Assembly: GCA_947259375.1 (NCBI GenBank)
Contig: CAMYLZ010000010.1
Coordinates: forward strand, 1-64,000
From: an uncultured Parvularculaceae bacterium
GTDB taxonomy: Bacteria > Pseudomonadota > Alphaproteobacteria > Caulobacterales > Parvularculaceae
Reading direction: 5' to 3'
Length of the DNA stretch: 64,000 nucleotides
A program made the translations under genes and the position numbers. Positions 1-64,000 of this stretch are shown here, piece after piece (position 1 is the stretch's first letter; the number at the start of each line of letters is the position of its first letter). The notes beneath the pieces were generated by a model, which searched no databases, was not told the origin of the DNA, and worked only from the letters and a program-made list of their open reading frames with translations.

Positions 1-3000
1 CCGCAAGCGACGGCGCGCCGCCCGCCGAGCGGTAAAGCGCGACAGCGCCGGGCCACGGATCGGCGAAGGCGGCGAACCATGGCGCGGCGGGGTCGCCCGC
101 GCCGGCGATCAGCGGCAGGTCCATTAATTCCCATACCGGCGGCGCATAAGACGGAACGCTCACCGGCGCGGAGAACACAGAAGCGCCGACCGGCGCGTCA
201 TAGACTTCCGCCGAGACCCGCAGGGCGGAAATTTCGCGCGCGGCGCCGTCATCGATCTCGGTGATGCGATAGCGCCGCGCCGCACCGAGATCATTGATGA
301 TAATCGCATCGCCGGGCTCGACCGCCAGCGCAGAAGGCGGCAGCGAGAAAGCCAGCGTCTCGCGCATCACCGCCGCATCGGCAAGGATCGAGCGGGCGCG
401 CGCTTCGGCCGCCGCTGCGGGGATCACCGCCGCGATATCGACGCCCGCCTCGCGCGGCGCAACGGCGCCAGGATCGCGCGCCTCGGCGACGGCAGGCGCA
501 AAGTCAGCCCCCTCGTCGAAAAAACCGAGCCGGAAGGCGGCGGGCAAATCCGCCTCCTGCCCAAGGCTGAGCGTGAAAGCGCCGTTATCGCGCGCGGCGA
601 GGTCTTTTGCATCAAGCGTCATCACCGGCGCGCCGTGGCGCGGCTGGAAGCGGATGACGTCGCCCGCCTCCACCGCATCGAATTGGAAAACATCCGCTAG
701 CGGATCAATCATTTCGCGTGCCGACATCGGCCGGTCGACCACATAGCCGGTCAAGACGCCGCTGAGACGGCGCGCATCCACATCGTCAAAACCCGCCTCG
801 CCCGCCAGCGCCTGCACCAAAAGGCCCAGCGGCGCGCGCCCCAGCCGGCCGTTCAGCCAATGGCCTTTTTCCCAGTTTCCGGCATCGCCCCAAATGTCGG
901 CCCGCGCCGGAAAAGCCGGAAAGGGCCGCGCATCCCAGGCATAGAGATAGCGCCGCGACGCATCGACCATCGGCGCGTCATAGACGGCGGAGACCGGGTT
1001 GTTGACGCTGTCGGTCCAGAACTGGCTTTGCGCTTCAAGATAGCGCCGCTGAGCAAGATCGTCGCGCGCGCCGGACGAGAAAGCGGGCAGCGCGCTTTCG
1101 CTGCTTTTTGCATCGACAAAGACATTGGGTTGGTTCGCCGCCTTATCGACCGCCGGCGCGCCGGTTTCGGTAAACCAGATCGGCTTTGATTGCGGAACCC
1201 AGGCGGTCGGGCTCGGCGCTCTTATCCCGCCCGGGCGGTCATGATGCGCGTTCAGCCACCAGCTCCATAAATCCTTGTAGCGAAAGACCCAGGGCTCGCC
1301 ATAAGCGCCGTCGGCGATGGGCGTGCGGATCTGGCTGTCGCGATCGGCGACGCTGGCGTAGAACCAGTCAAAGCCCTCGCCGCCATCGATGTTGGATTTC
1401 AGGTAATCGAGATCATATTGGCTTTGCGCCCCGGCCAGCGCATCAAGATGCGCAAAGCCGTCGCGCCAGTCGGCGAGCGGCATGTAATTGTCGATGCCGA
1501 TGAAATCGATATTGCCGTCCGCCCACAGATCATCAAGATGAAAGAAAACATCGCCCGACCCGTCGCCGGGTTGATGGCCGAAATATTCCGACCAGTCGGC
1601 GGCGTAGGAGATTTTTGTCGCCGGCCCGAGAATGCTTCTGACCTCCGCCGCCAACGCGACAAGCTGCGCGACCGCCGGGTAAGCATCAGCCGCATCGCGG
1701 CTGGTGGTGATCCCGCGCAATTCAGAGCCCAGCAGGAACGCATCCACCCCGCCGGCGAGCGCGCATAGATGCGCATAATGCAAAATGAACCGGCGGAACG
1801 ACCATTCAACCGGCCCCGCATAAACGACCGCGCCATTGACGATGGAAAAATCACCGGCGCTGGCGGTTCCGAAAAACGCGGCGATATCGCCCGCCGCCGC
1901 CGCGCTCTTGTCATTCGCCCCTGTATCGATCCGGCCGCGCCAGGGATAGCCCGGCGCATCCATCAGGATGAAAGGGTGGAACATGACCTTAAGCCCGCGC
2001 GCCTTCATCGCCGCGATCGCTTCGATGATGCTTTTGTCCGCCGGCGTGCCGCCATAGGCCGGCGCGCCATTGAGAGTGGAGACGAGATGCGCGTCGGCGC
2101 GCGTCGCGCCGCCCGCTTGCCAGTCATAAGGCGCGGTTTGCTTGTCGCGATTTTCAACGCCGGGGCGTAACGCGCAATTCCCGGCGTCCAAGCTATCGCC
2201 GAACCATGCGGCGACCAGCGAGACATGTTCAAGATTGGGCGCGCTCTCGGCGAGTGCATCGAGTGAGGCGGTAAAATCGCTCACCCCTTGCGAAACATGC
2301 CTGTTTTCGCTCGCCGTCACCCCTTCATCAATCAGCCGGTTGACGCCGCTGGTCCCGTAAACGAATTCGCCCGAGCCGGGGATCATGGTGACGGCGGTGA
2401 GGGTGTTTTCAAGCGCACCCGGATCGGTTTTTTTAAGGCTCTTTTCAATCTCGAAGGAAAATTGCGGAATGCGATTGCCGAAATCCTTCAGAGGCAGATC
2501 CTCGAACACAATGTAAGCAAGACCGCGAAAGGCGGGCGCCGCGCCGGCGCCTTCGCTCGCCTCGATCAGCGCATCGGGCGATTGCGTCTCGCCGCCGCGA
2601 TAGATGCGGGCGTTGTGCTTCGACATATCGAATGGCTTGCCGTCCGCCCAGACCCGCCCCACCCGGTCGATCTGGCCTTCGCAAAGCCCGATGGCGATGG
2701 AGATCGAATATAAATACTCCGTATAGGTCGTCTGCGCGGCCGGTCGCGCACCCTTGCCGCCAGAGGACCGGGTCGTATCGGCGGATTGTTCCTTGAAATT
2801 CGCCGCCCAGATGAGCTGCCCGGCGATGCGCGCACGGCCGAACACCCGCAAGACCGGCGCGCCCTCCTGGCTCGCCTGCACCTGGAAGCCGTCAAGGCGC
2901 GGGCCCTCGACCCGGCGCTTGCGCGGCCCGAAGATCAGCCGGTCCGCATAGCCGGCCGCATAAGAGGCGGCGGTCGTCGCCGCCGTGCGGATGAGGAACT

Positions 3001-3067
3001 GGCCGAGCCCGGCCTTCGATGCGGCGGCGCCCGCGCCTTGCGCGGCGGTGAGAAGCAGTTGCGCCAT
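1..3067 (-). CDS. orfg15: GTA tail tip/host-specificity protein (ORFG15-like), partial at left edge
   Basis: This is the large baseplate/tail-fibre protein of the gene transfer agent, expected to recognise and probe the recipient cell surface. The frame stays open for about 1022 codons and leaves the window, so the C-terminus is missing. The N-terminal ~250 residues begin MAQLLLTAAQ and resemble the family's base domain. Residues ~280-640 look like the GTA TIM-barrel (glycoside-hydrolase-like) domain, ending in a WFTETGAP motif. Residues ~690-850 resemble the Phage-tail_3 region. The ATG overlaps the TAA of the preceding NlpC/P60 gene by one base (TAATG), which shows translational coupling. 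Domain names rest on family memory and gene order. Any catalytic activity of the barrel is unproven. Confidence 0.9.
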   Translation of the reverse strand, partial: MAQLLLTAAQGAGAAASKAGLGQFLIRTAATTAASYAAGYADRLIFGPRKRRVEGPRLDGFQVQASQEGAPVLRVFGRARIAGQLIWAANFKEQSADTTRSSGGKGARPAAQTTYTEYLYSISIAIGLCEGQIDRVGRVWADGKPFDMSKHNARIYRGGETQSPDALIEASEGAGAAPAFRGLAYIVFEDLPLKDFGNRIPQFSFEIEKSLKKTDPGALENTLTAVTMIPGSGEFVYGTSGVNRLIDEGVTASENRHVSQGVSDFTASLDALAESAPNLEHVSLVAAWFGDSLDAGNCALRPGVENRDKQTAPYDWQAGGATRADAHLVSTLNGAPAYGGTPADKSIIEAIAAMKARGLKVMFHPFILMDAPGYPWRGRIDTGANDKSAAAAGDIAAFFGTASAGDFSIVNGAVVYAGPVEWSFRRFILHYAHLCALAGGVDAFLLGSELRGITTSRDAADAYPAVAQLVALAAEVRSILGPATKISYAADWSEYFGHQPGDGSGDVFFHLDDLWADGNIDFIGIDNYMPLADWRDGFAHLDALAGAQSQYDLDYLKSNIDGGEGFDWFYASVADRDSQIRTPIADGAYGEPWVFRYKDLWSWWLNAHHDRPGGIRAPSPTAWVPQSKPIWFTETGAPAVDKAANQPNVFVDAKSSESALPAFSSGARDDLAQRRYLEAQSQFWTDSVNNPVSAVYDAPMVDASRRYLYAWDARPFPAFPARADIWGDAGNWEKGHWLNGRLGRAPLGLLVQALAGEAGFDDVDARRLSGVLTGYVVDRPMSAREMIDPLADVFQFDAVEAGDVIRFQPRHGAPVMTLDAKDLAARDNGAFTLSLGQEADLPAAFRLGFFDEGADFAPAVAEARDPGAVAPREAGVDIAAVIPAAAAEARARSILADAAVMRETLAFSLPPSALAVEPGDAIIINDLGAARRYRITEIDDGAAREISALRVSAEVYDAPVGASVFSAPVSVPSYAPPVWELMDLPLIAGAGDPAAPWFAAFADPWPGAVALYRSAGGAPSLA

Positions 3068-3540
3068 TATTCCGCTCCCGGAAACATGAAAACCCCGGCG
3101 ATGCGCGCCCGCCACCAGCGATTGAGCCAGCTTTCAACCACCGCGCGGCCCGCATAGGCGTGGATGAACCGATCGGGCGCGCTGACGATCCCGCAATGTT
3201 TCGCCGGGCCGGCCGGATCGACGCGAAAAATCAAAACGTCGCCCGGCGTAAAGGACAGGTCCGCCCGCTCGGCCATGTTGCGGCGCGCGGCGGCGAGCAG
3301 CGCATCCTCGCCTGCGCCGGCGCGCCAATGGCGCTCATTCCAGTCGGGCGTGTAAGGCGGCGGCAATTCGGGCTCGCCCCCGTAAAGCGCGCGCCACACG
3401 CCGCGAACAAGGCCGAGGCAGTCGCAGCCCGCGCCCTTGGCGCTCGCCTGATGCAAGTATGGCGTGCCGATCCAGTCGCGCGCGGCGTCGAGCACCGCAA
3501 GACGCGAGACGGTGGAGGCGAATGAAGGGATGGCGGTCAT
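3067..3540 (-). CDS. orfg14: GTA NlpC/P60 peptidase (ORFG14-like)
   Basis: A 157-aa cysteine peptidase expected to open recipient peptidoglycan at the tail tip. The catalytic cysteine sits in GCDCLGLVRG, the histidine in AKHCGIV, and a further conserved histidine in FIHAYAG. That is the NlpC/P60 arrangement. A longer reading frame exists upstream, but the ATG at 3540 has a GGAG eight bases ahead and matches the family start (MTAIPSFA). Its position, just before the ORFG15 gene and after the DUF2163 gene, is the standard GTA tail order. Confidence 0.92.
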   Translation of the reverse strand: MTAIPSFASTVSRLAVLDAARDWIGTPYLHQASAKGAGCDCLGLVRGVWRALYGGEPELPPPYTPDWNERHWRAGAGEDALLAAARRNMAERADLSFTPGDVLIFRVDPAGPAKHCGIVSAPDRFIHAYAGRAVVESWLNRWWRARIAGVFMFPGAE

Positions 3541-3559
3541 GCATGGTGCTCCATATTTG

Positions 3560-4438
3560 TCATCTGCGTTTCCCCCCGTCGTTCTTGTCGCCCTTGAGCG
3601 GATAGGAGATCGCGAAATCATTGCCCGGCATCAGCGGAAAACCGCGATGATTGACGGCGTTTGAAAATTTCTCGCGGCAGGTGGAAAAGCGCTTGTCGCA
3701 ACCCGCCGTCGCGGTGAATTGATCGCCGATCGCGATGGCCGCACCCGCCGGCAGCCACAGCGTCACCGAGCCGTTTGCGCTTTGCGTTTTGATATGGGCG
3801 GCGAGCCCCGCATTGGCGCCGGTTTGCCAGCGCAATAGTCCGTGAACGAACCAGCCATCGTCAAATGCGCCGAACCCATCCGCGATGAAGCTTTGCGCAT
3901 CGCGCAAGCCCGTCACCGCGCCGGTGGTCTTGAAAGCCGGGTCGTCAAGATCGACCCCGCATTTCGCGGAGCCGAGATTAACATCGCACAGGCGCTGATA
4001 GACCCGGCCCACCGGCTGGTCGAGCGCGTGGGAAAGCCCCCTCAGCTCCGCCCGGAAGGCGCCGCCGTCGCGCGTCACCTCGCCGATCACCGCTTTTTTG
4101 AGCAACACCCGCGCCGCCGGCGCGGCCCAATTGACGCGGAAAATCTCGACGCTCGCGCCGTCATAGCGCCCGGCGGCGAGGTCATCGGCCGACAAGGCGG
4201 CGGCGGAAAGCGCGCCCTCGATATCGGCATTGTCGACCGCGAGATCGGCAGAGGATGACAGCGCCGAGCCGGTCGCGCCGCTATCGGGCGAAAAACTGGT
4301 TCCGTCAAAGACAAGCGCGCGGTCATGATCGGTAAAGCCGATCACCGCGCCGTCGCGCCGCGTGATGCGCCAGCACGTCGCAAGGGTCGTCGCGCCAGAG
4401 GCGAGATGGGCGGCAAGGTCCGGGTCAAGCGCGCGCAT
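3560..4438 (-). CDS. orfg13: GTA DUF2163 / BR0599-like baseplate protein (ORFG13-like)
   Basis: A 292-aa tail/baseplate component. The N-terminal two thirds match DUF2163 (start MRALDPDLAAHL). The C-terminus carries the BR0599-type motif CDKRFSTCREKFSN followed by HRGFPLMPGND, where the two cysteines are typical. In R. capsulatus GTA this protein forms part of the hub below the distal tail protein. Its ATG overlaps the TGA of the ORFG12 gene (TGATG), so the two are translationally coupled. Confidence 0.92.
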   Translation of the reverse strand: MRALDPDLAAHLASGATTLATCWRITRRDGAVIGFTDHDRALVFDGTSFSPDSGATGSALSSSADLAVDNADIEGALSAAALSADDLAAGRYDGASVEIFRVNWAAPAARVLLKKAVIGEVTRDGGAFRAELRGLSHALDQPVGRVYQRLCDVNLGSAKCGVDLDDPAFKTTGAVTGLRDAQSFIADGFGAFDDGWFVHGLLRWQTGANAGLAAHIKTQSANGSVTLWLPAGAAIAIGDQFTATAGCDKRFSTCREKFSNAVNHRGFPLMPGNDFAISYPLKGDKNDGGKRR

Positions 4439-5070
4439 CAGACCAGCACCTCGATCAGCGGGATCGACGGAATGTCGCCGGCCTCGAAGGCGGCGAGATT
4501 GACGCGCAATTCATCCGTATCGAAACGGACAGGCGTGTGGAATTCAAACCCGGCGGCGACGCCAAGCCCCGGCGCCGGCGCGCTTGTGAACGTCACCGCG
4601 CCAGTGGTCTCATCGACGGTGAAATCAACGCCCTCGACACGCTCCGCGCCGTCCACCGCCACCCGCACGGTCCCCGCCACAGGCTTTTTGATCGCCCGCG
4701 CATAGGAGACGCCGCCCGAGGCGTAGCGTTTGACGAGCGGAAAGACGGTCTGGCTCCCGTCGCCGGTTCCGAGCAACTGGTCATCCCGCGCGGGCGCTTG
4801 CGCCAACCGGCAGCTTTTGAAATCGAACGGGTCGCGAAAGCGGAAGCCGTGAAGCCGGCCATGGCGGGCCTCGAAAAATGCAATCACGTCTTCAATATCG
4901 GCGACGGATTTGACGCCGTAACCGGCATTGAAAACCCGGCGCGATCCGGCCCAGGGGCTATTGCGCTCTTCATGGCCGGAAGCGAGCGCGACAATATCGG
5001 TCTTGCGCATCGGCCCGCCTTCGGAATTCAGCGCGATGTCGATGGGAAACAACACTTCGTGGAAGGACAT
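4438..5070 (-). CDS. orfg12: GTA DUF2460 distal tail protein (ORFG12-like)
   Basis: A 210-aa protein of the DUF2460 / TIGR02217 type, a distal tail component linking tail tube and baseplate. Family signatures visible are FHEVLFPIDIA at the N-terminus, FNAGYGVKS, FFEARHGRLHGFRFRDPFDF near residue 75, and a C-terminal DTDELRVNL. In-frame ATGs also exist at 5133 and 5094. The start at 5070 (MSFHEVLF) was chosen by family length, although its ribosome site is weak. It follows the tape-measure gene after an unusually long spacer filled by a palindromic repeat. Confidence 0.9.
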   Translation of the reverse strand: MSFHEVLFPIDIALNSEGGPMRKTDIVALASGHEERNSPWAGSRRVFNAGYGVKSVADIEDVIAFFEARHGRLHGFRFRDPFDFKSCRLAQAPARDDQLLGTGDGSQTVFPLVKRYASGGVSYARAIKKPVAGTVRVAVDGAERVEGVDFTVDETTGAVTFTSAPAPGLGVAAGFEFHTPVRFDTDELRVNLAAFEAGDIPSIPLIEVLV

Positions 5071-5160
5071 GGGTAAGAACTCACTGTATTTCATGCTGGG
5101 CGTCCTGCCTCTTCTTTGTGAAGAGGCGAGCACATATGCAGCACTCGAACTGAAATCGGG

Positions 5161-5300
5161 CGCAAATCCCTTCTCCCCCTTGGGGGAGAAGGTGGCCCGA
5201 ACGGGCCGGATGAGGGGGTTCTTCTTTTCGAATGCATCGCGGCTTTGCGTCCCCTCACCCCAACCCCTCTCCCCCCAAATTGGGGGAGAGGGGCTGATGC
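5161..5300. repeat. Composite palindromic (REP-like) element in GTA spacer
   Basis: The spacer between the tape-measure and DUF2460 genes holds nested inverted repeats. TTCTCCCCC-TT-GGGGGAGAA lies at 5171-5190, GGCCCG-AA-CGGGCC at about 5194-5207, and a larger stem CCCCTCTCCCCC / GGGGGAGAGGGG at about 5265-5294. GATGAGGGGG and CCCCTCACCCC lie between the outer stems and pair with each other. This layout is typical of dispersed intergenic palindromes in alphaproteobacteria. On the operon transcript it would fold into strong hairpins and could attenuate or protect the message. Confidence 0.75.
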
Positions 5301-5316
5301 GCTTGCAGAAAAGTCA

Positions 5317-5850
5317 TCACAAATTTCTTTGCCCCCGCCCCACCGCTCTTGCGAGCGCTGCGGCGAGTTGCGTTTCCGATCGGTGAAAACTCGCGGCGTC
5401 AGTAACCCCGGGCAGGGTGATGTTGACGGTCATTCCCGATGCGTTCAGGGGGCGGATGGTTCCGGCCTGCGGCGGCGCGAAGAGTTCCGGCCCGCGCTCG
5501 CCCACCAAGAACGCCTGTCCCGGCGCGACGACGCCGCCATTCGCCCGCCCGCCGCCGAATGCGCCGGAAAGCGCGTTGGAGACAAGGTTGAACACCGGCC
5601 GGCGCACCAAGCTGTCGAGCGCAAAGCGGCGCAAATCGCGGGCGAGCGCATTGGCGAGTTTTTTCAAGCTGAGCTCGCCGCGTTCGGCGGCGCGGGCGAG
5701 GTTCGACTGGATCGAATGGGCGGCGACCGCAAACGCGTCCTCAATCAGCGCGGCGGCGGGCGCGATGCGCTCGCGGGCGATGCGCTCAATCTCCTGGCTT
5801 GCTTCGTCAACGCCGCTGGTATCGACGCTGACGGTCAGTTTTTCCGGCAT
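5317..5850 (-). CDS. orfg11: GTA tail tape-measure protein (ORFG11-like)
   Basis: A 177-aa tape-measure protein, short as in GTAs, which sets tail length and probably threads DNA. The N-terminal half is helical (ASQEIERIARERIAPAA). The C-terminal part has the lambda-family signature GGVVAPGQAFLVGERGPELF. It begins one base after the stop of the small ORFG10.1 gene. The short length fits the short flexible GTA tail. An amphipathic helical segment covers residues 15-90. Confidence 0.88.
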   Translation of the reverse strand: MPEKLTVSVDTSGVDEASQEIERIARERIAPAAALIEDAFAVAAHSIQSNLARAAERGELSLKKLANALARDLRRFALDSLVRRPVFNLVSNALSGAFGGGRANGGVVAPGQAFLVGERGPELFAPPQAGTIRPLNASGMTVNITLPGVTDAASFHRSETQLAAALARAVGRGQRNL

Positions 5851-5851
5851 T

Positions 5852-6010
5852 TCATTGCTCCTTATACTGTTTGATCAACGCATCGAGATCGGCGCGGCCC
5901 ATCACGCCTCGGGGCGCCAGCGCGAGAACAAGCGCCCGCCATTCGGCGACCGAAAGCGCCCAGAAATCCGCCGGCGCCAGCCCCAGCCGCGCCACCGCAA
6001 AAACGAACAT
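5852..6010 (-). CDS. GTA tail assembly chaperone, small (ORFG10.1-like)
   Basis: A 52-aa reading frame starting MFVFAVARLG and ending IKQYKEQ, with the core LAPADFWALSVAEWRAL. That FW-L-T/S-xxEW pattern is the one seen in the small phage tail-assembly chaperones between ORFG10 and ORFG11. It lies 14 bases after the ORFG10 stop, and its stop TGA sits one base before the tape-measure ATG. In-frame sequence extends a further 15 codons upstream (…GGGLAAWRA) to a TGA, without any ATG, GTG or TTG. Either the short form is made or an unusual start is used. The gene order makes the call secure despite the length. Confidence 0.8.
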   Translation of the reverse strand: MFVFAVARLGLAPADFWALSVAEWRALVLALAPRGVMGRADLDALIKQYKEQ

Positions 6011-6024
6011 CGCGCGCCATGCCG

Positions 6025-6381
6025 CTAGCCCTCCCCCGATGCGGACTTTCCCGGCGCGTCATTGTCCCCTGCTTTATTAACGTCGGCCTCTTCCTCTCCG
6101 AGCGCGGCGAAGGCTTGGGCGATGGCGCGCGCCGCCGCGCCAAGGTCAATATCGCTCGCCTTCAAGGCTTCAAGCCCGAGCCGCGCGCCGCCGCCGGCGA
6201 GCAAGGCGTTGAGGATGAGGATAATGTCCGACGCGCGCGGGGTTTTGAGCCGCGCGGCCAGCGCCTTGATATCGCCGCCGCCCAACGCCTCTTCGATTTC
6301 CGCAAGCGCGCCGAGCGTGAGGCGCAAGAGCCGCTCCTCGCCATTGATCCGTAGACAAACGTCACCGCGCGGATGGGTCAT
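6025..6381 (-). CDS. orfg10: GTA tail assembly chaperone / GTA-specific protein (ORFG10-like)
   Basis: A 118-aa protein of the Phage_TAC_11-like family (DVCLRINGEERLLRLTLGAL … LEEALGGGDI), presumed chaperone for tape-measure and tail assembly. The ATG at 6381 has GGAGAGG nine bases upstream. An in-frame extension to 6447 would translate part of a dispersed palindrome (DPRFRGGE), a well-known artefact, so it is rejected. The C-terminal 20 residues are acidic and poorly conserved. Confidence 0.88.
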   Translation of the reverse strand: MTHPRGDVCLRINGEERLLRLTLGALAEIEEALGGGDIKALAARLKTPRASDIILILNALLAGGGARLGLEALKASDIDLGAAARAIAQAFAALGEEEADVNKAGDNDAPGKSASGEG

Positions 6382-6412
6382 GACGGCCTCTCCGCGATAT
6401 AGGCGCCGATCC

Positions 6413-6500
6413 GCCCTCCGCTCACCGCCGCGAAAGCGAGGATCCACGCGACATGGAACTGCGCATCTCTTCTGGATTCCCGCCTACGCGGGAATGAGTG
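6413..6500. repeat. Palindromic intergenic repeat between ORFG9 and ORFG10 genes
   Basis: The spacer contains ATTCCCGC-CTAC-GCGGGAAT (6476-6495, perfect 8-bp stem). A degraded partner lies upstream around 6425-6455 (CGCGAAAGCGAGGATCCACG). Together they resemble the widespread CTGGATTCCCGCNNNNGCGGGAATGA dispersed repeat. A hairpin would form on either strand. Confidence 0.7.
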
Positions 6501-6529
6501 GGGAACTTGACGGCTATCAACTTCCACCA

Positions 6530-6952
6530 TCACGCGGCCTCCGCCGTAAAGACAAGCGCGCCAGCGGATTCAAGCCCGAGGCTCATCGCCGCCTCGCGGT
6601 CATGCTCGCCTGCATAATCGAGATTGGCGACGAGAAACGCGCCTTCGATGGTTCCGAAACCGGGAACGATCACCCGCCAGTTGCGCGCCTCGCCGGCGAA
6701 GAAAACCGCCCGCACGGTCTGCGCCTCCGCATCGTTCAAAAAAACGCCCGCCCCGGCGATCGACGCCTGGCGCACCCCGGCCCCGGCCAGCAATTCGCGC
6801 CAGCCGCCCGCCGATTGCGAGTGGGTGATGTCGACGGTCTGCGTATTGAGCGACAGGGTTTTCGTGCGCAGCCCGCCGATAATGGCGAAGCTTTCCGGCG
6901 CGCCGCCATCGCCGATTTCCAACAACAGGTCTTTGCCTTTTTGTGCCGGCAT
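6530..6952 (-). CDS. orfg9: GTA major tail protein (ORFG9-like, TP901-1 family)
   Basis: A 140-aa tail-tube subunit. It starts MPAQKGKDLLLEIGDGG and contains the family signature KTLSLNTQTVDITHSQSAGGWRELL, common to GTA and TP901-1-type tube proteins. It lies 11 bases after the DUF3168 gene. Length equals the family norm and nothing appears broken. Confidence 0.93.
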   Translation of the reverse strand: MPAQKGKDLLLEIGDGGAPESFAIIGGLRTKTLSLNTQTVDITHSQSAGGWRELLAGAGVRQASIAGAGVFLNDAEAQTVRAVFFAGEARNWRVIVPGFGTIEGAFLVANLDYAGEHDREAAMSLGLESAGALVFTAEAA

Positions 6953-6963
6953 TTTGTTGCTCC

Positions 6964-7368
6964 TTAATTGGGTTGCGTCACCGCGCGAAAGCGCGCGACG
7001 CCCTGATAGGTTTCACCGTCCTGGCGGCGGAACGCGTCGCCAAAAACGAAACGGATATTGACAAGCTGATGGCCCGCAAGCGTCAGCGCCGCGTCATGCA
7101 GCGCGTCATAGACCGCGCCGATAATGCGCTTGACCTCGCGCCGCCCGGCATAGCGGGAAAAGACATGCAGCCTGATATCGTGCTCAAGCCCGCCCTCGAC
7201 GCCTTTCCAATCGGCGGCGCGCGCCTCGCCAAGGGTAAGGTAGGGAAACGCCGCATCCGGCGGCGGGTCGTCATAAATGCGCGGCGGGTCGCCGATTTCG
7301 GCTTGCAGCGCCGCGTCCTGCGCCAGCGCCTGATAGACGGCTTTTTGCAATTCCCATTGGGCGCTCAT
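6964..7368 (-). CDS. orfg8: GTA DUF3168 tail-terminator-like protein (ORFG8-like)
   Basis: A 134-aa DUF3168 protein (start SAQWELQKAVYQAL, then PYLTLGEARAADW and a central LHVFSRYAGRREV). It is the GTA tail terminator/completion component at the head-tail junction. The ATG overlaps the end of the ORFG7 gene by four bases. Start and length match the family. Confidence 0.9.
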   Translation of the reverse strand: MSAQWELQKAVYQALAQDAALQAEIGDPPRIYDDPPPDAAFPYLTLGEARAADWKGVEGGLEHDIRLHVFSRYAGRREVKRIIGAVYDALHDAALTLAGHQLVNIRFVFGDAFRRQDGETYQGVARFRAVTQPN

Positions 7369-7682
7369 TCCCGCACCTCCTCGCAGACCAGCGTCAGGCG
7401 CGCCTCCCGCCCGTCCTCGCTCTCTATACTGACGACTTCGAAGATTCCGCCGTCAAACCGCAAGCGCCAGCCCAGCAGAATATCGGAGCGGAAGCGGATT
7501 GTGGCGGCGATGCGTTTCAACCGCGCCTCGCGGTCGCCGGAAAGGTCGCGCACCGATGTCAGGCGCTGCACCTCGGCCCAGATATCCGGCCCCGGCAGCC
7601 AGTCGACGCTGGCGCCGCCCGCCTCGTCGGCGGCGCGCGCCGGGCTGAGCAGTTCGATCCTGTGACGAAGGGCGCCGATCAT
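7365..7682 (-). CDS. orfg7: GTA head-tail adaptor (ORFG7-like)
   Basis: A 105-aa phage head-tail adaptor of the HTA/SPP1 gp16-like type. It opens MIGALRHRIELLSPARA and has the typical WAEVQRLTSVRDLSGDREA and DGGIFEVVSIE segments. It seals the portal/connector ring. Its ends overlap both neighbours by four bases (ATGA junctions), so ORFG6, G7 and G8 are translationally coupled. Confidence 0.92.
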   Translation of the reverse strand: MIGALRHRIELLSPARAADEAGGASVDWLPGPDIWAEVQRLTSVRDLSGDREARLKRIAATIRFRSDILLGWRLRFDGGIFEVVSIESEDGREARLTLVCEEVRE

Positions 7683-8239
7683 AACCGCATCTCCCGAAAG
7701 GGCGCGATCAGCGCGTCGACGCTGGCCGGCACGGCGTAAAACCGGCGCTCGGCGGCGGCGATGCGGGTCTCATAAAAATGCGCGGCGAGAATTTTCACCG
7801 CCTGTTTCAGCGGCGCCGGCACGGCGCCCGCATCCGCATGACCGGCGGTAAAGTCGATCCGCACGCCGTCCAATTCAGATGCAGGACGTGGCCAGGGCCC
7901 CGCGCGGCGCAACCGGCCGGGCGCGCCGGATGCAAACTCGTAAAGCTTTGGTTCGACGCTTTGCTGCATGCCGTCCGCATTGCTCACCGTCACCGCATCA
8001 AGCGAAATGACCGGCGCGACCGGCAGCAACAAGGTTTCGTCAGGCGGCGCATCAAGCGTCAGGCGCCAGCTCTGCGCCATCAACGCCAGGCGCCCGCGCG
8101 CTTCGAGCGCGCGCACCGCCGCCGCCAGCGCCGCGGCGATCAGCGCGTCTTCATCCGCATGGGTTACGCGCAGATGCGTTTTCAACGCGTCAAGCGTCAC
8201 CGGCTCAGCCGCCGGCGGGGAAAGAAGAGTGAGGGACAT
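7679..8239 (-). CDS. orfg6: GTA head-tail connector (ORFG6-like)
   Basis: A 186-aa connector of the Phage_connect_1 / gp6 type. It has the N-terminal LDALKTHLRVTHADEDALIAAALAAAV signature and a C-terminal VKILAAHFYETR helix. It sits under the portal and bridges to the adaptor. The 80-base spacer to the capsid gene contains a short palindrome. Confidence 0.92.
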   Translation of the reverse strand: MSLTLLSPPAAEPVTLDALKTHLRVTHADEDALIAAALAAAVRALEARGRLALMAQSWRLTLDAPPDETLLLPVAPVISLDAVTVSNADGMQQSVEPKLYEFASGAPGRLRRAGPWPRPASELDGVRIDFTAGHADAGAVPAPLKQAVKILAAHFYETRIAAAERRFYAVPASVDALIAPFREMRL

Positions 8240-8277
8240 TTTCCGTTTCTCTCATTTGATTTCGAGCGAGAGCCGCC

Positions 8278-8304
8278 GCCCCCTCTCCCCGAAGGAGGAG
8301 GGGG
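8278..8304. repeat. Short C/G palindrome between capsid and connector genes
   Basis: CCCCCTCTCC is followed five bases later by GGAGGAGGGGG, giving a GC-rich stem. It is related in sequence to the CCCCTCTCCCCC/GGGGGAGAGGGG stem at 5265-5294. It could be a partial copy of the same dispersed element. It is close to the capsid stop and could modulate transcript level after the abundant capsid gene. Confidence 0.6.
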
Positions 8305-8321
8305 TGACGGGGCGCCTGAAA

Positions 8322-9554
8322 TTACGACAGCGAGAATTTCAGGAATTTCACGGCGTCGAAATCCTGAACGCCGCCGCCCACGCGTTTGGTCGTGTAAAAC
8401 AGCACGTAAGGTTTCGCGGAGTACGGATCGCGCAGCACCTTAACGCCGACCCGGTCGACAATCAGATAGCCGCGGCGGAAATCGCCAAACGCAATCGAAT
8501 GGCTGGCCGAGGCGATATCCGGCATGTCTTCGGCCTCCGAAGCCGGATAGCCCATCAGCCGCGCCGGCTCGCCGGGCTCGCCATTCGGCCGCCACAGATA
8601 ATTGCCGTCCGCATCCTTGAACTTGCGCAAGGCGCCGACCACGGAACGGTTCATCAGGAACCGGCCATTGGCGCGATAAGCCTGTTTCGGCGCATAGATA
8701 AGGTCGAGCAAAATATCCGACGGGTCGGCGACGGGGAACGCGCCATCCGCACCGGTCGCGAGATAGCCAAGCTCGCCGGCGGCTTTGGTCGCATCCGCCG
8801 CAATGGCATAGGCGAGCAGCCCCTTGGGCTGGCTGACCCCGTCGCCATTGATGAAGGCGGCCGATTCCTGGCTGGCGAATTCGCCCTGCACCTCATCGGC
8901 GAGCCATTGCTCGATATCGACGATGGAATCGTCCAGCAGCGTCTGCGACGCCGCCGGCATGGCGTAAAGCTCCATGGTCGGGAAATCGATGGCGGAAAGG
9001 CTCGGCGCGGCGGTTTCAGCGCGTGCGCCGGTTTCCGCGACCCAACCCGCCGCCGCATCGCCATTGGAGACCGGCTTGCGGAACACATTGCCGCCGATCT
9101 CGCGCAGCGATGCGATCTGGCGCATCGGCGAGACGTCCTTGACCGCCGCCGTGATGATGCGTTCGACTTCATTGGGGGCGAGATAACCGCCCTCCGCATC
9201 GGTTCCTGTATTGAGCGATTTCGCTTCGAGCGCGGCGGCGGCGGTCGCATCGCCGATGCGCATATAGCGCAGGAAGGCGGCCTTGCGCCCGTCCGGCTCA
9301 GCGCGCGCGGCGGCGCCCAATTGCGGGCGTTCCGACTTCAACGCCAGCCGATCCACAGCGGCCTTATGTTCTGAAACCGCTTCGTTGATGCGCTCGACCT
9401 TTTCGGCGAGCACCACATCCTCGCGCTGCTTGCTTTCCAGCGCATCAAGGCGCTCATCATTGGCGTCCTTGAATTGCTCGAAAGCGGTCAGGAATTCACG
9501 CATGGCGCTGCGGATTTCCGCATTCGGCGCGCCGGCCTTGGTTTCTATACTCAT
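8322..9554 (-). CDS. orfg5: GTA major capsid protein (ORFG5-like, HK97 fold)
   Basis: A 410-aa HK97-family capsid protein. Residues ~1-100 form the helical delta domain that the prohead protease removes (SAMREFLTAFEQFKD … VERINEAVSEHKAAVDRL). The capsid domain follows, with GGYLAPNEVERIITAAVKDVSPMR, SAIDFPTMELYAMPAASQTLLDD and GDFRRGYLIVDR. The ATG at 9554 has AAGGAG ten bases upstream. An open extension to 9782 overlaps the protease gene, has no family match and is rejected. Confidence 0.95.
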   Translation of the reverse strand: MSIETKAGAPNAEIRSAMREFLTAFEQFKDANDERLDALESKQREDVVLAEKVERINEAVSEHKAAVDRLALKSERPQLGAAARAEPDGRKAAFLRYMRIGDATAAAALEAKSLNTGTDAEGGYLAPNEVERIITAAVKDVSPMRQIASLREIGGNVFRKPVSNGDAAAGWVAETGARAETAAPSLSAIDFPTMELYAMPAASQTLLDDSIVDIEQWLADEVQGEFASQESAAFINGDGVSQPKGLLAYAIAADATKAAGELGYLATGADGAFPVADPSDILLDLIYAPKQAYRANGRFLMNRSVVGALRKFKDADGNYLWRPNGEPGEPARLMGYPASEAEDMPDIASASHSIAFGDFRRGYLIVDRVGVKVLRDPYSAKPYVLFYTTKRVGGGVQDFDAVKFLKFSLS

Positions 9555-9568
9555 CTTACTTTTACTCC

Positions 9569-10135
9569 TTAGACTGAAAGAATGCCGGCCGCACTGCGCA
9601 GCGCATCGGCGAGTGAACGGGCGTCCGGCCCCGACTGGCTTGGCCTTAGCGAAGCGCCGGCGCGCGCCGGAGGGGTGAATGCGACGCGCGCATCTTGCGC
9701 GGGTATTGCCGGCCTCGGCCGTCCGATGCGGGCGATCCGCGCCGCCGGGGCCATGGGAAAGGTGACGATCGACACTTCCCACAACTCCGCTTCGGTGATC
9801 CGCCGCCCGGCTTTCATTTTCTGCGCGCGGCGCGTCTGGTAGCCGATAGAAAGCCCGTCAATCGCCCCGCCTTCGAGCAGCGCATGGACTTCGCGGGCGC
9901 GCTGTGAGGACAATAAGAGCGCGCCTGTGACGTAAAGGCCGCGCCCGTCCTGGCGCAGGCTGGTCCAGCGCCCGACCGGTGTTTCGGCCGCATGCTGATA
10001 AAGCATCCGCACCGCGCCCGGCGCGCGCAACGTCTTCGAAAACGCGCCCGGCGCGACAATGTCGCCGTTAAGGTCCGGCGTGTTGAAGATGGAAGCGTAG
10101 CCTTCGATCTCGGCAATCAGGCAATTATCGTTCAT
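9569..10135 (-). CDS. orfg4: GTA prohead (maturation) protease (ORFG4-like)
   Basis: A 188-aa HK97-type U35 protease that processes the capsid. It shows EIEGYASIFNTPDLNGDIVAPGAF at the N-terminus, the histidine in MLYQHAAETPVGRW and the serine region GLSIGYQTRRA. The ATG at 10135 has GGAG eight bases ahead. The longer frame to 10234 overlaps the upstream ORFG3.5 gene and is not supported. It lies directly before the capsid gene, as in all GTAs. Confidence 0.92.
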   Translation of the reverse strand: MNDNCLIAEIEGYASIFNTPDLNGDIVAPGAFSKTLRAPGAVRMLYQHAAETPVGRWTSLRQDGRGLYVTGALLLSSQRAREVHALLEGGAIDGLSIGYQTRRAQKMKAGRRITEAELWEVSIVTFPMAPAARIARIGRPRPAIPAQDARVAFTPPARAGASLRPSQSGPDARSLADALRSAAGILSV

Positions 10136-10184
10136 GTGGCGGCTCCCTGCATTCGCGCAGCGGAGACGAAATACGCAATACCCA

Positions 10185-10460
10185 TCATTCGCCCTCCCCA
10201 TTGAGGCGGTCGAGTTTTGTTTCGATCCGGTCAAGCGATGCGGTCATGAATTGCGCGCGCTCTTCGAGCCGCGCCGTCCGCTCGATAATTTGCGCATTGT
10301 CGCCGGCGCGCCGTTCAAGCTGCGCGAGGCGTTCGGTCGCCGCGCCCGCCCAGATAAGGCCGAGCCCGGTCTGGACGATCACCGCCGCGCCGATCGCAAT
10401 GGTGACCCGCAGCTCCTGCGGCTTGTCGCCGGACGGTTTTGGAAATGTCACGCTATGCAT
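10185..10460 (-). CDS. GTA small membrane protein (ORFG3.5-like)
   Basis: A 91-aa protein (MHSVTFPKPSGDKPQELR) with one hydrophobic segment at residues ~20-40 (TIAIGAAVIVQTGLGLIW). A coiled-coil-like tail rich in E and R follows (ERLAQLERRAGDN … RIETKLDRLNGEGE). A gene of this size and shape occurs between portal and protease in GTA clusters. Two consecutive ATGs overlap the end of the portal gene, and GGAGGGC supports the second. Its role is unknown; a holin- or spanin-like function is only a guess. Confidence 0.75.
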   Translation of the reverse strand: MHSVTFPKPSGDKPQELRVTIAIGAAVIVQTGLGLIWAGAATERLAQLERRAGDNAQIIERTARLEERAQFMTASLDRIETKLDRLNGEGE

Positions 10461-11625
10461 CATCGCCCTCCTGCGGCGCCAGGCCGAGCGCGGCGCGCTT
10501 TTCATCATCGGACAGGAAATCCGCGCGGGAGATGCGCGCCCATAAAGCGTCGCGTTCAGCGCTGAGCGCGTCGATTGCTTCGCTGCGGCAGACGAGCGAT
10601 GCGTGCGGCCAGACCGGCGCGAACCAGTTGGTGAGCGCTGCGGCGGTTTTCCTGACCAGCGGCAGCACGGTCTGTTTCCAAAAAGCGAGATTGGCCTCGC
10701 GATAATTCGAGTAGGTATTATCGCCCGGAATGCCGAGCAGCATGGGCGGCACGCCGAAAGCGAGCGCGATCTCACGCGCGGCGGCGTGCTTGGCCTCGAT
10801 GAAATCCATATCGGCGGGGGTCAGCGACATGGAGCGCCATTCAAGCCCGCCATCGAGCACCAGCGGCCGGCCCGCATTGGCCGAGCCCTGATAGGCGTCC
10901 TCGAGCTCGGCTTTCAGGCGGTCGAACTGATCGGCGGTGAGGTTCTCCGCCCCTTCCGGGCCTTTATAGACGAGCGCGCCCGATGGCCGCGCCGCATTGT
11001 CGAGCAGCGACTTGTTCCAGGCGGACGCTGCATTGTGCAGATCGACCGCAGACGCCGCCGCCTCCAACGGCGACAGGCCGTAATGATCATTGGTCGGATG
11101 GAATAGGTTCAAATGCAGGATCGGCGACAGCCCGCCGTCATCCGGCTTGTTGAAGGTCGCCACGCGCCCGCCGGCGGCATAGTCAAAGCCCTCGGCCCAG
11201 CCCGATTTGCCCAGCCGCGCCTTCATCCGGTCGGGGCGCAACGCATAAAGTTCGCGCGGGGCGCCATCGAGCGCAACCGCTTCGAGATAGGCGTTCCCCG
11301 CCGTCTGCAAAAAGCCGTAAAAACTTTCCATCAGCTCAGCGCCGGATTGCTCCGGATTGGGATGGGCGATCAAGGCGGCGAGCGGATGCTCCGCCATCGC
11401 CGCCCCGTCTTCGATGACCGACAAAGGCGCGGACGCCGCCGCTTCCGCCACCAGCCGCACGCAACGATAGGCGATGACGTTTTTCTCATAGCCGGCGCGC
11501 GCAAGGCTTGCATAATCGCGCGGCGTCCAGGCCGGCGCGCCAAGCCGGTTGAGCGCGATCAGCGCCTTAGCGGCGGAGGCTTTTTTCTCCGGCGGTTTGC
11601 GAAATAGATCGGGGATCAACGACAT
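10453..11625 (-). CDS. orfg3: GTA portal protein (ORFG3-like, HK97 family)
   Basis: A 390-aa portal forming the dodecameric DNA gate at the capsid vertex. Family segments are YEKNVIAYRCVRLVAEAAASAPL near residue 50, NPEQSGAELMESFYGFLQTAGNAYLE, a central FHPTNDHYGLSPLEAAASAVDLHN, and the FGVPPMLLGIPGDNTYSNYREANLAFWKQTV signature. The gene overlaps the start of ORFG3.5 and follows terminase by 70 bases. No frameshift or missing segment is visible. Confidence 0.95.
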   Translation of the reverse strand: MSLIPDLFRKPPEKKASAAKALIALNRLGAPAWTPRDYASLARAGYEKNVIAYRCVRLVAEAAASAPLSVIEDGAAMAEHPLAALIAHPNPEQSGAELMESFYGFLQTAGNAYLEAVALDGAPRELYALRPDRMKARLGKSGWAEGFDYAAGGRVATFNKPDDGGLSPILHLNLFHPTNDHYGLSPLEAAASAVDLHNAASAWNKSLLDNAARPSGALVYKGPEGAENLTADQFDRLKAELEDAYQGSANAGRPLVLDGGLEWRSMSLTPADMDFIEAKHAAAREIALAFGVPPMLLGIPGDNTYSNYREANLAFWKQTVLPLVRKTAAALTNWFAPVWPHASLVCRSEAIDALSAERDALWARISRADFLSDDEKRAALGLAPQEGDDA

Positions 11626-11695
11626 GCGCCACCGCCCGCGGAAGGGGTGTCCGCAGCGCGGACGGAGAGATTGTTCCTCAGCATAACGATCATTC

Positions 11696-12964
11696 CTAAG
11701 ACAGCCGCTTCACGCCGGGGCGCGGCGCGGCGGGGTTCAACATCAATTCGGCGATCGCCCAGACAAGGGCGTCGAGGCGGTCCGGGCTTTTGCCGCCGCC
11801 ATTCCTGGAAACGGCGCCGGTGTAAGTGACCATCTGGTCTTCAAGCTTGGGGAAGGCGCCCGCATGGCGCACGCGGCCCTGTTCATAGAGCGCGGCCACC
11901 GGCTCCGCGCGCAAGCGCTTGCCGCGGGTCGCATGCACGCCTTTGACCGGCGCGGAGGGGTCGACTTGCGCGATCACGGCTTTCGCCATATCGCCGCCCT
12001 GATTGACTTCGACGACGATGCGGTCGGCGTTGAATTCATGATAGGCGGCAACGGTTTTTTCCGCCCACTGATGAGGCGTCATGCCGCCGCCAGACCAGTC
12101 GGCGAGAATGAATGCGACGTCATGTCCGCCGCAATACGCGACGCCGGCGACAATGACGCCGCATTCATCCGCTTGCGCGCCCGCCGTCGCAGGGGGATCG
12201 ACGGCGACCACGATGCGCCTGAGCGGCGGCGCGGCGGCGACCCGCGCGGCCTCAATCGTCCGCCAGGTCCACAGCGCGCCGGCCACATCCTCGATCAGCT
12301 CGCCCATCAGCTCCTGCCGGCCGAGCGCCGTGCCTTCGTAAGCCTGCGCAATCTCGGAAAAGAACGCCTCGGACAGATGCGCGCGATTGGCGTAGGTCGA
12401 GGCGCGCCGCACGATCGTTGTCGGCGCCTTGATGAGGCGCTTGATCAGCGCCGAAGGGCGCGGCGTCGTCGTCGCGACCTGGCGCGGGCGCGGCCCGAGC
12501 CGCAAGGCAAGCTGCAAATTCGACCAGGTTTCCTCCGCATAGCGCCATTTGCACAGCTCATCGGACCAGGCGGCGGTGAACTGATAGCCGCGAATGCCGT
12601 CCGGGTCTTCGGCGGAAAAGGCGTAAGCGACCGCCCCCGACGGCCAGACGAGCCGCCGCCGCGAGGCCTCATAGGCCGGGCGGTCGGCCGGCGCGGCCAC
12701 CGCGCGTATGCCGGAGGGCCCGTCGATCATGACTTCCCGCGCATCGGTATAGGTTTCCGCGACCAGCGCGATGGCCGCTTCGGCCGCGTTGTCATTCGCC
12801 GGACCGGCGAGCGCGCGCACCCATTCGGCGCCGGCGCGGGTCTTGCCCGCCCCGCGCCCGCCAAGGATGAGCCAGGTCGTCCAGTCGCCTTCCGGTTCGC
12901 GCTGATGCTCATGGGCGTTCATCCCCCACCGCTTCACCGCCAGCGCCGGAAACTCCCGCCGCAT
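11696..12964 (-). CDS. orfg2: GTA large terminase subunit (ORFG2-like)
   Basis: The packaging motor ATPase/nuclease. Walker A is LGGRGAGKTRAG about 35 residues from the proposed start, and the Walker B-like segment is FTAAWSDELCKW. The nuclease domain shows VAVDPPATAG, VVEVNQGGD and GGKSPDRLDALVWA. The start is uncertain. ATGs at 13132, 12964 and 12922 are all in frame. 12964 is preferred because GAGGCG sits six bases ahead and REFPALAVKRW resembles the family N-terminus. From it, the gene overlaps the preceding small-terminase frame by 56 bases; from 13132 it would overlap by 224. Confidence 0.93.
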   Translation of the reverse strand: MRREFPALAVKRWGMNAHEHQREPEGDWTTWLILGGRGAGKTRAGAEWVRALAGPANDNAAEAAIALVAETYTDAREVMIDGPSGIRAVAAPADRPAYEASRRRLVWPSGAVAYAFSAEDPDGIRGYQFTAAWSDELCKWRYAEETWSNLQLALRLGPRPRQVATTTPRPSALIKRLIKAPTTIVRRASTYANRAHLSEAFFSEIAQAYEGTALGRQELMGELIEDVAGALWTWRTIEAARVAAAPPLRRIVVAVDPPATAGAQADECGVIVAGVAYCGGHDVAFILADWSGGGMTPHQWAEKTVAAYHEFNADRIVVEVNQGGDMAKAVIAQVDPSAPVKGVHATRGKRLRAEPVAALYEQGRVRHAGAFPKLEDQMVTYTGAVSRNGGGKSPDRLDALVWAIAELMLNPAAPRPGVKRLS

Positions 12965-13358
12965 GATCGCCTCGGCGGTCTGCCTCGCGATCGACTTTTC
13001 CGGCGGCGTCGCCACCAAGTTCCGCAGCGACGTCGGCGACGCGGCTTTCGATTTCCCGGTAGACATCGGCGATCTGTTCGTCGCTGATGGCGGGCTCTTG
13101 CGATTGCTGGTCATCGCTTTCCTTTGCTTCATCGCGAACCATGCGCCGGGCGGCCTCCGCCGAGCTCATCAGCGTGCGCAAGCTCCGCGCGCCGCGATCA
13201 AACGCATCGGCGTCGTTCTGCTCCGTAAGGAGACCGGCGGCGCGGCGCAGCGCCAGCACGCGGATATCGTCGAAAAGCCGTTCCCAGCTTTTTTCATCCG
13301 TGTCCGGCTGACCCGCCGCGATTGGTTTTTGAGGTTTGTTATTCGTCATGGGCGGCAT
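12909..13358 (-). CDS. orfg1: GTA small terminase-like protein (ORFG1-like)
   Basis: A predicted 149-aa protein at the head of the GTA operon, where ORFG1 (the small terminase) normally lies. The helical middle (SWERLFDDIRVLALRRAAGLL … RSLRTLMSSAEAARRMV) and acidic linker fit GTA TerS, which lacks a classical HTH. The last ~35 residues (GKVDREADRRGDHAAG…) look like out-of-frame translation of the terminase gene. The real C-terminus, or a frameshift into ORFG2, is therefore open. ATG 13349 is an alternative start. Confidence 0.65.
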   Translation of the reverse strand: MPPMTNNKPQKPIAAGQPDTDEKSWERLFDDIRVLALRRAAGLLTEQNDADAFDRGARSLRTLMSSAEAARRMVRDEAKESDDQQSQEPAISDEQIADVYREIESRVADVAAELGGDAAGKVDREADRRGDHAAGVSGAGGEAVGDERP

Positions 13359-13378
13359 TATGGGGCCGCCCGGAAGGG

Positions 13379-13396
13379 GGTGGATAACTATCCACC
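13379..13396. promoter_or_regulatory. Inverted repeat upstream of the GTA operon
   Basis: GGTGGATA-AC-TATCCACC is an 8-bp perfect inverted repeat 21 bases upstream of the first GTA gene. It lies in the 271-base gap shared with the divergent CadC-like regulator. The location suits an operator for GTA expression. Nothing in the sequence identifies the binding protein. Confidence 0.45.
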
Positions 13397-13629
13397 AAAA
13401 GCGGGATTCATGCAGATTTTCATCAGATAAGTTGTATTTTCAACAGGGGTATGCGCGTAAAAGTTGCAGGTAATTTTGCCAAAAATCGAAGGCTTGTATA
13501 GAATAGATTGAATAGCGTTATCGCTGAATGTTTACACAGACTGACGCGGTATAACAGGCAACCCGCAATACGGCGCGCATCATTCATTTTTTGACAGCAA
13601 TACCGGCTGGTATTCGCATAGGGGCAAGG

Positions 13630-15615
13630 ATGATCGAAACCGGACAGGGGCGTTTTGTCATTGGCGGCCTGATCGTCGATTTCGGCCGCAACGTCGTCGA
13701 AGGCCCGTCGGGCGAGCACCGCATCGAACCGCGACTTGCAGTATTACTCTCTGTCCTGATTAACAATGCCGGACAGGTAATGTCGCGCGAGGCGCTGATC
13801 GAGGCGGTCTGGCGCGGCGCAGCAGGCGCTGACCAGAGCCTGACCAACGCCATGTCGCAATTGCGCAAGCTGCTTGCCGATGGCGAGAGCGGCTCCGTGC
13901 GCATCGAAACCGTTCCAAAACGCGGTTACCGGTTTGTGGGAAAGGTCACGCCGGCGCCCGGTCGCGCCAATGATGACGATAGTGATGGCGAAGGCCGTCC
14001 TGACGAGAACAGGACGCCCCCCAAAGGCTGGCTGACGCAAAAGCGCGTGCTGGCGTCGATTATCGGCGCCGTGATCATCGCCGCGGCGCCGCTCGCTTAT
14101 CTCGCCCGCATCGCGCCGGCCGAACGAACGGGCGCCGGCGACGCGTCGCGGACCAATCTGATAAGAATTGCGGTGCGCGCTTCCGGCGAAGAAACGCAAT
14201 TCGCCTATGATCTCGGCCGCACGATCGAGCGCGTATTCCTGACGAACAGGATCACGACGATCGATGCAATGAATCCGGGCGCTGATGACGGCGCAGCGCC
14301 GTTCCTGCTCGAAAGCATCGCGCGCGAGGAGAGCGGCATGCTGAAAGTGCACAGCGCCGTCACGCATCTGCCCTCCGGCGTCAAATTATGGTCGCGTGAA
14401 TTTGCGCGCAGCGCTGACGAGGCGGCGCTGTTTCAGGACCAGATCGCGGTGCGGCTGGCTGATATTTTGCGGTGCTGGCTGGATGAACGTGATCGCTTCG
14501 CCGGCGCGCCAGACACAGAAATTCTCAATGTCCTGCTGCTGTTATGCGAACTCGCCAAGGGCGACGGCGATGATTTCAAACGACTTCCCGAAACAGCCCG
14601 CCGGCTTGTCGAGCTTGCGCCGGACAATGCTGAATCGCATGCCCAATACGGGTCCGTCCTCGCCCTCAATACGGCGTCGCGGCTGCGACTGCCGCAGGAG
14701 GAAGCCGAAAGCCGGCGCCGCGCCGCCTATGCCAGCCTGCACCGGGCCATATCGATCGATCCGCAAAATGGCCGCGCGCTATGGGGCCTCGCCATCATCG
14801 ATGATAACGCTGTGGGACTGGCGGACCGGCGCACTTATCTGCGCCGCTCGCTAGATGAGGATCCGGACTTTCCCTATGCGCGATTGCATATGGGATTTTT
14901 CCTGCTTGGCGTCGGCCGGCGCATCGACGCCGCGGCGTATTTCAAGAGATATGTTGATGATTTTCCGCTCGACGCGCAGCAATCGGTTCACTATCCGCGC
15001 CAGTTGCTCGCGCTCGGGCAGGACGGTTTCGCGCGGCAAATCGTAACCCCCTATCTCGAGCGTTTCGAAAATGCGCGGATATTGAAATGGCGATGGGGCG
15101 ATGCGGAATTCTGGTATGGCGATGCGGATGCCGCGCGTTCGCTATTCGAATGGCTGGCGCTCGACCGCGCGACCATGGATTGCGTCGCAACATTCCTGAA
15201 GGCCCGCGAGACCAGGACGCGCCTTTCCGAACGCGAGATCGAAACGACCTGCGAGACCGCGCCGACAGCGCATCCTGCAACCTATTACGGATATTTCGGC
15301 CATGTGGACCGGGCGCTCGAATTGCTTGAAGCCGACCGCGCGTTTTTCGCCGCGCCTGCAAACAGCCTTGGCCGGCGCACCATCTTCGAGGAATTCATGG
15401 CGCCGGTTCACGCCGATCCGCGCTTTTTCGAATTCACGCGCGCGATCGGGCTCGTGGATTACTGGGCGCAGACGGAAGAATGGCCGGATTTTTGCCGCCG
15501 CAAGACCCTGCCCTATGATTGCCGATCGCTAGCGCGCGCCGAGAGCGCCCGCGCGGCAGGCCCGATAACCGTGAACTCGGACATGAACACAGACCTGAAC
15601 ACGGAAAGGCCCTGA
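13630..15615 (+). CDS. CadC/ToxR-like transmembrane transcriptional regulator with TPR-type C-terminus
   Basis: A 661-aa protein. Residues ~5-105 form an OmpR-type winged helix (RIEPRLAVLLSVLINNAGQVMSREALIEAVW … IETVPKRGYRFVGKV). A single membrane segment lies near 138-158 (VLASIIGAVIIAAAPLAYLA), followed by a ~500-residue periplasmic part with an adenylate-cyclase-like TolB/TPR layout (LWSREFARSADEAALFQDQIA … helical repeats). Such regulators bind DNA while membrane-anchored and sense signals outside the cytoplasm. The ATG at 13630 with AGGGGCAAGG upstream is preferred over 13591. AATACC-GGCT-GGTATT at 13599-13614 could be a self-operator. Targets are unknown; the divergent GTA operon and the downstream secreted-protein gene are candidates by position. 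Confidence 0.85.
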   Translation: MIETGQGRFVIGGLIVDFGRNVVEGPSGEHRIEPRLAVLLSVLINNAGQVMSREALIEAVWRGAAGADQSLTNAMSQLRKLLADGESGSVRIETVPKRGYRFVGKVTPAPGRANDDDSDGEGRPDENRTPPKGWLTQKRVLASIIGAVIIAAAPLAYLARIAPAERTGAGDASRTNLIRIAVRASGEETQFAYDLGRTIERVFLTNRITTIDAMNPGADDGAAPFLLESIAREESGMLKVHSAVTHLPSGVKLWSREFARSADEAALFQDQIAVRLADILRCWLDERDRFAGAPDTEILNVLLLLCELAKGDGDDFKRLPETARRLVELAPDNAESHAQYGSVLALNTASRLRLPQEEAESRRRAAYASLHRAISIDPQNGRALWGLAIIDDNAVGLADRRTYLRRSLDEDPDFPYARLHMGFFLLGVGRRIDAAAYFKRYVDDFPLDAQQSVHYPRQLLALGQDGFARQIVTPYLERFENARILKWRWGDAEFWYGDADAARSLFEWLALDRATMDCVATFLKARETRTRLSEREIETTCETAPTAHPATYYGYFGHVDRALELLEADRAFFAAPANSLGRRTIFEEFMAPVHADPRFFEFTRAIGLVDYWAQTEEWPDFCRRKTLPYDCRSLARAESARAAGPITVNSDMNTDLNTERP

Positions 15616-15837
15616 GCGGCGGCAAAGCGCTGCGCGGGGCGCATACAGTCGCCGGCGCCGTCCAATTCTTCGCGCAAAATCCGCAGCTTGATGTTTCCCT
15701 GACATTATTTTCAGAAAGACTTTCGCCTTCCATTAGGACAAAACAACGCCTGCGCGGTTTGCTCCCCGCCATGCCTGACGCCGGTGCGCCGTCAATGCGC
15801 CGGCGCCATCAACTGCAACCAAGACGGGGAACTTCTC

Positions 15838-16488
15838 ATGAAAGCGTTGATCTCAATACTAGCATTGTCCGCCGCGCTGGCGGCGACGCCCGCAGCCGCG
15901 GGCGATAATGGCAGAAAATCCGTCAGCATACAGTCAAGCGGCGGCCTTTACCTGCCCGACCTTGAAGGCGGCGTCATCACGCCGACCAGTTCCAGCGGCA
16001 CGCTGATGCGCAAAAGGGGCGGGTTGTTTTTCGACGGCACATTCCGGGGCTTGACGCCGGACAGCGCCTATTCGCTGTGGTGGGTCGTCTTCAACAAACC
16101 CGACAACTGCCTTTTTGGCTGCGACGTTCGCGACCTCTTCGCCGGTCATGGACAGGTGTTTTACGGCGGCGGTTTCGTCACCGATCCGAGCGGTCAGGGC
16201 GATGTCAGCGCTGAAGCGCGCGTCGGCAGAATTCCCGAAGGCGCGGACCGGTTCAGCGAAGTAGCCCCGATCGCATTCGACCCGCCGCTGATTATCGATC
16301 CCGCAACCGAGACCGGCCTGCGCAGGCCCCACAGGGCGATGATCCATGTGGTGGTGCGCTATCACGGCGCGGTCGATGCGCCCAATGTCGCGGGACAGAT
16401 CGGAACCTATCTCGGCGGTTGCGCGCTGCCGGACGGCACGCCGGGCGCTCCTTGCTTTGATGAACAGATCCTGGTGTTCGCACCCTGA
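15838..16488 (+). CDS. Secreted protein of unknown function
   Basis: A 216-aa protein with a clear signal peptide (MKALISILALSAALAATPAAAG, cleavage after AAA-G). The mature part is predicted beta-rich with aromatic GLTPDSAYSLWWVVFNKP, two cysteines in NCLFGCDVRDLF and two more in CALPDGTPGAPCF, suggesting disulphides in the periplasm or medium. HAMIHVVVRYHG-like strands (HRAMIHVVVRYHG) near the C-terminus recall Cu/Zn-SOD or CHRD beta sandwiches, but this is only a resemblance. The ATG has GGGGA ten bases upstream. It follows the CadC-like regulator by 222 bases on the same strand. Confidence 0.8.
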   Translation: MKALISILALSAALAATPAAAGDNGRKSVSIQSSGGLYLPDLEGGVITPTSSSGTLMRKRGGLFFDGTFRGLTPDSAYSLWWVVFNKPDNCLFGCDVRDLFAGHGQVFYGGGFVTDPSGQGDVSAEARVGRIPEGADRFSEVAPIAFDPPLIIDPATETGLRRPHRAMIHVVVRYHGAVDAPNVAGQIGTYLGGCALPDGTPGAPCFDEQILVFAP

Positions 16489-16692
16489 AAAACAGCGCCA
16501 AACACCTTCAGCCCGCCCCCGGCGACGCCGTTTGGCGAAGCTGATGAACCCCTAAATCAGCCCTGGGCGGGAGGAGAGCGGAGATCAGGATTGCGGCCTT
16601 CCCTTTCGCCGCATCCTGACTTCTGTTCGCGTTTGCTGAGACGCCGCGCGACACGCTCTTTCAACGCCTGCCCTTCATCCCTGATCGCAGTC

Positions 16693-17139
16693 CTAGCGCG
16701 CCTTGGTGATCCGGCTTTCAAGCAGCGCGTCGTCAATATCCTCTTCGGATGTGAGATCCGCCGACACCGCGACGCCGGCGCGTTCGACCGATTGCGGATC
16801 GCCGGTGATCAGCGGATGCCAGTCAGGCAGCCCCTCACCGTTCGCAAGCCGGCGATAGGCGCAGGTTTTCGGCATCCAGTGCAGGCTTTTCGCATTATCC
16901 GGCGTCAGCGCCACGCAGTCCGGCACGCGCGCGCAGCGATGTTCATAATCGGTGCAGCGCCGGCGTTTCGCATCAAACAGCTTGCAGGCGACATCCGTTT
17001 CGAACACGTCGCCAGTTTCTTCATTATGCAGAATATAAAGGCAGCACCGCCCGCAGCCGTCGCACAGCGACTCCCACTCGGCGGGCGTCATCTCGGCGAG
17101 GGATTTTGTCTCCCAGAAAGGTTTCGCATCGCGCGTCAT
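16693..17139 (-). CDS. YcgN-family (UPF0260) cysteine-cluster protein
   Basis: A 148-aa UPF0260 member. Conserved segments are WESLCDGCGRCCLYIL near residue 30, VACKLFDAKRRRCTDYEHRC and LHWMPKTCAYRRLANGEGLPDWHPL. Eight or more cysteines suggest an Fe-S or Zn site (family CxxCxxxC type). Function is unknown in all bacteria. The start MTRDAKPFWE at 17139 matches the family; the 17-residue extension does not. Confidence 0.93.
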   Translation of the reverse strand: MTRDAKPFWETKSLAEMTPAEWESLCDGCGRCCLYILHNEETGDVFETDVACKLFDAKRRRCTDYEHRCARVPDCVALTPDNAKSLHWMPKTCAYRRLANGEGLPDWHPLITGDPQSVERAGVAVSADLTSEEDIDDALLESRITKAR

Positions 17140-17283
17140 GGGGCCAGCTTCTATGCCATCGCCCCCACCTTCAGCAAGGCGCGGCGGCATATGCGGCGAG
17201 CCGCGCGGCTTTCACGGTGAAGCGCGGTTGCCCCGCCCCGCGCCCTCGCCTAGTTTCCGCCGGTTAGTCTGAAGGGGCCATCC

Positions 17284-18957
17284 ATGAAAAAAATCCTGTT
17301 CGCGGGCGCATCAGCCCTGATGCTCGCCGCATGCGCGCAATCCGATAATCACGGCGGCGAGACGCCCGCCGACAATAAAGCCGAAAAATCCGCCGCAATG
17401 ACCGCGCCAGAGGCCGACGCCGCCCGCCTTGAGCGGGATGTGCGCTATCTCGCCGACGATGCGCGCGAGGGGCGCGAGGCCGGCACGCCCGGCTATGACG
17501 CCGCCGCCGATTATGTGGCGCAGCGTTACGCCGATCTCGGCCTCAAGCCCGGCGGCGATGATGAGAGCTTTTTCCAGACCGTGCCGATGCGCGCGACCCG
17601 TCTCGCCGATGAAGCCTCGAACACGCTTTCCTTTACCGGCGAGAATGCGCCCGCCGGCCTTGAACCCTTTGTCGATTACGTCGCCAGCGGTTCGGCGCGG
17701 ATGAGCGAAGGCGAGATCGACGCGCCGCTGGTCTTTATCGGCTACGGCTTGGCGGCCGAGGACCATGGCCGCGATGATTTCGCCGGGCTCGACATCGAGG
17801 GCAAGATCGTCGTCGCCATGTGGGGCGCGCCGAAGTTCCTCAATACCGAGGAACGCGCCCATTACCGCGCCACCACCGCGCAGCGCGCGTCGGAACGCGG
17901 CGCCGTCGGCATGATCATTCTCAACACCCCGGCGCTGTCCGAGCTGATCCCGTTTGAGGCGATCGCCGAACGGCGCAAGCACGAAACCGGCATGAGCTGG
18001 ATCGGCGCCGACGGCCTGCCCCATTCGACCGCGCCGAACATCACCGGCTCGGCGGTGCTGAACCCGGCGCTGTCCGAACGCCTGTTTGACGGCCAGCCGG
18101 CGAGCTGGGCCGACATCATCGCGGCGGAGCAATCCGAAAGCGGCGAGATCGCCGGTTTCGACATGGGGATCAGCGCGCGCATCGCCTTCAAGGCGGAGCA
18201 GTTCGACACCGAAAGCCGCAATGTCATCGGCCTGCTTGAAGGTTCCGACCCCGAACTCAAGCATGAATATGTGGTGCTCTCGGCGCATCTCGACCATGAA
18301 GGGATCAAGCCGACGCCGGAAGAAGGCGATGACGAGCTTTATAACGGCGCCATGGACAATGCGGTCGGCACCTCGGCGATGCTGGAGGTCGCGCGCCTGC
18401 TCGCCGCCAATCCGCCGCGCCGTTCGGTCCTGTTCACCGCCGTCACGGCGGAGGAAAAGGGCCTCGTGGGCTCCGCCTATAACGCCGCGAACCCGACCGT
18501 GCCGGCCGAACAGATCGTCGCCAATGTCAATCTCGACATGCCGATCATGACCTATCCGTTCACGGACATTATCGCCTTCGGCGCCGAACGCTCGACCATG
18601 GGGCCGATCGTCGAGGCGGCGGCCGAACGCTCCGGCCTCGCCTTGAGCCCCGACCCGCAGCCCGAACAAGGGCTGTTCGTGCGCTCCGATCAATATTCCT
18701 ATGTCAAGCAGGGCGTGCCGGCGATTTACATGAAACCCGGCTTCGCCAATGGCGGCGAGGAAGCGCAAAACCTCTTCCGCAAGGAGCATTATCACAAGGC
18801 GTCGGACGAGGCGGACCTCGTGGACTTTGAACAACTCCGGCGTTTTTCCGCGGTCAATTACGAAATCGCTCGCGGCGTCGCCGATATGGATGAACGCCCG
18901 CGCTGGCGCAAAGGCGACTTTTTCGGCCGGACGTTTGAAGGGCCGATGGAAGAGTAA
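17284..18957 (+). CDS. M28-family zinc aminopeptidase, lipoprotein
   Basis: A 557-aa exported metallopeptidase. The N-terminus MKKILFAGASALMLAACAQ has a lipobox (LAAC), so it is probably lipid-anchored. A PA-like insert covers residues ~130-270. The M28 catalytic domain follows with zinc ligands in VVLSAHLDHEG, AMDNAVGTSAMLE, TAVTAEEKGLVGS, NLDMP and HYHKASDE. It likely trims peptides in the periplasm or at the outer membrane. GAAGGGGCC precedes the ATG. The last 31 codons and downstream DNA are duplicated about 1.05 kb further on. Confidence 0.94.
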   Translation: MKKILFAGASALMLAACAQSDNHGGETPADNKAEKSAAMTAPEADAARLERDVRYLADDAREGREAGTPGYDAAADYVAQRYADLGLKPGGDDESFFQTVPMRATRLADEASNTLSFTGENAPAGLEPFVDYVASGSARMSEGEIDAPLVFIGYGLAAEDHGRDDFAGLDIEGKIVVAMWGAPKFLNTEERAHYRATTAQRASERGAVGMIILNTPALSELIPFEAIAERRKHETGMSWIGADGLPHSTAPNITGSAVLNPALSERLFDGQPASWADIIAAEQSESGEIAGFDMGISARIAFKAEQFDTESRNVIGLLEGSDPELKHEYVVLSAHLDHEGIKPTPEEGDDELYNGAMDNAVGTSAMLEVARLLAANPPRRSVLFTAVTAEEKGLVGSAYNAANPTVPAEQIVANVNLDMPIMTYPFTDIIAFGAERSTMGPIVEAAAERSGLALSPDPQPEQGLFVRSDQYSYVKQGVPAIYMKPGFANGGEEAQNLFRKEHYHKASDEADLVDFEQLRRFSAVNYEIARGVADMDERPRWRKGDFFGRTFEGPMEE

Positions 18958-19094
18958 GGAAGCGGGTAGAGAGCAGCGAATAGCGAGTAGGTTCTAGGGA
19001 GTAGGTTGTGGGGGATGAGCGCATCCCCCTTCGCCTCACCTCTCGCCGGCCGGCCGGGCCCTCACCGCAAACGCCCTGACGCCGGGATGCGGCG
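18862..19094 (+). repeat. Long direct repeat, copy 1 (M28 3' end plus downstream DNA)
   Basis: This 233-base segment covers the last 31 codons and stop of the M28 gene, a heptad array, a GGGGGATG-AGCG-CATCCCCC hairpin (19010-19029) and a GC-rich tail ending at GATGCGGCG. The same order recurs at 19918-20143 with only a few substitutions and one heptad fewer. Between the copies lies one 0.8-kb segment with a secreted-protein gene. Confidence 0.95.
18966..19014 (+). repeat. Heptamer array downstream of M28 gene
   Basis: Seven in-phase heptads: GTAGAGA, GCAGCGA, ATAGCGA, GTAGGTT, CTAGGGA, GTAGGTT, GTGGGGG. The array begins nine bases after the stop codon and ends in a perfect 8-bp hairpin. The second copy at 20022-20063 has six heptads. 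It resembles the 12-heptad array at 24301-24384. Confidence 0.85.
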
Positions 19095-19112
19095 CCAATC
19101 TGAAAACAAAAA

Positions 19113-19145
19113 ACCGGGGCGATCACCATCGCGCCGGTTTTTTTT
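19113..19145 (+). terminator. Rho-independent terminator after M28 region
   Basis: ACCGG-GGCGAT / ATCGC-GCCGGT hairpin followed by eight T residues. It would end the M28 transcript after the heptad array and duplicated segment. It belongs to the inserted segment rather than the repeat, since copy 2 lacks it. Confidence 0.85.
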
Positions 19146-19394
19146 GCCCGCCATACAGGGAACCCGCCCCTTCCGGCCGTGCAAAAGACTTCAATGTCGC
19201 GCACGCCGCGCGCCGCAACAGGTCCGTTCATCAGGCGTCTTTATTTATTTTCATATGACAAATATTTCGCGCCGCTGCGTTTTCCGTTACAATTAACCGA
19301 CTGCCGAAATAATTTTGCAATCCTTTTGTATACTGAATCGTCCCGCACACGCTTCACATTCGCTCATTGCACATCGCTTCAGGATACAGACCCT

Positions 19395-19919
19395 ATGAGA
19401 TCGCTCCTCTCCGCACTCTTCTTCTTCGTCACTGCCGCCGCACCCGTTGCGGCGTCCGCCGCCGCAGGCGAGCCCGCCGAGGCCACGCATCCGGCAATAT
19501 CGCAAAGCCATCACACGGCGGCGAAATCGCTGCTTCTGACCTCGGATCCGGGCGGTTTTTTCGCCAAATGGTCGGATGACAGCCTCAAAGCAATATTCAA
19601 TGGGGCGATTGACGCCCCGGCGGCGGGAAGCTGGGAAGAACGGATGCTGCAAACCGCTATCGACCTTGGCGGGCAAGCCCGAGAGAAAATCCTCAATGTG
19701 CATGCGACATTGATCGCGCGCCACATGTCCGAGGCTGATATTCTCGCGGTCGCGGCGATGTATGCGGATGGCAAAAGCGAAAAGTCGATCCTGAAAACCA
19801 AACCGGGAAAGAAATGGCGCGAAGCGCGAATGGAAACCGCCCAGCTGCGCCAGGACATTGTCACCGTCATGACCGACCAGTGGCAAAAAGCGCTTACCAA
19901 AGCCGCCGCGAAACTTTGA
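19395..19919 (+). CDS. Small secreted protein, DUF2059-like
   Basis: A 174-aa protein with a signal peptide (MRSLLSALFFFVTAAAPVAASAAAG). The helical mature part has the pattern ARHMSEADILAVAAMYADGKSEKSILKTKPG, reminiscent of DUF2059, in which Y/F-x-S-x-x-G and K-x-P motifs occur. Function is unknown. The ATG at 19395 fits the signal peptide; the open frame from 19179 does not look coding. The stop TGA straddles the junction with repeat copy 2: its last two bases are the first two of the repeat. The gene sits alone between the 0.23-kb direct repeats. Confidence 0.75.
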   Translation: MRSLLSALFFFVTAAAPVAASAAAGEPAEATHPAISQSHHTAAKSLLLTSDPGGFFAKWSDDSLKAIFNGAIDAPAAGSWEERMLQTAIDLGGQAREKILNVHATLIARHMSEADILAVAAMYADGKSEKSILKTKPGKKWREARMETAQLRQDIVTVMTDQWQKALTKAAAKL

Positions 19920-20013
19920 AATCACCCGCGGCGTCGCCGATATGGATGAACGCCCGCGCTGGCGCAAAGGCGACTTTTTCGGCCGGACCTTTGAAGGGCC
20001 GATGGAAGAGTAA
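19918..20013 (+). pseudogene. Duplicated 3' fragment of the M28 peptidase gene
   Basis: 31 codons plus TAA identical in frame to the M28 C-terminus except one Ala-to-Thr change and one silent change (EITRGVADMDERPRW…GPMEE). There is no start codon or upstream coding sequence, so it is a fragment. It begins exactly at the end of the secreted-protein gene. Confidence 0.92.
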
Positions 20014-20143
20014 GGAAGCGGGTAGAGAGTAGCGAATAGTTTGTAGGTTGTAGGTTGTGGGGGATGAGCGCATCCCCCTTCGCCTCACCTCTCGCCGGCC
20101 CGCCGGGCCCTCACCGCAAACGCCCTGACGCCGGGATGCGGCG
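19918..20143 (+). repeat. Long direct repeat, copy 2
   Basis: Second copy of the 18862-19094 segment, 226 bases, with the M28 fragment, six heptads (20022-20063), the GGGGGATG/CATCCCCC hairpin (20059-20078) and the tail to GATGCGGCG. The length difference is exactly one 7-base unit, as expected from slippage. The substitutions suggest the duplication is not recent. Confidence 0.93.
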
Positions 20144-20398
20144 TTCAGCGCTCCGCACAACGCAAGCCCCCTTCACCCTGAGGCGTGTCGTCGAAACCCC
20201 GCCTCACCCGCCCCAGCCAACAACGCGCACGCGCCCTTCATCGTCAACGCCAATTCGCCGGCGACGTTAATCCGCAAGGTGATGATTCACCTCAGGCATC
20301 GCGCCTGCGCCGATCACGTTTGCTTGCATTGCGCCTCACCGCATTGCCTCCGCCCGGCCCCGCCCCATATGGCGGCTATCGAAACAAAGGATGCCCCC

Positions 20399-20944
20399 AT
20401 GCTGCTCGACACCCCGATTTGCGATTTCGGCTGGCAGGCGCCGGACTTCACGCTGAAAGACCCGGACGGCGTCAGCGCCACCATGCGCAGCCAGCTCGGC
20501 GACAGGGGGCTGCTGGTCGCATTTATCTGCAATCATTGCCCTTATGTGCAGGCGATCGCCGAACGACTGGCCCGCGACACGGCGCTTCTGAAATCTGAAG
20601 GCGTCAACACGCTGGCGGTGATGTCCAACGACTATCGCTATTTGCCGGTTGATTCACCGCCCAACATGAAGCGCTTCGCCCGACATTACGGCTTTGGCTT
20701 TCCTTATCTCGTCGATGAGGATCAGGCGGTCGGCAAAGCGTATGGCGCGGTTTGCACGCCGGATTTTTTCGGCCTTAACGCCCGTGGGGAGCTGCAATAT
20801 CGCGGACGCCTTGACGATGCACGCATGGGCGATCCGGCGAACCGCAATAAAGAGCTCGTCAACGCCATGCGCCTGATTGCACAAACCGGCGAAGGCCCAC
20901 GCGAGCAGGTTCCCAGCATGGGCTGTTCGATCAAATGGCGCTAG
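20399..20944 (+). CDS. Thioredoxin-family / peroxiredoxin-like protein
   Basis: A 181-aa AhpC/TSA-type thioredoxin-fold protein: DFGWQAPDFTLKDPDG at the N-terminus, the redox region LVAFICNHCPYVQA with CNHC around residue 45, then FPYLVDEDQAVGKAYGAVCTPDFF with the cis-proline TP. Related proteins are annotated as thioredoxin-like reductases without a known partner. AAAGGA lies eight bases before the ATG at 20399. The frame to 20279 is a GC-rich extension without support. A strong terminator follows. Confidence 0.9.
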   Translation: MLLDTPICDFGWQAPDFTLKDPDGVSATMRSQLGDRGLLVAFICNHCPYVQAIAERLARDTALLKSEGVNTLAVMSNDYRYLPVDSPPNMKRFARHYGFGFPYLVDEDQAVGKAYGAVCTPDFFGLNARGELQYRGRLDDARMGDPANRNKELVNAMRLIAQTGEGPREQVPSMGCSIKWR

Positions 20945-21007
20945 GGCGCGCCAGGCGAAAACGGCGCGCTCCGCCCGAACCCGCTTCCCGGCGGCAAGAA
21001 ACAAAAA

Positions 21008-21036
21008 CCGAGGCAATCTTTATCGCCTCGGCTTTT
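21008..21036 (+). terminator. Terminator of the thioredoxin-like gene
   Basis: CCGAGGC / GCCTCGG stem with a 10-base loop followed by CTTTTTG, 64 bases after the stop codon. Typical Rho-independent layout. Confidence 0.88.
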
Positions 21037-21081
21037 TGTGGGTGTGGAGATGTCGGCAGGCGTGGCGGTAGCCTGCCCAAA

Positions 21082-21288
21082 TCAATTCGTTTCGATTGAA
21101 TCGTCCAATGCTTTGGCAAGCGCTTTTGCCTTCGAAAGTGCAGACCGCTGCTTTTCTTCATCGGATTGAGCATCCGCCTCAATCCCTGATGCGACAGTAA
21201 CCATGCATCGAATGGTATCGTCGCCTCTCGATAAAACGATGGAAAATTGGTCCGTTTCACCATTTCGCGATATTTCCAGCTTTTCCAT
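21082..21288 (-). CDS. Small hypothetical protein
   Basis: 68 aa (MEKLEISRNGETDQF…), an alternating strand pattern in the first half (FSIVLSRGDDTIRCMVTV) and a helical, charged second half (EEKQRSALSKAKALAKALDD). GGAG sits eight bases before the ATG, supporting translation. No family recognised. It lies convergent to the thioredoxin-like gene and heads a run of very small genes with lower GC than the surroundings. Confidence 0.6.
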   Translation of the reverse strand: MEKLEISRNGETDQFSIVLSRGDDTIRCMVTVASGIEADAQSDEEKQRSALSKAKALAKALDDSIETN

Positions 21289-21409
21289 TTGTGCTCCAAT
21301 ATCTCAACAATATTTGCGAGAGCGGCTCGCCGGCCAGAAGAAACCGATGCGGGTAAACCAATGTTTGAGTTGGTCTTGAATAGCGAAAAAGGCGCGCGGC
21401 AAAAACCGC

Positions 21410-21586
21410 TTAACGCGAACCTATCACAGCCTTGGATCGCTTCGCCTGCACGATAGCGTCTTCCAATGCAGTGTATCGGAAGCCGTTAATGTGAAAATAA
21501 TCAATGGGAATTCGCTCAATGCCATATCTTTTCATTTCCTCTTCCAATTCTTTTTCCTTGTTGCTTTTTACTTTCTCGTCCGCCAC
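21410..21586 (-). CDS. Small hypothetical protein, GTG start
   Basis: 58 aa from a GTG at 21586, seven bases after AAGGAG. A TTG at 21592 is in frame but too close to the ribosome site. The first 25 residues are a Lys/Glu-rich helix (EKELEEEMKRYG). The second half IERIPIDYFHINGFRYTALEDAIVQAKR is compact and looks conserved-type rather than random. Similar short YGI-R-P-VDYFHY-FRYTNL-DAI-QAKR proteins are common hypotheticals in alphaproteobacteria as far as I recall. Function unknown. Confidence 0.65.
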   Translation of the reverse strand: MADEKVKSNKEKELEEEMKRYGIERIPIDYFHINGFRYTALEDAIVQAKRSKAVIGSR

Positions 21587-21914
21587 ATCCAAGCTCCTTC
21601 AATATCCATTGATGGCCATCTCCCCTCGGTGCATCAAGCGCTTCGCGCCTCTTTTTGAGGACCTTCGGTAAATTTGTTCGAATACGGAAATTTGCTTGCA
21701 AAAAACGTATTTTAAGCGCATTCATTAAAGGGCTAATACGCGTAACAAAGTCGTGCGGCGTGAATGCCTCAGTGGAACAAATTCCGTCGCACAATCACGA
21801 AAATCGTTTAATTGATATCATTCGACGTTCTTGGGGAGAAGGGTCACCCCGTCGGTATAATTAGCCGGCGGGACGGTCTCCCCAAAAGACTTACATAACA
21901 AGGGATTTCCGATC
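21587..21914. other. Gap of 328 bases with little content
   Basis: No convincing gene on either strand. Near the right end, CCGTC (21849-21853) and GACGG (21872-21876) flank an AT-rich loop and could form a stem just upstream of the small basic-protein gene. The GC content is clearly lower than in the flanking core genes. Confidence 0.5.
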
Positions 21915-22061
21915 ATGGCCAAAAGTCAAAAACGCGGCAATCGCGAACCAAAGAAGCCTAAGCAGAACAAACCGGGTAAAGTTGAAAGTAAACTTTCTAA
22001 TGTCGCTGCAACATTTGAAAACAAGTCCCATCCGCAGCCAAAGAAAGGTGGTAAAAAGTAA
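21915..22061 (+). CDS. Small basic protein (48 aa)
   Basis: MAKSQKRGNREPKKPKQNKP… to KKGGKK. The opening MAK-QKR-NREPKKPK matches a widespread family of tiny Lys-rich hypothetical proteins in proteobacteria. 14 of 48 residues are Lys and it would bind nucleic acid or ribosomes readily, but no function is established. AAGGGAT lies eight bases before the ATG. The gene has its own strand and spacing, between minus-strand neighbours. Confidence 0.75.
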   Translation: MAKSQKRGNREPKKPKQNKPGKVESKLSNVAATFENKSHPQPKKGGKK

Positions 22062-22075
22062 TCCGGAAGCCCGAG

Positions 22076-22252
22076 TCAGGAATGCTTGTATAGGCAGTCT
22101 TCGGGCATAACGCCGCCCGGCGCCAAAGCCGTATTGTAGCGAAACTGGGTTGCGCAATATGGACACAGTATGACATTGGATAGACCCATATTCAAATAGA
22201 TATGCGGATGGTCATGCGGAAGCGTCGCGCCAATGCATTCGAATTCCTTCAT
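22076..22252 (-). CDS. Zinc-finger CHCC-type small protein
   Basis: A 58-aa protein: MKEFECIGATLPHDHPHIYLNMG then VILCPYCATQFRY. Cys6, His15 and the CPYC pair give the C-H-C-C zinc site of zf-CHCC (PF10276-type) proteins, related to the mitochondrial NDUFS6 subunit. ATG 22252 has only a weak ribosome site. The in-frame region further upstream looks like a dispersed palindrome, not protein. C-terminal MPEDCLYKHS is an extra tail. It may have been separated from its usual promoter. Confidence 0.75.
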   Translation of the reverse strand: MKEFECIGATLPHDHPHIYLNMGLSNVILCPYCATQFRYNTALAPGGVMPEDCLYKHS

Positions 22253-22422
22253 GCCGATCTGAATTTCTTTTATTCCATTGTCATTTCGCAGTTTGGCGAA
22301 GCAGCCAGGCTTGTTTACAGATCCGCCGCGCCCTCGGGGCGCGCTCGGCGAAAGCGAAGCCGGCGCTCCCAACCCGCCTCCCTCCGATTCCCAAAGATGA
22401 ATGGCGTTAGAAATTCCTTTGT
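22253..22422. repeat. Palindromic repeat remnants upstream of the zinc-finger gene
   Basis: GCGCCC-TCG-GGGCGC (about 22328-22342) and a TTCGC…GCGAA arrangement (about 22345-22357), together with TCATTTCGCAGTTTGGCGAAG, resemble fragments of dispersed intergenic repeats. They separate the Cys-repeat protein gene from the zinc-finger gene on the same strand and would form hairpins in a joint transcript. Confidence 0.5.
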
Positions 22423-23316
22423 TCACCCCTGCAGGCATTTATCGCCTCGCCGCCGATTAGGCTTGTCGCATTCCCAGTCGTTTCCCGAATAATCAAGATG
22501 CGCACCCTCCGGAATAATGATGGCGGCGCACAAATTTCCGCTTGCTCTATACCCTCGTTCGCATGTCCATCCGGAACCATAAAGATTTCCTGTCAAATAG
22601 CCGTGCTCGGGCACACTCACCTTGACGCAGGCATCATCGGCGGCTCGAAAACCGCGGTCACACGCCCAGCCGCGGCCATGGGCTGAGACCACAAGAAACC
22701 CGTTTCTTGGCGCAATGACAGCCTCACAATGGCTGTCCGTAATACGATAGCCCTGGTCGCACTCCCATCCGCGGCCGTAAATTGTATTCGTTGCGAAGGC
22801 ATTGTCGGGCACGATGACGGGGGCGCAATCTACATCGCGTGCGCGATATCCCCTTTCACACTCCCAACCTTTCCCGTAATTCGCTTCAGAAAGGTAACCA
22901 TTGTCAGGCACTCTGATTGAAACGCAGGACTGACTGACTTTCCGAAATCCACGTTCGCAACTCCACTGGTCCCCGAAAGACGTCAGGTAGGCATTGGCCG
23001 GAAGTACGATCTTTGCACATAATCCTTCGGATTGATGATAACCGCGATTGCATTCCCAAGCACGACCATAAGAAGCATTCGTCGCGTAGGCGTTTTCAGG
23101 GATTACAATAGCAACGCACTCGCCTGCCTTTTCCTGAAACCCCTGGCCGCATTGCCCGCTGCCGCCATAACTTTTCTTGCTTGCCTTATCTGGCGTTTCG
23201 GAACTACGCGCTTGCGCATAGGCGGGCGCAGCGAGAGGAAGCGAAATCAGGGACGCGACCGGAAACACCGCGAAGAGCGTAACGACGTGTAGTGATTTCC
23301 AAAATCGGCTTGTCAT
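22423..23316 (-). CDS. Secreted protein of tandem two-cysteine W-C-RGY modules
   Basis: A 297-aa protein with a long signal peptide (MTSRFWKSLHVV… AYA-QA). After a short linker come eight modules of about 32 residues. Consensus: W-x-C-[ED]-R-G-[YF]-R-x6-C-x3-I-x-[VI]-P-[DE]-N-[AG]-[YF]-L-x4-Y-G-x-G. The first is degenerate and the last truncated (WECDKPNRRRGDKCLQG). Each complete module has two cysteines spaced 11-12, so each probably closes one disulphide and stacks as a beta solenoid or bead chain. Such proteins would act in the periplasm or outside as binding or adhesive modules. I do not recognise a named family. The ribosome site is weak. Confidence 0.85.
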   Translation of the reverse strand: MTSRFWKSLHVVTLFAVFPVASLISLPLAAPAYAQARSSETPDKASKKSYGGSGQCGQGFQEKAGECVAIVIPENAYATNASYGRAWECNRGYHQSEGLCAKIVLPANAYLTSFGDQWSCERGFRKVSQSCVSIRVPDNGYLSEANYGKGWECERGYRARDVDCAPVIVPDNAFATNTIYGRGWECDQGYRITDSHCEAVIAPRNGFLVVSAHGRGWACDRGFRAADDACVKVSVPEHGYLTGNLYGSGWTCERGYRASGNLCAAIIIPEGAHLDYSGNDWECDKPNRRRGDKCLQG

Positions 23317-23823
23317 CGTAAAACTATCTTTTCAAATTTATATCGGCAAACGGGCTACAATGCGCTCGCTCACAGCATTGAGATAAGCTTCCGTTTCTTG
23401 CTGATGGGAGCCAAGGATAGTTAGCCCTGGCCTATGAACGACACTCTTGAATCTTGTTAAAATACAAAACAATCGGCGAACAGACGATCCATTCTATCGC
23501 CTCAATTAGGTCTCTTGCATCTAGGTCTCTTGCATCCCGCCTACATACACGCAGACGCCCTCCGACCAGACTTTTTGCGGAGCCAGATCATTTCTCCCGC
23601 CCCCTTGCATGTGAACTAAAACACCCAATGACGCCAATCACGGGATTCAACGCTACATGCGCCAGTCGGCTGAATAGCTACGCCGCCATTTAAATAGCCT
23701 GTATACTGAACGACGGCTCGCGAAATGAGGCCCCGGCAAGCGCTCCCACTGAAACCCATCTGATGACGCATGAAGCTTATTCAGGAAGTCAAGAAAGGGA
23801 GGGGAGCCCCCTCCCAAGCTCAT
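23317..23823. other. Gap of 507 bases, AT-richer, with a 15-bp tandem repeat
   Basis: No ORF here has a ribosome site or protein-like composition. TAGGTCTCTTGCATC is repeated exactly in tandem at 23507-23521 and 23522-23536. The first ~90 bases probably hold the promoter of the Cys-repeat protein gene (AT-rich, TTTATATCGG region). The rest holds nothing I can name. Confidence 0.5.
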
Positions 23824-23970
23824 TTACGACTTTTTGTCTTCATTCGCCGGCGAAGCCGTTTTTTCCGCCTTTGGCGCAGCTCGGTCGCCCGCCGGCCCCG
23901 TTTTGGACGCATCGTCTTTGTTTGCTGGTTTAGGAGTTTTATCGCCTGGATTATCGCTTTTCTTAAACAT
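23824..23970 (-). CDS. Small hydrophilic Lys/Ala/Pro protein (48 aa)
   Basis: MFKKSDNPGDKTPKPANKDD… ASPANEDKKS, with no hydrophobic core: an intrinsically disordered small protein. Codon third positions are GC-poor relative to core genes. The ribosome site is weak (GAAAG 12 bases ahead). The frame is clean, begins with ATG and has low-complexity composition like many small disordered alphaproteobacterial hypotheticals. Same length as the basic protein at 21915. Moderately likely to be real. Confidence 0.45.
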   Translation of the reverse strand: MFKKSDNPGDKTPKPANKDDASKTGPAGDRAAPKAEKTASPANEDKKS

Positions 23971-24241
23971 TTTATATGACTTTCATTTTGCACAGCAATA
24001 ATTTGCCGGTGCATTTGATAAAATGGGTACTCAGGCCCAGAAATACAATGGATGGGATCTAGATAGAAAATTTATTTTTTGTACTGATTTTTTCAAAATC
24101 CGGACCGAAGCATTAGACCTTGAAATAGCAAAGCCCGCATCGCGCCTCGCAGATCGAGCCCTGGCCAGCCCTACTGCGCTCTGTTGACGTTTCCTGAAAT
24201 GTAAACCGCCCCGCCGCCGGGCTCGCTCTCGCGTAACCAAC

Positions 24242-24270
24242 AAAAAAGCGCCGGCCCATCCGCCGGCGCC
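24242..24270 (-). terminator. Terminator of the SufR-like regulator gene
   Basis: On the minus strand GCGCCGGC-GGATGG-GCCGGCGC is followed by TTTTTTG. It lies downstream of the regulator gene, beyond its heptad array, so the array is inside the 3' untranslated region. Confidence 0.88.
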
Positions 24271-24300
24271 GCGCTTCCCTGATCGCTGAACCCCCAAAAC

Positions 24301-24384
24301 CTACTGCCTACTGCCTACCCCCTATTCCCTACTCCCTACTCCCTACCACCTACTCCCTACTCCCTACGCCCTACTCCCTACTCC
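24301..24384 (-). repeat. Twelve-unit heptamer array at the 3' end of the regulator gene
   Basis: Twelve consecutive 7-base units on the plus strand, mostly CTACTCC with variants CTACTGC, CTACCCC, CTATTCC, CTACCAC and CTACGCC. On the minus (coding) strand this reads (GGAGTAG)n. The array begins in the last codon and stop of the regulator gene and runs towards its terminator. GGG occurs every seven bases over much of it, which meets the usual G-quadruplex pattern. Because 7 is not a multiple of 3, the TAG falls in all three frames. Confidence 0.93.
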
Positions 24385-25061
24385 CTCTCCTTCACCCGAT
24401 AACAACAGCGCCGGGCGCCGGCGAGGATATGCTCCTCGCGGGCGACCGCGACGTCCTTGCCCAACACGTCTGAAAAGACCTCAAGCTCGCCGGCGCATAG
24501 CCGGGTGCAGGCTTTCGCCGCCGAACAGATCGGGCAATGGTTCTCGATCAACAACCAGTCGGCGCCGTCCTGCTTCGCTTCGGCCATATAGCCTTCATCG
24601 GCGCGCGCTTTGGCGAGGCGCTTCACCCGCTCGCCGAGCGACCTTGCGGATGACAGTTTGGCGCCATAGGCGGCGCGCTGTTTGTCGCCATGCTGGCGGA
24701 TGAAGCGGGCGAGTCCTTCGGGCCCGAACAGTTCCTCTACGGAATTGATCATCTCCACCGCCAGCGCCTGATGCGCGTCGGGAAAGACGCTGGCCGAGCT
24801 TTCGGTCAGCGTCCACAATTTCACCGGCCGCCCGCGCCCGCGCGCCTCCGACCGGGCGGTGACGAGGCCGTCTTTTTCAAGCTCATACAGTTGCAGCCGC
24901 ACGGCCATGGCGGTGCGTTTGAGCGCCACGCCGAGCGCCCCGGCGCAAAGCGCGCCGCGCCGTTTCAACAGGTCGAGGATTTCGTCCCGCGTCGCCGGGT
25001 TTTTCGTGGGGCTGGCGGGGCTATCGACTTTTTCGATAGCGGGCTTCGATATTTTGCGCAT
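24378..25061 (-). CDS. SufR/DeoR-like winged-helix regulator with C-terminal cysteine cluster
   Basis: A 227-aa regulator. Residues ~25-85 form a winged helix (RDEILDLLKRRGALCAGALGVALKRTAMAVRLQLYELEKDGLV). GRGRPVKLW follows, typical of SufR-type proteins. The C-terminus has Cys near 176, 179, 185, 189 and a CC pair at 219-220 (NHCPICSAAKACTRLC … GARRCCY), probably an Fe-S or metal sensor. Start 25061 (MRKISK) is preferred: the longer frame to 25115 runs through the operators. It is divergent from the VOC gene, with two GAAAG-N6-CTTTC palindromes between them. Likely autorepressed and controlling the flavin-reductase genes. Confidence 0.88.
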   Translation of the reverse strand: MRKISKPAIEKVDSPASPTKNPATRDEILDLLKRRGALCAGALGVALKRTAMAVRLQLYELEKDGLVTARSEARGRGRPVKLWTLTESSASVFPDAHQALAVEMINSVEELFGPEGLARFIRQHGDKQRAAYGAKLSSARSLGERVKRLAKARADEGYMAEAKQDGADWLLIENHCPICSAAKACTRLCAGELEVFSDVLGKDVAVAREEHILAGARRCCYRVKERE

Positions 25062-25072
25062 TCGATATTTAT

Positions 25073-25123
25073 AAAAGTTATTGCTTTCAAAAACAAGCAC
25101 CATTATTGAAAGCATATCCTTTC
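25073..25123. promoter_or_regulatory. Paired operators (GAAAG-N6-CTTTC) between regulator and VOC gene
   Basis: AAAAG-TTATTG-CTTTC at 25073-25088 and GAAAG-CATATC-CTTTC at 25108-25123, starts 35 bp apart. They lie in the 83-base divergent promoter region. The same palindrome occurs twice upstream of the second flavin-reductase gene at the same spacing. The winged-helix regulator next door is the obvious candidate to bind. Confidence 0.75.
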
Positions 25124-25144
25124 GTAAATAACAGGAGGGCCGAC

Positions 25145-25627
25145 ATGACCGAGGCCAAGACGAAAGACCGAACCACCACCGAAAAACCCGCCGCCCAGCG
25201 GCTTGAACATGTCAATCTGATCGTCGTCGATCTCGACGGCGCCGCGCGCTTCCTGCAAGCGGCCTTTCCCGGCTGGCGCCGACGCGGCGAAGGCGACGAC
25301 GCTTGGGAGGGCGCGCCGCGCCGCTGGTTGCATATGGGCGATGACGCCAATTACGTGACGCTCAACGAGTTCAAGCTGCCCGACGCCGCGAAGGGCCGCC
25401 ATCGCGACCTGCAAAGCGCCGAACCGGGGCTTGCGCATATCGGCTTTGAGGTGGCCGATCTCGACGCGGTGCAGCGCCGCCTCGCCGCTGCGGGATACGC
25501 CCCCGATCATACGGGGCCGGACCATCCCCACCGGCGCAATGTCTACTACGTCACCGATGAAGGGCTCGAATTCGAATTCGTCGAATATTCAAGCCGCAAT
25601 CCGGAAGAGAAAAATCTCTATCGATAG
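25145..25627 (+). CDS. VOC-family (glyoxalase/dioxygenase fold) protein
   Basis: A 160-aa VOC superfamily protein: RLEHVNLIVVDLDGAARFLQAAFPGW (first beta-alpha-beta, His as metal ligand), then GLAHIGFEVADLDAVQRRLAAAGY and a terminal LEFEFVEY with Glu. Substrate unknown. AGGAGGGC precedes the ATG at 25145; the frame from 25106 starts inside operator 2. Divergent from the SufR-like regulator and first gene of a probable regulon. Confidence 0.9.
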   Translation: MTEAKTKDRTTTEKPAAQRLEHVNLIVVDLDGAARFLQAAFPGWRRRGEGDDAWEGAPRRWLHMGDDANYVTLNEFKLPDAAKGRHRDLQSAEPGLAHIGFEVADLDAVQRRLAAAGYAPDHTGPDHPHRRNVYYVTDEGLEFEFVEYSSRNPEEKNLYR

Positions 25628-25636
25628 GAGGCTGTG

Positions 25637-25714
25637 ATGCATGTATTCCGTATACAACATGATGGCGGCGAACTCGCCGAATTTCTGCGCCGGCTGATGG
25701 AGCGATCGGGCTAA
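25637..25714 (+). CDS. Possible tiny ORF (25 aa) with strong ribosome site
   Basis: MHVFRIQHDGGELAEFLRRL… preceded by AGGAGG six bases before the ATG. It directly follows the VOC gene stop. The Shine-Dalgarno is the best in the region. The peptide is an amphipathic helix. It could be a leader, a small regulator, or the remnant of a longer gene. No family is recognised. Confidence 0.4.
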   Translation: MHVFRIQHDGGELAEFLRRLMERSG

Positions 25715-25822
25715 AGCCGCGCAAAGACATGAAGGCGGTTCCCCATGGCGCGGCCCGGGGAACCGCAATTTGCACGAAATGCAGGCCGGCGTAATGAACG
25801 CCAAAATTGCGAGATTGAAAAC

Positions 25823-26380
25823 ATGACCACAACCCCGCCCCTTACCGCGCCGATTGTCGGCTTTGTCGGCTCCTCGCGCCGCAAAGGCGATACCGCGGCG
25901 CTCGCCCATGCGGTGTTCGCCCATCTCGACCATGCGGCGTTGATTGACGTCAGCGCACTGAATATCGGTCCTTACGACTATGGCCACGCGCATCGCGACG
26001 ATGATTTCGCGAGCCTCGCCGAAGCCATGGCGGCAGCGCGGGTCATCGTCTTCGCCAGCCCGGTCTATTGGTATTCGATGACCGCGCAAATGAAAGCGGT
26101 GTTCGACCGGCTGTGCGACATGACCGAAATCTACAAGCCGCTGGGCAAGGCGCTCGCCGGCAAATCGATATTCGCGATCGCCACCGGATCTGCGCCCGAG
26201 GCGCCGGCTTCTTTCACCCAACCCTTCGCCGACACGGCCGGCTATTTCGACATGAGCTGGGGCGGCGTCCTTTATGTGCGCGGGCGCGAAATCGACACGC
26301 CTGCCGCCCAAAACGCAGCGCGGCTTTTCGCCGGCGAGATCGCCCGGCATGCGGGCGGGCGCATTGCGGCGCCAGCCTGA
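25823..26380 (+). CDS. NAD(P)H-dependent flavin reductase (flavodoxin-like), copy 1
   Basis: A 185-aa FMN_red/flavodoxin_2-like protein: IVGFVGSSRRKGDTAALAHAVF (FMN phosphate loop), then VIVFASPVYWYSMTAQMKAVFDRL and a GKSIFAIATGSAP strand. It probably reduces FMN, quinones or related acceptors. The ATG has only a weak ribosome site. About half its residues match the second copy at 26565. Confidence 0.9.
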   Translation: MTTTPPLTAPIVGFVGSSRRKGDTAALAHAVFAHLDHAALIDVSALNIGPYDYGHAHRDDDFASLAEAMAAARVIVFASPVYWYSMTAQMKAVFDRLCDMTEIYKPLGKALAGKSIFAIATGSAPEAPASFTQPFADTAGYFDMSWGGVLYVRGREIDTPAAQNAARLFAGEIARHAGGRIAAPA

Positions 26381-26412
26381 CGGCGGGCCGGCGGTTTGGA
26401 TCTGCACGTTTC

Positions 26413-26462
26413 GAAAGCTATTGCTTTCGATAAAAATCTGTTTATGGAAAGCAATAACTTTC
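26413..26462. promoter_or_regulatory. Second pair of GAAAG-N6-CTTTC operators
   Basis: GAAAG-CTATTG-CTTTC at 26413-26428 lies inside a perfect 20-base palindrome TCGAAAGC-TATT-GCTTTCGA. GAAAG-CAATAA-CTTTC lies at 26447-26462, starts 34 bp apart. The two halves together form a larger 20-bp inverted repeat with one mismatch. They sit 103 bases upstream of the second flavin-reductase ATG. Confidence 0.8.
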
Positions 26463-26564
26463 GAAAAATGCGGGCGCGCCGGCGCGGCCTGCCCCACCCC
26501 TTGCCCAAACCAGGGCCGCGCGGATGCGCCCGCATTGCCGTAACAACAATCGGAGTTCTCACCT

Positions 26565-27101
26565 ATGACCACATCTGACGGCAAGATTATCGGCCTGCTC
26601 GCCTCGGCGCGGTCCGACGGCAATACGGCGACGCTCGCAAAAGCGGTGTTCGCAAGGCTGGAAAACGCAACATTGCTGAATGTCGGCAATCTGAGCATTG
26701 CGCCTTTTTCTTACGACAACGCGCATGAAAATGATGATTTTCCCGATCTTGCCGAAGTGATGGCCTCGGCGCGCGCGCTCGTCTTCGCCAGTCCGGTTTA
26801 CTGGTATTCGATGTCGGCGCAGATGAAGACGATGTTCGATCGCATGACCGACATGACGCGGTTTTACAAACCGTTGGGCAAGGCGCTCGCCGGCAAGGCG
26901 ATGTTCACGATCAGCACCGGCTCCGGCCCCGCCGCGCCTGATTCCTTCACCCAGCCTTTCGCCGACACGGCCGCCTATTTCAACATGACATGGGGCGGCG
27001 GCCTGCATGCGCCGGGCGGCGAGGCCGCCAGCGCCGAAAGCGCGGCGGCGGCCGTTGAATTTGCAGCTAAGATCAACGCGCTGGCAAGCATCGACGCCTG
27101 A
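26565..27101 (+). CDS. NAD(P)H-dependent flavin reductase, copy 2
   Basis: A 178-aa paralogue of the preceding reductase, with IIGLLASARSDGNTATLAKAVF, ALVFASPVYWYSMSAQMKTMFDRM and GKAMFTISTGSGP in equivalent places. CGGAG precedes the ATG by eight bases. The promoter carries its own operator pair, so the two copies may be separately but similarly controlled. Confidence 0.92.
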   Translation: MTTSDGKIIGLLASARSDGNTATLAKAVFARLENATLLNVGNLSIAPFSYDNAHENDDFPDLAEVMASARALVFASPVYWYSMSAQMKTMFDRMTDMTRFYKPLGKALAGKAMFTISTGSGPAAPDSFTQPFADTAAYFNMTWGGGLHAPGGEAASAESAAAAVEFAAKINALASIDA

Positions 27102-27388
27102 CACCGCGCCGCCAGAGCCGGCGCAACGCCCGCCCCGCGCTTCATGTCCGCCATACCCTCTCATCGCGCGCCGCCTTACGGCGTTTTCATGGCCGGCGCC
27201 GCGCGAAGCGCCTATCTTCCGCCGCTTTTGCGGGCGAGAACCCCACCTTGGACCCTGCGCATGGGCCGGGCCCCTCTCCGCGCGCAGGGCTCGCGCAGAT
27301 CCGCCGCCCGGTAGGAAACCGGCCCAAAGCGTGCAAGAAATGAAGGCGTTGAGGACAAGACGCGCGCGGCGCGTATGTTTGAGTGGGT
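27102..27388. other. Gap of 287 bases before PBP1A
   Basis: GC-rich, no supported ORF on either strand. A GC hairpin near 27262-27297 (CTGCGC…GCGCAG around GGGCC) could end transcription. The rest is probably the promoter of the PBP gene. Confidence 0.4.
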
Positions 27389-29479
27389 ATGGGCGACAAA
27401 GAACGAGCGAAGGCCGGGGTGACCTCGACGCTTTGGGCGGATCTAAAACGCGGGGCGGCGGCCTTTCGCGGCGATTTCGGGCGGCTGTTGAAGCGCCCGG
27501 CCCGGCAAACGCCGCGCGAGCCTTATGCGGAGGCGACGAAATATCCCAAACGCCCCGGCGACGGCGCGGCCTGGCGGGAGCTTTTCGGCTCGACCGCGCT
27601 GGCGCTTGTCTCTATCGGTTTTCTCGGCGCAATCGTCGTTACCGGCTTCGCCTTCATCACCATGGCGCCGCGGGTGCCGGACGGCGCGGATCTGTGGAAC
27701 GTCAATCGCCAGGCGGCGATCATCGTGCTCGACCGCAATGGCGAGGAGATCGCCGCGCGCGGCGCGCGCTATGGCGAACATGTGGACCCGGCGGAGCTGC
27801 CCGATCATTTGATCAAGGCGATCCTCGCCACCGAGGACCGCCGCTTTTACGACCATCCCGGCATCGACTGGCGCGGCGCGGTGCGGGCGATGCTGGCCAA
27901 TCTGCGCTCCGGCGGCATCGCCGAAGGCGGTTCGACCATCACCCAGCAACTGGCGAAAAACCTCTTCCTGTCGCCGGAGCAAACCTATAGCCGCAAGGCG
28001 CGCGAGGCGCTGCTCGCCCTGTGGCTCGAAGGCCATTATTCGAAAGACGAGATTCTCTCGCTTTATCTCAATCGCATCTATTTCGGCGCCGGCGCCTATG
28101 GGGTGGAAAGCGCGGCGCAGACTTATTTCGGCAAATCGGCCCGCGATGTCAGCCTTGCCGAGGCGGCGATGCTCGCCGGCCTGCCGAAAGCGCCCTCGAC
28201 CTATGCGCCGACGCAAAACCCGCAAGGGGCGCAGCGTCGCGCGGCGGCGGTGCTCGATAATCTGCTCGAGATCGGCGAAATCGAACCCTTCGCCGCCCGC
28301 GAAGCGCGCTTGCAGCCGCCGACGATCGTCCGCCAGAATATCGACAGCGATCTCGGCTATTTTTTCGACTACGCCGCGGCGGAAGCGAAAAAGCGCGCGC
28401 CCAACGCCGCCGGCGACGTCATCGTCACCACCACGATCGACCAGAAATTGCAGCGCGATGCGGAAGCCGCGGTCAAGGCCGCGCTTACCGTTGAGGCGCG
28501 CCTCAAAGGCGCCGACCAGGCGGCGCTGGTCGCTTTTGACGAGACCGGCGCCATGCGCGCCATGGTGGGCGGCCGAAGCTACAAGGAAAGCCAGTTCAAC
28601 CGCGCGGTGCAGGCCAAGCGCCAGCCGGGCTCCGCGTTCAAACCATTCGTATATGTCGCAGCGATGGAAGCGGGGCTGACCCCCAATTCGCGCTTTGTCG
28701 ACCAGCCAATCGATATTGGCGGCTGGAAGCCTTCCAATTACACGCCGGGCTATGCGGGGCCGGTGCGCTTGTCCGAAGCGCTGGCGAAATCAATCAACAC
28801 CATCGCCGTTCAGGTGACCGAACAGATCGGCCGCGGCAAGGTGGTCGAGGCCGCCAAGCGCCTCGGCATTCGTTCGGAAATCGCGCCGCACCGCTCGATC
28901 GCGCTCGGCGCCGTCGATGTCACGCTCGATGAACTGACCGGCGCCTATATCCCCTTCGCCCGCGACGGCCTCGCGCCGCAGCCCTATGCCATCGAAAAGA
29001 TCGAGACCCGCGACGGCGAGATCTTGTACCGGCGCCAGAACGCCAATCCGGCGCGGGTGATGAGCCGCGACGTGGCGCGCCAAATGAACCATCTGCTGTA
29101 TCAGGTGATGCTGTCGGGCACCGGGCGGCGGGCCTATCTCGGCCGGCGCCATGCGGCGGGCAAGACCGGCACCACCAATGACTGGCGCGATGCATGGTTC
29201 GTCGGCTACACGCCGCAATTGATCGCCGGCGTCTGGGTCGGCAATGACGATTACACGCCGATGGACAAGGTCACCGGCGGCTCAATCCCGGCGCTGGTCT
29301 GGAAGGAATTCATGCTGTCCGCCCATCAGGGCCTGCGCGTCGAAGACATGGAAGGGGCCTATCCGGCGGCGTCCTACGCCGCCGAGCCGGTGCTGCTTGA
29401 TTTTTACACGGATGTCTCGCGCAGCTTTGGCCGCGTGCGCCGCGACGGCAATGAGCGGCGCGGGCGGCGCTTGCGCTAG
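27389..29479 (+). CDS. mrcA: Penicillin-binding protein 1A (bifunctional transglycosylase/transpeptidase)
   Basis: A 696-aa class A PBP. Cytoplasmic N-terminus of ~65 residues, one membrane helix (LALVSIGFLGAIVVTGFAFI), then the GT51 domain with the catalytic Glu in ATEDRRFYDHPGIDW and GGSTITQQLAKNLF. The transpeptidase domain has SxxK in QPGSAFKPF (Ser about 415), SIN in AKSINTIA, and KTG in AAGKTGTTNDW (about 592). It polymerises and crosslinks peptidoglycan. ATG 27389 is preferred over the in-frame GTG at 27383. The C-terminus lacks the long tail of some homologues. Confidence 0.96.
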   Translation: MGDKERAKAGVTSTLWADLKRGAAAFRGDFGRLLKRPARQTPREPYAEATKYPKRPGDGAAWRELFGSTALALVSIGFLGAIVVTGFAFITMAPRVPDGADLWNVNRQAAIIVLDRNGEEIAARGARYGEHVDPAELPDHLIKAILATEDRRFYDHPGIDWRGAVRAMLANLRSGGIAEGGSTITQQLAKNLFLSPEQTYSRKAREALLALWLEGHYSKDEILSLYLNRIYFGAGAYGVESAAQTYFGKSARDVSLAEAAMLAGLPKAPSTYAPTQNPQGAQRRAAAVLDNLLEIGEIEPFAAREARLQPPTIVRQNIDSDLGYFFDYAAAEAKKRAPNAAGDVIVTTTIDQKLQRDAEAAVKAALTVEARLKGADQAALVAFDETGAMRAMVGGRSYKESQFNRAVQAKRQPGSAFKPFVYVAAMEAGLTPNSRFVDQPIDIGGWKPSNYTPGYAGPVRLSEALAKSINTIAVQVTEQIGRGKVVEAAKRLGIRSEIAPHRSIALGAVDVTLDELTGAYIPFARDGLAPQPYAIEKIETRDGEILYRRQNANPARVMSRDVARQMNHLLYQVMLSGTGRRAYLGRRHAAGKTGTTNDWRDAWFVGYTPQLIAGVWVGNDDYTPMDKVTGGSIPALVWKEFMLSAHQGLRVEDMEGAYPAASYAAEPVLLDFYTDVSRSFGRVRRDGNERRGRRLR

Positions 29480-29643
29480 GCGCCCGCCCGATCATCGAAA
29501 TCGGCCATTGAAACCGCTTGCAGACCCTGGTTGCAAAGCTTGGTTACCGGCGATCACAATCGCGCGGGGCGGCGCCTTTGCGGATTGCCGCCAGCGCCCG
29601 CCCTGCCCATTATACCGGTTTCGCTTCAGGGGTGAGACTTGGA

Positions 29644-30570
29644 ATGGATGTCCTTGACGACGTATTGAGTACGCTGGCGCTGAAAGGCGTGCTTTATTTT
29701 CGTACGGATTTTTCCGGTCCGTGGAGCGTGCAGGTGCCGAACCTTGAGGGCGCGGCGCGCTTTCACCTGGTGGTCGAGGGCGAATGCCATGTGAGCGTCG
29801 CCGGCGGCGCCGACATCACCTTGCGCGCCGGCGACCTCGTGCTGATCCCCGCCGGCGCATCCCACATTCTTTCCGAACAGCCCGCCGACAGCGCGCCGCC
29901 GCTCGAAACCGTGCTTGAACGGGCCGGCTATGACGGCAAGGGCGTGCTCGCGATTAATGATGGCGACGCCGCCGCCAAGACGCAGATGGTTTGCGGGCAT
30001 TTCACCTTTCGCGACGGCGCCGACCACCCGCTCCTTCGCGCCCTGCCGCCGCAACTCGTCATCACCGCCGGCGACCGCGCCCGCGCGCCGCTGCTCGATG
30101 AAACGCTGCGGCTGCTGACCCGGCGGATTTTCGAGGCCGGCCCCGGCTCATGCGTCGCTGTTACCCGGCTGTCTGAAGCCGCCTTTGTCGAATTATTGCG
30201 CGCCGGCGTGCGCGAAGCGCCGGAAATGGCCTCGGTCCTGGCGGCGCTGGCTGACAAGCAAATCGGCCGCTCACTCGAAATCATGCATGCGCGCCCGCAA
30301 GAGGTCTGGACGGTGGAGACGCTCGCCCAGGAGGCCGGCATGTCGCGCAGCCGTTTCGCGGAGAAATTCCGCGGGCTTATCGGCATGAGCCCGCTCGCCT
30401 ATCTGAGCGAATGGCGGCTGCAAAAAGCCCTGTCGCTGCTTGATAATGGCGGATGCACGGTGCAACAGGCCGCGGCCCGCTCCGGTTATCAGAGCGCTGC
30501 GGCGTTCTCGCGGGCCTTTTCGGCGAAATTCGGCGCGGCCCCGACGGCCTATCGGCGGCTTCACGCTTGA
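29644..30570 (+). CDS. AraC-family regulator with cupin sensor domain
   Basis: A 308-aa protein. Residues ~1-150 form a cupin (Cupin_6/AraC_binding) domain: FHLVVEGECHVSVAGG, LRAGDLVLIPAGASH. Residues ~205-305 hold the AraC DNA-binding domain with two HTHs: VETLAQEAGMSRSRFAEKFRGLIG, and VQQAAARSGYQSAAAFSRAFSAKFG. The ATG at 29644 follows GGGGTGAG; the 42-residue extension is rejected. The next gene (YHS protein, same strand) or itself may be the target. Confidence 0.93.
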   Translation: MDVLDDVLSTLALKGVLYFRTDFSGPWSVQVPNLEGAARFHLVVEGECHVSVAGGADITLRAGDLVLIPAGASHILSEQPADSAPPLETVLERAGYDGKGVLAINDGDAAAKTQMVCGHFTFRDGADHPLLRALPPQLVITAGDRARAPLLDETLRLLTRRIFEAGPGSCVAVTRLSEAAFVELLRAGVREAPEMASVLAALADKQIGRSLEIMHARPQEVWTVETLAQEAGMSRSRFAEKFRGLIGMSPLAYLSEWRLQKALSLLDNGGCTVQQAAARSGYQSAAAFSRAFSAKFGAAPTAYRRLHA

Positions 30571-30743
30571 AATTTTGCAGATCGTCCGGAAGAGATTGCC
30601 GATAATCCCGTTCTTCCGCGCAAATATTGATTGATCGTCCCAACCCTCACAAATCATCCTCATCAACAAGGCAACGACGCTGCACCCGCTTCAACGCCCT
30701 CGCGGCCGGCGATTGTCACTGTACCGATTGAAAGGATGTTACG

Positions 30744-31223
30744 ATGATTAAGAAGACTCTTCCCGTTATCGCACTTGCCGTCGCGGCTGTTGCTTCGCCG
30801 GCTTTCGCTGCTGACGAAAACAACGTTGTTCCGGGCATGACCGCCGCTGGCGCGCCGCTCGGCCTGCATGGCGTTGACCCGGTTGCGTTTGTCGAGCTCG
30901 GCAACCGCGTTGACGGCACCGCTGAATACACCGCCATCCACGACGGCGTTGCTTACTACTTCGCCAGCCGCGACAACATGAACAACTTCCGTCGCTCGCC
31001 GGAGAAGTTCATCCCGGCCAATGGCGGCTTTTGCACTTTCGGCGTTTCCGTCGGCAAGAAATTCGACGGCGACCCGCAATTCTCTGACGTTCACAACGGC
31101 ACGCTCTATGTCTTCCTGAACGAAGAGATCTTCCGCATGTACCAGAAAGACAAAGACGGCACGATCAAGAAAGCCGCCGACAACTGGAAGAAGATCAAGC
31201 ACACCGCATCTGCCGAGCTCTAA
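30744..31223 (+). CDS. Secreted YHS-domain protein
   Basis: A 159-aa protein with a signal peptide (MIKKTLPVIALAVAAVASPAFA-AD). The mature part has the YHS-like fold (GLHGVDPVAFVELGNRVDG, AYYFASRDNMNNFRRSPEKF and GGFCTFGVSVGKK). YHS domains bind metals in copper-related enzymes. A good AAAGGAT ribosome site lies before the ATG. Codon choice (many GTT, GCT) differs from neighbours, which suggests high expression. A strong hairpin follows the stop. Confidence 0.9.
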   Translation: MIKKTLPVIALAVAAVASPAFAADENNVVPGMTAAGAPLGLHGVDPVAFVELGNRVDGTAEYTAIHDGVAYYFASRDNMNNFRRSPEKFIPANGGFCTFGVSVGKKFDGDPQFSDVHNGTLYVFLNEEIFRMYQKDKDGTIKKAADNWKKIKHTASAEL

Positions 31224-31240
31224 GAGCCCTCGGTAAATTC

Positions 31241-31276
31241 GCGGCGCGCCAGTTGGTTTCAACAACGGCGCGCCGC
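31241..31276 (+). terminator. Long hairpin after the YHS gene
   Basis: GCGGCGCGCC / GGCGCGCCGC (10 bp), extended by GTTG/CAAC inside, and followed by CCTTTGC. There is no long T run, so termination may be partial, allowing a share of read-through into the VOC and MAPEG genes. Confidence 0.65.
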
Positions 31277-31298
31277 CCTTTGCAAAAGGATCAACGCC

Positions 31299-31685
31299 AT
31301 GACCACTATCGACCATCTCAGCGTCGGCGTCCCGGCCCTCGACAGCGCGGTTGCGTTTTATGACGGCCTGCTCGACACGATCGGCGTCGCCCGTCTCGCG
31401 ACCACGGACGGTTTCGCCGCTTACGGCGTCGGCTCGCCGGCGTTCCTGTTGATGCTGCCGTTTGACGGCAATGCGCCGACTTCCGGCAACGGCGTGCACA
31501 TCGCATTTCGCGCACCGGCCAAAGAGGCCGTCGACGCGTTCCACAAATTCGCCATCGACAATGGCGGCGCGTGCGAAGGCGCGCCCGGCCCGCGCGACGG
31601 CTATCCGATGGATGTACACACCGCTTATGTGCGCGACCCGTTCGGCAACAAGCTGGAAGTCATTTTCAACGGCTTCGCAGCGTAA
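31299..31685 (+). CDS. VOC-family protein (glyoxalase-like)
   Basis: A 128-aa VOC protein: MTTIDHLSVGVPALDSAVAFYDGLLDTIG, VHIAFRAPAKEAVDAFH, a central GPRDGYPMDVHTAYVRDPFGNKLEVIF with the metal-ligand Glu. AAGGAT precedes the ATG. It lies between the YHS and MAPEG genes on the same strand with short spacers, so it is probably partly cotranscribed. Substrate unknown. Confidence 0.92.
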   Translation: MTTIDHLSVGVPALDSAVAFYDGLLDTIGVARLATTDGFAAYGVGSPAFLLMLPFDGNAPTSGNGVHIAFRAPAKEAVDAFHKFAIDNGGACEGAPGPRDGYPMDVHTAYVRDPFGNKLEVIFNGFAA

Positions 31686-31703
31686 GGCAGCAGGGGAAAA
31701 CAC

Positions 31704-32114
31704 ATGGAAACCGCATTCTTATATCTGACGCTGTCGGGCGTTCTCACCATCTTGATGTGGACGCCTTATATCGTGGCGCGGATCTTCGTCTGGGGGCCGC
31801 TCACCTTTCTCGGCAATTATCCGAAAGGGTTTCCCGCCGAGCAGCCGACGCCCCCGCTCTGGGCGCAACGGGCCCAGCGCGCGCATCTGAACATGGTCGA
31901 GACCATGCCGGCCTTTATCGCCGTCATTCTCGGCGCAGATTACCTGCTTGGCGAAGCCGCCGGTCCGGTGATCGGCTTCTGGGCGCAGGTCTTCTTCTTT
32001 GCCCGCGTGGTGCATGCGGTGGTCTATATTCTTGGCGTTCCGGCGCTGCGCACGCCCACCTATCTCGTTTCATGGGCTGCGATTCTCATGATTGCCCGTG
32101 AGGTTCTGCTATAG
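31704..32114 (+). CDS. MAPEG-family membrane protein
   Basis: A 136-aa, four-helix membrane protein. The MAPEG signature RAHLNMVETMPAFIAVIL lies in the second helix region, followed by FFFARVVHAVVYILGVPALRT. Family members conjugate glutathione or isomerise lipids; bacterial roles are mostly unclear. It follows the VOC gene by 18 bases, with AGGGGAAAA ahead of the ATG, and is closed by a terminator. Confidence 0.93.
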   Translation: METAFLYLTLSGVLTILMWTPYIVARIFVWGPLTFLGNYPKGFPAEQPTPPLWAQRAQRAHLNMVETMPAFIAVILGADYLLGEAAGPVIGFWAQVFFFARVVHAVVYILGVPALRTPTYLVSWAAILMIAREVLL

Positions 32115-32159
32115 GGCCCTTGCGTCCCGTTGCTACGGCCCATCCTTACGGAGCATGAA

Positions 32160-32216
32160 GATGCGGGGGCGCCGGCCTCCCGACCATGACTGGTTCCCCC
32201 GCATCGCTTTTCTTTT
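32160..32216 (+). terminator. Terminator after the MAPEG gene
   Basis: GATGCGGGGG (32160-32169) and CCCCCGCATC (32196-32205) form a perfect 10-bp stem, followed by GCTTTTCTTTT. It ends the AraC/YHS/VOC/MAPEG group. Confidence 0.8.
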
Positions 32217-32343
32217 GGGACAATCCGGCCTCTCCGGGCGATTTGCTCAAATCAACCACCCTCGCCCGGAAAATAACGTATTCTGAACTTTCTTGCGCCA
32301 TAACCGATATCCAGATGGAAAAAGTCCATCGGAAGTGAACGTT

Positions 32344-32565
32344 ATGTTGGCGAGCGGAAAAGCAGCAGGAAAAGCGATCGTTAAGGACGCCGTCTATTAC
32401 GGCCCTGGCGCCGTGGCGCTCCGGGCGCCTGCCGGCGAATATGACATCGAACGCAATTGCGACTGCATCGGCTTTTGCGATTGCAATGGCGACATCGCCT
32501 TCACGCTGTCGCTCGACGCTTTCATCCAATATCTCAATGAAGGCCGCATCGCGCTGGTGGGTTAA
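32344..32565 (+). CDS. Small protein with a CDC-x3-CDC cysteine motif
   Basis: 73 aa from ATG 32344 (MLASGKAAGKAIVKDAVYYG). The core NCDCIGFCDCNGDIAFTLSL has four cysteines in a CDC…CDC layout, likely to bind metal or form disulphides, inside a predicted beta-rich small domain. GGAAGTG lies eight bases before the ATG. An in-frame TTG at 32293 is not supported. No family recognised. Confidence 0.65.
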   Translation: MLASGKAAGKAIVKDAVYYGPGAVALRAPAGEYDIERNCDCIGFCDCNGDIAFTLSLDAFIQYLNEGRIALVG

Positions 32566-32579
32566 CCGCGCGGCGGCGT

Positions 32580-33335
32580 TTAATATTCCAGCAGATCGCG
32601 CGGCGCATAAGCGTCCGGCGGCGCGAGGCGCCAGCCGGTTCCGTCATTGCATGCCGCACCCTCCCATTCCGCCCGCTCGGAATAGATATTGATCCGCTGG
32701 CGGAAATTCCGGCACAGCAGCGGCTTCCTGATCGGGCCGCCGGCAAGCTCCAGCTCGGTTCCCGGCGCCTTGACCAGAAGATCGCCGAAGACATAGCCGC
32801 GCACCGCGCCATCCGCCGCCACCAGCATCCAGTTGCGGTCCGTCACGCGCCCAACCACATCGACGCCGGCGCCGGACGGCAGCACTTCGACCGAGCGCGC
32901 ATGGGTGCCCGGCCCGAGGCGCACATTGGAATTGCGCGTCAGCACGTAAAGGCCGAGATCGGTCTCCACCACATGATTGAGCTCAAAATCGCCACGCGCC
33001 GCCTCGATGCGCGCATCCGGGTCGCCTTTGAGATTGGCGAGCGCATATTCGAGTGGCTCGACCACGCCGCGGGCGCGCGCGCCGCTCCAGCCCTGCGGCT
33101 TGCCGGTCGTCATGGCCTGGGTGAACGCATAAGCCAGCGCATCGCGATCGCGGCCGGAAAGCGCAATCTCATCCGGCGCGCCGGCGGCGAAATCCGCCGC
33201 ATCGCCCGCAAACGGATCAAGCTCCGACAGGCTCGCGCAGGCCGAGATGGCCAACGCCGCGATAAGCGCGGGCGCGGCTTTTGAAGCAAATTTTAGGCGC
33301 TGACGGTCGCGCGCAAAAAAACCGGAACGATGCAT
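32580..33335 (-). CDS. Lipoprotein with surface-antigen and SH3 domains
   Basis: A 251-aa lipoprotein with lipobox LAISAC. Residues ~55-130 resemble the RT0821/Lpp0805 surface-antigen domain (ALSGRDRDALAYAFTQAMTTGKPQGWSG). An SH3-type domain follows (YVLTRNSNVRLGPGTHARSVEVLPSGAGVDVVGRV), and the C-terminus carries two cysteines (LLCRNFRQRI … GAACNDGTGW). It likely sits in the envelope and binds peptidoglycan. Its stop faces the stop of the small cysteine protein, 14 bases away. Confidence 0.85.
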   Translation of the reverse strand: MHRSGFFARDRQRLKFASKAAPALIAALAISACASLSELDPFAGDAADFAAGAPDEIALSGRDRDALAYAFTQAMTTGKPQGWSGARARGVVEPLEYALANLKGDPDARIEAARGDFELNHVVETDLGLYVLTRNSNVRLGPGTHARSVEVLPSGAGVDVVGRVTDRNWMLVAADGAVRGYVFGDLLVKAPGTELELAGGPIRKPLLCRNFRQRINIYSERAEWEGAACNDGTGWRLAPPDAYAPRDLLEY

Positions 33336-33417
33336 TGGCTGCCCTCCATTTGCCGCCTCGCGGCGAGGATTTGTTTACGTTTGTTGCACAGTCTTAAACG
33401 CTTGTGGAGGCGTCAGA

Positions 33418-34584
33418 ATGGCAGGCCGGTCTCAATTGAAACAATTTATCGAGCGCGCCCGCGACGGCTCCAGCGGAGCGCGCGCGGCGCTGCTGCGCGA
33501 TCTTGCGGATCTCTATCTGGCCCAGCCCAACGCCCTTTCCGACAAGGCGCGGACAGGGTTCGACGCAGTGATGGCGCAGCTTTGCAGCCAGGCGGACCCG
33601 GCGACCCGGCGCGCGGTCGCCGCGCGCATCATGGATGCGCCGGCCGCACCCAAACAGCTCATGGTGCAACTGGTCCGATCGGAGATCGACATCGCCGCGC
33701 CGCTGCTGCGCCATGCGCTGACCCTGAGCGACGACGAGCTTATCGCGGTGATTGACGAGGCCGAGCCCGAGCGCCTGGCCGCCATCGCCGCACGCAAACG
33801 GCTGAGCGCCCGCCTCGTCGACAGGCTTATCGCATCCGGCGATGACGGCGCCATGGCGGCGCTGGTCGGCAATCATGGCGCGGCGTTGTCGCCCGGCGCG
33901 ATGCGCCGCCTGCTCGCCGCCGCCCGGCGCGATCCGGCGTTGCAGCGCCCGCTGACCTTGCGCTACGACTTGCCCGCCAATCTCCTGATTCGGATGTTTT
34001 TCTTCATCTCCCCGGCCTTGCGCCAGGACTTGCTTGCGCGGGCCGGGATGATCGACCAGGCGCTGGTCTGCGAGGCGATCGATTCAACCCGCGAGGCGCT
34101 GCTTTCCCCGGCCGCTGACGATGGCGGCGAACAAGCGGAGGCGCGCGCCGTCCTGATGGAAAAAGCCGCGTCCGGGCGCATTGACGAGGCGCTGCTCATT
34201 GCGCTGCTGAACGCCGGCGAGGCCGCTATGGCCGAGCTGGCCTTCGCCTATATCGCCGGCATCGATGCCGAGGATGCGCGGGCGATATTCAAGGACGCGT
34301 CGCTGGAAACGCTGGCGGTCGCCTGTCGCGCCTCCAGCCTGTCGCGCGACATGTTCGCGGCGCTGGCGCGCAACATCACCGGCGCAAGCGGCGGACGCCT
34401 GCCTTCGGATAATCCGCGTGCGCCGCTTATGCTCGACCTTTATGAGCGGATCTCGCCGGAGATCGCCGAACGGCTGATGCGCTTCTGGCGCATGCGCGCG
34501 CGCGCCGGGCAGGACGCGGCGAAAGTCGCCTCGCTCCTCAAAGGGGCCGACAACGCCTCGACGCCCCGGCCTCATGCAGGCTAA
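33418..34584 (+). CDS. DUF2336 protein
   Basis: A 388-aa helical-repeat (HEAT-like) protein of the alphaproteobacterial DUF2336 family: RTGFDAVMAQLCSQADPATRRAVAARIMD followed by SEIDIAAPLLRHALTLSDDELI and ARDPALQRPLTLRYDLPANLLIRMFFFISP. Function unknown. GGAGGCGTCAG precedes the ATG. A paralogue lies at 59337. Confidence 0.9.
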   Translation: MAGRSQLKQFIERARDGSSGARAALLRDLADLYLAQPNALSDKARTGFDAVMAQLCSQADPATRRAVAARIMDAPAAPKQLMVQLVRSEIDIAAPLLRHALTLSDDELIAVIDEAEPERLAAIAARKRLSARLVDRLIASGDDGAMAALVGNHGAALSPGAMRRLLAAARRDPALQRPLTLRYDLPANLLIRMFFFISPALRQDLLARAGMIDQALVCEAIDSTREALLSPAADDGGEQAEARAVLMEKAASGRIDEALLIALLNAGEAAMAELAFAYIAGIDAEDARAIFKDASLETLAVACRASSLSRDMFAALARNITGASGGRLPSDNPRAPLMLDLYERISPEIAERLMRFWRMRARAGQDAAKVASLLKGADNASTPRPHAG

Positions 34585-34604
34585 TGCGCAAAGCCGCAAC
34601 GCCG

Positions 34605-34940
34605 CTAGTCGAGAAACGCCCGGCCTTCACGATCCTCGATTTCGACGACCCACAAATCAGGATCAATCGCAACCTCCTTGCCGAGCCAGGCGTCAATCTT
34701 CATCTCTATTTCATCTGTTTGCTGATCTTCACCCAACGGTTCGCGCCACACGGCGTTGCCGTCAAGGTCTCGGCTTTGAATGAACAACCGCGCCGCGCCG
34801 CGCCCCATAAACACTTTCACGGCGACCGCCCCCGCATCCGGATCGCCGCGCCGGACAACGGTGGCGAAAGCCCCCGCCCCTTGCGCCCGGCGCAGATGCG
34901 CCGCCACCCGCAGATGGGTTTTCACTCGCGGTTCGGTCAT
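34605..34940 (-). CDS. DUF1491 protein
   Basis: A 111-aa protein of the DUF1491 family: RVKTHLRVAAHLRRAQGAGAFATVVRRGDPDAGAVAVKVF and a C-terminal DPDLWVVEIEDREGRAFL. Family members are small, alphaproteobacterial and uncharacterised. The ATG 34940 has GGAG seven bases upstream; the frame to 35024 is a GC extension. Confidence 0.9.
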   Translation of the reverse strand: MTEPRVKTHLRVAAHLRRAQGAGAFATVVRRGDPDAGAVAVKVFMGRGAARLFIQSRDLDGNAVWREPLGEDQQTDEIEMKIDAWLGKEVAIDPDLWVVEIEDREGRAFLD

Positions 34941-35236
34941 CACAATGCTCCGGGTCCGGCGCCATGCGCGCGGCGCCGTCTTGTCGAATTTCGCCGGCCT
35001 GCGCAAGCGCGCATCGCACTGCACAAAAGGGATTGCGCCGCGGCGCTTTGGCGATTACGCTCAGGATCACTAGGGGAGAGATTCAATATACCAACGAAGT
35101 ATGCGGGGGCGGCGCCGTATTGCACCCTGCAGGCTTCATCCGCACGCTGTCATTAGCGCTTGCGTTTTTCAGCAAGATAATTTAGTACGATTAGTAACAT
35201 TTTAACCACTGTGATTAGCCATTGTGAAACGCGATC
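34941..35236. other. Gap of 296 bases between DUF1491 and PadR genes
   Basis: No supported ORF. The last 80 bases are AT-rich (AATTTAGTACGATTAGTAACATTTTAACC) and probably hold the PadR promoter and operator. ATTAGTAAC/GATTAGCC-like repeats are seen but are too weak to assign. Confidence 0.4.
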
Positions 35237-35809
35237 ATGCCTAGCGCCGAACACCGAAAACTCACCGAGCTTGAAGGTTCCGCCCTCGCCATCATCGCGC
35301 GAAACGGCGCCTGCACCGCCTATGCGATCAAGGAGACCTTTCGCAAATCCCCGTCTTCCTTCTGGTCGGGCAGCGCCGGCGCGGTCTATCCGCTGGTCAA
35401 GCGGCTCGAGGCGCGCGGATTGATAACCTCGCAAGCCGACGAGAATGACGGCCGGGCGCGGCGCGAATTCACGATCACGACCGAAGGCGAAGCGGTGCTC
35501 GCCGACTGGCTCACCGATGTCGAGCGCGCCGCCAATCCCGGTTACGACCCGTTGCGCACAAGGCTGTTCTTCGCCGAGCTGATGCCTGAGGGCGTGCTGG
35601 ACGGGTTTCTCACGGAAGTCGACGCCAAGATGAGGGCGAATGGCACGCCGCCGGATATGGAGCTGCGCCATGTGCCCTCCGTGCACTGGATCTGGCGCCG
35701 CTTCCGGCATGGCGCGCTCGCGGCCTTTTCCAACTGGCTGAAAGACAATCAGGCCGAACAGCGCCCTGACGCAGCCGGCCCTGCCGCTCGTCCGGCCGCG
35801 CGCCAATAA
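35237..35809 (+). CDS. PadR-family transcriptional regulator
   Basis: A 190-aa regulator with an N-terminal winged helix (LEGSALAIIARNGACTAYAIKETFRKS, then AGAVYPLVKRLEARGLITSQ and RARREFTITTEGEAVL) and a C-terminal helical PadR-type dimerisation region. No strong ribosome site. It may control the MFS gene 115 bases downstream on the same strand. Confidence 0.92.
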   Translation: MPSAEHRKLTELEGSALAIIARNGACTAYAIKETFRKSPSSFWSGSAGAVYPLVKRLEARGLITSQADENDGRARREFTITTEGEAVLADWLTDVERAANPGYDPLRTRLFFAELMPEGVLDGFLTEVDAKMRANGTPPDMELRHVPSVHWIWRRFRHGALAAFSNWLKDNQAEQRPDAAGPAARPAARQ

Positions 35810-35924
35810 AAATACCCACCCCCCATATCGCCGCGCCGGCAAATATGTTTAGACCGTCCAAAGATTAGCGCGGGCCAATACACCGCGCCGCATGAACGCG
35901 CGCCTCAATCGCGGAGGATGATCC

Positions 35925-37196
35925 TTGGCGAAAACCATCCGTACACTGTCGGCGCTGTTGCTCGCCGCCTTCATCCTGATCGCCGGCAACGGCCTGCAAG
36001 CGACGCTTTTGTCGGTGCGCGGCAATATCGAAGGCTTTCCGCTCAGCCTTATCGGCCTGTTGATGTCGGCCTATTTCTTCGGCTTTATCCTTGGCTGCCG
36101 CTATGCGCCGCATCTGGTCAAGCGCGCTGGCCATATTCGCGCCTTTACCGCGCTCGCCTCTGTCGCCTCGGCCTCGGCGCTGGCGCATGCCATGGCGGTC
36201 GAGGCCGGCGTCTGGATCGGCCTGCGCGCCGTCACCGGCTTTTGCCTTGCCGGCCTTTACATGATCCTTGAAAGCTGGATCAACGAAACCGCGACCAACG
36301 AGACCCGCGGCAGCATTCTCGCCGTTTACCGCATTACAGACCTGACCGCCGTGACCGTCGGCCAGTTGCTGCTGGCAAGCGCCGACCCGGCGCATTTCAC
36401 GCTGTTCGCGGTCGTCTCCATCCTGATTTCGCTAGCGCTGGTGCCGGTGGCGCTGACCACCGCCGCCGCCCCGCAACCGATTTCCAATGCGGCGCTCGAC
36501 CTGCGCAAAATTTTACGCATTTCGCCTTTGGCTGCGGCGGGCTGTTTCGCTGTCGGCGCGGCGAACGGCGCGTTCTGGGCGGTCGGCCCGGTTTTCGTGC
36601 AGCGCCTCGGCTATGAAATTTCGCTGGTCGCCGCCTTTATGAGCGCGGTCGTCATCGCTGGCGCGGCATCGCAATGGCCGCTTGGTTTTGCTTCGGACCG
36701 GGTCGACCGGCGTTATGTGATCATCGCGGTTGCGGCGGCCTGTGCGGCGAGCGGCGTCGCGCTTGGTCTCGCCGGGGGGCAAGCGGCCGCGCTTCTCCTC
36801 ACCGGCGGCGTTGCGTTCGGATTTTTCGCCATGCCGCTTTTCGGCCTGGCGATCGCCCACGCCAATGACCGCGCCGAACCGGATGAATATGTCTCGCTTA
36901 ATGCCGGCCTGTTGCTGCTTTACGGCGCGGGCGCGGTCGCCGGCCCGGTCATCGCGCCGCTGATCATGCAAGGCGCAGGCGCAGGCGCGTTGTTTTTCTA
37001 CACCTCCGGCGTCTATTCCCTACTGGCCCTGTTCGGCCTTTATCGCCTAACGCAACGCGAGGGCGTCAGCGAAGACCACCGCGAAGACTTTGTCTCCGTA
37101 CCCAGAACATCGCCCGGCGTGTTTGAAATGAACCCGCATCTGGAACCGGACGAAGCCGTTGAAAAAAAAATCGAAGACAACGCTGAAGCGCGCTAA
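35925..37196 (+). CDS. MFS transporter (YcaD/YfkF-like), TTG start
   Basis: A 423-aa, twelve-helix MFS permease: LLLAAFILIAGNGLQATLLSVRGNIEGF, the A-motif region GFILGCRYAPHLVKRAGHIRAF, and DRVDRRYVIIAVAAACAASG in the second half. The start is TTG with GGAGGATG eight bases ahead; no ATG fits. The tail is a 40-residue acidic cytoplasmic region. Substrate unknown; efflux of a toxic compound under PadR control is a guess. Confidence 0.9.
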   Translation: MAKTIRTLSALLLAAFILIAGNGLQATLLSVRGNIEGFPLSLIGLLMSAYFFGFILGCRYAPHLVKRAGHIRAFTALASVASASALAHAMAVEAGVWIGLRAVTGFCLAGLYMILESWINETATNETRGSILAVYRITDLTAVTVGQLLLASADPAHFTLFAVVSILISLALVPVALTTAAAPQPISNAALDLRKILRISPLAAAGCFAVGAANGAFWAVGPVFVQRLGYEISLVAAFMSAVVIAGAASQWPLGFASDRVDRRYVIIAVAAACAASGVALGLAGGQAAALLLTGGVAFGFFAMPLFGLAIAHANDRAEPDEYVSLNAGLLLLYGAGAVAGPVIAPLIMQGAGAGALFFYTSGVYSLLALFGLYRLTQREGVSEDHREDFVSVPRTSPGVFEMNPHLEPDEAVEKKIEDNAEAR

Positions 37197-37205
37197 GGCC
37201 CCGTC

Positions 37206-37640
37206 TCACGCGCCGGCGATCCGCGCCAGCAAGGCGGCGAGGCGCGCGGCCTCGGCTGGCGTCAGATGCGCGCCCATCTGCGCCTCGATTGCGCCGGCGT
37301 AAACCGGCCACATGCGCTTGAGCACGCCCCGTCCCTGCCGGGTGATCGCCAGCATGCGGCCGCGGCCATCCGCCGGATCGACGGATTTTTCCGCATAGCC
37401 CGCATCCGCGAGCCGGTCGGCGATCCGCGAGATATTATATTGCGGCAACAAGAGCCGCGCTTCGAGCGCTTGCAACCGCAAGGGCGCGCGCGCTTTTCTG
37501 AGCTCCAACAGCGCGTCATACCAGGCGAGCGGCGGCATGCCGGCTGCTTTCAGCGCCGCCTCAACGCCTTCATAAGCCGCGCGATGGGCGCGCAGCAGCA
37601 TCGCCCAGGCGGCGACGGTCTGTTCGTCCGGTTTCGTCAT
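37206..37640 (-). CDS. MarR-family transcriptional regulator
   Basis: A 144-aa MarR protein: KAAGMPPLAWYDALLELRKA, then LRLQALEARLLLPQYNISRIADRLADAGYAEKSVDPADGRGRMLAITRQG with the wing, and a C-terminal dimer helix. ATG 37640 is preferred to the adjacent GTG. Divergent from a GST gene 83 bases away, so probably regulates it. Confidence 0.93.
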   Translation of the reverse strand: MTKPDEQTVAAWAMLLRAHRAAYEGVEAALKAAGMPPLAWYDALLELRKARAPLRLQALEARLLLPQYNISRIADRLADAGYAEKSVDPADGRGRMLAITRQGRGVLKRMWPVYAGAIEAQMGAHLTPAEAARLAALLARIAGA

Positions 37641-37723
37641 CACCGGCTTGTTACATGCACCTGCATTGAAACGCCAGTCGGGGTTTTTTATGCGTTTGCA
37701 TGCAATAATAGCGGAACACGCCC

Positions 37724-38398
37724 ATGTCCCACGCGCCGCACAGCGAATTTCATCTGGTCAGCCATCATCTGTGCCCTTACGTGCAGCGCGCCGTGATCGT
37801 GCTGACCGAAAAGAAGATCGACCATCGACGCACCTATATCGACCTTGCCAACAAGCCGGACTGGTTTGTCGCGCGCTCGCCGCTGGGGCGCACGCCATTG
37901 CTCGAGATTGGCGATGCGGTTGTTTTCGAAAGCCAGGTGATCGCCGAATATCTCGACGAGATCACCGGCGGCGCGCTGCATCCGCGCGACCCGCTGGCAA
38001 AAGCGCGTTGCCGGTCATGGATCGAGTTCGGATCGGAAACGCTGAACGCCATTGCCGGATTTTACAATGCGAAAACGCCAGACGCCTTTGCGGAAAAGAC
38101 CGCGGGCTTGCGCGCCAAATTTGAACACATCGAGCGCGAGATCGACGGGCCATGGTTCGCCGGCGAGAATTTCACGATGATCGACGGCGTCTGGGGCACG
38201 GTGTTCCGCTATTTCGACGTGTTCGACGCGATCAGCGATTTCGGCGTGCTTGACGGGCTTGGCGCCGTCGCCGCCTGGCGCGCGAAGATCGCCGGACGCC
38301 ACTCCGTCAAAAGCGCGGTGACGGACGATTATCGCGAAAGACTGACCGCGTTTTTGAAAGCCCGCGACGCGCATCTGTCGGCATTGATCGGAAAATAG
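37724..38398 (+). CDS. Glutathione S-transferase family protein (omega/CPY type)
   Basis: A 224-aa GST. Thioredoxin-like N-terminal domain with HHLCPYVQRAVIVL (Cys about 17, glutaredoxin-like CPY), KPDWFVARSPLGRTPLLEIGD (cis-Pro) and FESQVIAEYLDE. All-helical C-terminal half. Likely detoxification, thiol-transferase type. Divergent from the MarR gene. Confidence 0.93.
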   Translation: MSHAPHSEFHLVSHHLCPYVQRAVIVLTEKKIDHRRTYIDLANKPDWFVARSPLGRTPLLEIGDAVVFESQVIAEYLDEITGGALHPRDPLAKARCRSWIEFGSETLNAIAGFYNAKTPDAFAEKTAGLRAKFEHIEREIDGPWFAGENFTMIDGVWGTVFRYFDVFDAISDFGVLDGLGAVAAWRAKIAGRHSVKSAVTDDYRERLTAFLKARDAHLSALIGK

Positions 38399-38419
38399 GC
38401 AGCGATTACGGCAGACGTT

Positions 38420-39655
38420 TTACGCCGCGTGCCGGCCCATGCGCTCGCGCCGGAATTGCGCGACACGGTCGAGCTGGCTTTGAATGTCGGCGCCGCCGCC
38501 GGGCAGCGTCGCCGCGTGCATTTCCTTCAGGCTGCGGCGTATGGGAAGATAAAAGCGCGCGACCGTGCCTTCGCCCGGCGCCGAGGCCAGTTTCAACGCG
38601 CCGCCATGAAGCTTTGCGAGCTTATAGGCCATGGAAAGGCCGAGACCGGTTCCGGTTGCTCCGCGCACGCCGCTTTTGTGAAGATTGGTGAACCGCTCGC
38701 CCAGCCGCGCCAGCGCCGTCTGGCTCATGCCGACGCCGGTATCGGCGACAGTAAATTCAATCGCGCCACCGCGTTCCGCCACGCGCAGCGTCACCGCGCC
38801 GGCGGCGGTGAACTTCACCGCATTATTGAGCAAATTGATCAGGATGCGCCGCACCGCGTTCTGATCGATCATGGTCTCCGGCAGGCCGTTTTCGATCTCA
38901 ATATTGAGCGACAGGCCGGCGCGCTCCGCCTCGCTGCGGACCATTTCCGCGCAGGTTCTGGCGAGCGGCGCGGCCGCGACAAGCGCCGGCGCCAAATCAT
39001 AGCGCCCCGCGTCAAGGCGTGCGGCGTCGAGGATCGAAGCGATCAGCTCGCCCGCATGGCCGCCGGTCGCGTGAATGAGCTCGGCATATTCCTTGTATTT
39101 TTCATGGCCCAGCGGCCCGAAAGCTTCGGACCGCAACGCCTCGGCGAATTGGACGATGGCGTTGAGCGGGGTTTTCAGCTCATGGCTGAGATCGGCGAGC
39201 ATGTCCGCGCCGCCTTTATCCGTCATGCGCGCGCCGCGTTCCGACGCCGCGCGGCGCTCGCGCAGGGCTGCAAGCTCCGGCCCGCGGTCGCGGATCAGCG
39301 CCGAAAAGGCGTTGCCGCTGGTGACCAGCGCGATCTCCGCGAAAATCGCCCCGGCCTGCGGGCGCAGCATCCGGAATTTCACCCGCTCGGCAGGCTGGTC
39401 GGCGCTTTTGGCGCAGGCGCGCGCCATGGCCTGCTTGATTTCCCCGCGATCTTCGCGCCCGGCAAAATCGAGGATCGAACGGCCGCGCAATTCCGTTTCC
39501 CGGCCCATGGCCGCCTCGGCCCCGCGGCTCATGGCGAGAATTTCGCCATCGAGGGACAACCGCAACACCCAGTCGCCCTGGCTGGCGCGCCATTCGACCG
39601 CCTCCCGGCCTTTGCCGGTCAGCTTCCCGAAAAATGCAAAAGGTCGAAATGCCAT
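38420..39655 (-). CDS. PAS-domain sensor histidine kinase
   Basis: A 411-aa kinase from the proposed start MAFRPFAFFG. PAS-like domain at residues ~30-125 (DWVLRLSLDGEILAMSRGAEAAMG). DHp domain with the phosphorylatable His in DLSHELKTPLNAIVQFAE (about 158). HATPase with INLLNNAVKF, VADTGVGMS, GTGLGLSMAYKLAKLHGG. No membrane helix: cytoplasmic. An ATG at 39757 is also in frame. A CtrA-like box just upstream of it makes the later start more likely. No response regulator gene is adjacent. Confidence 0.9.
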   Translation of the reverse strand: MAFRPFAFFGKLTGKGREAVEWRASQGDWVLRLSLDGEILAMSRGAEAAMGRETELRGRSILDFAGREDRGEIKQAMARACAKSADQPAERVKFRMLRPQAGAIFAEIALVTSGNAFSALIRDRGPELAALRERRAASERGARMTDKGGADMLADLSHELKTPLNAIVQFAEALRSEAFGPLGHEKYKEYAELIHATGGHAGELIASILDAARLDAGRYDLAPALVAAAPLARTCAEMVRSEAERAGLSLNIEIENGLPETMIDQNAVRRILINLLNNAVKFTAAGAVTLRVAERGGAIEFTVADTGVGMSQTALARLGERFTNLHKSGVRGATGTGLGLSMAYKLAKLHGGALKLASAPGEGTVARFYLPIRRSLKEMHAATLPGGGADIQSQLDRVAQFRRERMGRHAA

Positions 39656-39763
39656 CCGAAACCTTTGTCCCTGCCAAAGCGGCGTTCGCGTTGCGAGAAC
39701 CGCCCTCGCTTTCGCATGGGAGAATCGATTCGTTAACGCCCATTCACCATGCGCCAAGGGACG

Positions 39764-39778
39764 TTACCAAAAGATTAA
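39764..39778. promoter_or_regulatory. CtrA-like box upstream of the histidine kinase gene
   Basis: TTAC-CAAAAGA-TTAA, one mismatch from TTAA-N7-TTAA, on the plus strand, 109 bases from the preferred start. GTTAACG at 39732-39738 is a further half site. It suggests cell-cycle control, but such boxes occur by chance. Confidence 0.3.
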
Positions 39779-39922
39779 CCCGAAAAATCCCGAAATCTCG
39801 CCCGCAAGCAGCGCAAAACGGTCGAATTTGACAAGAATTCCGTTAGGATGATGAGCGTCGCATTAACGGATGGGGCGATAGGGTGACGATGCTGCAAGAT
39901 GTCGTCACAAGTGGGAGCATTC

Positions 39923-40966
39923 ATGTCTCAGTCGCGTAGAATGAAGTGGCCGCGTAGCTTGTCTGGAATTCAGGGGCGCCGCGCGGGACAGCGAAAGGTC
40001 CGCCCGGCGGCGGCGTTCGCTGCGCTGGCCGCCGGTTTTGTCGCCACCGCCGTTTCCGCCGACACCCTCGCCCAACCGAAAGACAACACGCTCGAACGCC
40101 AGGCCGCGGATTATGTCCGCTTCCGCGAGGATGTCGCCGCCATCGAGGCGATGCCGTTCACCGATGAGGAAGTCACCCGCGAAGCCCATCGCCGCCTCGC
40201 CGCCCATGACTCAGAAGGGCTTTCGGGCGGCTGGGTCGCCTATGCGGCGCTGGTCGCCGCTGATTCCCCCGCCTTCGCCGCAGCGCTGCAAGAGGAAATC
40301 AAGAAGAAGCCGAGCCGCCGCAAAGGCGTCATTGGCGGCGTGAACGGGCTGATGGCGAATATCGCCGCCGATCCGCATTTTCTGCGAAACCTGCCTGGCG
40401 CCGAGGAAGCAATCGCCAGCGTGCTCGCCATGACAGTGCAGGACGGCGCCCGCATTACCGCGCTCGGCGAAGCTTTCAAGATGCAGGCTTACGCCTTGCA
40501 AAAGACGAGCTGGGGCAAGAAACGGATTTCACCGCCGCAATCGCGCCTCGATGAAGCGCGCAGCTTTGGCCTTGCCCGCGCCGAACCGGCGACGCCGGTG
40601 TTTGAACGCGCCAATCTCGGCGGCGTCATGGCGCCGTCGCTCGCCAAGGCGCGCGCCGAATGGGCCGCCGACTGGGGCGCGGAGAGCATTGAGGGCCGCG
40701 TCAGCGAGAAAAACGCGGAGGTCATCATCGACCGCATTCTCAATCTCGCGGCGCGTTATTCAACGAATTCGCTCAATCCCCGCCTGGTTGAAGTCTACGC
40801 CCAGAACGCCAAGGCCGAACGCTGCCTTTCCCTGGCCAAGCTGACCCTCGATCAATGCATCGCCGCGACTCGCACGCCTTATGAGGAAGCCTTCTGCCTC
40901 GGCGAGCATGGCCTTAAAGACGTCGCAACCTGCAATGGCTGGGTCGCCGACGCCGGCGCGAGCTGA
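39923..40966 (+). CDS. Conserved-looking exported hypothetical protein
   Basis: A 347-aa protein with a Sec/Tat-like N-terminus after a basic stretch (RPAAAFAALAAGFVATAVSADTLAQ). The remainder is helical, with two C-terminal cysteine pairs (AERCLSLAKLTLDQCIAATRTPYEEAFCLGEHGLKDVATCNGWV). These are in the style of Caulobacterales/Parvularculales-specific periplasmic proteins. ATG 39923 has GGGAG six bases ahead; an ATG at 39899 has none. No function recognised. Confidence 0.75.
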   Translation: MSQSRRMKWPRSLSGIQGRRAGQRKVRPAAAFAALAAGFVATAVSADTLAQPKDNTLERQAADYVRFREDVAAIEAMPFTDEEVTREAHRRLAAHDSEGLSGGWVAYAALVAADSPAFAAALQEEIKKKPSRRKGVIGGVNGLMANIAADPHFLRNLPGAEEAIASVLAMTVQDGARITALGEAFKMQAYALQKTSWGKKRISPPQSRLDEARSFGLARAEPATPVFERANLGGVMAPSLAKARAEWAADWGAESIEGRVSEKNAEVIIDRILNLAARYSTNSLNPRLVEVYAQNAKAERCLSLAKLTLDQCIAATRTPYEEAFCLGEHGLKDVATCNGWVADAGAS

Positions 40967-40996
40967 GCGGCTCGTCAACAGCGTAATCGCCAATTG

Positions 40997-41026
40997 CAGC
41001 GCCGTAGCTTTGCGGCGCTGTTGGTT
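40997..41026 (+). terminator. Terminator after the exported hypothetical gene
   Basis: CAGCGCCG / CGGCGCTG stem (about 40997-41020) followed by TTGGTTTTG. Moderate T run. Confidence 0.7.
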
Positions 41027-41067
41027 TTGACCGATCCCCGTCTTTCCCGTGCTATGCTGAAAGGGCC

Positions 41068-41751
41068 ATGATGACGGGGGCCATGTTGACGCAAAAACCC
41101 TCCCCAGAGTGCTGGGCGGAACGGCGCGCGGCGATGATTGCCCGCCAGCTCAAGGCGCGCGGCATCGCCAATGAGGCGTTGCTCGCCGCCATGAGCGCGG
41201 TCCCGCGCGAGGCCTTTGTGCCTGAGGCGAAACGCGCCGCCGCCTATGACGACAGCGCCCTGCCGATCGCCGCCGGCCAGACCATCTCGCAACCCTTTAT
41301 TGTCGCCCGCATGCTGGAACTCGCCGAACCCGGAAAAGGCGAGAGGGCGCTCGAGGTCGGCGCCGGTTCCGGCTATGCGGCGGCGGTGCTCGGCCGTCTA
41401 TGCGCGCGGGTATTCGCCATTGAGCGGCACAAGGCGCTGGCTGAGGAAGCGGCGGCGGTGCTCGCACGCTTTGGCGCCGGCAATGTCGAGATCATCCATG
41501 GCGACGGCGCCGAGGGGCTCGCCCGCGCCGCGCCGTTCGACGTGATTATCGTATCGGCCGGCGGCGCGGAGATCCCGCCGGCTTTGCGCGCCCAGCTCTC
41601 CATTGGCGGGCGCCTCGTCATGCCGGTGGGCCGCGCGCCCGGCGGGGTGCAGACCCTGATCCGGCTTATCCGCACCGGGCCGGAAACATTCGAGACCGCC
41701 TATTTCGATCCGGTGGTGTTCGTGCCGCTGATCGGCGGCAAAGCAGATTGA
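41068..41751 (+). CDS. pcm: Protein-L-isoaspartate O-methyltransferase
   Basis: A 227-aa PCMT repairing isoaspartyl residues with SAM. Family motifs: VPREAFVPEAKRAAAYDDSALPIAAGQTISQPFIVARM, the SAM loop ALEVGAGSGYAAAVLG, and FDVIIVSAGGAEIPPAL, GGRLVMPVG. Typical length; start MMTGAM with GAAAGGG upstream. Confidence 0.95.
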   Translation: MMTGAMLTQKPSPECWAERRAAMIARQLKARGIANEALLAAMSAVPREAFVPEAKRAAAYDDSALPIAAGQTISQPFIVARMLELAEPGKGERALEVGAGSGYAAAVLGRLCARVFAIERHKALAEEAAAVLARFGAGNVEIIHGDGAEGLARAAPFDVIIVSAGGAEIPPALRAQLSIGGRLVMPVGRAPGGVQTLIRLIRTGPETFETAYFDPVVFVPLIGGKAD

Positions 41752-41765
41752 ACCACTTCCGGCGA

Positions 41766-42140
41766 TCAGACCTTTAAGGCTTGCGACCGCGACCGCCGGC
41801 GGCGCTTCAGCTTGCGCCCGACAGCGGCGATCGCTTCGATCGCCGGCAACAGGCCGCGCCCGTCCCGGGTCAGTGAATATTCAACCGAGGGCGGCGATGT
41901 CGGCTTGACCGTGCGCTCAATGACGCCTTTTTCCTCAAGCTCTTTCAGCCGCGTCGTCAGCATCTTCGCGGAGACTTTCGGGATGTCGAGCCGCAATTCG
42001 GAAAACCGGCGCGGCCCGCCGCCAAGGCTCCACAAGATGCTCGCCGTCCAGGCGCCGCCGATAATCTTCATGCATTCCGACAACGGACATTCATAACCGG
42101 GCGCGGGCGGGCTTTGATTTTTGCGGACTTTCAAACTCAT
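41766..42140 (-). CDS. HxlR-family transcriptional regulator
   Basis: A 124-aa winged-helix regulator: YECPLSECMKIIGGAWTASILWSLGGGPRRFSEL, then KVSAKMLTTRLKELEEKGVIERTV and PSVEYSLTRDGRGLL. The N-terminal Cys (ECPLSEC) may be redox-sensitive, as in HypR/YodB. ATGs at 42140 and 42161 are both possible, and neither has a good ribosome site. Basic tail (RRRRSR). Divergent from a GST gene; matching inverted repeats lie between. Confidence 0.92.
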   Translation of the reverse strand: MSLKVRKNQSPPAPGYECPLSECMKIIGGAWTASILWSLGGGPRRFSELRLDIPKVSAKMLTTRLKELEEKGVIERTVKPTSPPSVEYSLTRDGRGLLPAIEAIAAVGRKLKRRRRSRSQALKV

Positions 42141-42144
42141 AGCC

Positions 42145-42214
42145 GTAAACCAGGTTACCATGCGGAAACGTGGTTTTTTAATATCACAATGATATGTGGT
42201 TTACAAAAGTAACC
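42145..42214. promoter_or_regulatory. Operator-like repeats between HxlR and GST genes
   Basis: GTAAACC-A-GGTTACC at 42145-42159 and GGTTTAC-AAAA-GTAACC at 42198-42214 share GGTTAC/GTAACC half sites. ATATCA-CAA-TGATAT at 42181-42195 is a further palindrome midway. Placed to regulate both divergent genes, probably bound by the HxlR protein. Confidence 0.65.
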
Positions 42215-42269
42215 TCCGCTTCCTAAATCGCGCACATGTTCAACCGGCTCGATTATCAGGAGCAGCCAC

Positions 42270-42893
42270 ATGAAACTCTATTACGCACCCGGCGTATGCT
42301 CGCTTGCGTCCCATATCGCCCTTACCGAGGCAGATGCGAATTTCTCGCTTGAGAAAGTCGACTATAAGGCAAAGCGCACCGAAACCGGCCAAGACTATCT
42401 CGAAATCAACGCCAATGGTTATGTGCCGGCGCTCGGCCTCGACAGCGGCGACATTCTCACCGAAGGCCCGGCCATTTTGCAGTTCATCGCCGACACCCAT
42501 CGCGACGCCGGCCTCGCCCCGGTGAACGGCACGGTGGAGCGCGCGCGCGTCAATGGCGTGCTGAACTTTGTCGGCTCGGAGCTGCACAAGGCGTTCTCGC
42601 CGCTATTCGCCGCAACGCCGCCGGAAGGCGAAGCGCGCGAAGCCGCGCTCGCCAATATCGCAAAGCGTTTCGACTATGTCGAAAACCTTTTGGCGGATGG
42701 GCGCAAATTCATCACCGGCGATGATTTCACCATTGCCGATGCTTACCTTTTCGTGGTGTCGAACTGGTCGAATTTCGTCAATGTCGACCTGACGCCCTGG
42801 CCGAATGTCGTCCGCTTCGTTGAGCGCGTCGCGGCGCGCCCGTCAGTGCAAAAGGCGATGCGCGCCGAAGGCCTGATCGACGACGCTGCGTAA
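42270..42893 (+). CDS. Glutathione S-transferase, beta-class-like
   Basis: A 207-aa GST. MKLYYAPGVCSLASHIALTEA with Cys10, as in bacterial beta-class enzymes, and GYVPALGLDSGDILTEGPAILQFIAD. Helical C-terminal domain ends with FVERVAARPSVQKAMRAEG. CAGGAG lies eight bases before the ATG. Under the divergent HxlR regulator. Confidence 0.95.
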   Translation: MKLYYAPGVCSLASHIALTEADANFSLEKVDYKAKRTETGQDYLEINANGYVPALGLDSGDILTEGPAILQFIADTHRDAGLAPVNGTVERARVNGVLNFVGSELHKAFSPLFAATPPEGEAREAALANIAKRFDYVENLLADGRKFITGDDFTIADAYLFVVSNWSNFVNVDLTPWPNVVRFVERVAARPSVQKAMRAEGLIDDAA

Positions 42894-42982
42894 ACAACCC
42901 GTTCGTTCCGCCCATTCCCGATGCTGAGGGGATGGGCGGGCGAAGGACGCTTTGAAACATTCCCTGTAAATGGCGCCGATTG

Positions 42983-43357
42983 ATGCAGCGATATAACGAT
43001 ATCCTCAGCGTGCTGAAGCATTATTATGACGGTCTTTTCTACTGCGATGCAGAATTGTTGAAGACCGTGTTTCACGAAAGCGCGCATTACCATACGACGT
43101 CGCCGGGCGAACACCTTCATTACGACATGAAGGAGTACATGGCGGTGATCGAAAGCCGCACGCCGCCGGCGCAAAGCGGCGATGTTTACGGCTATGATGT
43201 CGAAACCATCCGCATCGCCGGCGACGATACAGCGTTTGCGGTTCTGCGCTGCACGATGATGGGCAAGCATTTTACCGATTTCCTGTCATTCATTCGCGAG
43301 AACGGCGAATGGCGGATCATCGCCAAGGTTTTCCATTACGATCCTGTTGTTCCATAG
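42983..43357 (+). CDS. NTF2-like (lumazine-binding-like) protein
   Basis: A 124-aa SnoaL/NTF2-fold protein: HYYDGLFYCDAELLKTVFHESAHYHTT, DDTAFAVLRCTMMGKHFTDFLSFIRENGEWRIIAKVFHYDP. Probably a small enzyme or ligand-binding protein with unknown substrate. The ATG 42983 is preferred to the TTG just before it. It heads a tight same-strand set with a tautomerase and a cupin gene. Confidence 0.88.
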   Translation: MQRYNDILSVLKHYYDGLFYCDAELLKTVFHESAHYHTTSPGEHLHYDMKEYMAVIESRTPPAQSGDVYGYDVETIRIAGDDTAFAVLRCTMMGKHFTDFLSFIRENGEWRIIAKVFHYDPVVP

Positions 43358-43370
43358 AAGGAGAGACCCC

Positions 43371-43583
43371 ATGCCTTACGTCAATATCAAGATCACCCGC
43401 GAAGGCGGCGTCACCCCGGCGCAAAAGGCCGAGCTGATCAAGGGCGCCACCGATCTCTTACAGCGTGTGCTGAATAAACACCCTGCCACCACCGTTGTTG
43501 TGATCGACGAGGTGGAGCTGGAAGGCTGGGGCATCGGCGGGTTGCCGGTGGAAGAATATCGCCGCCAGACGGCGAAGGCGTAA
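43371..43583 (+). CDS. 4-oxalocrotonate tautomerase family protein
   Basis: 70 aa beginning MPYVNIKITREGG: Pro2 becomes the catalytic N-terminal proline after Met removal, as in all tautomerases. The C-terminal VVIDEVELEGWGIGG is typical. GGAGAG lies before the ATG. It probably acts on a keto-enol intermediate with the neighbouring NTF2-like and cupin proteins. Confidence 0.95.
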   Translation: MPYVNIKITREGGVTPAQKAELIKGATDLLQRVLNKHPATTVVVIDEVELEGWGIGGLPVEEYRRQTAKA

Positions 43584-43587
43584 ACCG

Positions 43588-44238
43588 ATGCGCGTCAATG
43601 CAGACCTTACCAAGCCTGCGCGCCTTGACGTGGCCGGCGCGCAATGGACGCCCTCGCCGCTGCCGGGCGTCGACCGGCTGATGCTCGACCGCGTCGGCGA
43701 CGAGGTGGCGCGTGCGACCACCATTGTGCGTTATGCGCGCGGCAGCCGCTTTACCGCGCATAGCCATGATGCGGGCGAGGAATTTCTCGTCCTTGACGGC
43801 GTCTTTTCCGACGCCAGCGGCGATTTCGGTCCGGGCAGCTATGTCCGCAATCCGCCAGGCTCCGCCCATGCGCCCTGGAGCGAGAATGGCTGCACGATCT
43901 TCGTCAAGTTGCGTCAGTTCGACGACAATGACCGCGCGCGCATCGTCATCGATACGACGAGGCAGGAAGGCTGGCGCGAGGAGAACGGCGCCTCGATCCG
44001 GCCGTTGCATGAGTATGGAGCCGAGCGGGTGTTCATGGCGCGCCTCGCCCCCGGGGCCGAGATAATGCTCGACCTTGCCGGCGGCGCAGAGATGCTCCTC
44101 CTTGAAGGCGCCGTTACCGCTGGCGGCGAGAGCGCCGCCGCACAAAGCTGGCTTCGCTTCCCGCCCGGAAAGGCGCTGGCGCTCAAAAGCGCGGCCGGCG
44201 CGCGCGCCTGGATCAAAACCGGTCACATCAACGCCTGA
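43588..44238 (+). CDS. ChrR-like double cupin protein
   Basis: A 216-aa protein with two cupin repeats. The first has HSHDAGEEFLVLDGVFSDASGDF (metal His-x-His-x4-Glu). The second is LAPGAEIMLDLAGGAEMLLLEG and seems to lack the His ligands. Resembles the cupin half of ChrR anti-sigma factors without the ASD domain. Follows the tautomerase gene by four bases. Confidence 0.88.
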   Translation: MRVNADLTKPARLDVAGAQWTPSPLPGVDRLMLDRVGDEVARATTIVRYARGSRFTAHSHDAGEEFLVLDGVFSDASGDFGPGSYVRNPPGSAHAPWSENGCTIFVKLRQFDDNDRARIVIDTTRQEGWREENGASIRPLHEYGAERVFMARLAPGAEIMLDLAGGAEMLLLEGAVTAGGESAAAQSWLRFPPGKALALKSAAGARAWIKTGHINA

Positions 44239-44289
44239 GACGCGGCCGGCCGCATTGCCCTTCGGCCATGGACCGCCTATCTCCGCTCC

Positions 44290-44694
44290 ATGGCCAGTTT
44301 TGAAGATATCCGCAGCGATTTCGAATTCCTCGATGAGTGGGACGAGCGCTACAAATACATCATCGATCTCGGACGCACGCTCGCGCCCTATCCGGACGCG
44401 CAACGCGATGAAGCCCACAAGGTGCGCGGCTGCGCCAGCCAAGTCTGGCTGCATGCGGAGTGCGACAATGGCGCGATCACGCTCAAAGGCGATTCCGACG
44501 CGCATATCGTCAAAGGGCTCGTCGCGCTGTTACTGGCGCTTTATTCCGGCAAGACGCCGGACGCGATTCTGGCGATCGACGCCGAGGCCGAACTCAAACC
44601 TTTCGACCTCGCCGATCATTTGACGCCGCAACGTTCGAACGGCCTGCATTCGATGATCAAGCGCATCCGCGCCATCGCCGAAAACGCGGCCTGA
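44290..44694 (+). CDS. sufE: SufE-family sulfur acceptor
   Basis: A 134-aa SufE-like protein passing sulfur from a cysteine desulfurase (SufS) to Fe-S assembly. The active Cys is in KVRGCASQVWL (about 48). DEWDERYKYIIDLGRTLAP is the family N-terminus. The stop is six bases from the end of the facing TonB-dependent receptor gene. No SufS or SufBCD genes are in the window. Confidence 0.95.
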   Translation: MASFEDIRSDFEFLDEWDERYKYIIDLGRTLAPYPDAQRDEAHKVRGCASQVWLHAECDNGAITLKGDSDAHIVKGLVALLLALYSGKTPDAILAIDAEAELKPFDLADHLTPQRSNGLHSMIKRIRAIAENAA

Positions 44695-44699
44695 GCCCG

Positions 44700-46835
44700 T
44701 TAAAACGTCCCGCTTAAGGTCAGGACCAGGCCGCCGCCATTCTGGTTGCCGCGCACTTCGCGGAACAAGGGCGCGCCGAGCGCGCGCGAGCCGTCGAACA
44801 CCGTCCGATCCCGCTCCACATTAACATTCAGAATATCGTTGGCGGAAAGCCGCGCCTTCACGCCCTTGATCATCGTCGTTTCGATAAAGGCGTCAAACTC
44901 CGGCTTTCTGAAAGAAAACCGCGTCACCTCATCAAGACCGAAGCCTTCTTCATCGCCGTTCTTTGAAATTTCCCAACCCCAACTGAATTTTTGCGCCGGA
45001 AAGTCCTGGCGATACTCAACCTCGAAGCGGTAAGGCGTCTGGAAAGAAAAACGGCGGTCGAGCCCGGTCACCGGGTCGGGTACGGATGAATCCTGCACCG
45101 TGCCGCTCAGCTCAAGCCGCGCATTTTTCAGCATCACCGCATCGAGCGGCAATGTCAGCTCCGCGCGGCCGCCCCAGACCTCGCCATCGCCGATATTGCC
45201 CGGCACTTCAACAATGCCGCCGATCGGCAACAAATCTTCGACATCGCTGACAAACTGGTAAAAGCCGGTAAGCTCGAAAACGCCGATCTCGCCAAAGCGT
45301 TGCTCAAAGGCGGCCTCCAGCTCCCAAGCGCGCTGCGGCTGCAAATCCGGATTGCCGAAATCCACATCTTCATCGTCGAAATTCACGGAACTGACGAATT
45401 GGCCGAAAGAAAGTTGATTGACGGTGCGTTCCGCCGCAAAGCGAAGCTGCGTTTTCGGCGCGACATTATAGGTCAACGCCAATGACGGCTTCGGATAGGT
45501 GAAAAAGCGTGAATTGGCGTTGTCGCCTTTTTGCGAAATGCGCGAGAATTCAAATTTGAAGCCTGCATCGACTTTGAGTTTCGGCGTCAGCGACCAGCTA
45601 TCGGTGATGAAGGGCTCGCCGCGAATTTCCGACACCCGTGTATTGGCGCCGGCAATATCGACCGGCGTCAGCCCGCCCGCACCGTCATCGACCAGCAATT
45701 GCGCCGCGCTTTCGATGAAGTTGTGGGCGATCTCGCCGCCAAACTGGACGGCGTGCTTGTTCCAGGCTTTCCAGTCGAACTCAATCCGGCCGATGGTCTC
45801 GCCGATCTGCGAGTCGGATGCGAATATCGACCGGTCGCCCGCGCCCGCCGCCGGCTGGAATTGAAAGCCGCTTTCGAACTCTTCGTCTTCGCGCTTGAAA
45901 AGCCCGATCAGCTTGACGCCGAAATTATCCGTGAACCCATGTTCGTAATCGCCGCCGATTTCATATTGGAAATTGTCGAGCGGAAAGGTGAACAACGCAA
46001 AGTCCGGCCCGCCGCTCGCCAGAAAGCGCGTTTCGTCAAAATCCTCGCGAAGGCGGAAATAGCCGGCCTCGACGCTGAACCGCGCGGTGTCGCCATTGTC
46101 GAAAGGCTTTTCCAGCTTGAGATTGACGCCGCCGCCCTGCTCGCGAAAGACGCCGTCGCGCTGGCGCGTTTCATTATCGCCGAAAAATCTCGTAATCTCT
46201 TCTTCGCCGCCGAATTTCAACGATATGCCATAGGCGTTCGCGCCGACCGTAAAGTCCACGCCGCGCGCCTGGCCGCTATAGGAAATCTCGCCTTGCGGCC
46301 GAAACCCGCCATCGGGACGGCGTTTGACCAATCGCAATTCCCATGGCGACGGGTTGGAGCCCGCATCGGCCTTGCGCACCACATTGACGACAACGGATTG
46401 TCCGCCCACGTCGAGACTGCCGGTGCCGCCGCGAATGAGTTCGATGCGTTCGACATTGCCGGCCCCGATGCGGCCAAGCGTGTCGAAAATATTCGCTGAT
46501 TTGGTGCTGGGGCGCTGGCCGTCGATCAGCACATTGCCCGCCGCGCCGCCAAAACCGCGCACATTGTCGCCACTGTCGATGGAAAAGCCGGGCACGCGCG
46601 CAACCATGTCGAGGGCGGTGATCGGATTATACTGGGTGAAAAAGCCCGGCATGTAGATGACCGTGTCGCCAACCGCGCAGGTGGTCGCCACCGCCGCGCA
46701 TTGGGTTTCGACAACGCCTTGCGCGGCGCTCGCCGTTGCCGTCATGGCCGGGCTGGACAATGCCGCCGCCGATACGCCGGCCAAAGCAATTTGCCGAACC
46801 ACGCGGCGGCGCTTTTCAAAAAGTCCGTAAACCAT
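44700..46835 (-). CDS. TonB-dependent outer-membrane receptor
   Basis: A 711-aa receptor. Signal peptide after a basic start (RRRVVRQIALAGVSAAALSSPAMTATASA). The plug domain (~60-170) has DMVARVPGFSIDSGDNVRGFGG, NVLIDGQRPSTKS and VERIELIRGGTGSL. A 22-strand-type barrel follows, ending in GLVLTLSGTF with terminal Phe. An extra cysteine pair (TQCAAVATTC) lies before the plug. No classical TonB box is obvious. Ligand unknown; the TonB/ExbD set at 61-64 kb could power it. Confidence 0.92.
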   Translation of the reverse strand: MVYGLFEKRRRVVRQIALAGVSAAALSSPAMTATASAAQGVVETQCAAVATTCAVGDTVIYMPGFFTQYNPITALDMVARVPGFSIDSGDNVRGFGGAAGNVLIDGQRPSTKSANIFDTLGRIGAGNVERIELIRGGTGSLDVGGQSVVVNVVRKADAGSNPSPWELRLVKRRPDGGFRPQGEISYSGQARGVDFTVGANAYGISLKFGGEEEITRFFGDNETRQRDGVFREQGGGVNLKLEKPFDNGDTARFSVEAGYFRLREDFDETRFLASGGPDFALFTFPLDNFQYEIGGDYEHGFTDNFGVKLIGLFKREDEEFESGFQFQPAAGAGDRSIFASDSQIGETIGRIEFDWKAWNKHAVQFGGEIAHNFIESAAQLLVDDGAGGLTPVDIAGANTRVSEIRGEPFITDSWSLTPKLKVDAGFKFEFSRISQKGDNANSRFFTYPKPSLALTYNVAPKTQLRFAAERTVNQLSFGQFVSSVNFDDEDVDFGNPDLQPQRAWELEAAFEQRFGEIGVFELTGFYQFVSDVEDLLPIGGIVEVPGNIGDGEVWGGRAELTLPLDAVMLKNARLELSGTVQDSSVPDPVTGLDRRFSFQTPYRFEVEYRQDFPAQKFSWGWEISKNGDEEGFGLDEVTRFSFRKPEFDAFIETTMIKGVKARLSANDILNVNVERDRTVFDGSRALGAPLFREVRGNQNGGGLVLTLSGTF

Positions 46836-47003
46836 TTAAATCCCTGCCCTTACTGATCGCCACGGCTGCTTTCCGCGGCTTTGAAGCAGCGCGTTCAGGC
46901 CCGCCCCGAAGTGCTACATGCGTCACATGCCAATGTGTGAGCCCAAGCCAGCGCAAAGGGAACCGTCAATCCGGTCACCCGATAGGGATTTGCGACGAAG
47001 CGA

Positions 47004-47426
47004 TCACGGCGCTGCATCCGCGCGGCGCGGCGCGCGGCGCGGCGCGCGGCGATGACGGCGGGGCGAGACATCGAACAGGCCGGCCTTTTCCGAGGCGTCG
47101 ATGCGCTCGCGCAGGCGGTGCTCCATAAAATCGAGTTGCAAATCGGCGAGCAGGCTGTCGCGGCTGTCTTCGATATTGATGCAGGCATGCGAGACGGTGG
47201 AGCGATCGCGGGTGAATTCCCGCGCCACTTCATTCAAGCTCAACCGTCCAACCACATGCGACAGATACATCGCCATTTGCCGCCCGCGCGCCACCGCGCC
47301 GCCGCGCCTGTCCGGGGCCAGCAACTCTGCATGGGGAATGCTGCAAGCCTCGCAAACGACCTCTTTCGACATGCGCGCCACCAGCCTGCATCTGCGGCCA
47401 GCGGCATTGTCCCACTTCTTCGACAT
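47004..47426 (-). CDS. DnaA domain IV-like HTH protein
   Basis: A 140-aa protein. Residues ~20-105 resemble the DnaA C-terminal DNA-binding domain: [66 protein letters not shown]. The RDRSTVSHA core equals the DnaA signature DHTTVLHA. Without the AAA+ part it can only bind DNA, perhaps near DnaA boxes. GGAGGGCG supports start 47426. The tail is Arg/Pro-rich ([11 protein letters not shown]), coded by a 12-bp tandem repeat. Confidence 0.88.
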
Positions 47427-47564
47427 GAACGCCCTCCAACAATGTTTCGCAAAACACGCGTGATTGCTGAAGACGATAAGAGCGCTTTAGAGGTTGCGGA
47501 TAAGTTTTTTGAACTGCTTTATGCGCAATTAGGCGTTTTACTATGAATCAAAACGCCCAATATT

Positions 47565-49316
47565 TTAAGCGAGGAACGACAGCACCAGCACGAGGGCCAG
47601 TAAAACCGCGGTCCACAGCGCCATGAAGCCGATCGGCCAGGAACGCGACATTTGCCCTTCCGGCCCGTGCACCGCGTAAATTCGCGCCATCAGAACTTGA
47701 ATCCGTCCTGAGAAAATCGCCCATAAGGCGTTCCATGTTGCACGCGACGCACCAGTCGCCCATCCGAGAAACGCCCGGCCCGGCACGCGATACAGCCAAT
47801 CTGAATCGAGATTGGTGGATTTCAGCTCCGGCGGGTAAAGCCCGGTTTTCTGCAACACCGCGAAAGCAAGGCCGGAGAACAACAGGATCTGCAATTGCGT
47901 AACGATATGGGGCGCGGTGTAGGCGATATAGGAAGAATGCGCATCCTCAATCTTCACCTCAAACGGCATCAGCGCATAAAGCGGGTCGCCCAACGGCCCG
48001 GTGAAAATCTGCGCCGAGCCGATGAAGATGCACAAAAACGCCGTGATCCCCATGGCGATCAGCATATGCAGCGGCGCTTCCTTCGGACGCTTGCCGCTGT
48101 CATGGGCGAAGAAGGCAAAAAACGGGATCTTGATGCCGGAATGGTGAAACACGCCAGCCGCCGCGAAGAGCAGCGTCATCCACACCCAGTAATAATGCTC
48201 CTTGGCCGCCGCGCCGATGATCAGCCCCTTGGAGATGAAGCCGGAAAATAGCGGGAACGCCGAGATCGACGCCGCGCCGATGATGCAGAAAATGGCCGTT
48301 AGCGGCATGGTCTTGTAAAGCCCGCCAAGTTCCGAGCCTTTGACCGTCCCGGTCCGGTAAAGCACCGCGCCCATGGCCATGAACAACAGGCCCTCGAACA
48401 GGATGTTGCAAAAGGCGTAGGCGGCCGCGCCGTTAAGGGCGAGCGGCGTGCCGATGCCGATGCCGACAATCATGAAGCCGACCTGGTTGTTAAGCGAATA
48501 AGTCAGCACCCGGCGCAAATCATTTTCGATCACCGCAAAGAAGATCGGGAAAGCGGTCATCGCCGCGCCGATATAGACCAGTGCTTCGGCCCCGGCGAAC
48601 CCCCGCGCCAGCGATGCGACAGCGAGCTTGGTGGTGAAGATCGACAGGACGATCGTGCCGGTCACCGTCGATTCCGGATAAGCGTCCTGCACCCAGTTAT
48701 GGAGCAGCGGAAACGCGCTCTTGATGCCGAAGGCGATAAAGATGAACAACACCGCCGGATCGCTCAGCGACATGCCGCCGTCGAGAAAATTCTCAAAGGC
48801 CAGCGAACCGCTCGCGCGGAAATAAAGAACGACGCCCATCAACAGCAAGACGCCCGATCCGACCTGCCAGGCGAGATAGCGCATGCCGGCGTAAAAGGCC
48901 CGCCGGTTGCGGCTCGCCCAGATCAGGAAGACGGAGGAGATCGCCGCGATTTCCCAGAAGATAAAAAGCGTGATGAGATCGCCAGCCAGCACCCCGCCAA
49001 GCGCCGCGCCCGGATAAACGAGGCTCGCGCTTTGCTGCACCGGGTCGCGCACATGCCAAGCGTAAACGACGTTCAGCGCAATCGCGATGAGGAAGATCGT
49101 CGAGAAAATCCGCGACAGCCCGTCAATCCGTGTCAGCGTCAGGCTTTGTCCGAACAGCTCGTAATTCCAGTATTCGCCGACACCGAGATTGATCAATTGC
49201 ACGGCCGCCAAAAGCGGCAAGGCCAGCATGAAAAGATTGCGCGCCCAGCCATTCGGGACCAGCGGCACAAATAGCCCGCCAAGGAGAATGATCAGCGCAG
49301 GAGAGAACTCGGCCAT
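47565..49316 (-). CDS. Mrp-type antiporter D-like subunit, third copy
   Basis: A 583-aa, ~14-helix proton-translocating subunit related to NuoL/M/N. ITLFIFWEIAAISSVFLIW (Glu in TM5-type helix), KSAFPLLHNWVQDAYPESTVTGTIVLS (Lys in TM7-type region) and ISAFPLFSGFISKGLII fit the family. A 100-residue C-terminal extension with an extra helix is present. It is the last gene of the operon and starts at the end of the 2-TM protein gene (1-base overlap). Confidence 0.93.
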   Translation of the reverse strand: MAEFSPALIILLGGLFVPLVPNGWARNLFMLALPLLAAVQLINLGVGEYWNYELFGQSLTLTRIDGLSRIFSTIFLIAIALNVVYAWHVRDPVQQSASLVYPGAALGGVLAGDLITLFIFWEIAAISSVFLIWASRNRRAFYAGMRYLAWQVGSGVLLLMGVVLYFRASGSLAFENFLDGGMSLSDPAVLFIFIAFGIKSAFPLLHNWVQDAYPESTVTGTIVLSIFTTKLAVASLARGFAGAEALVYIGAAMTAFPIFFAVIENDLRRVLTYSLNNQVGFMIVGIGIGTPLALNGAAAYAFCNILFEGLLFMAMGAVLYRTGTVKGSELGGLYKTMPLTAIFCIIGAASISAFPLFSGFISKGLIIGAAAKEHYYWVWMTLLFAAAGVFHHSGIKIPFFAFFAHDSGKRPKEAPLHMLIAMGITAFLCIFIGSAQIFTGPLGDPLYALMPFEVKIEDAHSSYIAYTAPHIVTQLQILLFSGLAFAVLQKTGLYPPELKSTNLDSDWLYRVPGRAFLGWATGASRATWNALWAIFSGRIQVLMARIYAVHGPEGQMSRSWPIGFMALWTAVLLALVLVLSFLA

Positions 49317-49705
49317 TATTGGTCCCCTCCCGCCTTTTTGGCTTTTTCCGCCTCGTAATGGGCGTGGCCTTCGAACGGCGTGTCGGCCGCATCGGCCATG
49401 CCGCTGGTGTCGCCGAAATTATCGCGTTCCTTCGCGGCGTCTTTTTTCTCGTAATAATTTTCAGGGCGCATCAGGATTTTGCGCAATTGGGCGGCGGCGA
49501 GCACCAGGAACACGCAACCGACAAAGCCATAGAGCCCATAGAAATTCGGCACATTTTCAATCGCGAAATGCGGGTGTTTTTCAATGAAGAAATCCGCGGC
49601 GGTAACCGCGGCGCACACGCCGATCAGCCCGTACCAGATGCGCTGGACATTTTTGGGATTATCCGCCCAGCCCGGTTTTTCATCGCGGTTGTGGTGGTCA
49701 GCCAT
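49316..49705 (-). CDS. Two-helix membrane protein in the Mrp operon
   Basis: 129 aa, MADHHNRDEKPGWADN…, with two membrane helices (IWYGLIGVCAAVTAADFF and FYGLYGFVGCVFLVLAAAQL) and a charged cytoplasmic tail. GGAGCGGATC lies ahead of ATG 49705. The short conserved motif EKHPHFAIENVPNFYGLYGF between helices looks specific. Position between two D-like subunits suggests an accessory subunit. No named family. Confidence 0.8.
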   Translation of the reverse strand: MADHHNRDEKPGWADNPKNVQRIWYGLIGVCAAVTAADFFIEKHPHFAIENVPNFYGLYGFVGCVFLVLAAAQLRKILMRPENYYEKKDAAKERDNFGDTSGMADAADTPFEGHAHYEAEKAKKAGGDQ

Positions 49706-49737
49706 GATCCGCTCCAACTAAATACTCTATGGAAACT

Positions 49738-49795
49738 GTCGCCGGGATGTTCGCAAACCGTCGCCCGGCGCTCGCTGCCCGGCATGACGCCGCCC
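49738..49795. repeat. Dispersed palindromic repeat inside the Mrp operon
   Basis: GTCGCCGGGATGTTCGCAAA followed by CCGTCGCCCGGCG…GCCCGGCATGAC: GCCGGG and CCCGGC halves in inverted order with a GC hairpin. This is typical of REP-like units in alphaproteobacteria. It fills the 120-base spacer between the second D subunit and the 2-TM protein genes. Confidence 0.6.
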
Positions 49796-49825
49796 CGCTT
49801 CTGCTTATCACCGTCGGCTCGACCA

Positions 49826-51370
49826 TCATCCCGCCCCCATTAACGGGGTGAGGAAGTCGTAAAGCGCGCCCATGAAGAAAAACAGGATCAGCGACCCGGC
49901 AGCGGTCACGCCGATCGGCAGCAGGCAAGCGAGCGGCGCCTCGGCGACGCCCGGCTTTCGCGGCTTGACCGGCCCCTCGACGCCCGCGTCAAAGCGCGGC
50001 CCGTCATACCAAGCGCCTTCGAAATCATGGGCCGCGCCGGGCTTTGCTTTCAAGAAGGCCTGTACCGGGATCGACAAGAGATAGACGATATTGAGGATCG
50101 ACGAGACCATCAGCGCCGCAATGATAATCAGCTCGCCCCGGTCGGCCGCGCCGAGCATCAGGAAGAATTTCGGCCATGAGCCGGCCATCGGCGGCAGGCC
50201 GATGATCGAAACGGCGCCGATAAAGAAGGCGCCGAAAGTAAACGGCATTACCCGGCCGAGGCCGCGCAGTTCCGACACTTGCGTCTTGTGATGGGCGACA
50301 TAGATCGCGCCGGCGCACATGAACAGCGTAATCTTGCCGAGCGCATGGGCGGCGATCTGCATCGCCCCGCCCATGACGCCCATTTGCGTCGCCAGCATTG
50401 CGCCGAGCGTCACATAGGAAAGCTGCGAGACCGTCGAATAGGCGAGCCGCGCTTTCAGATTGTCCTTATGCATCGCAATGGCGGAAGCGAGCAGGATCGA
50501 CCCGGCCGCGATCCACATGAAAGGCGTCGCCGCGCCGGTATCACGCAGGAAATCGACGCCAAAAATATAGACTGCGATTTTGAGGATCGAGAACACGCCC
50601 GCCTTGACCACCGCCACCGCATGCAGGAAGGCCGAAACCGGGGTCGGCGCGACCATGGCGTTAGGCAACCAGGGATGGACCGGCATCAGCGCCGCCTTGC
50701 CGACGCCAAAGGCGTAAAGGCCGAGCAGCAGGCCGGCGATCGGCCCGACCGCTTCCCGGTGATCCGCCATGATGCCGCCCAGCGCAAAATCCGTCGTGCC
50801 GGTGATGACGAAAGTCCAGACAATCGCCGGCAAGAGCAGGCCGATCGAGGTCGCCATCAGCACGCCGAGATAGACCCGGCCGCCATGGCGCGCATTCGCA
50901 TCGCCTTTATGGGTGACCAGCGGAAAGGTCGACAGCGTCAGCACTTCATAAAAGACAAAAAGCGTGAACAGGTTCGCAGCGAAGGCAACGCCCATGGCGG
51001 CGGAGATCGCCACCGCGAAGCTCATGTAAAAGCGCGTCTGGTGCTTTTCATTGCCGCCGCGCATATAGCCGATCGAATAGACCGAGTTCACCAGCCACAA
51101 ACCGCTGGCGATCAGCGCGAACAAAGCGCCGAGCGGCTCCACCGAAAAGGCGATGGGCAGGCCGTCGATCACTTCGACAAGCGTGAATTCAGGCCGCGCG
51201 CCGCCGCTAACCGCCGCGAAAACGGAAATGACCAGCGCCAGCAGCGCGCCGCCGGTGACGAGCGTCGCCGCTTCACGCAGGTTCGGCTGTTTGTCGAGCA
51301 GCCAGATGGCGACAAAGCCGGCGATCGGAACGCCGAGCGCAAGCGGGATGGCGAGTTCAGGCGCGATCAT
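49826..51370 (-). CDS. mnhD: Mrp-type antiporter D-like subunit, second copy
   Basis: A 514-aa, ~14-helix Proton_antipo_M protein. LFTLFVFYEVLTLSTFPLVTH with the Glu, GKAALMPVHPWLPNAMVAPTPVSAFLHAVAVVKAG with the Lys, and LPPMAGSWPKFFLMLGA near the C-terminus. Its start overlaps the preceding D gene by four bases (ATGA). Confidence 0.93.
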   Translation of the reverse strand: MIAPELAIPLALGVPIAGFVAIWLLDKQPNLREAATLVTGGALLALVISVFAAVSGGARPEFTLVEVIDGLPIAFSVEPLGALFALIASGLWLVNSVYSIGYMRGGNEKHQTRFYMSFAVAISAAMGVAFAANLFTLFVFYEVLTLSTFPLVTHKGDANARHGGRVYLGVLMATSIGLLLPAIVWTFVITGTTDFALGGIMADHREAVGPIAGLLLGLYAFGVGKAALMPVHPWLPNAMVAPTPVSAFLHAVAVVKAGVFSILKIAVYIFGVDFLRDTGAATPFMWIAAGSILLASAIAMHKDNLKARLAYSTVSQLSYVTLGAMLATQMGVMGGAMQIAAHALGKITLFMCAGAIYVAHHKTQVSELRGLGRVMPFTFGAFFIGAVSIIGLPPMAGSWPKFFLMLGAADRGELIIIAALMVSSILNIVYLLSIPVQAFLKAKPGAAHDFEGAWYDGPRFDAGVEGPVKPRKPGVAEAPLACLLPIGVTAAGSLILFFFMGALYDFLTPLMGAG

Positions 51371-52872
51371 GGCGCGCCTCCCGCCGTCAACATCAAGGCC
51401 TCAGCCGCGCGTTGGGCGATGCCGCCAGTCAAATCCGTGCGGATGCCGAAATAGATATTGGCGATGACGAGCACCCACATTGGGATTAGCATGGCGAGCG
51501 GCGCTTCCTTCGCGGGGAAGGCGTATTTACCTTCGCTTGGCGGCTCGCGCAGCAGCATCACTTCGGCGAGGCGGCCCACATAAAGCAGCGCGATCAGCGA
51601 GCTCGCAACGATGAGAAAACCGGAATATCCGTGACCGGACGAAAACGCCGCGTCCAGCAGATACCATTTCGACACGAAACCAACGGTAAGCGGCACGCCG
51701 ATCAGCGACAACCCGCTCAGAATGATCGCCCAAGTGGTCACCGGCATGCGTTTGCCAAGGCCGGCGAAGGCGTTGATCGAATGCGACCCGGCGCGCAGCA
51801 CGACGCAAGCCACAGCCATGAAAAGCGCGCCCTTCATCAATGCGTGATTAAAGACATGGACAAGGCTGGCCGTCAGCCCTTCAACCGTAGCGAAGGACAG
51901 GCCCAGCAGCATGTAACCGATCTGGCCCACCGACGAATAGGCCAGCAGGCGTTTGACGTCATCCTGGAACACCGCCGCCAGCGACGCGATGAACATGCCC
52001 GCAATGCCGAGCGGCAACAGCACATAGGTGAACGCCGCGCCGATAAACGCAAAATCGAAATTGAAGACCGAAAAGAAAAAGCGGATCAGCACATAGACCG
52101 CGACCTTGGTCGCCGTCGCCGCGAGAAACGCCGACACCGCCGAGGGCGCATAAGTATAGGCATTCGGCAGCCACAGATGCAGCGGGAACATCGCCAGCTT
52201 GAGACCGATGCCGACGACGATGAACGCAAAGCCCGCCTGCACCATACGGTTGTCCTGACCGATCAGCCGCTCATGTAGATCCGCCATGTTGAGCGTGCCG
52301 GTCGCCTGGTAAAGCAGGCCGATGCCGATGACGAAAAAGGTCGCGCCGATCGTTCCCATGACGAGATAGTTGAACGCCGCGGTGAGCGCGCGCCGGTCGC
52401 GCCGGGCGCCCATGGCGACGAGCGCATAGGTCGACAGCGACGAGATTTCGAGAAACACAAAGACGTTGAACGCATCGCCGGTGATGGTGACGCCAAGCAG
52501 CCCGGTCAAGCAGATCAGCATCGCGCCGTAGAACAGCGGCGTTTGCGCCGCGTCCACTTCGGCCCGCACGGAATGGTAGGAAAAAGCGAAGACCAGCGCC
52601 GCAACGCCGGAAACGAGAAACAGGACCAGCGCATTGGCGAGATCGACACGGTATTCAATGCCGAGCGGCGGCGCCCAGTCGCCGAGGTGATAGGAAATCA
52701 TGCCGGTCGATGCGACCGTCGCCAACAGCCAGGCGCAAGCCGCGAAGGTCACCCAGGCGACGACCGACGCCCACACCCAGGGCAGACGCGGCTTCGGCAA
52801 AAGCAGCGTCAGCGGCGCCGCGACCAGCGGAATGATAATCGGCAATACGGGAAGCTGGGCGATCAGGCTCAT
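51367..52872 (-). CDS. mnhD: Mrp-type antiporter D subunit, first copy
   Basis: A 501-aa D subunit. FNVFVFLEISSLSTYALVAMGARRDRRAL (Glu), GLKLAMFPLHLWLPNAYTYAPSAVSAFLAATATKVAVYVLIRF (Lys), and a canonical GVPLTVGFVSKWYLLDAAF. Follows the C gene with a four-base overlap, as in all Mrp operons. Closest of the three to true MrpD. Confidence 0.94.
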   Translation of the reverse strand: MSLIAQLPVLPIIIPLVAAPLTLLLPKPRLPWVWASVVAWVTFAACAWLLATVASTGMISYHLGDWAPPLGIEYRVDLANALVLFLVSGVAALVFAFSYHSVRAEVDAAQTPLFYGAMLICLTGLLGVTITGDAFNVFVFLEISSLSTYALVAMGARRDRRALTAAFNYLVMGTIGATFFVIGIGLLYQATGTLNMADLHERLIGQDNRMVQAGFAFIVVGIGLKLAMFPLHLWLPNAYTYAPSAVSAFLAATATKVAVYVLIRFFFSVFNFDFAFIGAAFTYVLLPLGIAGMFIASLAAVFQDDVKRLLAYSSVGQIGYMLLGLSFATVEGLTASLVHVFNHALMKGALFMAVACVVLRAGSHSINAFAGLGKRMPVTTWAIILSGLSLIGVPLTVGFVSKWYLLDAAFSSGHGYSGFLIVASSLIALLYVGRLAEVMLLREPPSEGKYAFPAKEAPLAMLIPMWVLVIANIYFGIRTDLTGGIAQRAAEALMLTAGGAP

Positions 52873-53687
52873 ATCGCCCTCGCCTCGGCGGCGTCGCCGA
52901 ATTCGGCCACGTTATCCATAGATTCCAATTCGTCTTCTTCGATAGTGCCGTAGGCTTCGCGAATGCGCACCGCGAGCGCGAGACCGACAGCGGTCGTCGC
53001 CACGCCGACGACAATGGCGGTGAGGATCAGCACATGCGGCAGCGGGTTTGAATAAATCACCTCGCCCAGCGCCGAATGGGCGCCGTCCATCGCATTCGCC
53101 GCGTCGCCGGCCTGGTGCAGCGCGCCCTCAACCTCGAAACCTTTTTCGGGAAAGGTCTTGCCCGCCGACTTCAGCGCTTCGTTGGAGATTTTCGCCGCTT
53201 CGGCATGCGGCAGCGCATGCAGGCCCTCGCCCGCTTCCGCGCCTTGCCCCGGGTCGACGCCTTTCAGCGCATCTTTCAGATCATTGGCGGGGAGGTTTTC
53301 AACCTTCGCATGCAGCGCATCGCCGCCCTGGGGCGCGTCCGTGCCGCCATGCAGGTCTCCCGAGGAGGCTGGCGCGCCTTCTGGCGCGTCGTGAAGATTC
53401 TCTTCACCATGCCCCTCTCTCTCGAGACTTTTTTCGCCGGCCTGGCCATTTCCATGGCTTTCGCCGGCGTGATCAAGTTCGCCGCCTATATAGATCGGCG
53501 CGGTGCCGCCGGCAATCTTTCCCATGGTGATGTAGAAAATAAATACCGAGGTCTGGAACAGGTTGAGCCCAACCACCTTTTTCACCAGATTGCCGCGCGC
53601 ATAAACAATATAAAGGCCCGTCATCATCAGCGTAATGACGATCCAGTAATTATAACGCTCAAGAACGAATTCGATCCAGTTTTCCAT
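52869..53687 (-). CDS. mnhC: Mrp antiporter C subunit with a large His-rich insertion
   Basis: A 272-aa NuoK-like subunit; ordinary MrpC is 110-130 aa. Residues 1-69 hold two membrane helices and the conserved GGTAPIYIGGE. Residues ~210-245 give the third (NPLPHVLILTAIVVGVATTAVGLALAV). Between them is a ~140-residue hydrophilic insertion with ten His, many Glu and Asp, and repeated GHGEENLHD / DLHGG / DALHA-like elements. By NuoK topology the loop faces the periplasm. It may bind metal or sense pH. It overlaps the D gene by four bases. Confidence 0.9.
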   Translation of the reverse strand: MENWIEFVLERYNYWIVITLMMTGLYIVYARGNLVKKVVGLNLFQTSVFIFYITMGKIAGGTAPIYIGGELDHAGESHGNGQAGEKSLEREGHGEENLHDAPEGAPASSGDLHGGTDAPQGGDALHAKVENLPANDLKDALKGVDPGQGAEAGEGLHALPHAEAAKISNEALKSAGKTFPEKGFEVEGALHQAGDAANAMDGAHSALGEVIYSNPLPHVLILTAIVVGVATTAVGLALAVRIREAYGTIEEDELESMDNVAEFGDAAEARAI

Positions 53688-53698
53688 ATCTCGCCCGC

Positions 53699-54139
53699 CT
53701 ACCAGTCTTCCTGATCGATATCAGGCTCGCGGCCAGTGAAATGATAGAAAATCGTCAGCATGGTCGAGGCGACGCACATGCCGACACCCCATTCAACAAG
53801 CAAAATGCCGTAATGCTGGCCTGCATGATGGGTCGATTGCGGATCGATCGCGTCATAACCGAGCAGGTTGGCGCCAAGCAGCATCGTCGCAACCCCGGTC
53901 AGCGCATAAAACAGGAGCCCGGCCACCATGGCGATGACCAGCGCCTTTTGCGGCAGGACTTTTTTGGTTTCCGCAAGGCCGAAACAAAAAGCGTGGAGGA
54001 TGAACGCCACCGCGAAAATCACGCCCGCCTGAAAGCCGCCGCCGGGCCCGTAATCGCCGTGAAACTGCACATAAAGCGCGAACAAAATGATCGGCGCGAA
54101 TAACAGCTTCGTCGTCACTTTCAAGATGAGATGATCCAT
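53699..54139 (-). CDS. mnhB: Mrp antiporter B subunit (MnhB domain)
   Basis: A 146-aa, four-helix MnhB protein: PIILFALYVQFHGDYGPGGGFQAGVIFAVAFILH is the family signature, with the GPGGGFQ loop, then ATMLLGANLLGYD and HHAGQHYGILLVEWGVGMCVASTMLTIFYHF. The start overlaps the DUF4040 gene by one base. Confidence 0.95.
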   Translation of the reverse strand: MDHLILKVTTKLLFAPIILFALYVQFHGDYGPGGGFQAGVIFAVAFILHAFCFGLAETKKVLPQKALVIAMVAGLLFYALTGVATMLLGANLLGYDAIDPQSTHHAGQHYGILLVEWGVGMCVASTMLTIFYHFTGREPDIDQEDW

Positions 54140-54744
54140 CAGGCGTTCTCGTCTTTTTCAGCATCGACGTCGGAAACCTCGCGCCCGCCGCGCACGGAGC
54201 CGGCGCCGAGCAGCAGCATCACTGCGACGCCCGCTGTAAAAATCACCATGACCTCGCCAAGCGTATCGAAGCCGCGATAACTCGCCAGCACGGCGGTGAC
54301 GATATTCGGCACCGCGATATCGTTCGGCGTCTGCTCGACATAATCCTGTCCGACCGCGCTATTGGCCGGCGCATTCGGATCGCCAAAGGCCGGCATGTCG
54401 ATGGTCGCATAAATCAGCGCCGCGCCGGCCGCCAGCACGACAAACAGCGCCGTCGGCGCGCGCCCCGGCGTTACCGGCTTTTCGCGGCGCGCCGTCAGCA
54501 ACATGCCGCCCAGCATCAACACGGTTGAAACGCCGGCCCCAACCGCCGCTTCGGTGAAGGCCACATCGACCGCGTCAAGCGAGACGAAGAACGCCGCGGA
54601 CAACAGTGAGTAAATGCCCGACAACATCACGACCGCGAACAGATGGCGCGAACGCAGCATGGCGATCGCCACCAGCACCAGCATGGTGAGCAGCGCCAGG
54701 TCCAGATAGACCGCCGGGGTCAGCTCCACTTCGAAAGTGTTCAT
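54139..54744 (-). CDS. Fused MbhD (DUF4040)-MbhE subunit
   Basis: A 201-aa protein. The first half, LTMLVLVAIAMLRSRHLFAVVMLSGIYSLLSAAFFVSLDAVDVAFTEAAVGAGVSTVLML, is the DUF4040/MbhD domain equal to the MrpA C-terminal part. The second half has a single-helix linker and the MbhE-like YRGFDTLGEVMVIFTAGVAVMLLLG. In classical Mrp both are in the MrpA C-terminus. Here they stand alone. Ends overlap both neighbours. Confidence 0.92.
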   Translation of the reverse strand: MNTFEVELTPAVYLDLALLTMLVLVAIAMLRSRHLFAVVMLSGIYSLLSAAFFVSLDAVDVAFTEAAVGAGVSTVLMLGGMLLTARREKPVTPGRAPTALFVVLAAGAALIYATIDMPAFGDPNAPANSAVGQDYVEQTPNDIAVPNIVTAVLASYRGFDTLGEVMVIFTAGVAVMLLLGAGSVRGGREVSDVDAEKDENA

Positions 54745-55082
54745 TTGCCGTCCCCCTCATAGCGAAGGTCGGGCCCTTGCATGGGTTTGAAGCCGGTCAT
54801 CCACGCTGCATGGGCGATCGCATGGGTCGCCACCGGCGAGGTCAGGAACAGGAAAGCGCCAATGAAGGCGAGCTTCGCCACATGCAGCCAGGTCGGCGAT
54901 TGCAGCATCATGCCGAGAATGATGAGCTCGGCGCCGGCCGTATCGGTGACGCCGGCCGCATGCAGCCGCGTGAAAAAGTCGGGAAAGCGCACCAGGCCGA
55001 TCGCGCCGGAAACCACCGCTAAGCCGCCGGCCAGCATCAGCGCCCAGGATACAATATCGCGAATGAGATAGAGATCGATCAC
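54741..55082 (-). CDS. mnhG: Mrp antiporter G subunit
   Basis: 113 aa, three helices: LMLAGGLAVVSGAIGLVRFPDFFTRLHAAGVTDTAGAELIILGMML carries the family signature R-F-P-D-F-F-T-R-L-H-A-A. Overlaps F and the DUF4040 gene by four bases each. Confidence 0.95.
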   Translation of the reverse strand: MIDLYLIRDIVSWALMLAGGLAVVSGAIGLVRFPDFFTRLHAAGVTDTAGAELIILGMMLQSPTWLHVAKLAFIGAFLFLTSPVATHAIAHAAWMTGFKPMQGPDLRYEGDGK

Positions 55083-55402
55083 GCCGCCGGCTCCTTGTCC
55101 GCATCAGACGGATCCGCACGCGCTTCCGCCGCAGGCTCGGCCGGCGCGGCCTTGGGCCGCCGGTACGAAAAGAACCGCAGGATCGCCAGCGTCGCGGTGA
55201 AATTGATCAACGCATAAAGCAGCGCAATGTCGAGAAAATCAGGCCGCCCGGTGATGAAGCCCATCAGGCCGATCAGCAATACTGTCTTGGTGCCGAAGGA
55301 ATTGCCCGCGAGCACCCGATCATAAAGCGACGGGCCCGCGAAAGCGCGCACCAGCGCCAGCACCATGGCCGCGATGACAGCAGCGATTGCAGCGGCGAAC
55401 AT
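55079..55402 (-). CDS. mnhF: Mrp antiporter F subunit
   Basis: 107 aa, three helices, with VRAFAGPSLYDRVLAGNSFGTKTVLLI as the MrpF/PhaF signature and LDIALLYALINFTATLAILRF. A Pro/Ala/Glu-rich 25-residue cytoplasmic tail is longer than usual. Lies three bases after E. Confidence 0.95.
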   Translation of the reverse strand: MFAAAIAAVIAAMVLALVRAFAGPSLYDRVLAGNSFGTKTVLLIGLMGFITGRPDFLDIALLYALINFTATLAILRFFSYRRPKAAPAEPAAEARADPSDADKEPAA

Positions 55403-55405
55403 CGG

Positions 55406-55885
55406 CTAGCCCCTCCCCTCGATCTTCGCCACCCGCACGCCCATATCGGTGATGGCGGCGACATCGGCGAGCTCTTCGGTGAGCGCATGAACGAGGATCG
55501 CATCCTCGCGCAGATCGACCGAGACCGTGCCCGGCGTCAGCGTGATGGAATTGGCGAAGGTCGCCTTGCCGACCGTCGATTTCGGCGGGTTCGGGACGAG
55601 GAACAGTTTCGGCGAAAGCTTCGGCTCCACCGCCAGCGCATGACGGATGACGATCATATTGGCTTTGCCGATTTCGCCGCCGAGCCACATCCAATAGCCG
55701 AGGACGCCGGGGAACAGTCGCGCCGGCACGCTGTCATGATCGAGGATCCCGGCGCGGCGCGCCAAATAAGCAGCGAACAGGACCGAACCGGCGCCGAAAG
55801 CCAGCAGCAGCGGCTTGTCGAAATAGCCCGACAGCAACAGCCACAAACCGGCTAACGCCAGAACGAGGATAAGAAAACGCCCCAT
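55406..55885 (-). CDS. mnhE: Mrp antiporter E subunit
   Basis: A 159-aa MrpE: LILVLALAGLWLLLSGYFDKPLLLAFG, YWMWLGGEIGKANMIVIRHAL, and the C-terminal NSITLTPGTVSVDLREDAILVHAL signature. The ATG at 55885 has AGAGGG seven bases ahead; the upstream extension is unsupported. First gene of the antiporter operon. Confidence 0.94.
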   Translation of the reverse strand: MGRFLILVLALAGLWLLLSGYFDKPLLLAFGAGSVLFAAYLARRAGILDHDSVPARLFPGVLGYWMWLGGEIGKANMIVIRHALAVEPKLSPKLFLVPNPPKSTVGKATFANSITLTPGTVSVDLREDAILVHALTEELADVAAITDMGVRVAKIEGRG

Positions 55886-56223
55886 CAGCCCTCTTCGAGA
55901 ACTCCAGACCAACACCGAACCTGCAAGCAAGGCAGGCTCAACACGAATGATTTGCCGTCGCGCGACATTACGCTTACCGGCGGCGGGCGCGCATGGAAAC
56001 GCGCCAAACCGCCGCGACGGCGGCGAGATGCGCCGGGAATTTCGCAGAATTCTCACGGAAATCAACGGGCAAAGCCCACAAATCGACCCGCCCATGCGGG
56101 AATTGGCCAATTGCAGGATGTTTCGCGGGCGTTATTCAAGCCCGAACCGTCAAGCGCCACATGGCGCAAACCAAGCCCGGAGGCGGGTTCGAGACGATCG
56201 ACGCGCATCCGCGCCGGTCTCGC
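55886..56223. other. Gap of 338 bases upstream of the Mrp operon
   Basis: No supported gene. It must hold the Mrp promoter and the 3' end of the SufR-like regulator transcript. Short GC-rich stems are present but no clear terminator. Confidence 0.45.
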
Positions 56224-56907
56224 TCATCGCATTTTTTCCTCCGCCTGCGGCGCAAATCGAAACCGGCAAGAGCCGCCGCCGCGCACCATGCATTCGGCAT
56301 GTTCAGGGCGCGCGCCGGCTGTTTCCTCCAGCAAGGCGAGGTCAAAGGCGCAAATATCCGGGTTGGCGACGGCGAGATGGTGATAGACGCAGTTAAAGGC
56401 TTCGATTTCCGGCCCGGTATCGGTTTCATGGGCGCGCGCCACATAGCCGAGATCGCTCATGGTCTGGGCGATCGCCGCGAGCGGCAGCGTTCCGGCTGCC
56501 CCGGCCTGGCTTTTCAGTTGCGCGCCGACGCTACGGCCGAGCGCTTCGAGTTCGTCTTTCAGCTCCGGTTCGCTCAGGCGCCGGCTCAGGACGCCGAGCA
56601 GCAAGGTCGAGAACCAGTCATAGCGTTTGGGAAACTGCTCCAGCCCCGCCTCGCTCAACGCAAAGACAAGGCCCGGCCGGCCCCTGGTGCGCGCCAGCCG
56701 GCGGCGCTCCACCAGCCCTTCGCGCTCAAGGCTGGTGAGGTGCTGATGCACCGCAGAACGCGACACGCCCATGGCCCCGGCGAGCTGGTCCGCCGTCAGC
56801 CCGTCGCGCGCCTCAAGCAGCGCCTGCAACAGAGCCTCGCGACCGCCGGGAAGCGCCGCCTTCCGTTTCGGCTTGTCTTTTTTCAGGAAATTCAGCAGCG
56901 TAACCAC
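56224..56907 (-). CDS. SufR-like Fe-S winged-helix regulator
   Basis: A 227-aa regulator. Winged helix at ~20-85 (REALLQALLEARDGLTADQLAGAMGVSRSAVHQHLTSLEREGLV, then RTRGRPGLVFALSE). Four C-terminal cysteines near 173, 186, 206 and 214 (FNCVYHHLAVANPDICAF … AECMVRGGGSCRFRF). The CX12C spacing and FNC-Y/HH-A pattern match [4Fe-4S] SufR proteins. It senses iron or redox state. Divergent from two membrane-protein genes. The window's other copy at 24378 has a different cysteine layout. Confidence 0.9.
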   Translation of the reverse strand: MVTLLNFLKKDKPKRKAALPGGREALLQALLEARDGLTADQLAGAMGVSRSAVHQHLTSLEREGLVERRRLARTRGRPGLVFALSEAGLEQFPKRYDWFSTLLLGVLSRRLSEPELKDELEALGRSVGAQLKSQAGAAGTLPLAAIAQTMSDLGYVARAHETDTGPEIEAFNCVYHHLAVANPDICAFDLALLEETAGARPEHAECMVRGGGSCRFRFAPQAEEKMR

Positions 56908-56923
56908 TTTGTACAGTTCTTTC

Positions 56924-56953
56924 TTGACAAACTTTCTCTATCTCAACCATAAA
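56924..56953 (+). promoter_or_regulatory. Candidate promoter between SufR-like and membrane-protein genes
   Basis: TTGACA at 56924-56929 and CATAAA at 56948-56953, 18 bases apart, upstream of the plus-strand gene at 57000. TTTGT…ACAAA flanks the -35 box and could be an operator for the regulator next door. Confidence 0.4.
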
Positions 56954-56999
56954 CGCCGGCGCTGCCTGTATCAACAATTCCAGCCATTCGGGGGCTTTC

Positions 57000-57344
57000 A
57001 TGCTATTACCGCTCGCGCTTTTCGCCGTCGCCGCACTTATTGGTCTTATAATGGCCGTCCGGATCCTCACCGGCTCGACCGCGCCAATCATCTTGTCGCT
57101 GCTTCATGCGGCGCTCGCCGCCACCGGCATCGTCACGCTTTATCTCGCTGTCGCCGGCGCGCCGGTCTCCGGACCTGGCTGGCTGTCGCTCGGCCTGTTC
57201 GTGATCGCAGCCCTGCTCGGCTTCTTTCTCGGCTCCTTCCGCTTTCGCGGCAAGCTGCCGCCTGTCGCCGTAATCGCCATTCATGCGGTGATAGCGCTCG
57301 GCGCATTCGGCGTGCTCGGCGCGCTCTTTCTCGGCTTGGTCTAA
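57000..57344 (+). CDS. Small membrane protein
   Basis: 114 aa with four hydrophobic helices (LPLALFAVAALIGLIMAVRI, ILSLLHAALAATGIVTLYLAV, LGLFVIAALLGFFLGSFRF, IAIHAVIALGAFGVLGALF) and short loops. H-A-A / I-H-A-V pairs recur in helices two and four, suggesting internal duplication and heme- or metal-facing His. No named family. It precedes the DUF2231 gene by 12 bases. Confidence 0.8.
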   Translation: MLLPLALFAVAALIGLIMAVRILTGSTAPIILSLLHAALAATGIVTLYLAVAGAPVSGPGWLSLGLFVIAALLGFFLGSFRFRGKLPPVAVIAIHAVIALGAFGVLGALFLGLV

Positions 57345-57356
57345 CGGGCCGCACCG

Positions 57357-57800
57357 ATGCGCTTCCTCGGACATCCGCTGCATTCGGCGATCGTGCATTT
57401 TCCGATCGCCGGCTGGGTCTTCGCCGCCGGCGCGGACGCGGCTTGGCTGGTGACGGGAGACGGCGCGTTTCTGATCGCGGCCTTATGGCTGCAAGGATCA
57501 GGTCTCGCCGCCGCCGGCCTCGCCGCGATCGCCGGGGCGGCGGACCTTGGCGGACTGAAACGCAAGCCCGAAGCGGCGACGGCGGCGATGACGCATATCG
57601 CCTTCATAAGCCTCGCCCTGACGGCCGCCGGCGCCAGCCTGGCCGGCCGGCTGAATACGCCGCCCACAGAGGATTTGCCGATCTGGATGTTCGCCGCCAG
57701 CTTCGCCGCCGCCGCGCTGGTGCTCATCGGCGGCTATTTCGGCGGCACGCTGGTCTATCGCCACGGCTTCGGCGCCGCAAAGACCCCGCCGCCCGAATAA
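57357..57800 (+). CDS. DUF2231 membrane protein
   Basis: A 147-aa, four-helix protein with the DUF2231 signature MRFLGHPLHSAIVHFPIAGW (HPLHxxxVHFPIA), AGAADLGG and RHGFGAAK. The His residues suggest a heme site. Together with the preceding gene it could be a small membrane electron-transfer unit controlled by the divergent Fe-S regulator. Confidence 0.92.
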   Translation: MRFLGHPLHSAIVHFPIAGWVFAAGADAAWLVTGDGAFLIAALWLQGSGLAAAGLAAIAGAADLGGLKRKPEAATAAMTHIAFISLALTAAGASLAGRLNTPPTEDLPIWMFAASFAAAALVLIGGYFGGTLVYRHGFGAAKTPPPE

Positions 57801-57804
57801 GCGC

Positions 57805-58422
57805 CTAACCCTTGCGCCGGCGGGCGAGCAGCCGCTCAAGCTCGTGACCGATCGCTTCGTCGGTGACCGGCGCCACGTCATTGGCGTCGAGATAGCATTC
57901 CAGCGCTTCCAGAATGATCGCCTGGCAAGACATTTCAAGATCCCGCGCAGCGTAACGCAGCCTGACCAGCACGCTTGCCGGCATGCGCAGTTTGACGATC
58001 GCATTGCGCCCGTGCGGCGCGGCCCCCGGGGCGCTGGCTGTCTGCCCGCTTGTTGCGGGGCCCTGGCGCAAAGCCGCACCCTGGTTCGCCGGCATGCCTT
58101 GCCACTTATCCGCAGAGGAATGAACAAGACGCACCGGCGCGTGCGAAGGATCGCCATGACCGTGTCGCGATGATGCGCCGCCCGTTGCAGGGCGGCGCAT
58201 CGCCGGGCGTTGGCGGCGCAAAGAACTGATCGATTGTTCGCTGATATTCGCCGGGGCGCCGGGACTGTTGGCGGGCCGCATCGGCCGCATATCGATATCG
58301 ACGCCTTCATGAGCTACTGCGTCAACCGCCGGCAGGGCCTCGCCCTTGCGCGCCAGAAGGCTGCCGGAGAGCGACGCATATCCGCCGCCGCCTGCCGATG
58401 CATTGCCTGCGTGATGGCTCAT
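57805..58422 (-). CDS. Ribbon-helix-helix protein paired with ParA-like ATPase
   Basis: 205 aa. The first ~140 residues are a disordered Gly/Ala/Pro-rich region. The last ~65 form an RHH-like domain: GRNAIVKLRMPASVLVRLRYAARDLEMSCQAIILEALECYLDAND. The ATG overlaps the TGA of the ParA gene. This is a common two-gene module in alphaproteobacteria in which the RHH protein is the DNA or cargo partner of the ATPase. Confidence 0.82.
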   Translation of the reverse strand: MSHHAGNASAGGGGYASLSGSLLARKGEALPAVDAVAHEGVDIDMRPMRPANSPGAPANISEQSISSLRRQRPAMRRPATGGASSRHGHGDPSHAPVRLVHSSADKWQGMPANQGAALRQGPATSGQTASAPGAAPHGRNAIVKLRMPASVLVRLRYAARDLEMSCQAIILEALECYLDANDVAPVTDEAIGHELERLLARRRKG

Positions 58423-59135
58423 TATTGCGCCGCCCTGCGCCCGAAGACGCGGCTTTGGGGGTTGACCATGGCGCCGTCATCCGCCGCGCGATATCCGCCA
58501 TCCGCCCGTTGCAGGCGTTCGTCGAGATATTTCCAGAGCGCGGAAATCTCCTGCGACGACTGGCAGAAAGGATCGATCTCCATCACCGTGCGCCCGTCGA
58601 TCATCGACGCGGCGAAATCGACCCGGTGGTGGATGGTCACCGGCGCCACCGTGCCGTGCTGCGACAGGGCGACAGCCGCCTCGGAGGTGATCCGGGCGCG
58701 TTGCGTCGCGCCATTGACGACAAAGATCAGCGGCTTGCCGCGTGCTTCGGCGATATCGACCGTCGGCCCGACGGCGCGCAAATCATGCGGGCTCGGCCGC
58801 GTCGGGGCGACGACGATATCGGCAAAGCTCACCACTTCGGAGATCGCCCGCGTCACCGCCGGGGGCGTGTCGATCACCACCAGCTTGAACCCTTCGTCGC
58901 GGGCGCTGTCGAGATCGTAGAAAAGGTTTGAGAAAACCGACTGGATAAAGGCGGGCGCGGGATCCTTGCGCGCATTCCACCATTTCGCCAGCGACCCTTG
59001 CGGATCGGTGTCGATCAACGCCACCGGTCCGGCGCCCTGGCGCTCCGCTTCAACCGCAATATGGCCCGACAAGGTCGTCTTGCCCGATCCGCCTTTTTGC
59101 GAAGCAAATACGATGACCCGCATCGATGACAGCAT
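58422..59135 (-). CDS. ParA/MipZ-like ATPase
   Basis: A 237-aa Walker ATPase: VIVFASQKGGSGKTTLSGHIA with deviant Walker A, DTDPQGSLAKWWNARKDPAP, Walker B-type LVVIDTPPAV, and VAPTRPSPHDLRAV. Orphan, not beside parB. ATG 59135 is supported by GGAGG; an ATG at 59123 also exists. It probably positions a cargo (protein cluster or plasmid-like locus) with its RHH partner. Confidence 0.9.
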   Translation of the reverse strand: MLSSMRVIVFASQKGGSGKTTLSGHIAVEAERQGAGPVALIDTDPQGSLAKWWNARKDPAPAFIQSVFSNLFYDLDSARDEGFKLVVIDTPPAVTRAISEVVSFADIVVAPTRPSPHDLRAVGPTVDIAEARGKPLIFVVNGATQRARITSEAAVALSQHGTVAPVTIHHRVDFAASMIDGRTVMEIDPFCQSSQEISALWKYLDERLQRADGGYRAADDGAMVNPQSRVFGRRAAQ

Positions 59136-59336
59136 GCGCCCTCCAGAACATCACGCCAGCTTGTGCACTCAAGGTCGATTGTGACGCGCGCGCGTTAACG
59201 CGTCGCGTGAAACGCAGCGATAATTTTCGTCAAATTGGCGGAAATCCGTGTCTCGGGAGAGATCGCCGGCAGCAGCCTAGATACGCAAGGCCGCCGCCAA
59301 CGAATCCTTTGATACATGAAAGCGATTAATCGAGGT

Positions 59337-60563
59337 TTAAAGCCGGATCTCTTCGTCAAACGCCCTGAGATCGTTAATGCTCTGTATACCAATCTCATCC
59401 CGCACTTTGCTCATCAGCCGGGTGATGTGCGCGATGCGGGGGTTTGTGTCCCAGTCCCAATAGCGCAACACGGCGCGGGCGAAATCGCGAGCCATGGAAT
59501 CGAAGATCGCCAGCAGGCGCTCGGCTTCCTGCGCGGCCTCTTCGCCTTCCCCGGCTTTGGCGAAGAAGTCGTAAAACTCGTCGCGCGGCACGCCGAGGCT
59601 CTTGCACAGGATCGCCATCGGCTCGCCGCCATTATCGCGGACGATGCGGCCCGCGAGATCGCGGCTGACGCCGCCGATCATGGCGATCGCATCGATCACT
59701 TCCTGCGACGGATAACGGCATGCCGCGGCGAGCGTGCGCTTGACGATATCCATCGACACCGGCTCGCCATTGACGCCGCGCGGACGGTGACGGCGTTCGG
59801 CCAGCACCAAAATGTCTTTGACGACCGCATCCGGCTCGCCGCCGCGAAAGACGCGCGGGTAAAGATCCGCAAGCGCTTCCTGCACGACGCCGCGATCAAG
59901 CGCGAAACGGGTGAGGATGCGCCGGCGGCGGTCGCCATCGACCCACCAGAACATCAAAAAGCCATGCGCCGGCTCCAGCTCGCGGCGGCGCAACAACAAA
60001 GCCTGCAATTCCGCATTGACCGCGCTCAGCGCCACCAGCTTGTTCACCGCGCCCGGCGACAGCAGGCATTCGTCCCGCTTCAGCACCAGCTTGCAGACAT
60101 CCATCTCTTCATAAGCGAGACAGGCGTCAGCGATGGCGGTTGAAAGATCGATGCGCCGGGCGATCATCATCCGATGCGCCATGGCGCCTTCGCGCGCAGC
60201 CTCGATCAGCAGCGCTTCAGGAAGGTGATCGGCCCCGCCGATGATCTGTTCGGCGACCGCCGGCTCATCAAGCATCAGCATGCGCGCCAGCGACGGCGGA
60301 CACTCGGCGACCCGCGCGACCCGGCGCGCCAGTTCGGCCCGCAGCGGCGCCTCCACCTTGTCCAGCACCTGCAACAGGATGTCGGCGACCAGCGAACGCT
60401 CATTCGATGAAATCAGGCCGCTTGGCAGGACGACGATATCGGCCAGCTTGCGGACCATCAGCGCGCGCACGCCCGGCCCCGGCGCGCTCAAGGGCGTCAG
60501 CATCGCGCCCGCATCGCCCGTGCGGGGCGCTACGGTCTCGTCAACGGCGTCAATGTCGTTCAT
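59337..60563 (-). CDS. DUF2336 protein, second copy
   Basis: A 408-aa paralogue: VRKLADIVVLPSGLISSNERSLVADILLQVLDKVEAPLRAELARRVA, then DLSTAIADACLAYEEMDVCKLVLKRDECLLSPGAVNKLVALSAVNAELQALLLRR and C-terminal DWDTNPRIAHITRLM. All-helical repeat. ATG 60563 preferred; GGCGGGAT upstream. The DUF2336 family is unique to alphaproteobacteria and unassigned. Confidence 0.9.
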   Translation of the reverse strand: MNDIDAVDETVAPRTGDAGAMLTPLSAPGPGVRALMVRKLADIVVLPSGLISSNERSLVADILLQVLDKVEAPLRAELARRVARVAECPPSLARMLMLDEPAVAEQIIGGADHLPEALLIEAAREGAMAHRMMIARRIDLSTAIADACLAYEEMDVCKLVLKRDECLLSPGAVNKLVALSAVNAELQALLLRRRELEPAHGFLMFWWVDGDRRRRILTRFALDRGVVQEALADLYPRVFRGGEPDAVVKDILVLAERRHRPRGVNGEPVSMDIVKRTLAAACRYPSQEVIDAIAMIGGVSRDLAGRIVRDNGGEPMAILCKSLGVPRDEFYDFFAKAGEGEEAAQEAERLLAIFDSMARDFARAVLRYWDWDTNPRIAHITRLMSKVRDEIGIQSINDLRAFDEEIRL

Positions 60564-60718
60564 ATCCCGCCAGTTTCTATCAAGGACATTCGAAAAGCGT
60601 TGTAACCGGAACACCGTTAACGGGGGATTTCACTTTTCACGCGGGTTTTCCAAGACCTCGCCGGTTCGCAATGCTAGGGTTTCCCCTCCATGAGCTTTTA
60701 AAGGGAAGACATATTCCA

Positions 60719-61036
60719 GTGACCTGTTCCCCCTCTTTTGTCAGATTGACGCCATTTCTCGCCGCCAGCGCGCTGCTCGTATCCGCCTGCGCGACCAATG
60801 CCGATCTGGAGCGCCTGCGCGAAGCGCCCGGATTTACAGCCGGTTACGGCGATGGCTGCGCGACGGCGACGGAAGAAGACAAGAGTTTTTCGACTAAAAT
60901 CACCCGCGACGCCTATGCATTCGACAATGACGAAGCCTATCGCGCCGGCTGGCGGCAAGGCTATCTGGAATGCACCACCCAATCGCCGGAGGCCAAAGAC
61001 GGCGGCCGCATTCTCGGCGAGCGCAACGAATATTGA
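60719..61036 (+). CDS. Small lipoprotein, GTG start
   Basis: 105 aa from GTG 60719, ten bases after AAGGGAAGA. Signal peptide LTPFLAASALLVSACAT with lipobox. Mature part DLERLREAPGFTAGYGDGCATATEEDKSF … NDEAYRAGWRQGYLEC shows a GYxDGC … GWxxGYxxC pattern common to small alphaproteobacterial lipoproteins of unknown function. A bidirectional terminator follows. Confidence 0.82.
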   Translation: MTCSPSFVRLTPFLAASALLVSACATNADLERLREAPGFTAGYGDGCATATEEDKSFSTKITRDAYAFDNDEAYRAGWRQGYLECTTQSPEAKDGGRILGERNEY

Positions 61037-61094
61037 CGCAGCGTTAACCCGCCGGTGCAAACCGCGCGGCCCCCGACCACCCCTGCCGGAACAA

Positions 61095-61126
61095 TAAAAA
61101 AGGCGGCTCATTGAGCCGCCTTTTTC
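61095..61126. terminator. Bidirectional terminator between facing genes
   Basis: AAAAAAGGCGGCTCA-TTGAGCCGCCTTTTT: perfect stem with A and T runs on both sides. It serves the lipoprotein gene and the TPR gene from opposite directions. Confidence 0.93.
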
Positions 61127-61147
61127 CTGTTCCATCATCGCCCGGAA

Positions 61148-62716
61148 TTATTCTTCCTTGGCTTCGTCCTGACCGCCATCCTGGCTGCCGCCGGCGGGCG
61201 CCGTGCCGCGATTGCGCGAGGGCGGGCCGGCCTCTTCCAGCGCCTCGCATTCCGCGCGGCGTTCCGCTTCGGTTGCAAGGGCCGCCGGATCGGCCGGGCG
61301 GTTTTGCAGATCGCGAATGCGCTGATCGCGTTCAAAGCGCGCAAGGTCGTCCTGACAGGCTTCAAGGTTCTGCTGATATTCAAGCCGCAGACCCTGCCAA
61401 TAGGTGTCGACCACCGCATCGATATAGGTGATCCAGTCCTGGGCGCGGCGGCGTGAATTGTCATAGCGCAGCGCGTTCTGGAAGGCCTGACGCGCGCTCG
61501 TCCAGCGCGCGGTGTCCGCCGGACCGGCCTGACTGAAACGCGCGGTGCCGAGCAGCAGCCACGCATCGCCCGTCTCGCGACGCTCCATACGGCCGCGATT
61601 AAGCGCGCTTTCAAGCGCCCTCTGCGCCGCCTGATATTGCTCATCCGCCAGCAGCACCTGACCAAGACGATAATAAAGCTCGCCCGTCGAAGACTGTCCC
61701 GCGGCTTCGCGCAGGATCGGGATTGATTTCTTGTGCTCGCGCGACTGGCTCCAAAGCTGCGACAGCAGGATCAGATTATCCTGATCGCGCTCAATATTGC
61801 CGGCGTTCATTTCACGCTCCAGCAACACCGCCCCGCGATAGGGGTTTTCGAAGAACGAATAATACTGGACCAGCGTGATCAGTTCGCTTTCTTTTTCCAG
61901 AAGGCCGGCCCGATAGGCGACTTCCAGAACCGAAAACGCATCGCGGTCGCGCTCGGTCACCGCATAAGCGCCGGAAAGTTGCGTCCAATATCCTTTTTCC
62001 TCAGGCCAAAAGCCGATCATCCGCTCCAGCAACGCGATCCGCTTGGGATAATTCTGGAGTTCCGAATAAACGAGGTTCGCAAGGTCGAAATAGCCTTTCC
62101 GCGGCTCTTCCATCGCAGCGAGCGCTTTCTCGATCGGGTCGAGCGCGGCGCGATAGTTCGGCGGCTCGATCGAGGCATGCGCCGCAGCCAGCAGGTAATA
62201 GGCGTTCGCGTCGACCGCGACGCCGCATTGCTGCGCCAGCCGGATCCATTCATTGAGGCCGCTGATCGCGGTTGAATAACGCTCAAGCTGGAAATTGATC
62301 TGCGCAATGAAATAGCGAAGCTGATTGTTGCGCGACGGCGGCAGGCCGTTTGAATTCAGCGCCGCCTGCAAATCCTGCAAGGCGCCCGGGAAATCATCGA
62401 GATTGATCCTGACATTCGCCCGCAATTCAAAAACGGTCGCCCGCTCATAGGCGTTCATCGAGTTCCCGCGATTGGCGATCAGCGTATTGAAGCCGCCCAG
62501 TGCCTCGTTGAACTGATCGTTCTGCATGAACTCATAGAGTTTCTGGATCTCCTGGCCGATGCGCGGGGACAGCGTCTTCGAAGCGCCGCCCTCCTCCGCA
62601 TCGCACTGCGCCGGCTGCTGAGCGGCGGCTGGCGAGGCGACAGCCATGACGGCGCCCGCCGACAGAGCTGTAGCTGCAAAAAGCGCCTTCAACGACTTCG
62701 AGCCAATCTGCATCAT
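61148..62716 (-). CDS. Periplasmic TPR protein of the TonB cluster
   Basis: A 522-aa exported protein (signal peptide ending VASPAAAQQ). The rest is TPR-like helical repeats (KLYEFMQNDQFNEALGGFNTLI … LRYFIAQINFQLERYSTAISGLNEW … GELYYRLGQVLLADEQYQAAQRALESAL). The C-terminal ~45 residues are Glu/Gly-rich and disordered. TPR proteins of this kind accompany exbB-exbD-exbD-tonB clusters and stabilise TonB. Last gene of the operon. Confidence 0.9.
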   Translation of the reverse strand: MMQIGSKSLKALFAATALSAGAVMAVASPAAAQQPAQCDAEEGGASKTLSPRIGQEIQKLYEFMQNDQFNEALGGFNTLIANRGNSMNAYERATVFELRANVRINLDDFPGALQDLQAALNSNGLPPSRNNQLRYFIAQINFQLERYSTAISGLNEWIRLAQQCGVAVDANAYYLLAAAHASIEPPNYRAALDPIEKALAAMEEPRKGYFDLANLVYSELQNYPKRIALLERMIGFWPEEKGYWTQLSGAYAVTERDRDAFSVLEVAYRAGLLEKESELITLVQYYSFFENPYRGAVLLEREMNAGNIERDQDNLILLSQLWSQSREHKKSIPILREAAGQSSTGELYYRLGQVLLADEQYQAAQRALESALNRGRMERRETGDAWLLLGTARFSQAGPADTARWTSARQAFQNALRYDNSRRRAQDWITYIDAVVDTYWQGLRLEYQQNLEACQDDLARFERDQRIRDLQNRPADPAALATEAERRAECEALEEAGPPSRNRGTAPAGGSQDGGQDEAKEE

Positions 62717-62788
62717 TATTCCGTGCCTTAAACTTTGTTCCCTGACGAGAACGGAAACTTCCCAATTATCCCCGCGCGCGGCCGGAAA

Positions 62789-63391
62789 TTATCCTTCGCC
62801 GAGCCGGAAGGTGAATTGCGTGACAACGCCGCGACGCCATTGTGCCTGATTATCGACGATCTTCGGCTGATACTTCCAGCGTTCCGCCGCTTTTTGCGCC
62901 GCCCGGTTGAGGCAGCTATTCGAGCTGTCGACCACTGTCACATTGGTCACCTGACCTTCCGGCGTTACATCAAAGCTGATGACGACGGTTTCGACATCAC
63001 CGGCCCGCGACATGCAGCGCTCAGGATATTGCGGTTCGATCCGCACCAGCGGCTGGGCGTCGCGGTCCGGATTGAAACCGGAGCCGACATTCAAATTCGC
63101 CTCGATCGTCGGTATTTCCGCACGCACGCCATCCAGCGCCGGACGGTTGGACGGGTCGTTGACGGCCGGCGGCGGCGGCGGCGGCGCATCGAGCGTCGGC
63201 CGTTTGAATTCCTTGTTCGCCGCATTGATGTCCGTATCGTCAATCTGCGCAGTAATATTCAGATTGATCGCGTCGGTTTCCTCTTCGAGCCGCAGATCGT
63301 TGCTGATCATGCCCGCCATGAAGAGAAACAGACCGGCGGTCACGACCACAGCGCCGGGGACGCCGACTATCATTCGAATGAGTGATCCCAT
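62789..63391 (-). CDS. tonB: TonB-family energy transducer
   Basis: A 200-aa TonB2-type protein: N-terminal helix (VPGAVVVTAGLFLFMAGM), a short Pro stretch (PPPPPP), and the C-terminal TonB domain LVRIEPQYPERCMSRAGDVETVVISFDVTPEGQVTNVTVVDSS … AAERWKYQPKI. The short linker is typical of TonB2. Two cysteines (RCM, NSCL) could form a disulphide in the periplasm. Confidence 0.93.
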   Translation of the reverse strand: MGSLIRMIVGVPGAVVVTAGLFLFMAGMISNDLRLEEETDAINLNITAQIDDTDINAANKEFKRPTLDAPPPPPPAVNDPSNRPALDGVRAEIPTIEANLNVGSGFNPDRDAQPLVRIEPQYPERCMSRAGDVETVVISFDVTPEGQVTNVTVVDSSNSCLNRAAQKAAERWKYQPKIVDNQAQWRRGVVTQFTFRLGEG

Positions 63392-63402
63392 GATCGTTCT
63401 CC

Positions 63403-63813
63403 TTAAACGTCTTCCGTAGAGACGGCGACGTCGGTAATGCCAGTGGCGCGGATCTGATTAACCACCTCGACGAGGAGGCGGGTCTTTGCCGCCGTGTCAG
63501 CCTGAACGACCGCGGTCCCTTTCGGGTTTTCGCGGCGCAACTGCTCGACCACCGACTTCACGCCTTCCAGTTCGACGCGCTCCTTGTTGATCCAGATCTC
63601 GTCTTCTTCCGAGATAGCGACGATGATCGAGGCGAGCTTGCGCTCCGACGCCGTCACCGCGCCCGGCCGTTCGATCTCGACGCCCGGCTCTTTCACGAAG
63701 GTCGATGTCACGATGAAAAAGATCAACATGATGAAGACGATGTCGAGAAGCGGCGTCACGTTGACGTCTTCATCATCTCCGCCGCCTTGAGAAAAACTAG
63801 CTCGTCTCGCCAT
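63403..63813 (-). CDS. exbD: ExbD biopolymer transport protein
   Basis: 136 aa: N-terminal DEDVNVTPLLDIVFIMLIFFIVTSTFVKEPG with the proton-carrying Asp24 in the membrane helix, then a periplasmic peptidoglycan-binding-like domain ending VVNQIRATGITDVAVSTE. Lies 61 bases from the second ExbD gene, with a hairpin between. Confidence 0.95.
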   Translation of the reverse strand: MARRASFSQGGGDDEDVNVTPLLDIVFIMLIFFIVTSTFVKEPGVEIERPGAVTASERKLASIIVAISEEDEIWINKERVELEGVKSVVEQLRRENPKGTAVVQADTAAKTRLLVEVVNQIRATGITDVAVSTEDV

Positions 63814-63836
63814 AACTGTTTCCGCCTACAATTTCC

Positions 63837-63875
63837 GGTCCCTGGCAAACGCCGCGCAGCGCGGCGCGAGGGACC
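63837..63875 (-). promoter_or_regulatory. Intercistronic hairpin between two exbD genes
   Basis: GGTCCCT … AGGGACC (7 bp) closes an inner CGCCGC/GCGGCG stem. It begins in the stop codon of the upstream gene and ends before the next ribosome site. It may balance expression or protect the transcript. Confidence 0.55.
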
Positions 63876-64000
63876 TATTCTTCTTTTTGCAACGCCAGCG
63901 TCACGGGACAGGCGGAATTACAGCCGTCCTGCGCCTGGTCCATCACTTCCACGACCACGCCGGATTCGGACTCTGGAGCGGCGCTGACCAGCACCACGCC
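63875..64000 (-). CDS. ExbD-like protein, 3' part (runs off right edge)
   Basis: The last 41 residues (…VVLVSAAPESESGVVVEVMDQAQDGCNSACPVTLALQKEE) match the C-terminus of ExbD proteins (V-E-V-M-D-Q-A). An unusual CNSAC insert with two cysteines lies where other ExbDs have a short turn. The rest lies outside the window; ExbB is expected there. Confidence 0.75.
   Translation of the reverse strand, partial: GVVLVSAAPESESGVVVEVMDQAQDGCNSACPVTLALQKEE

Follow-up and report, generated by a model that had tools for sequence, protein, structure and literature searches.

An MrpC subunit encoded in the window (the whole 64,000-nucleotide stretch of DNA analysed, from an uncultured Parvularculaceae bacterium) carries a long, acidic and His-rich loop between helices 2 and 3 that belongs to one bacterial lineage and bears signs of purifying selection. 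Tentatively, with a probability of about 0.4, we read this loop as a disordered cation-binding fringe which takes up protons, perhaps also metals, and so adjusts the exchange of ions on the outer side of the membrane. The gene product, of 272 aa by ORF translation, is, judging by its core and its operon, the MrpC of a multi-subunit Mrp-type cation/proton antiporter, and is a variant by its loop. The gene is divided as follows:

52869-53687, minus strand: mrpC, whole gene (Oxidored_q2 in two pieces; NCBIfam MrpC models)
53484-53687, minus strand: N-terminal core, residues 1-68, helices 1 and 2 (high conservation across relatives; AlphaFold helices 2-30 and 34-60)
53049-53483, minus strand: insertion spanning residues 69-213, acidic and rich in His, with little predicted structure (composition; pLDDT below 50 for residues 60-212)
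52872-53048, minus strand: C-terminal core, residues 214-272, helix 3 from NPLPHVLILTAIVVG plus tail (alignment with relatives and with 7qru; AlphaFold helices 216-245 and 249-271)

The NuoK-like core proposed in an earlier note on this DNA is intact; Pfam family Oxidored_q2 (PF00420) matches the protein in two pieces around the insertion (73.2 bits; cut-off 26.1). The best NCBIfam MrpC models likewise split the core in two, NF005624 scoring above its cut-off (112.6 bits against 95) and NF005621 just below (121.5 against 126). With MrpC/MnhC subunits (NuoK/ND4L-like; PF00420, NF005621/NF005624) the protein shares the three-helix core, the place between MrpB and an MrpD-like subunit and the conserved NPLPHVLILTAIVVG opening helix 3, but it differs in having a loop of about 145 instead of about 9 residues, and Thr and Phe for H37 and H40. 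The short helix 2-3 loop usual in MrpC is absent here (145 residues, against 8-11 in 29 rows of the class), and we regard it as a usual trait, not one that defines the family by itself. The H37/H40 pair of helix 2 is conserved in Mrp, according to the excerpts of PMC7419157 used here. T46 and F49 occupy these places in the alignment with 7qru, of which this piece is weak; the pair is also missing in the loop-less relatives of the class, and across these alignments its absence is a subfamily trait. With Thr and Phe for H37/H40 (residues 45-49), the cation site of this MrpC subfamily may differ.

A PF00420 search of the bacterium's own genome found no further MrpC, leaving this gene as the sole one identified. 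A full match on contig C32 was not counted as a second MrpC but taken as NuoK, its neighbours resembling NuoI, NuoJ and NuoL by eye, and the other match is weak and lies inside the first MrpD-like gene. A sequencing or frame artefact was also rejected, as all 27 other genomes of the genus match the protein and the parsed ones carry the loop; two of these 27 (G001 and G010) give partial matches, at contig ends.

On the minus strand, the operon runs MrpE, F, G, an MbhD/MbhE-type subunit, MrpB, MrpC and then three MrpD-like subunits, with a small protein before the third:

55406-56110, minus strand: mrpE, start codon uncertain, residues 1-71 being unaligned with relatives (Pfam; locus L041)
55079-55402, minus strand: mrpF (Pfam; L041)
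54741-55082, minus strand: mrpG (Pfam; L041)
54139-54744, minus strand: MbhD/MbhE-type subunit, counterpart of the MrpA C-terminal domain, without large insertion (Pfam; L041)
53699-54139, minus strand: mrpB, without insertion (Pfam; comparison with L041)
51367-52872, minus strand: MrpD-like antiporter subunit 1 (Pfam, NCBIfam; L041)
49826-51370, minus strand: MrpD-like antiporter subunit 2 (Pfam, NCBIfam; L041)
49316-49717, minus strand: small unannotated conserved protein, 133 aa (same operon place in L041)
47565-49316, minus strand: MrpD-like antiporter subunit 3 (NF009310 above cut-off; L041)

Homologues of MrpB, D, E, F and G are thus present, and their order is identical in L041, a metagenome contig labelled Gemmatimonadetes that holds the same operon and whose MrpC core pieces are 66% and 75% identical to those described here; its label would reflect a mislabelled bin or a transfer. 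Against L041, the best alignments of the other subunits contain 0-27 gap letters, whereas that of MrpC is broken at the loop, and the ends left unaligned are residues 1-71 of MrpE and the last 44 residues of the 133-aa protein. The matching subunits present in the partial loci L060, L065 and L067 align with at most 18 gap letters. Compared with these four loop-less relatives, no other subunit of the operon showed a comparable insertion.

The separate MbhD/E-type protein replaces the MrpA C-terminal domain and accompanies three MrpD-like subunits (47565-52872, minus strand); complex I likewise has three antiporter-like subunits. A helix-turn-helix protein (IclR/MarR-like; 56224-56907, minus strand) adjoins the operon and is a candidate regulator. 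The 133-aa protein matched no Pfam or NCBIfam family, has matches in 21 of 96 genomes of the class (its own included) and is encoded downstream of MrpC, at a distance of 3.0-3.2 kb, in the window and in the four genomes compared (G068, G111, G123 and G149); it seems to be an as yet unannotated subunit of Mrp complexes of this type. Among solved structures, the best sequence matches to our MrpC were MbhG of the Pyrococcus furiosus membrane-bound hydrogenase (6cfw) and a related chain of 6u8y, which we take to be a sulfur reductase. These systems also have a split MbhD/MbhE-type subunit in the operon, but their chains comprise 117 and 114 residues, without the long loop, and differ from ours in a further respect, no redox subunit having been recognised among the genes examined at 47565-59135.

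The 145 residues between TAPIYIG and NPLPHVL include 10 His, 27 Asp or Glu and 9 Lys or Arg. The earlier note was right about the size, His count and place of the insertion, which it had given as about 140 residues with ten His splitting helices 2 and 3; it allowed normal MrpC a few residues there, the figure being about 9 in this subfamily. Its description of the loop as His/Glu-rich is fair, although Ala (25) and Gly (24) are the commonest loop residues. The His share of 6.9% in the loop compares with 2.08% over 335 mechanical ORFs taken from 370 kb of this genome, and of the genome's 48 hydrophilic, acidic segments of 100 aa the loop is the richest in His (5; median 1). When His alone is counted over 100 residues, the loop reaches 8 at most and stays outside the top 12 of the 335 ORFs (9-16), several of which look like wrong frames. 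A query with the loop alone matched only itself in the genome, giving no second copy.

For comparison across relatives, 151 loci were gathered, of which 146 could be parsed and 138 were kept as distinct rows. The rows of the order are a selection (76 regions picked from matches, plus loci that came with the searches), and the outgroup rows of the class derive from the best-scoring 30 loci of the class search, 29 of them parsed and the 30th short by eye. Loci L013 and L034 represent a single contig, in which an unknown letter follows the loop; both rows were included in the composition, alignment and motif counts and dropped from the dN/dS, His-spacing, tree and retention analyses. By eye, four of the five unparsed loci (L040, which is cut off, L104, with masked letters after the loop, L118 and L148) have a long loop with His, and L083 has a short one without His. 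Minimum, median and maximum loop lengths were 121, 141 and 151 residues in the own genus (27 rows; 5-14 His), 90, 130 and 235 in other Parvularculaceae (31 rows; 3-20 His), 35, 52 and 128 in family f2 (27 rows; 1-17 His), 29, 54 and 138 in family f5 (23 rows; 0-17 His), and 8, 9 and 11, always without His, in the class outgroups (29 rows); the single Gemmatimonadetes-labelled row has 8 residues and no His. Together, the 108 selected rows from three families of one order (Parvularculaceae, f2 and f5) have loops of 29-235 aa, all 108 of them net negative and 107 with at least one His, and include no short-loop row. Fewer than three His occur in 7 of the 23 f5 rows (none in L052) and in 2 of the 27 f2 rows, and Cys occurs twice in total over all long loops.

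The protein has matches in 48 of 60 genomes (its own included), among them all 28 of its genus, and in 186 of 299 genomes across the order at E 0.001, a figure that includes weak matches to another MrpC kind; in this order search, G519, of the Parvularculaceae, gave no match. A second look at 12 genomes in the order whose matches were weak or missing gave 8 with unbroken NF005621 matches of 36-48 bits, which we read as another kind of MrpC. In the class, NF005621 matched 107 of 289 genomes, and the match was broken in two at one place only in G000 and G036, with two further rows being partial matches; in the phylum, 115 of 349 genomes matched and five were broken, all within the same order. 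In both searches, a remoter MrpC kind with a long insertion could score below threshold in both halves. A universal insertion, which the earlier note had said would count against its reading, is rejected on these searches, in which broken matches are confined to one order; the comparison of MrpC lengths across the class that it had proposed gave 8-11 residues in the 29 outgroup rows. Loop length has to switch twice on the core tree, where two f125 rows with short loops adjoin f2 and f5, and a single long-loop clade is not rejected (p 0.463), so the loop may have had one origin followed by loss, or two origins.

In a phmmer comparison, residues 19-65 and 210-255 of the query align with residues 11-56 and 62-107 of the MrpC in 7qru, the first piece being weak alone (i-Evalue 4.2) and the second having an i-Evalue of 0.0008; the insertion therefore falls between residues 56 and 62. 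Membrane protein topology tends to follow the positive-inside rule, as would be the case here, where helices 1 and 2 are joined by a basic turn, ARGNLVKK, and the loop is acidic. An AlphaFold model from nine sequences, weak overall (mean pLDDT 47.3, pTM 0.25), recovers the three helices of the core, adds a further one in the C-terminal tail and leaves residues 60-212 below a pLDDT of 50; it places four short helices of low confidence in the loop, three of them at conserved motifs. The 7qru entry is the Mrp structure of B. pseudofirmus, and the excerpts of PMC9568556 used here place Arg27 of MrpC near the cytosolic side and MrpC 66-82 among the regions surrounding a putative periplasmic Na+ exit tunnel; those of PMC7419157 put MrpC helix 3 on the path to the periplasm. 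The cation route through Mrp is disputed, and the analysis in PMC9568556, as excerpted, did not detect the exit proposed in PMC7419157. It follows from homology that the loop would be periplasmic, as the earlier note had it, beside the proposed Na+ exit tunnel and just before MrpC 66-82; a cytoplasmic position, which that note had named as evidence against itself, disagrees with homology to the solved Mrp complexes.

Pooled loop His amounts to 7.2% in Parvularculaceae, 11.0% in f2 and 9.4% in f5, against means of 3.3%, 4.4% and 3.7% after dinucleotide shuffling (30 shuffles, custom segment-swap routine). Expressed as counts (561 vs 258.1, 177 vs 70.4 and 137 vs 54.4), the excess over shuffled DNA is 2.2- to 2.5-fold in each of the three families. 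This excess is not unique to the reading frame, because one antisense frame of the loop DNA is richer in His than the real frame (685 vs 561, 235 vs 177 and 190 vs 137), an effect that we would ascribe to AT-ending codons followed by G; His is far scarcer than in the real frame in the two remaining antisense frames and in the other sense frames. Median dN/dS was 0.135 for the loop and 0.032 for the core (32 usable of 56 close pairs, which are not independent). In 45 pairs sharing no sequence, and with the last three loop residues left out, His was the best-retained loop residue, unchanged in 251 of 421 columns (0.60), ahead of Leu (0.53), Lys (0.50), Gly (0.49), Ala (0.48), Asp (0.44) and Glu (0.35); including those three residues, Tyr reaches 0.62 because of a fixed Tyr at the loop end.

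These data bear on whether the loop is a weakly constrained low-complexity expansion, one in which slippage in GC-rich DNA would have extended a periplasmic turn that tolerates it, with nothing but length and solubility being important. We consider this unlikely: the range of lengths (29-235 aa), the repeats of period 4 and 7 (e.g., HGDG and HGAADAA), a loop dN/dS about four times that of the core and the His-rich antisense frame are all in its favour, but dN/dS is well below 1, His is both 2.2-2.5 times the shuffled-DNA mean in three families and best retained, motifs are conserved, and there is no short-loop row among the 108. Changes in length are what a purely neutral spacer would show, but the excess of His and its retention are not. 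His excess, His retention and loop dN/dS argue for selection and against junk, and the marks of selection on the amount of His are compatible with a cation-binding role of some kind. The earlier note suggested a cation or pH sensor gating the antiporter; such a sensor may be what the loop is, though a simple buffer, a tether or a spacer would suit the data as well. In f2, the loops of L049, L050, L146 and L147 carry heptad repeats of HGAADAA running towards helix 3, which could lengthen that helix with a stripe of His and Asp.

Distances of 4-7 residues between successive His are commoner than shuffled loops would give, and in each of the three families distances of 2 and 3 are strongly under-represented; HxH occurs 3 times against 36.6 expected in Parvularculaceae, and 0 times against 16.5 and 12.9 in f2 and f5, and HxxH is likewise nearly missing. 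Repeat expansion has therefore probably shaped the loop. HxH is common in metal-binding stretches, being typical though not strictly defining, and its scarcity bears on the idea that the loop is a transition-metal sensor or gate, binding Zn, Cu, Ni or Co specifically, much as the His-loops of zinc transporters take up zinc, and altering antiporter activity when occupied. HGDGH stretches (11, in 10 of 58 Parvularculaceae rows), the enriched i,i+4 His spacing (73 vs 30.8 expected in Parvularculaceae) and the retention of His above other loop residues would suit such a sensor. There is also an analogy in human ZnT7, whose long flexible His-loop binds Zn, with His-to-Ser mutants having mapped the Zn sites, according to excerpts of PMC10409766. 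Both loops are long, flexible and His-rich and lie beside a transport path; they differ in that the ZnT7 loop, in the same excerpts, is cytosolic and serves Zn2+ transport, whereas that of MrpC is periplasmic by homology, acidic, nearly without HxH and part of a monovalent-cation antiporter. The MrpC loop perhaps works, by analogy, like the His-loops of zinc transporters, although MrpC does not belong to that family. The loop may bind metals specifically, but this reading is weakened by the scarcity of HxH, by the occurrence of only two Cys in all long loops, by the loops with 0-2 His and by the monovalent nature of the ion moved by Mrp, and a dedicated metal sensor seems to us improbable.

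Within the genus, the loop contains three conserved elements:

53295-53315, minus strand: motif LHxK[IV]xN, residues 125-131 (K[IVL].N in 27 of 27 genus rows; helix 124-128 predicted, low confidence)
53265-53285, minus strand: motif NDLKxAL, residues 135-141 (alignment; helix 135-142 predicted, low confidence)
53172-53222, minus strand: block LHxxP..KI[AS]NxxL, residues 156-172 (genus conservation; helix 163-173 predicted, low confidence)

These could instead make the loop a docking tether, in which LHxK[IV]xN, NDLKxAL and LHxxP..KIAN bind a periplasmic partner or another subunit and the rest is a flexible linker. The motifs are aligned in the genus and far above chance (K[IVL].N, 61 occurrences vs 0.9 expected; LH..P, 40 vs 1.0, in 26 of the 27 rows), LH..P extends to 19 of the 31 other Parvularculaceae rows, and three of the four short loop helices, predicted with low confidence, coincide with them. 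K[IVL].N, however, is found in 2 of those 31 rows, both motifs are absent from all 27 f2 and all 23 f5 rows, and we saw no motif common to the loops of the three families. As the acidic His make-up is common to all three, the motifs cannot be the shared function; docking as the explanation of the loop is accordingly given little credence, although the motifs suggest a further docking function in Parvularculaceae.

What the three families share is a low-complexity loop at the periplasmic mouth that is acidic and almost always contains His, and the ion-binding fringe that we prefer would be consistent with selection acting on composition and not on a precise fold. Under this reading, the helix 2-3 loop of MrpC, grown from about 9 to about 145 residues, would form a largely disordered fringe at the periplasmic mouth. 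Its imidazole and carboxylate side chains would bind and release protons and cations, perhaps divalent metals, and would thereby buffer or tune ion exchange at the outer mouth; the Parvularculaceae-only motifs would be a later, sequence-specific addition, perhaps a docking element. Several points count against the fringe. The pKa of His is about 6.5, and loop His would be mostly neutral at the pH of sea water. The antisense His excess, the repeat-type spacing of His and the His-poor loops of f5 and f2 weigh in the same direction. Moreover, an acidic loop conflicts with the view of Steiner and Sazanov, as given in the excerpts of PMC7419157, that the periplasmic face over the small subunits is positively charged and suited to ion release.

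A search of the open-licence literature found no paper on such an MrpC loop, although this does not prove that none exists. Within the complex I superfamily, MrpC and NuoK are compact components of small size. The natural series of MrpC proteins, with loops of 8-235 residues at the proposed exit, offers ready-made constructs for asking if the cation leaves there and if pH or metals on the outside act on that place. It is conceivable, if somewhat doubtful, that an ion-binding fringe, disordered, rich in His and acidic residues and kept by selection, has arisen within a single bacterial order at the mouth through which sodium leaves Mrp; the pH or metal level at the outer face would then directly tune a machine of the complex I superfamily.
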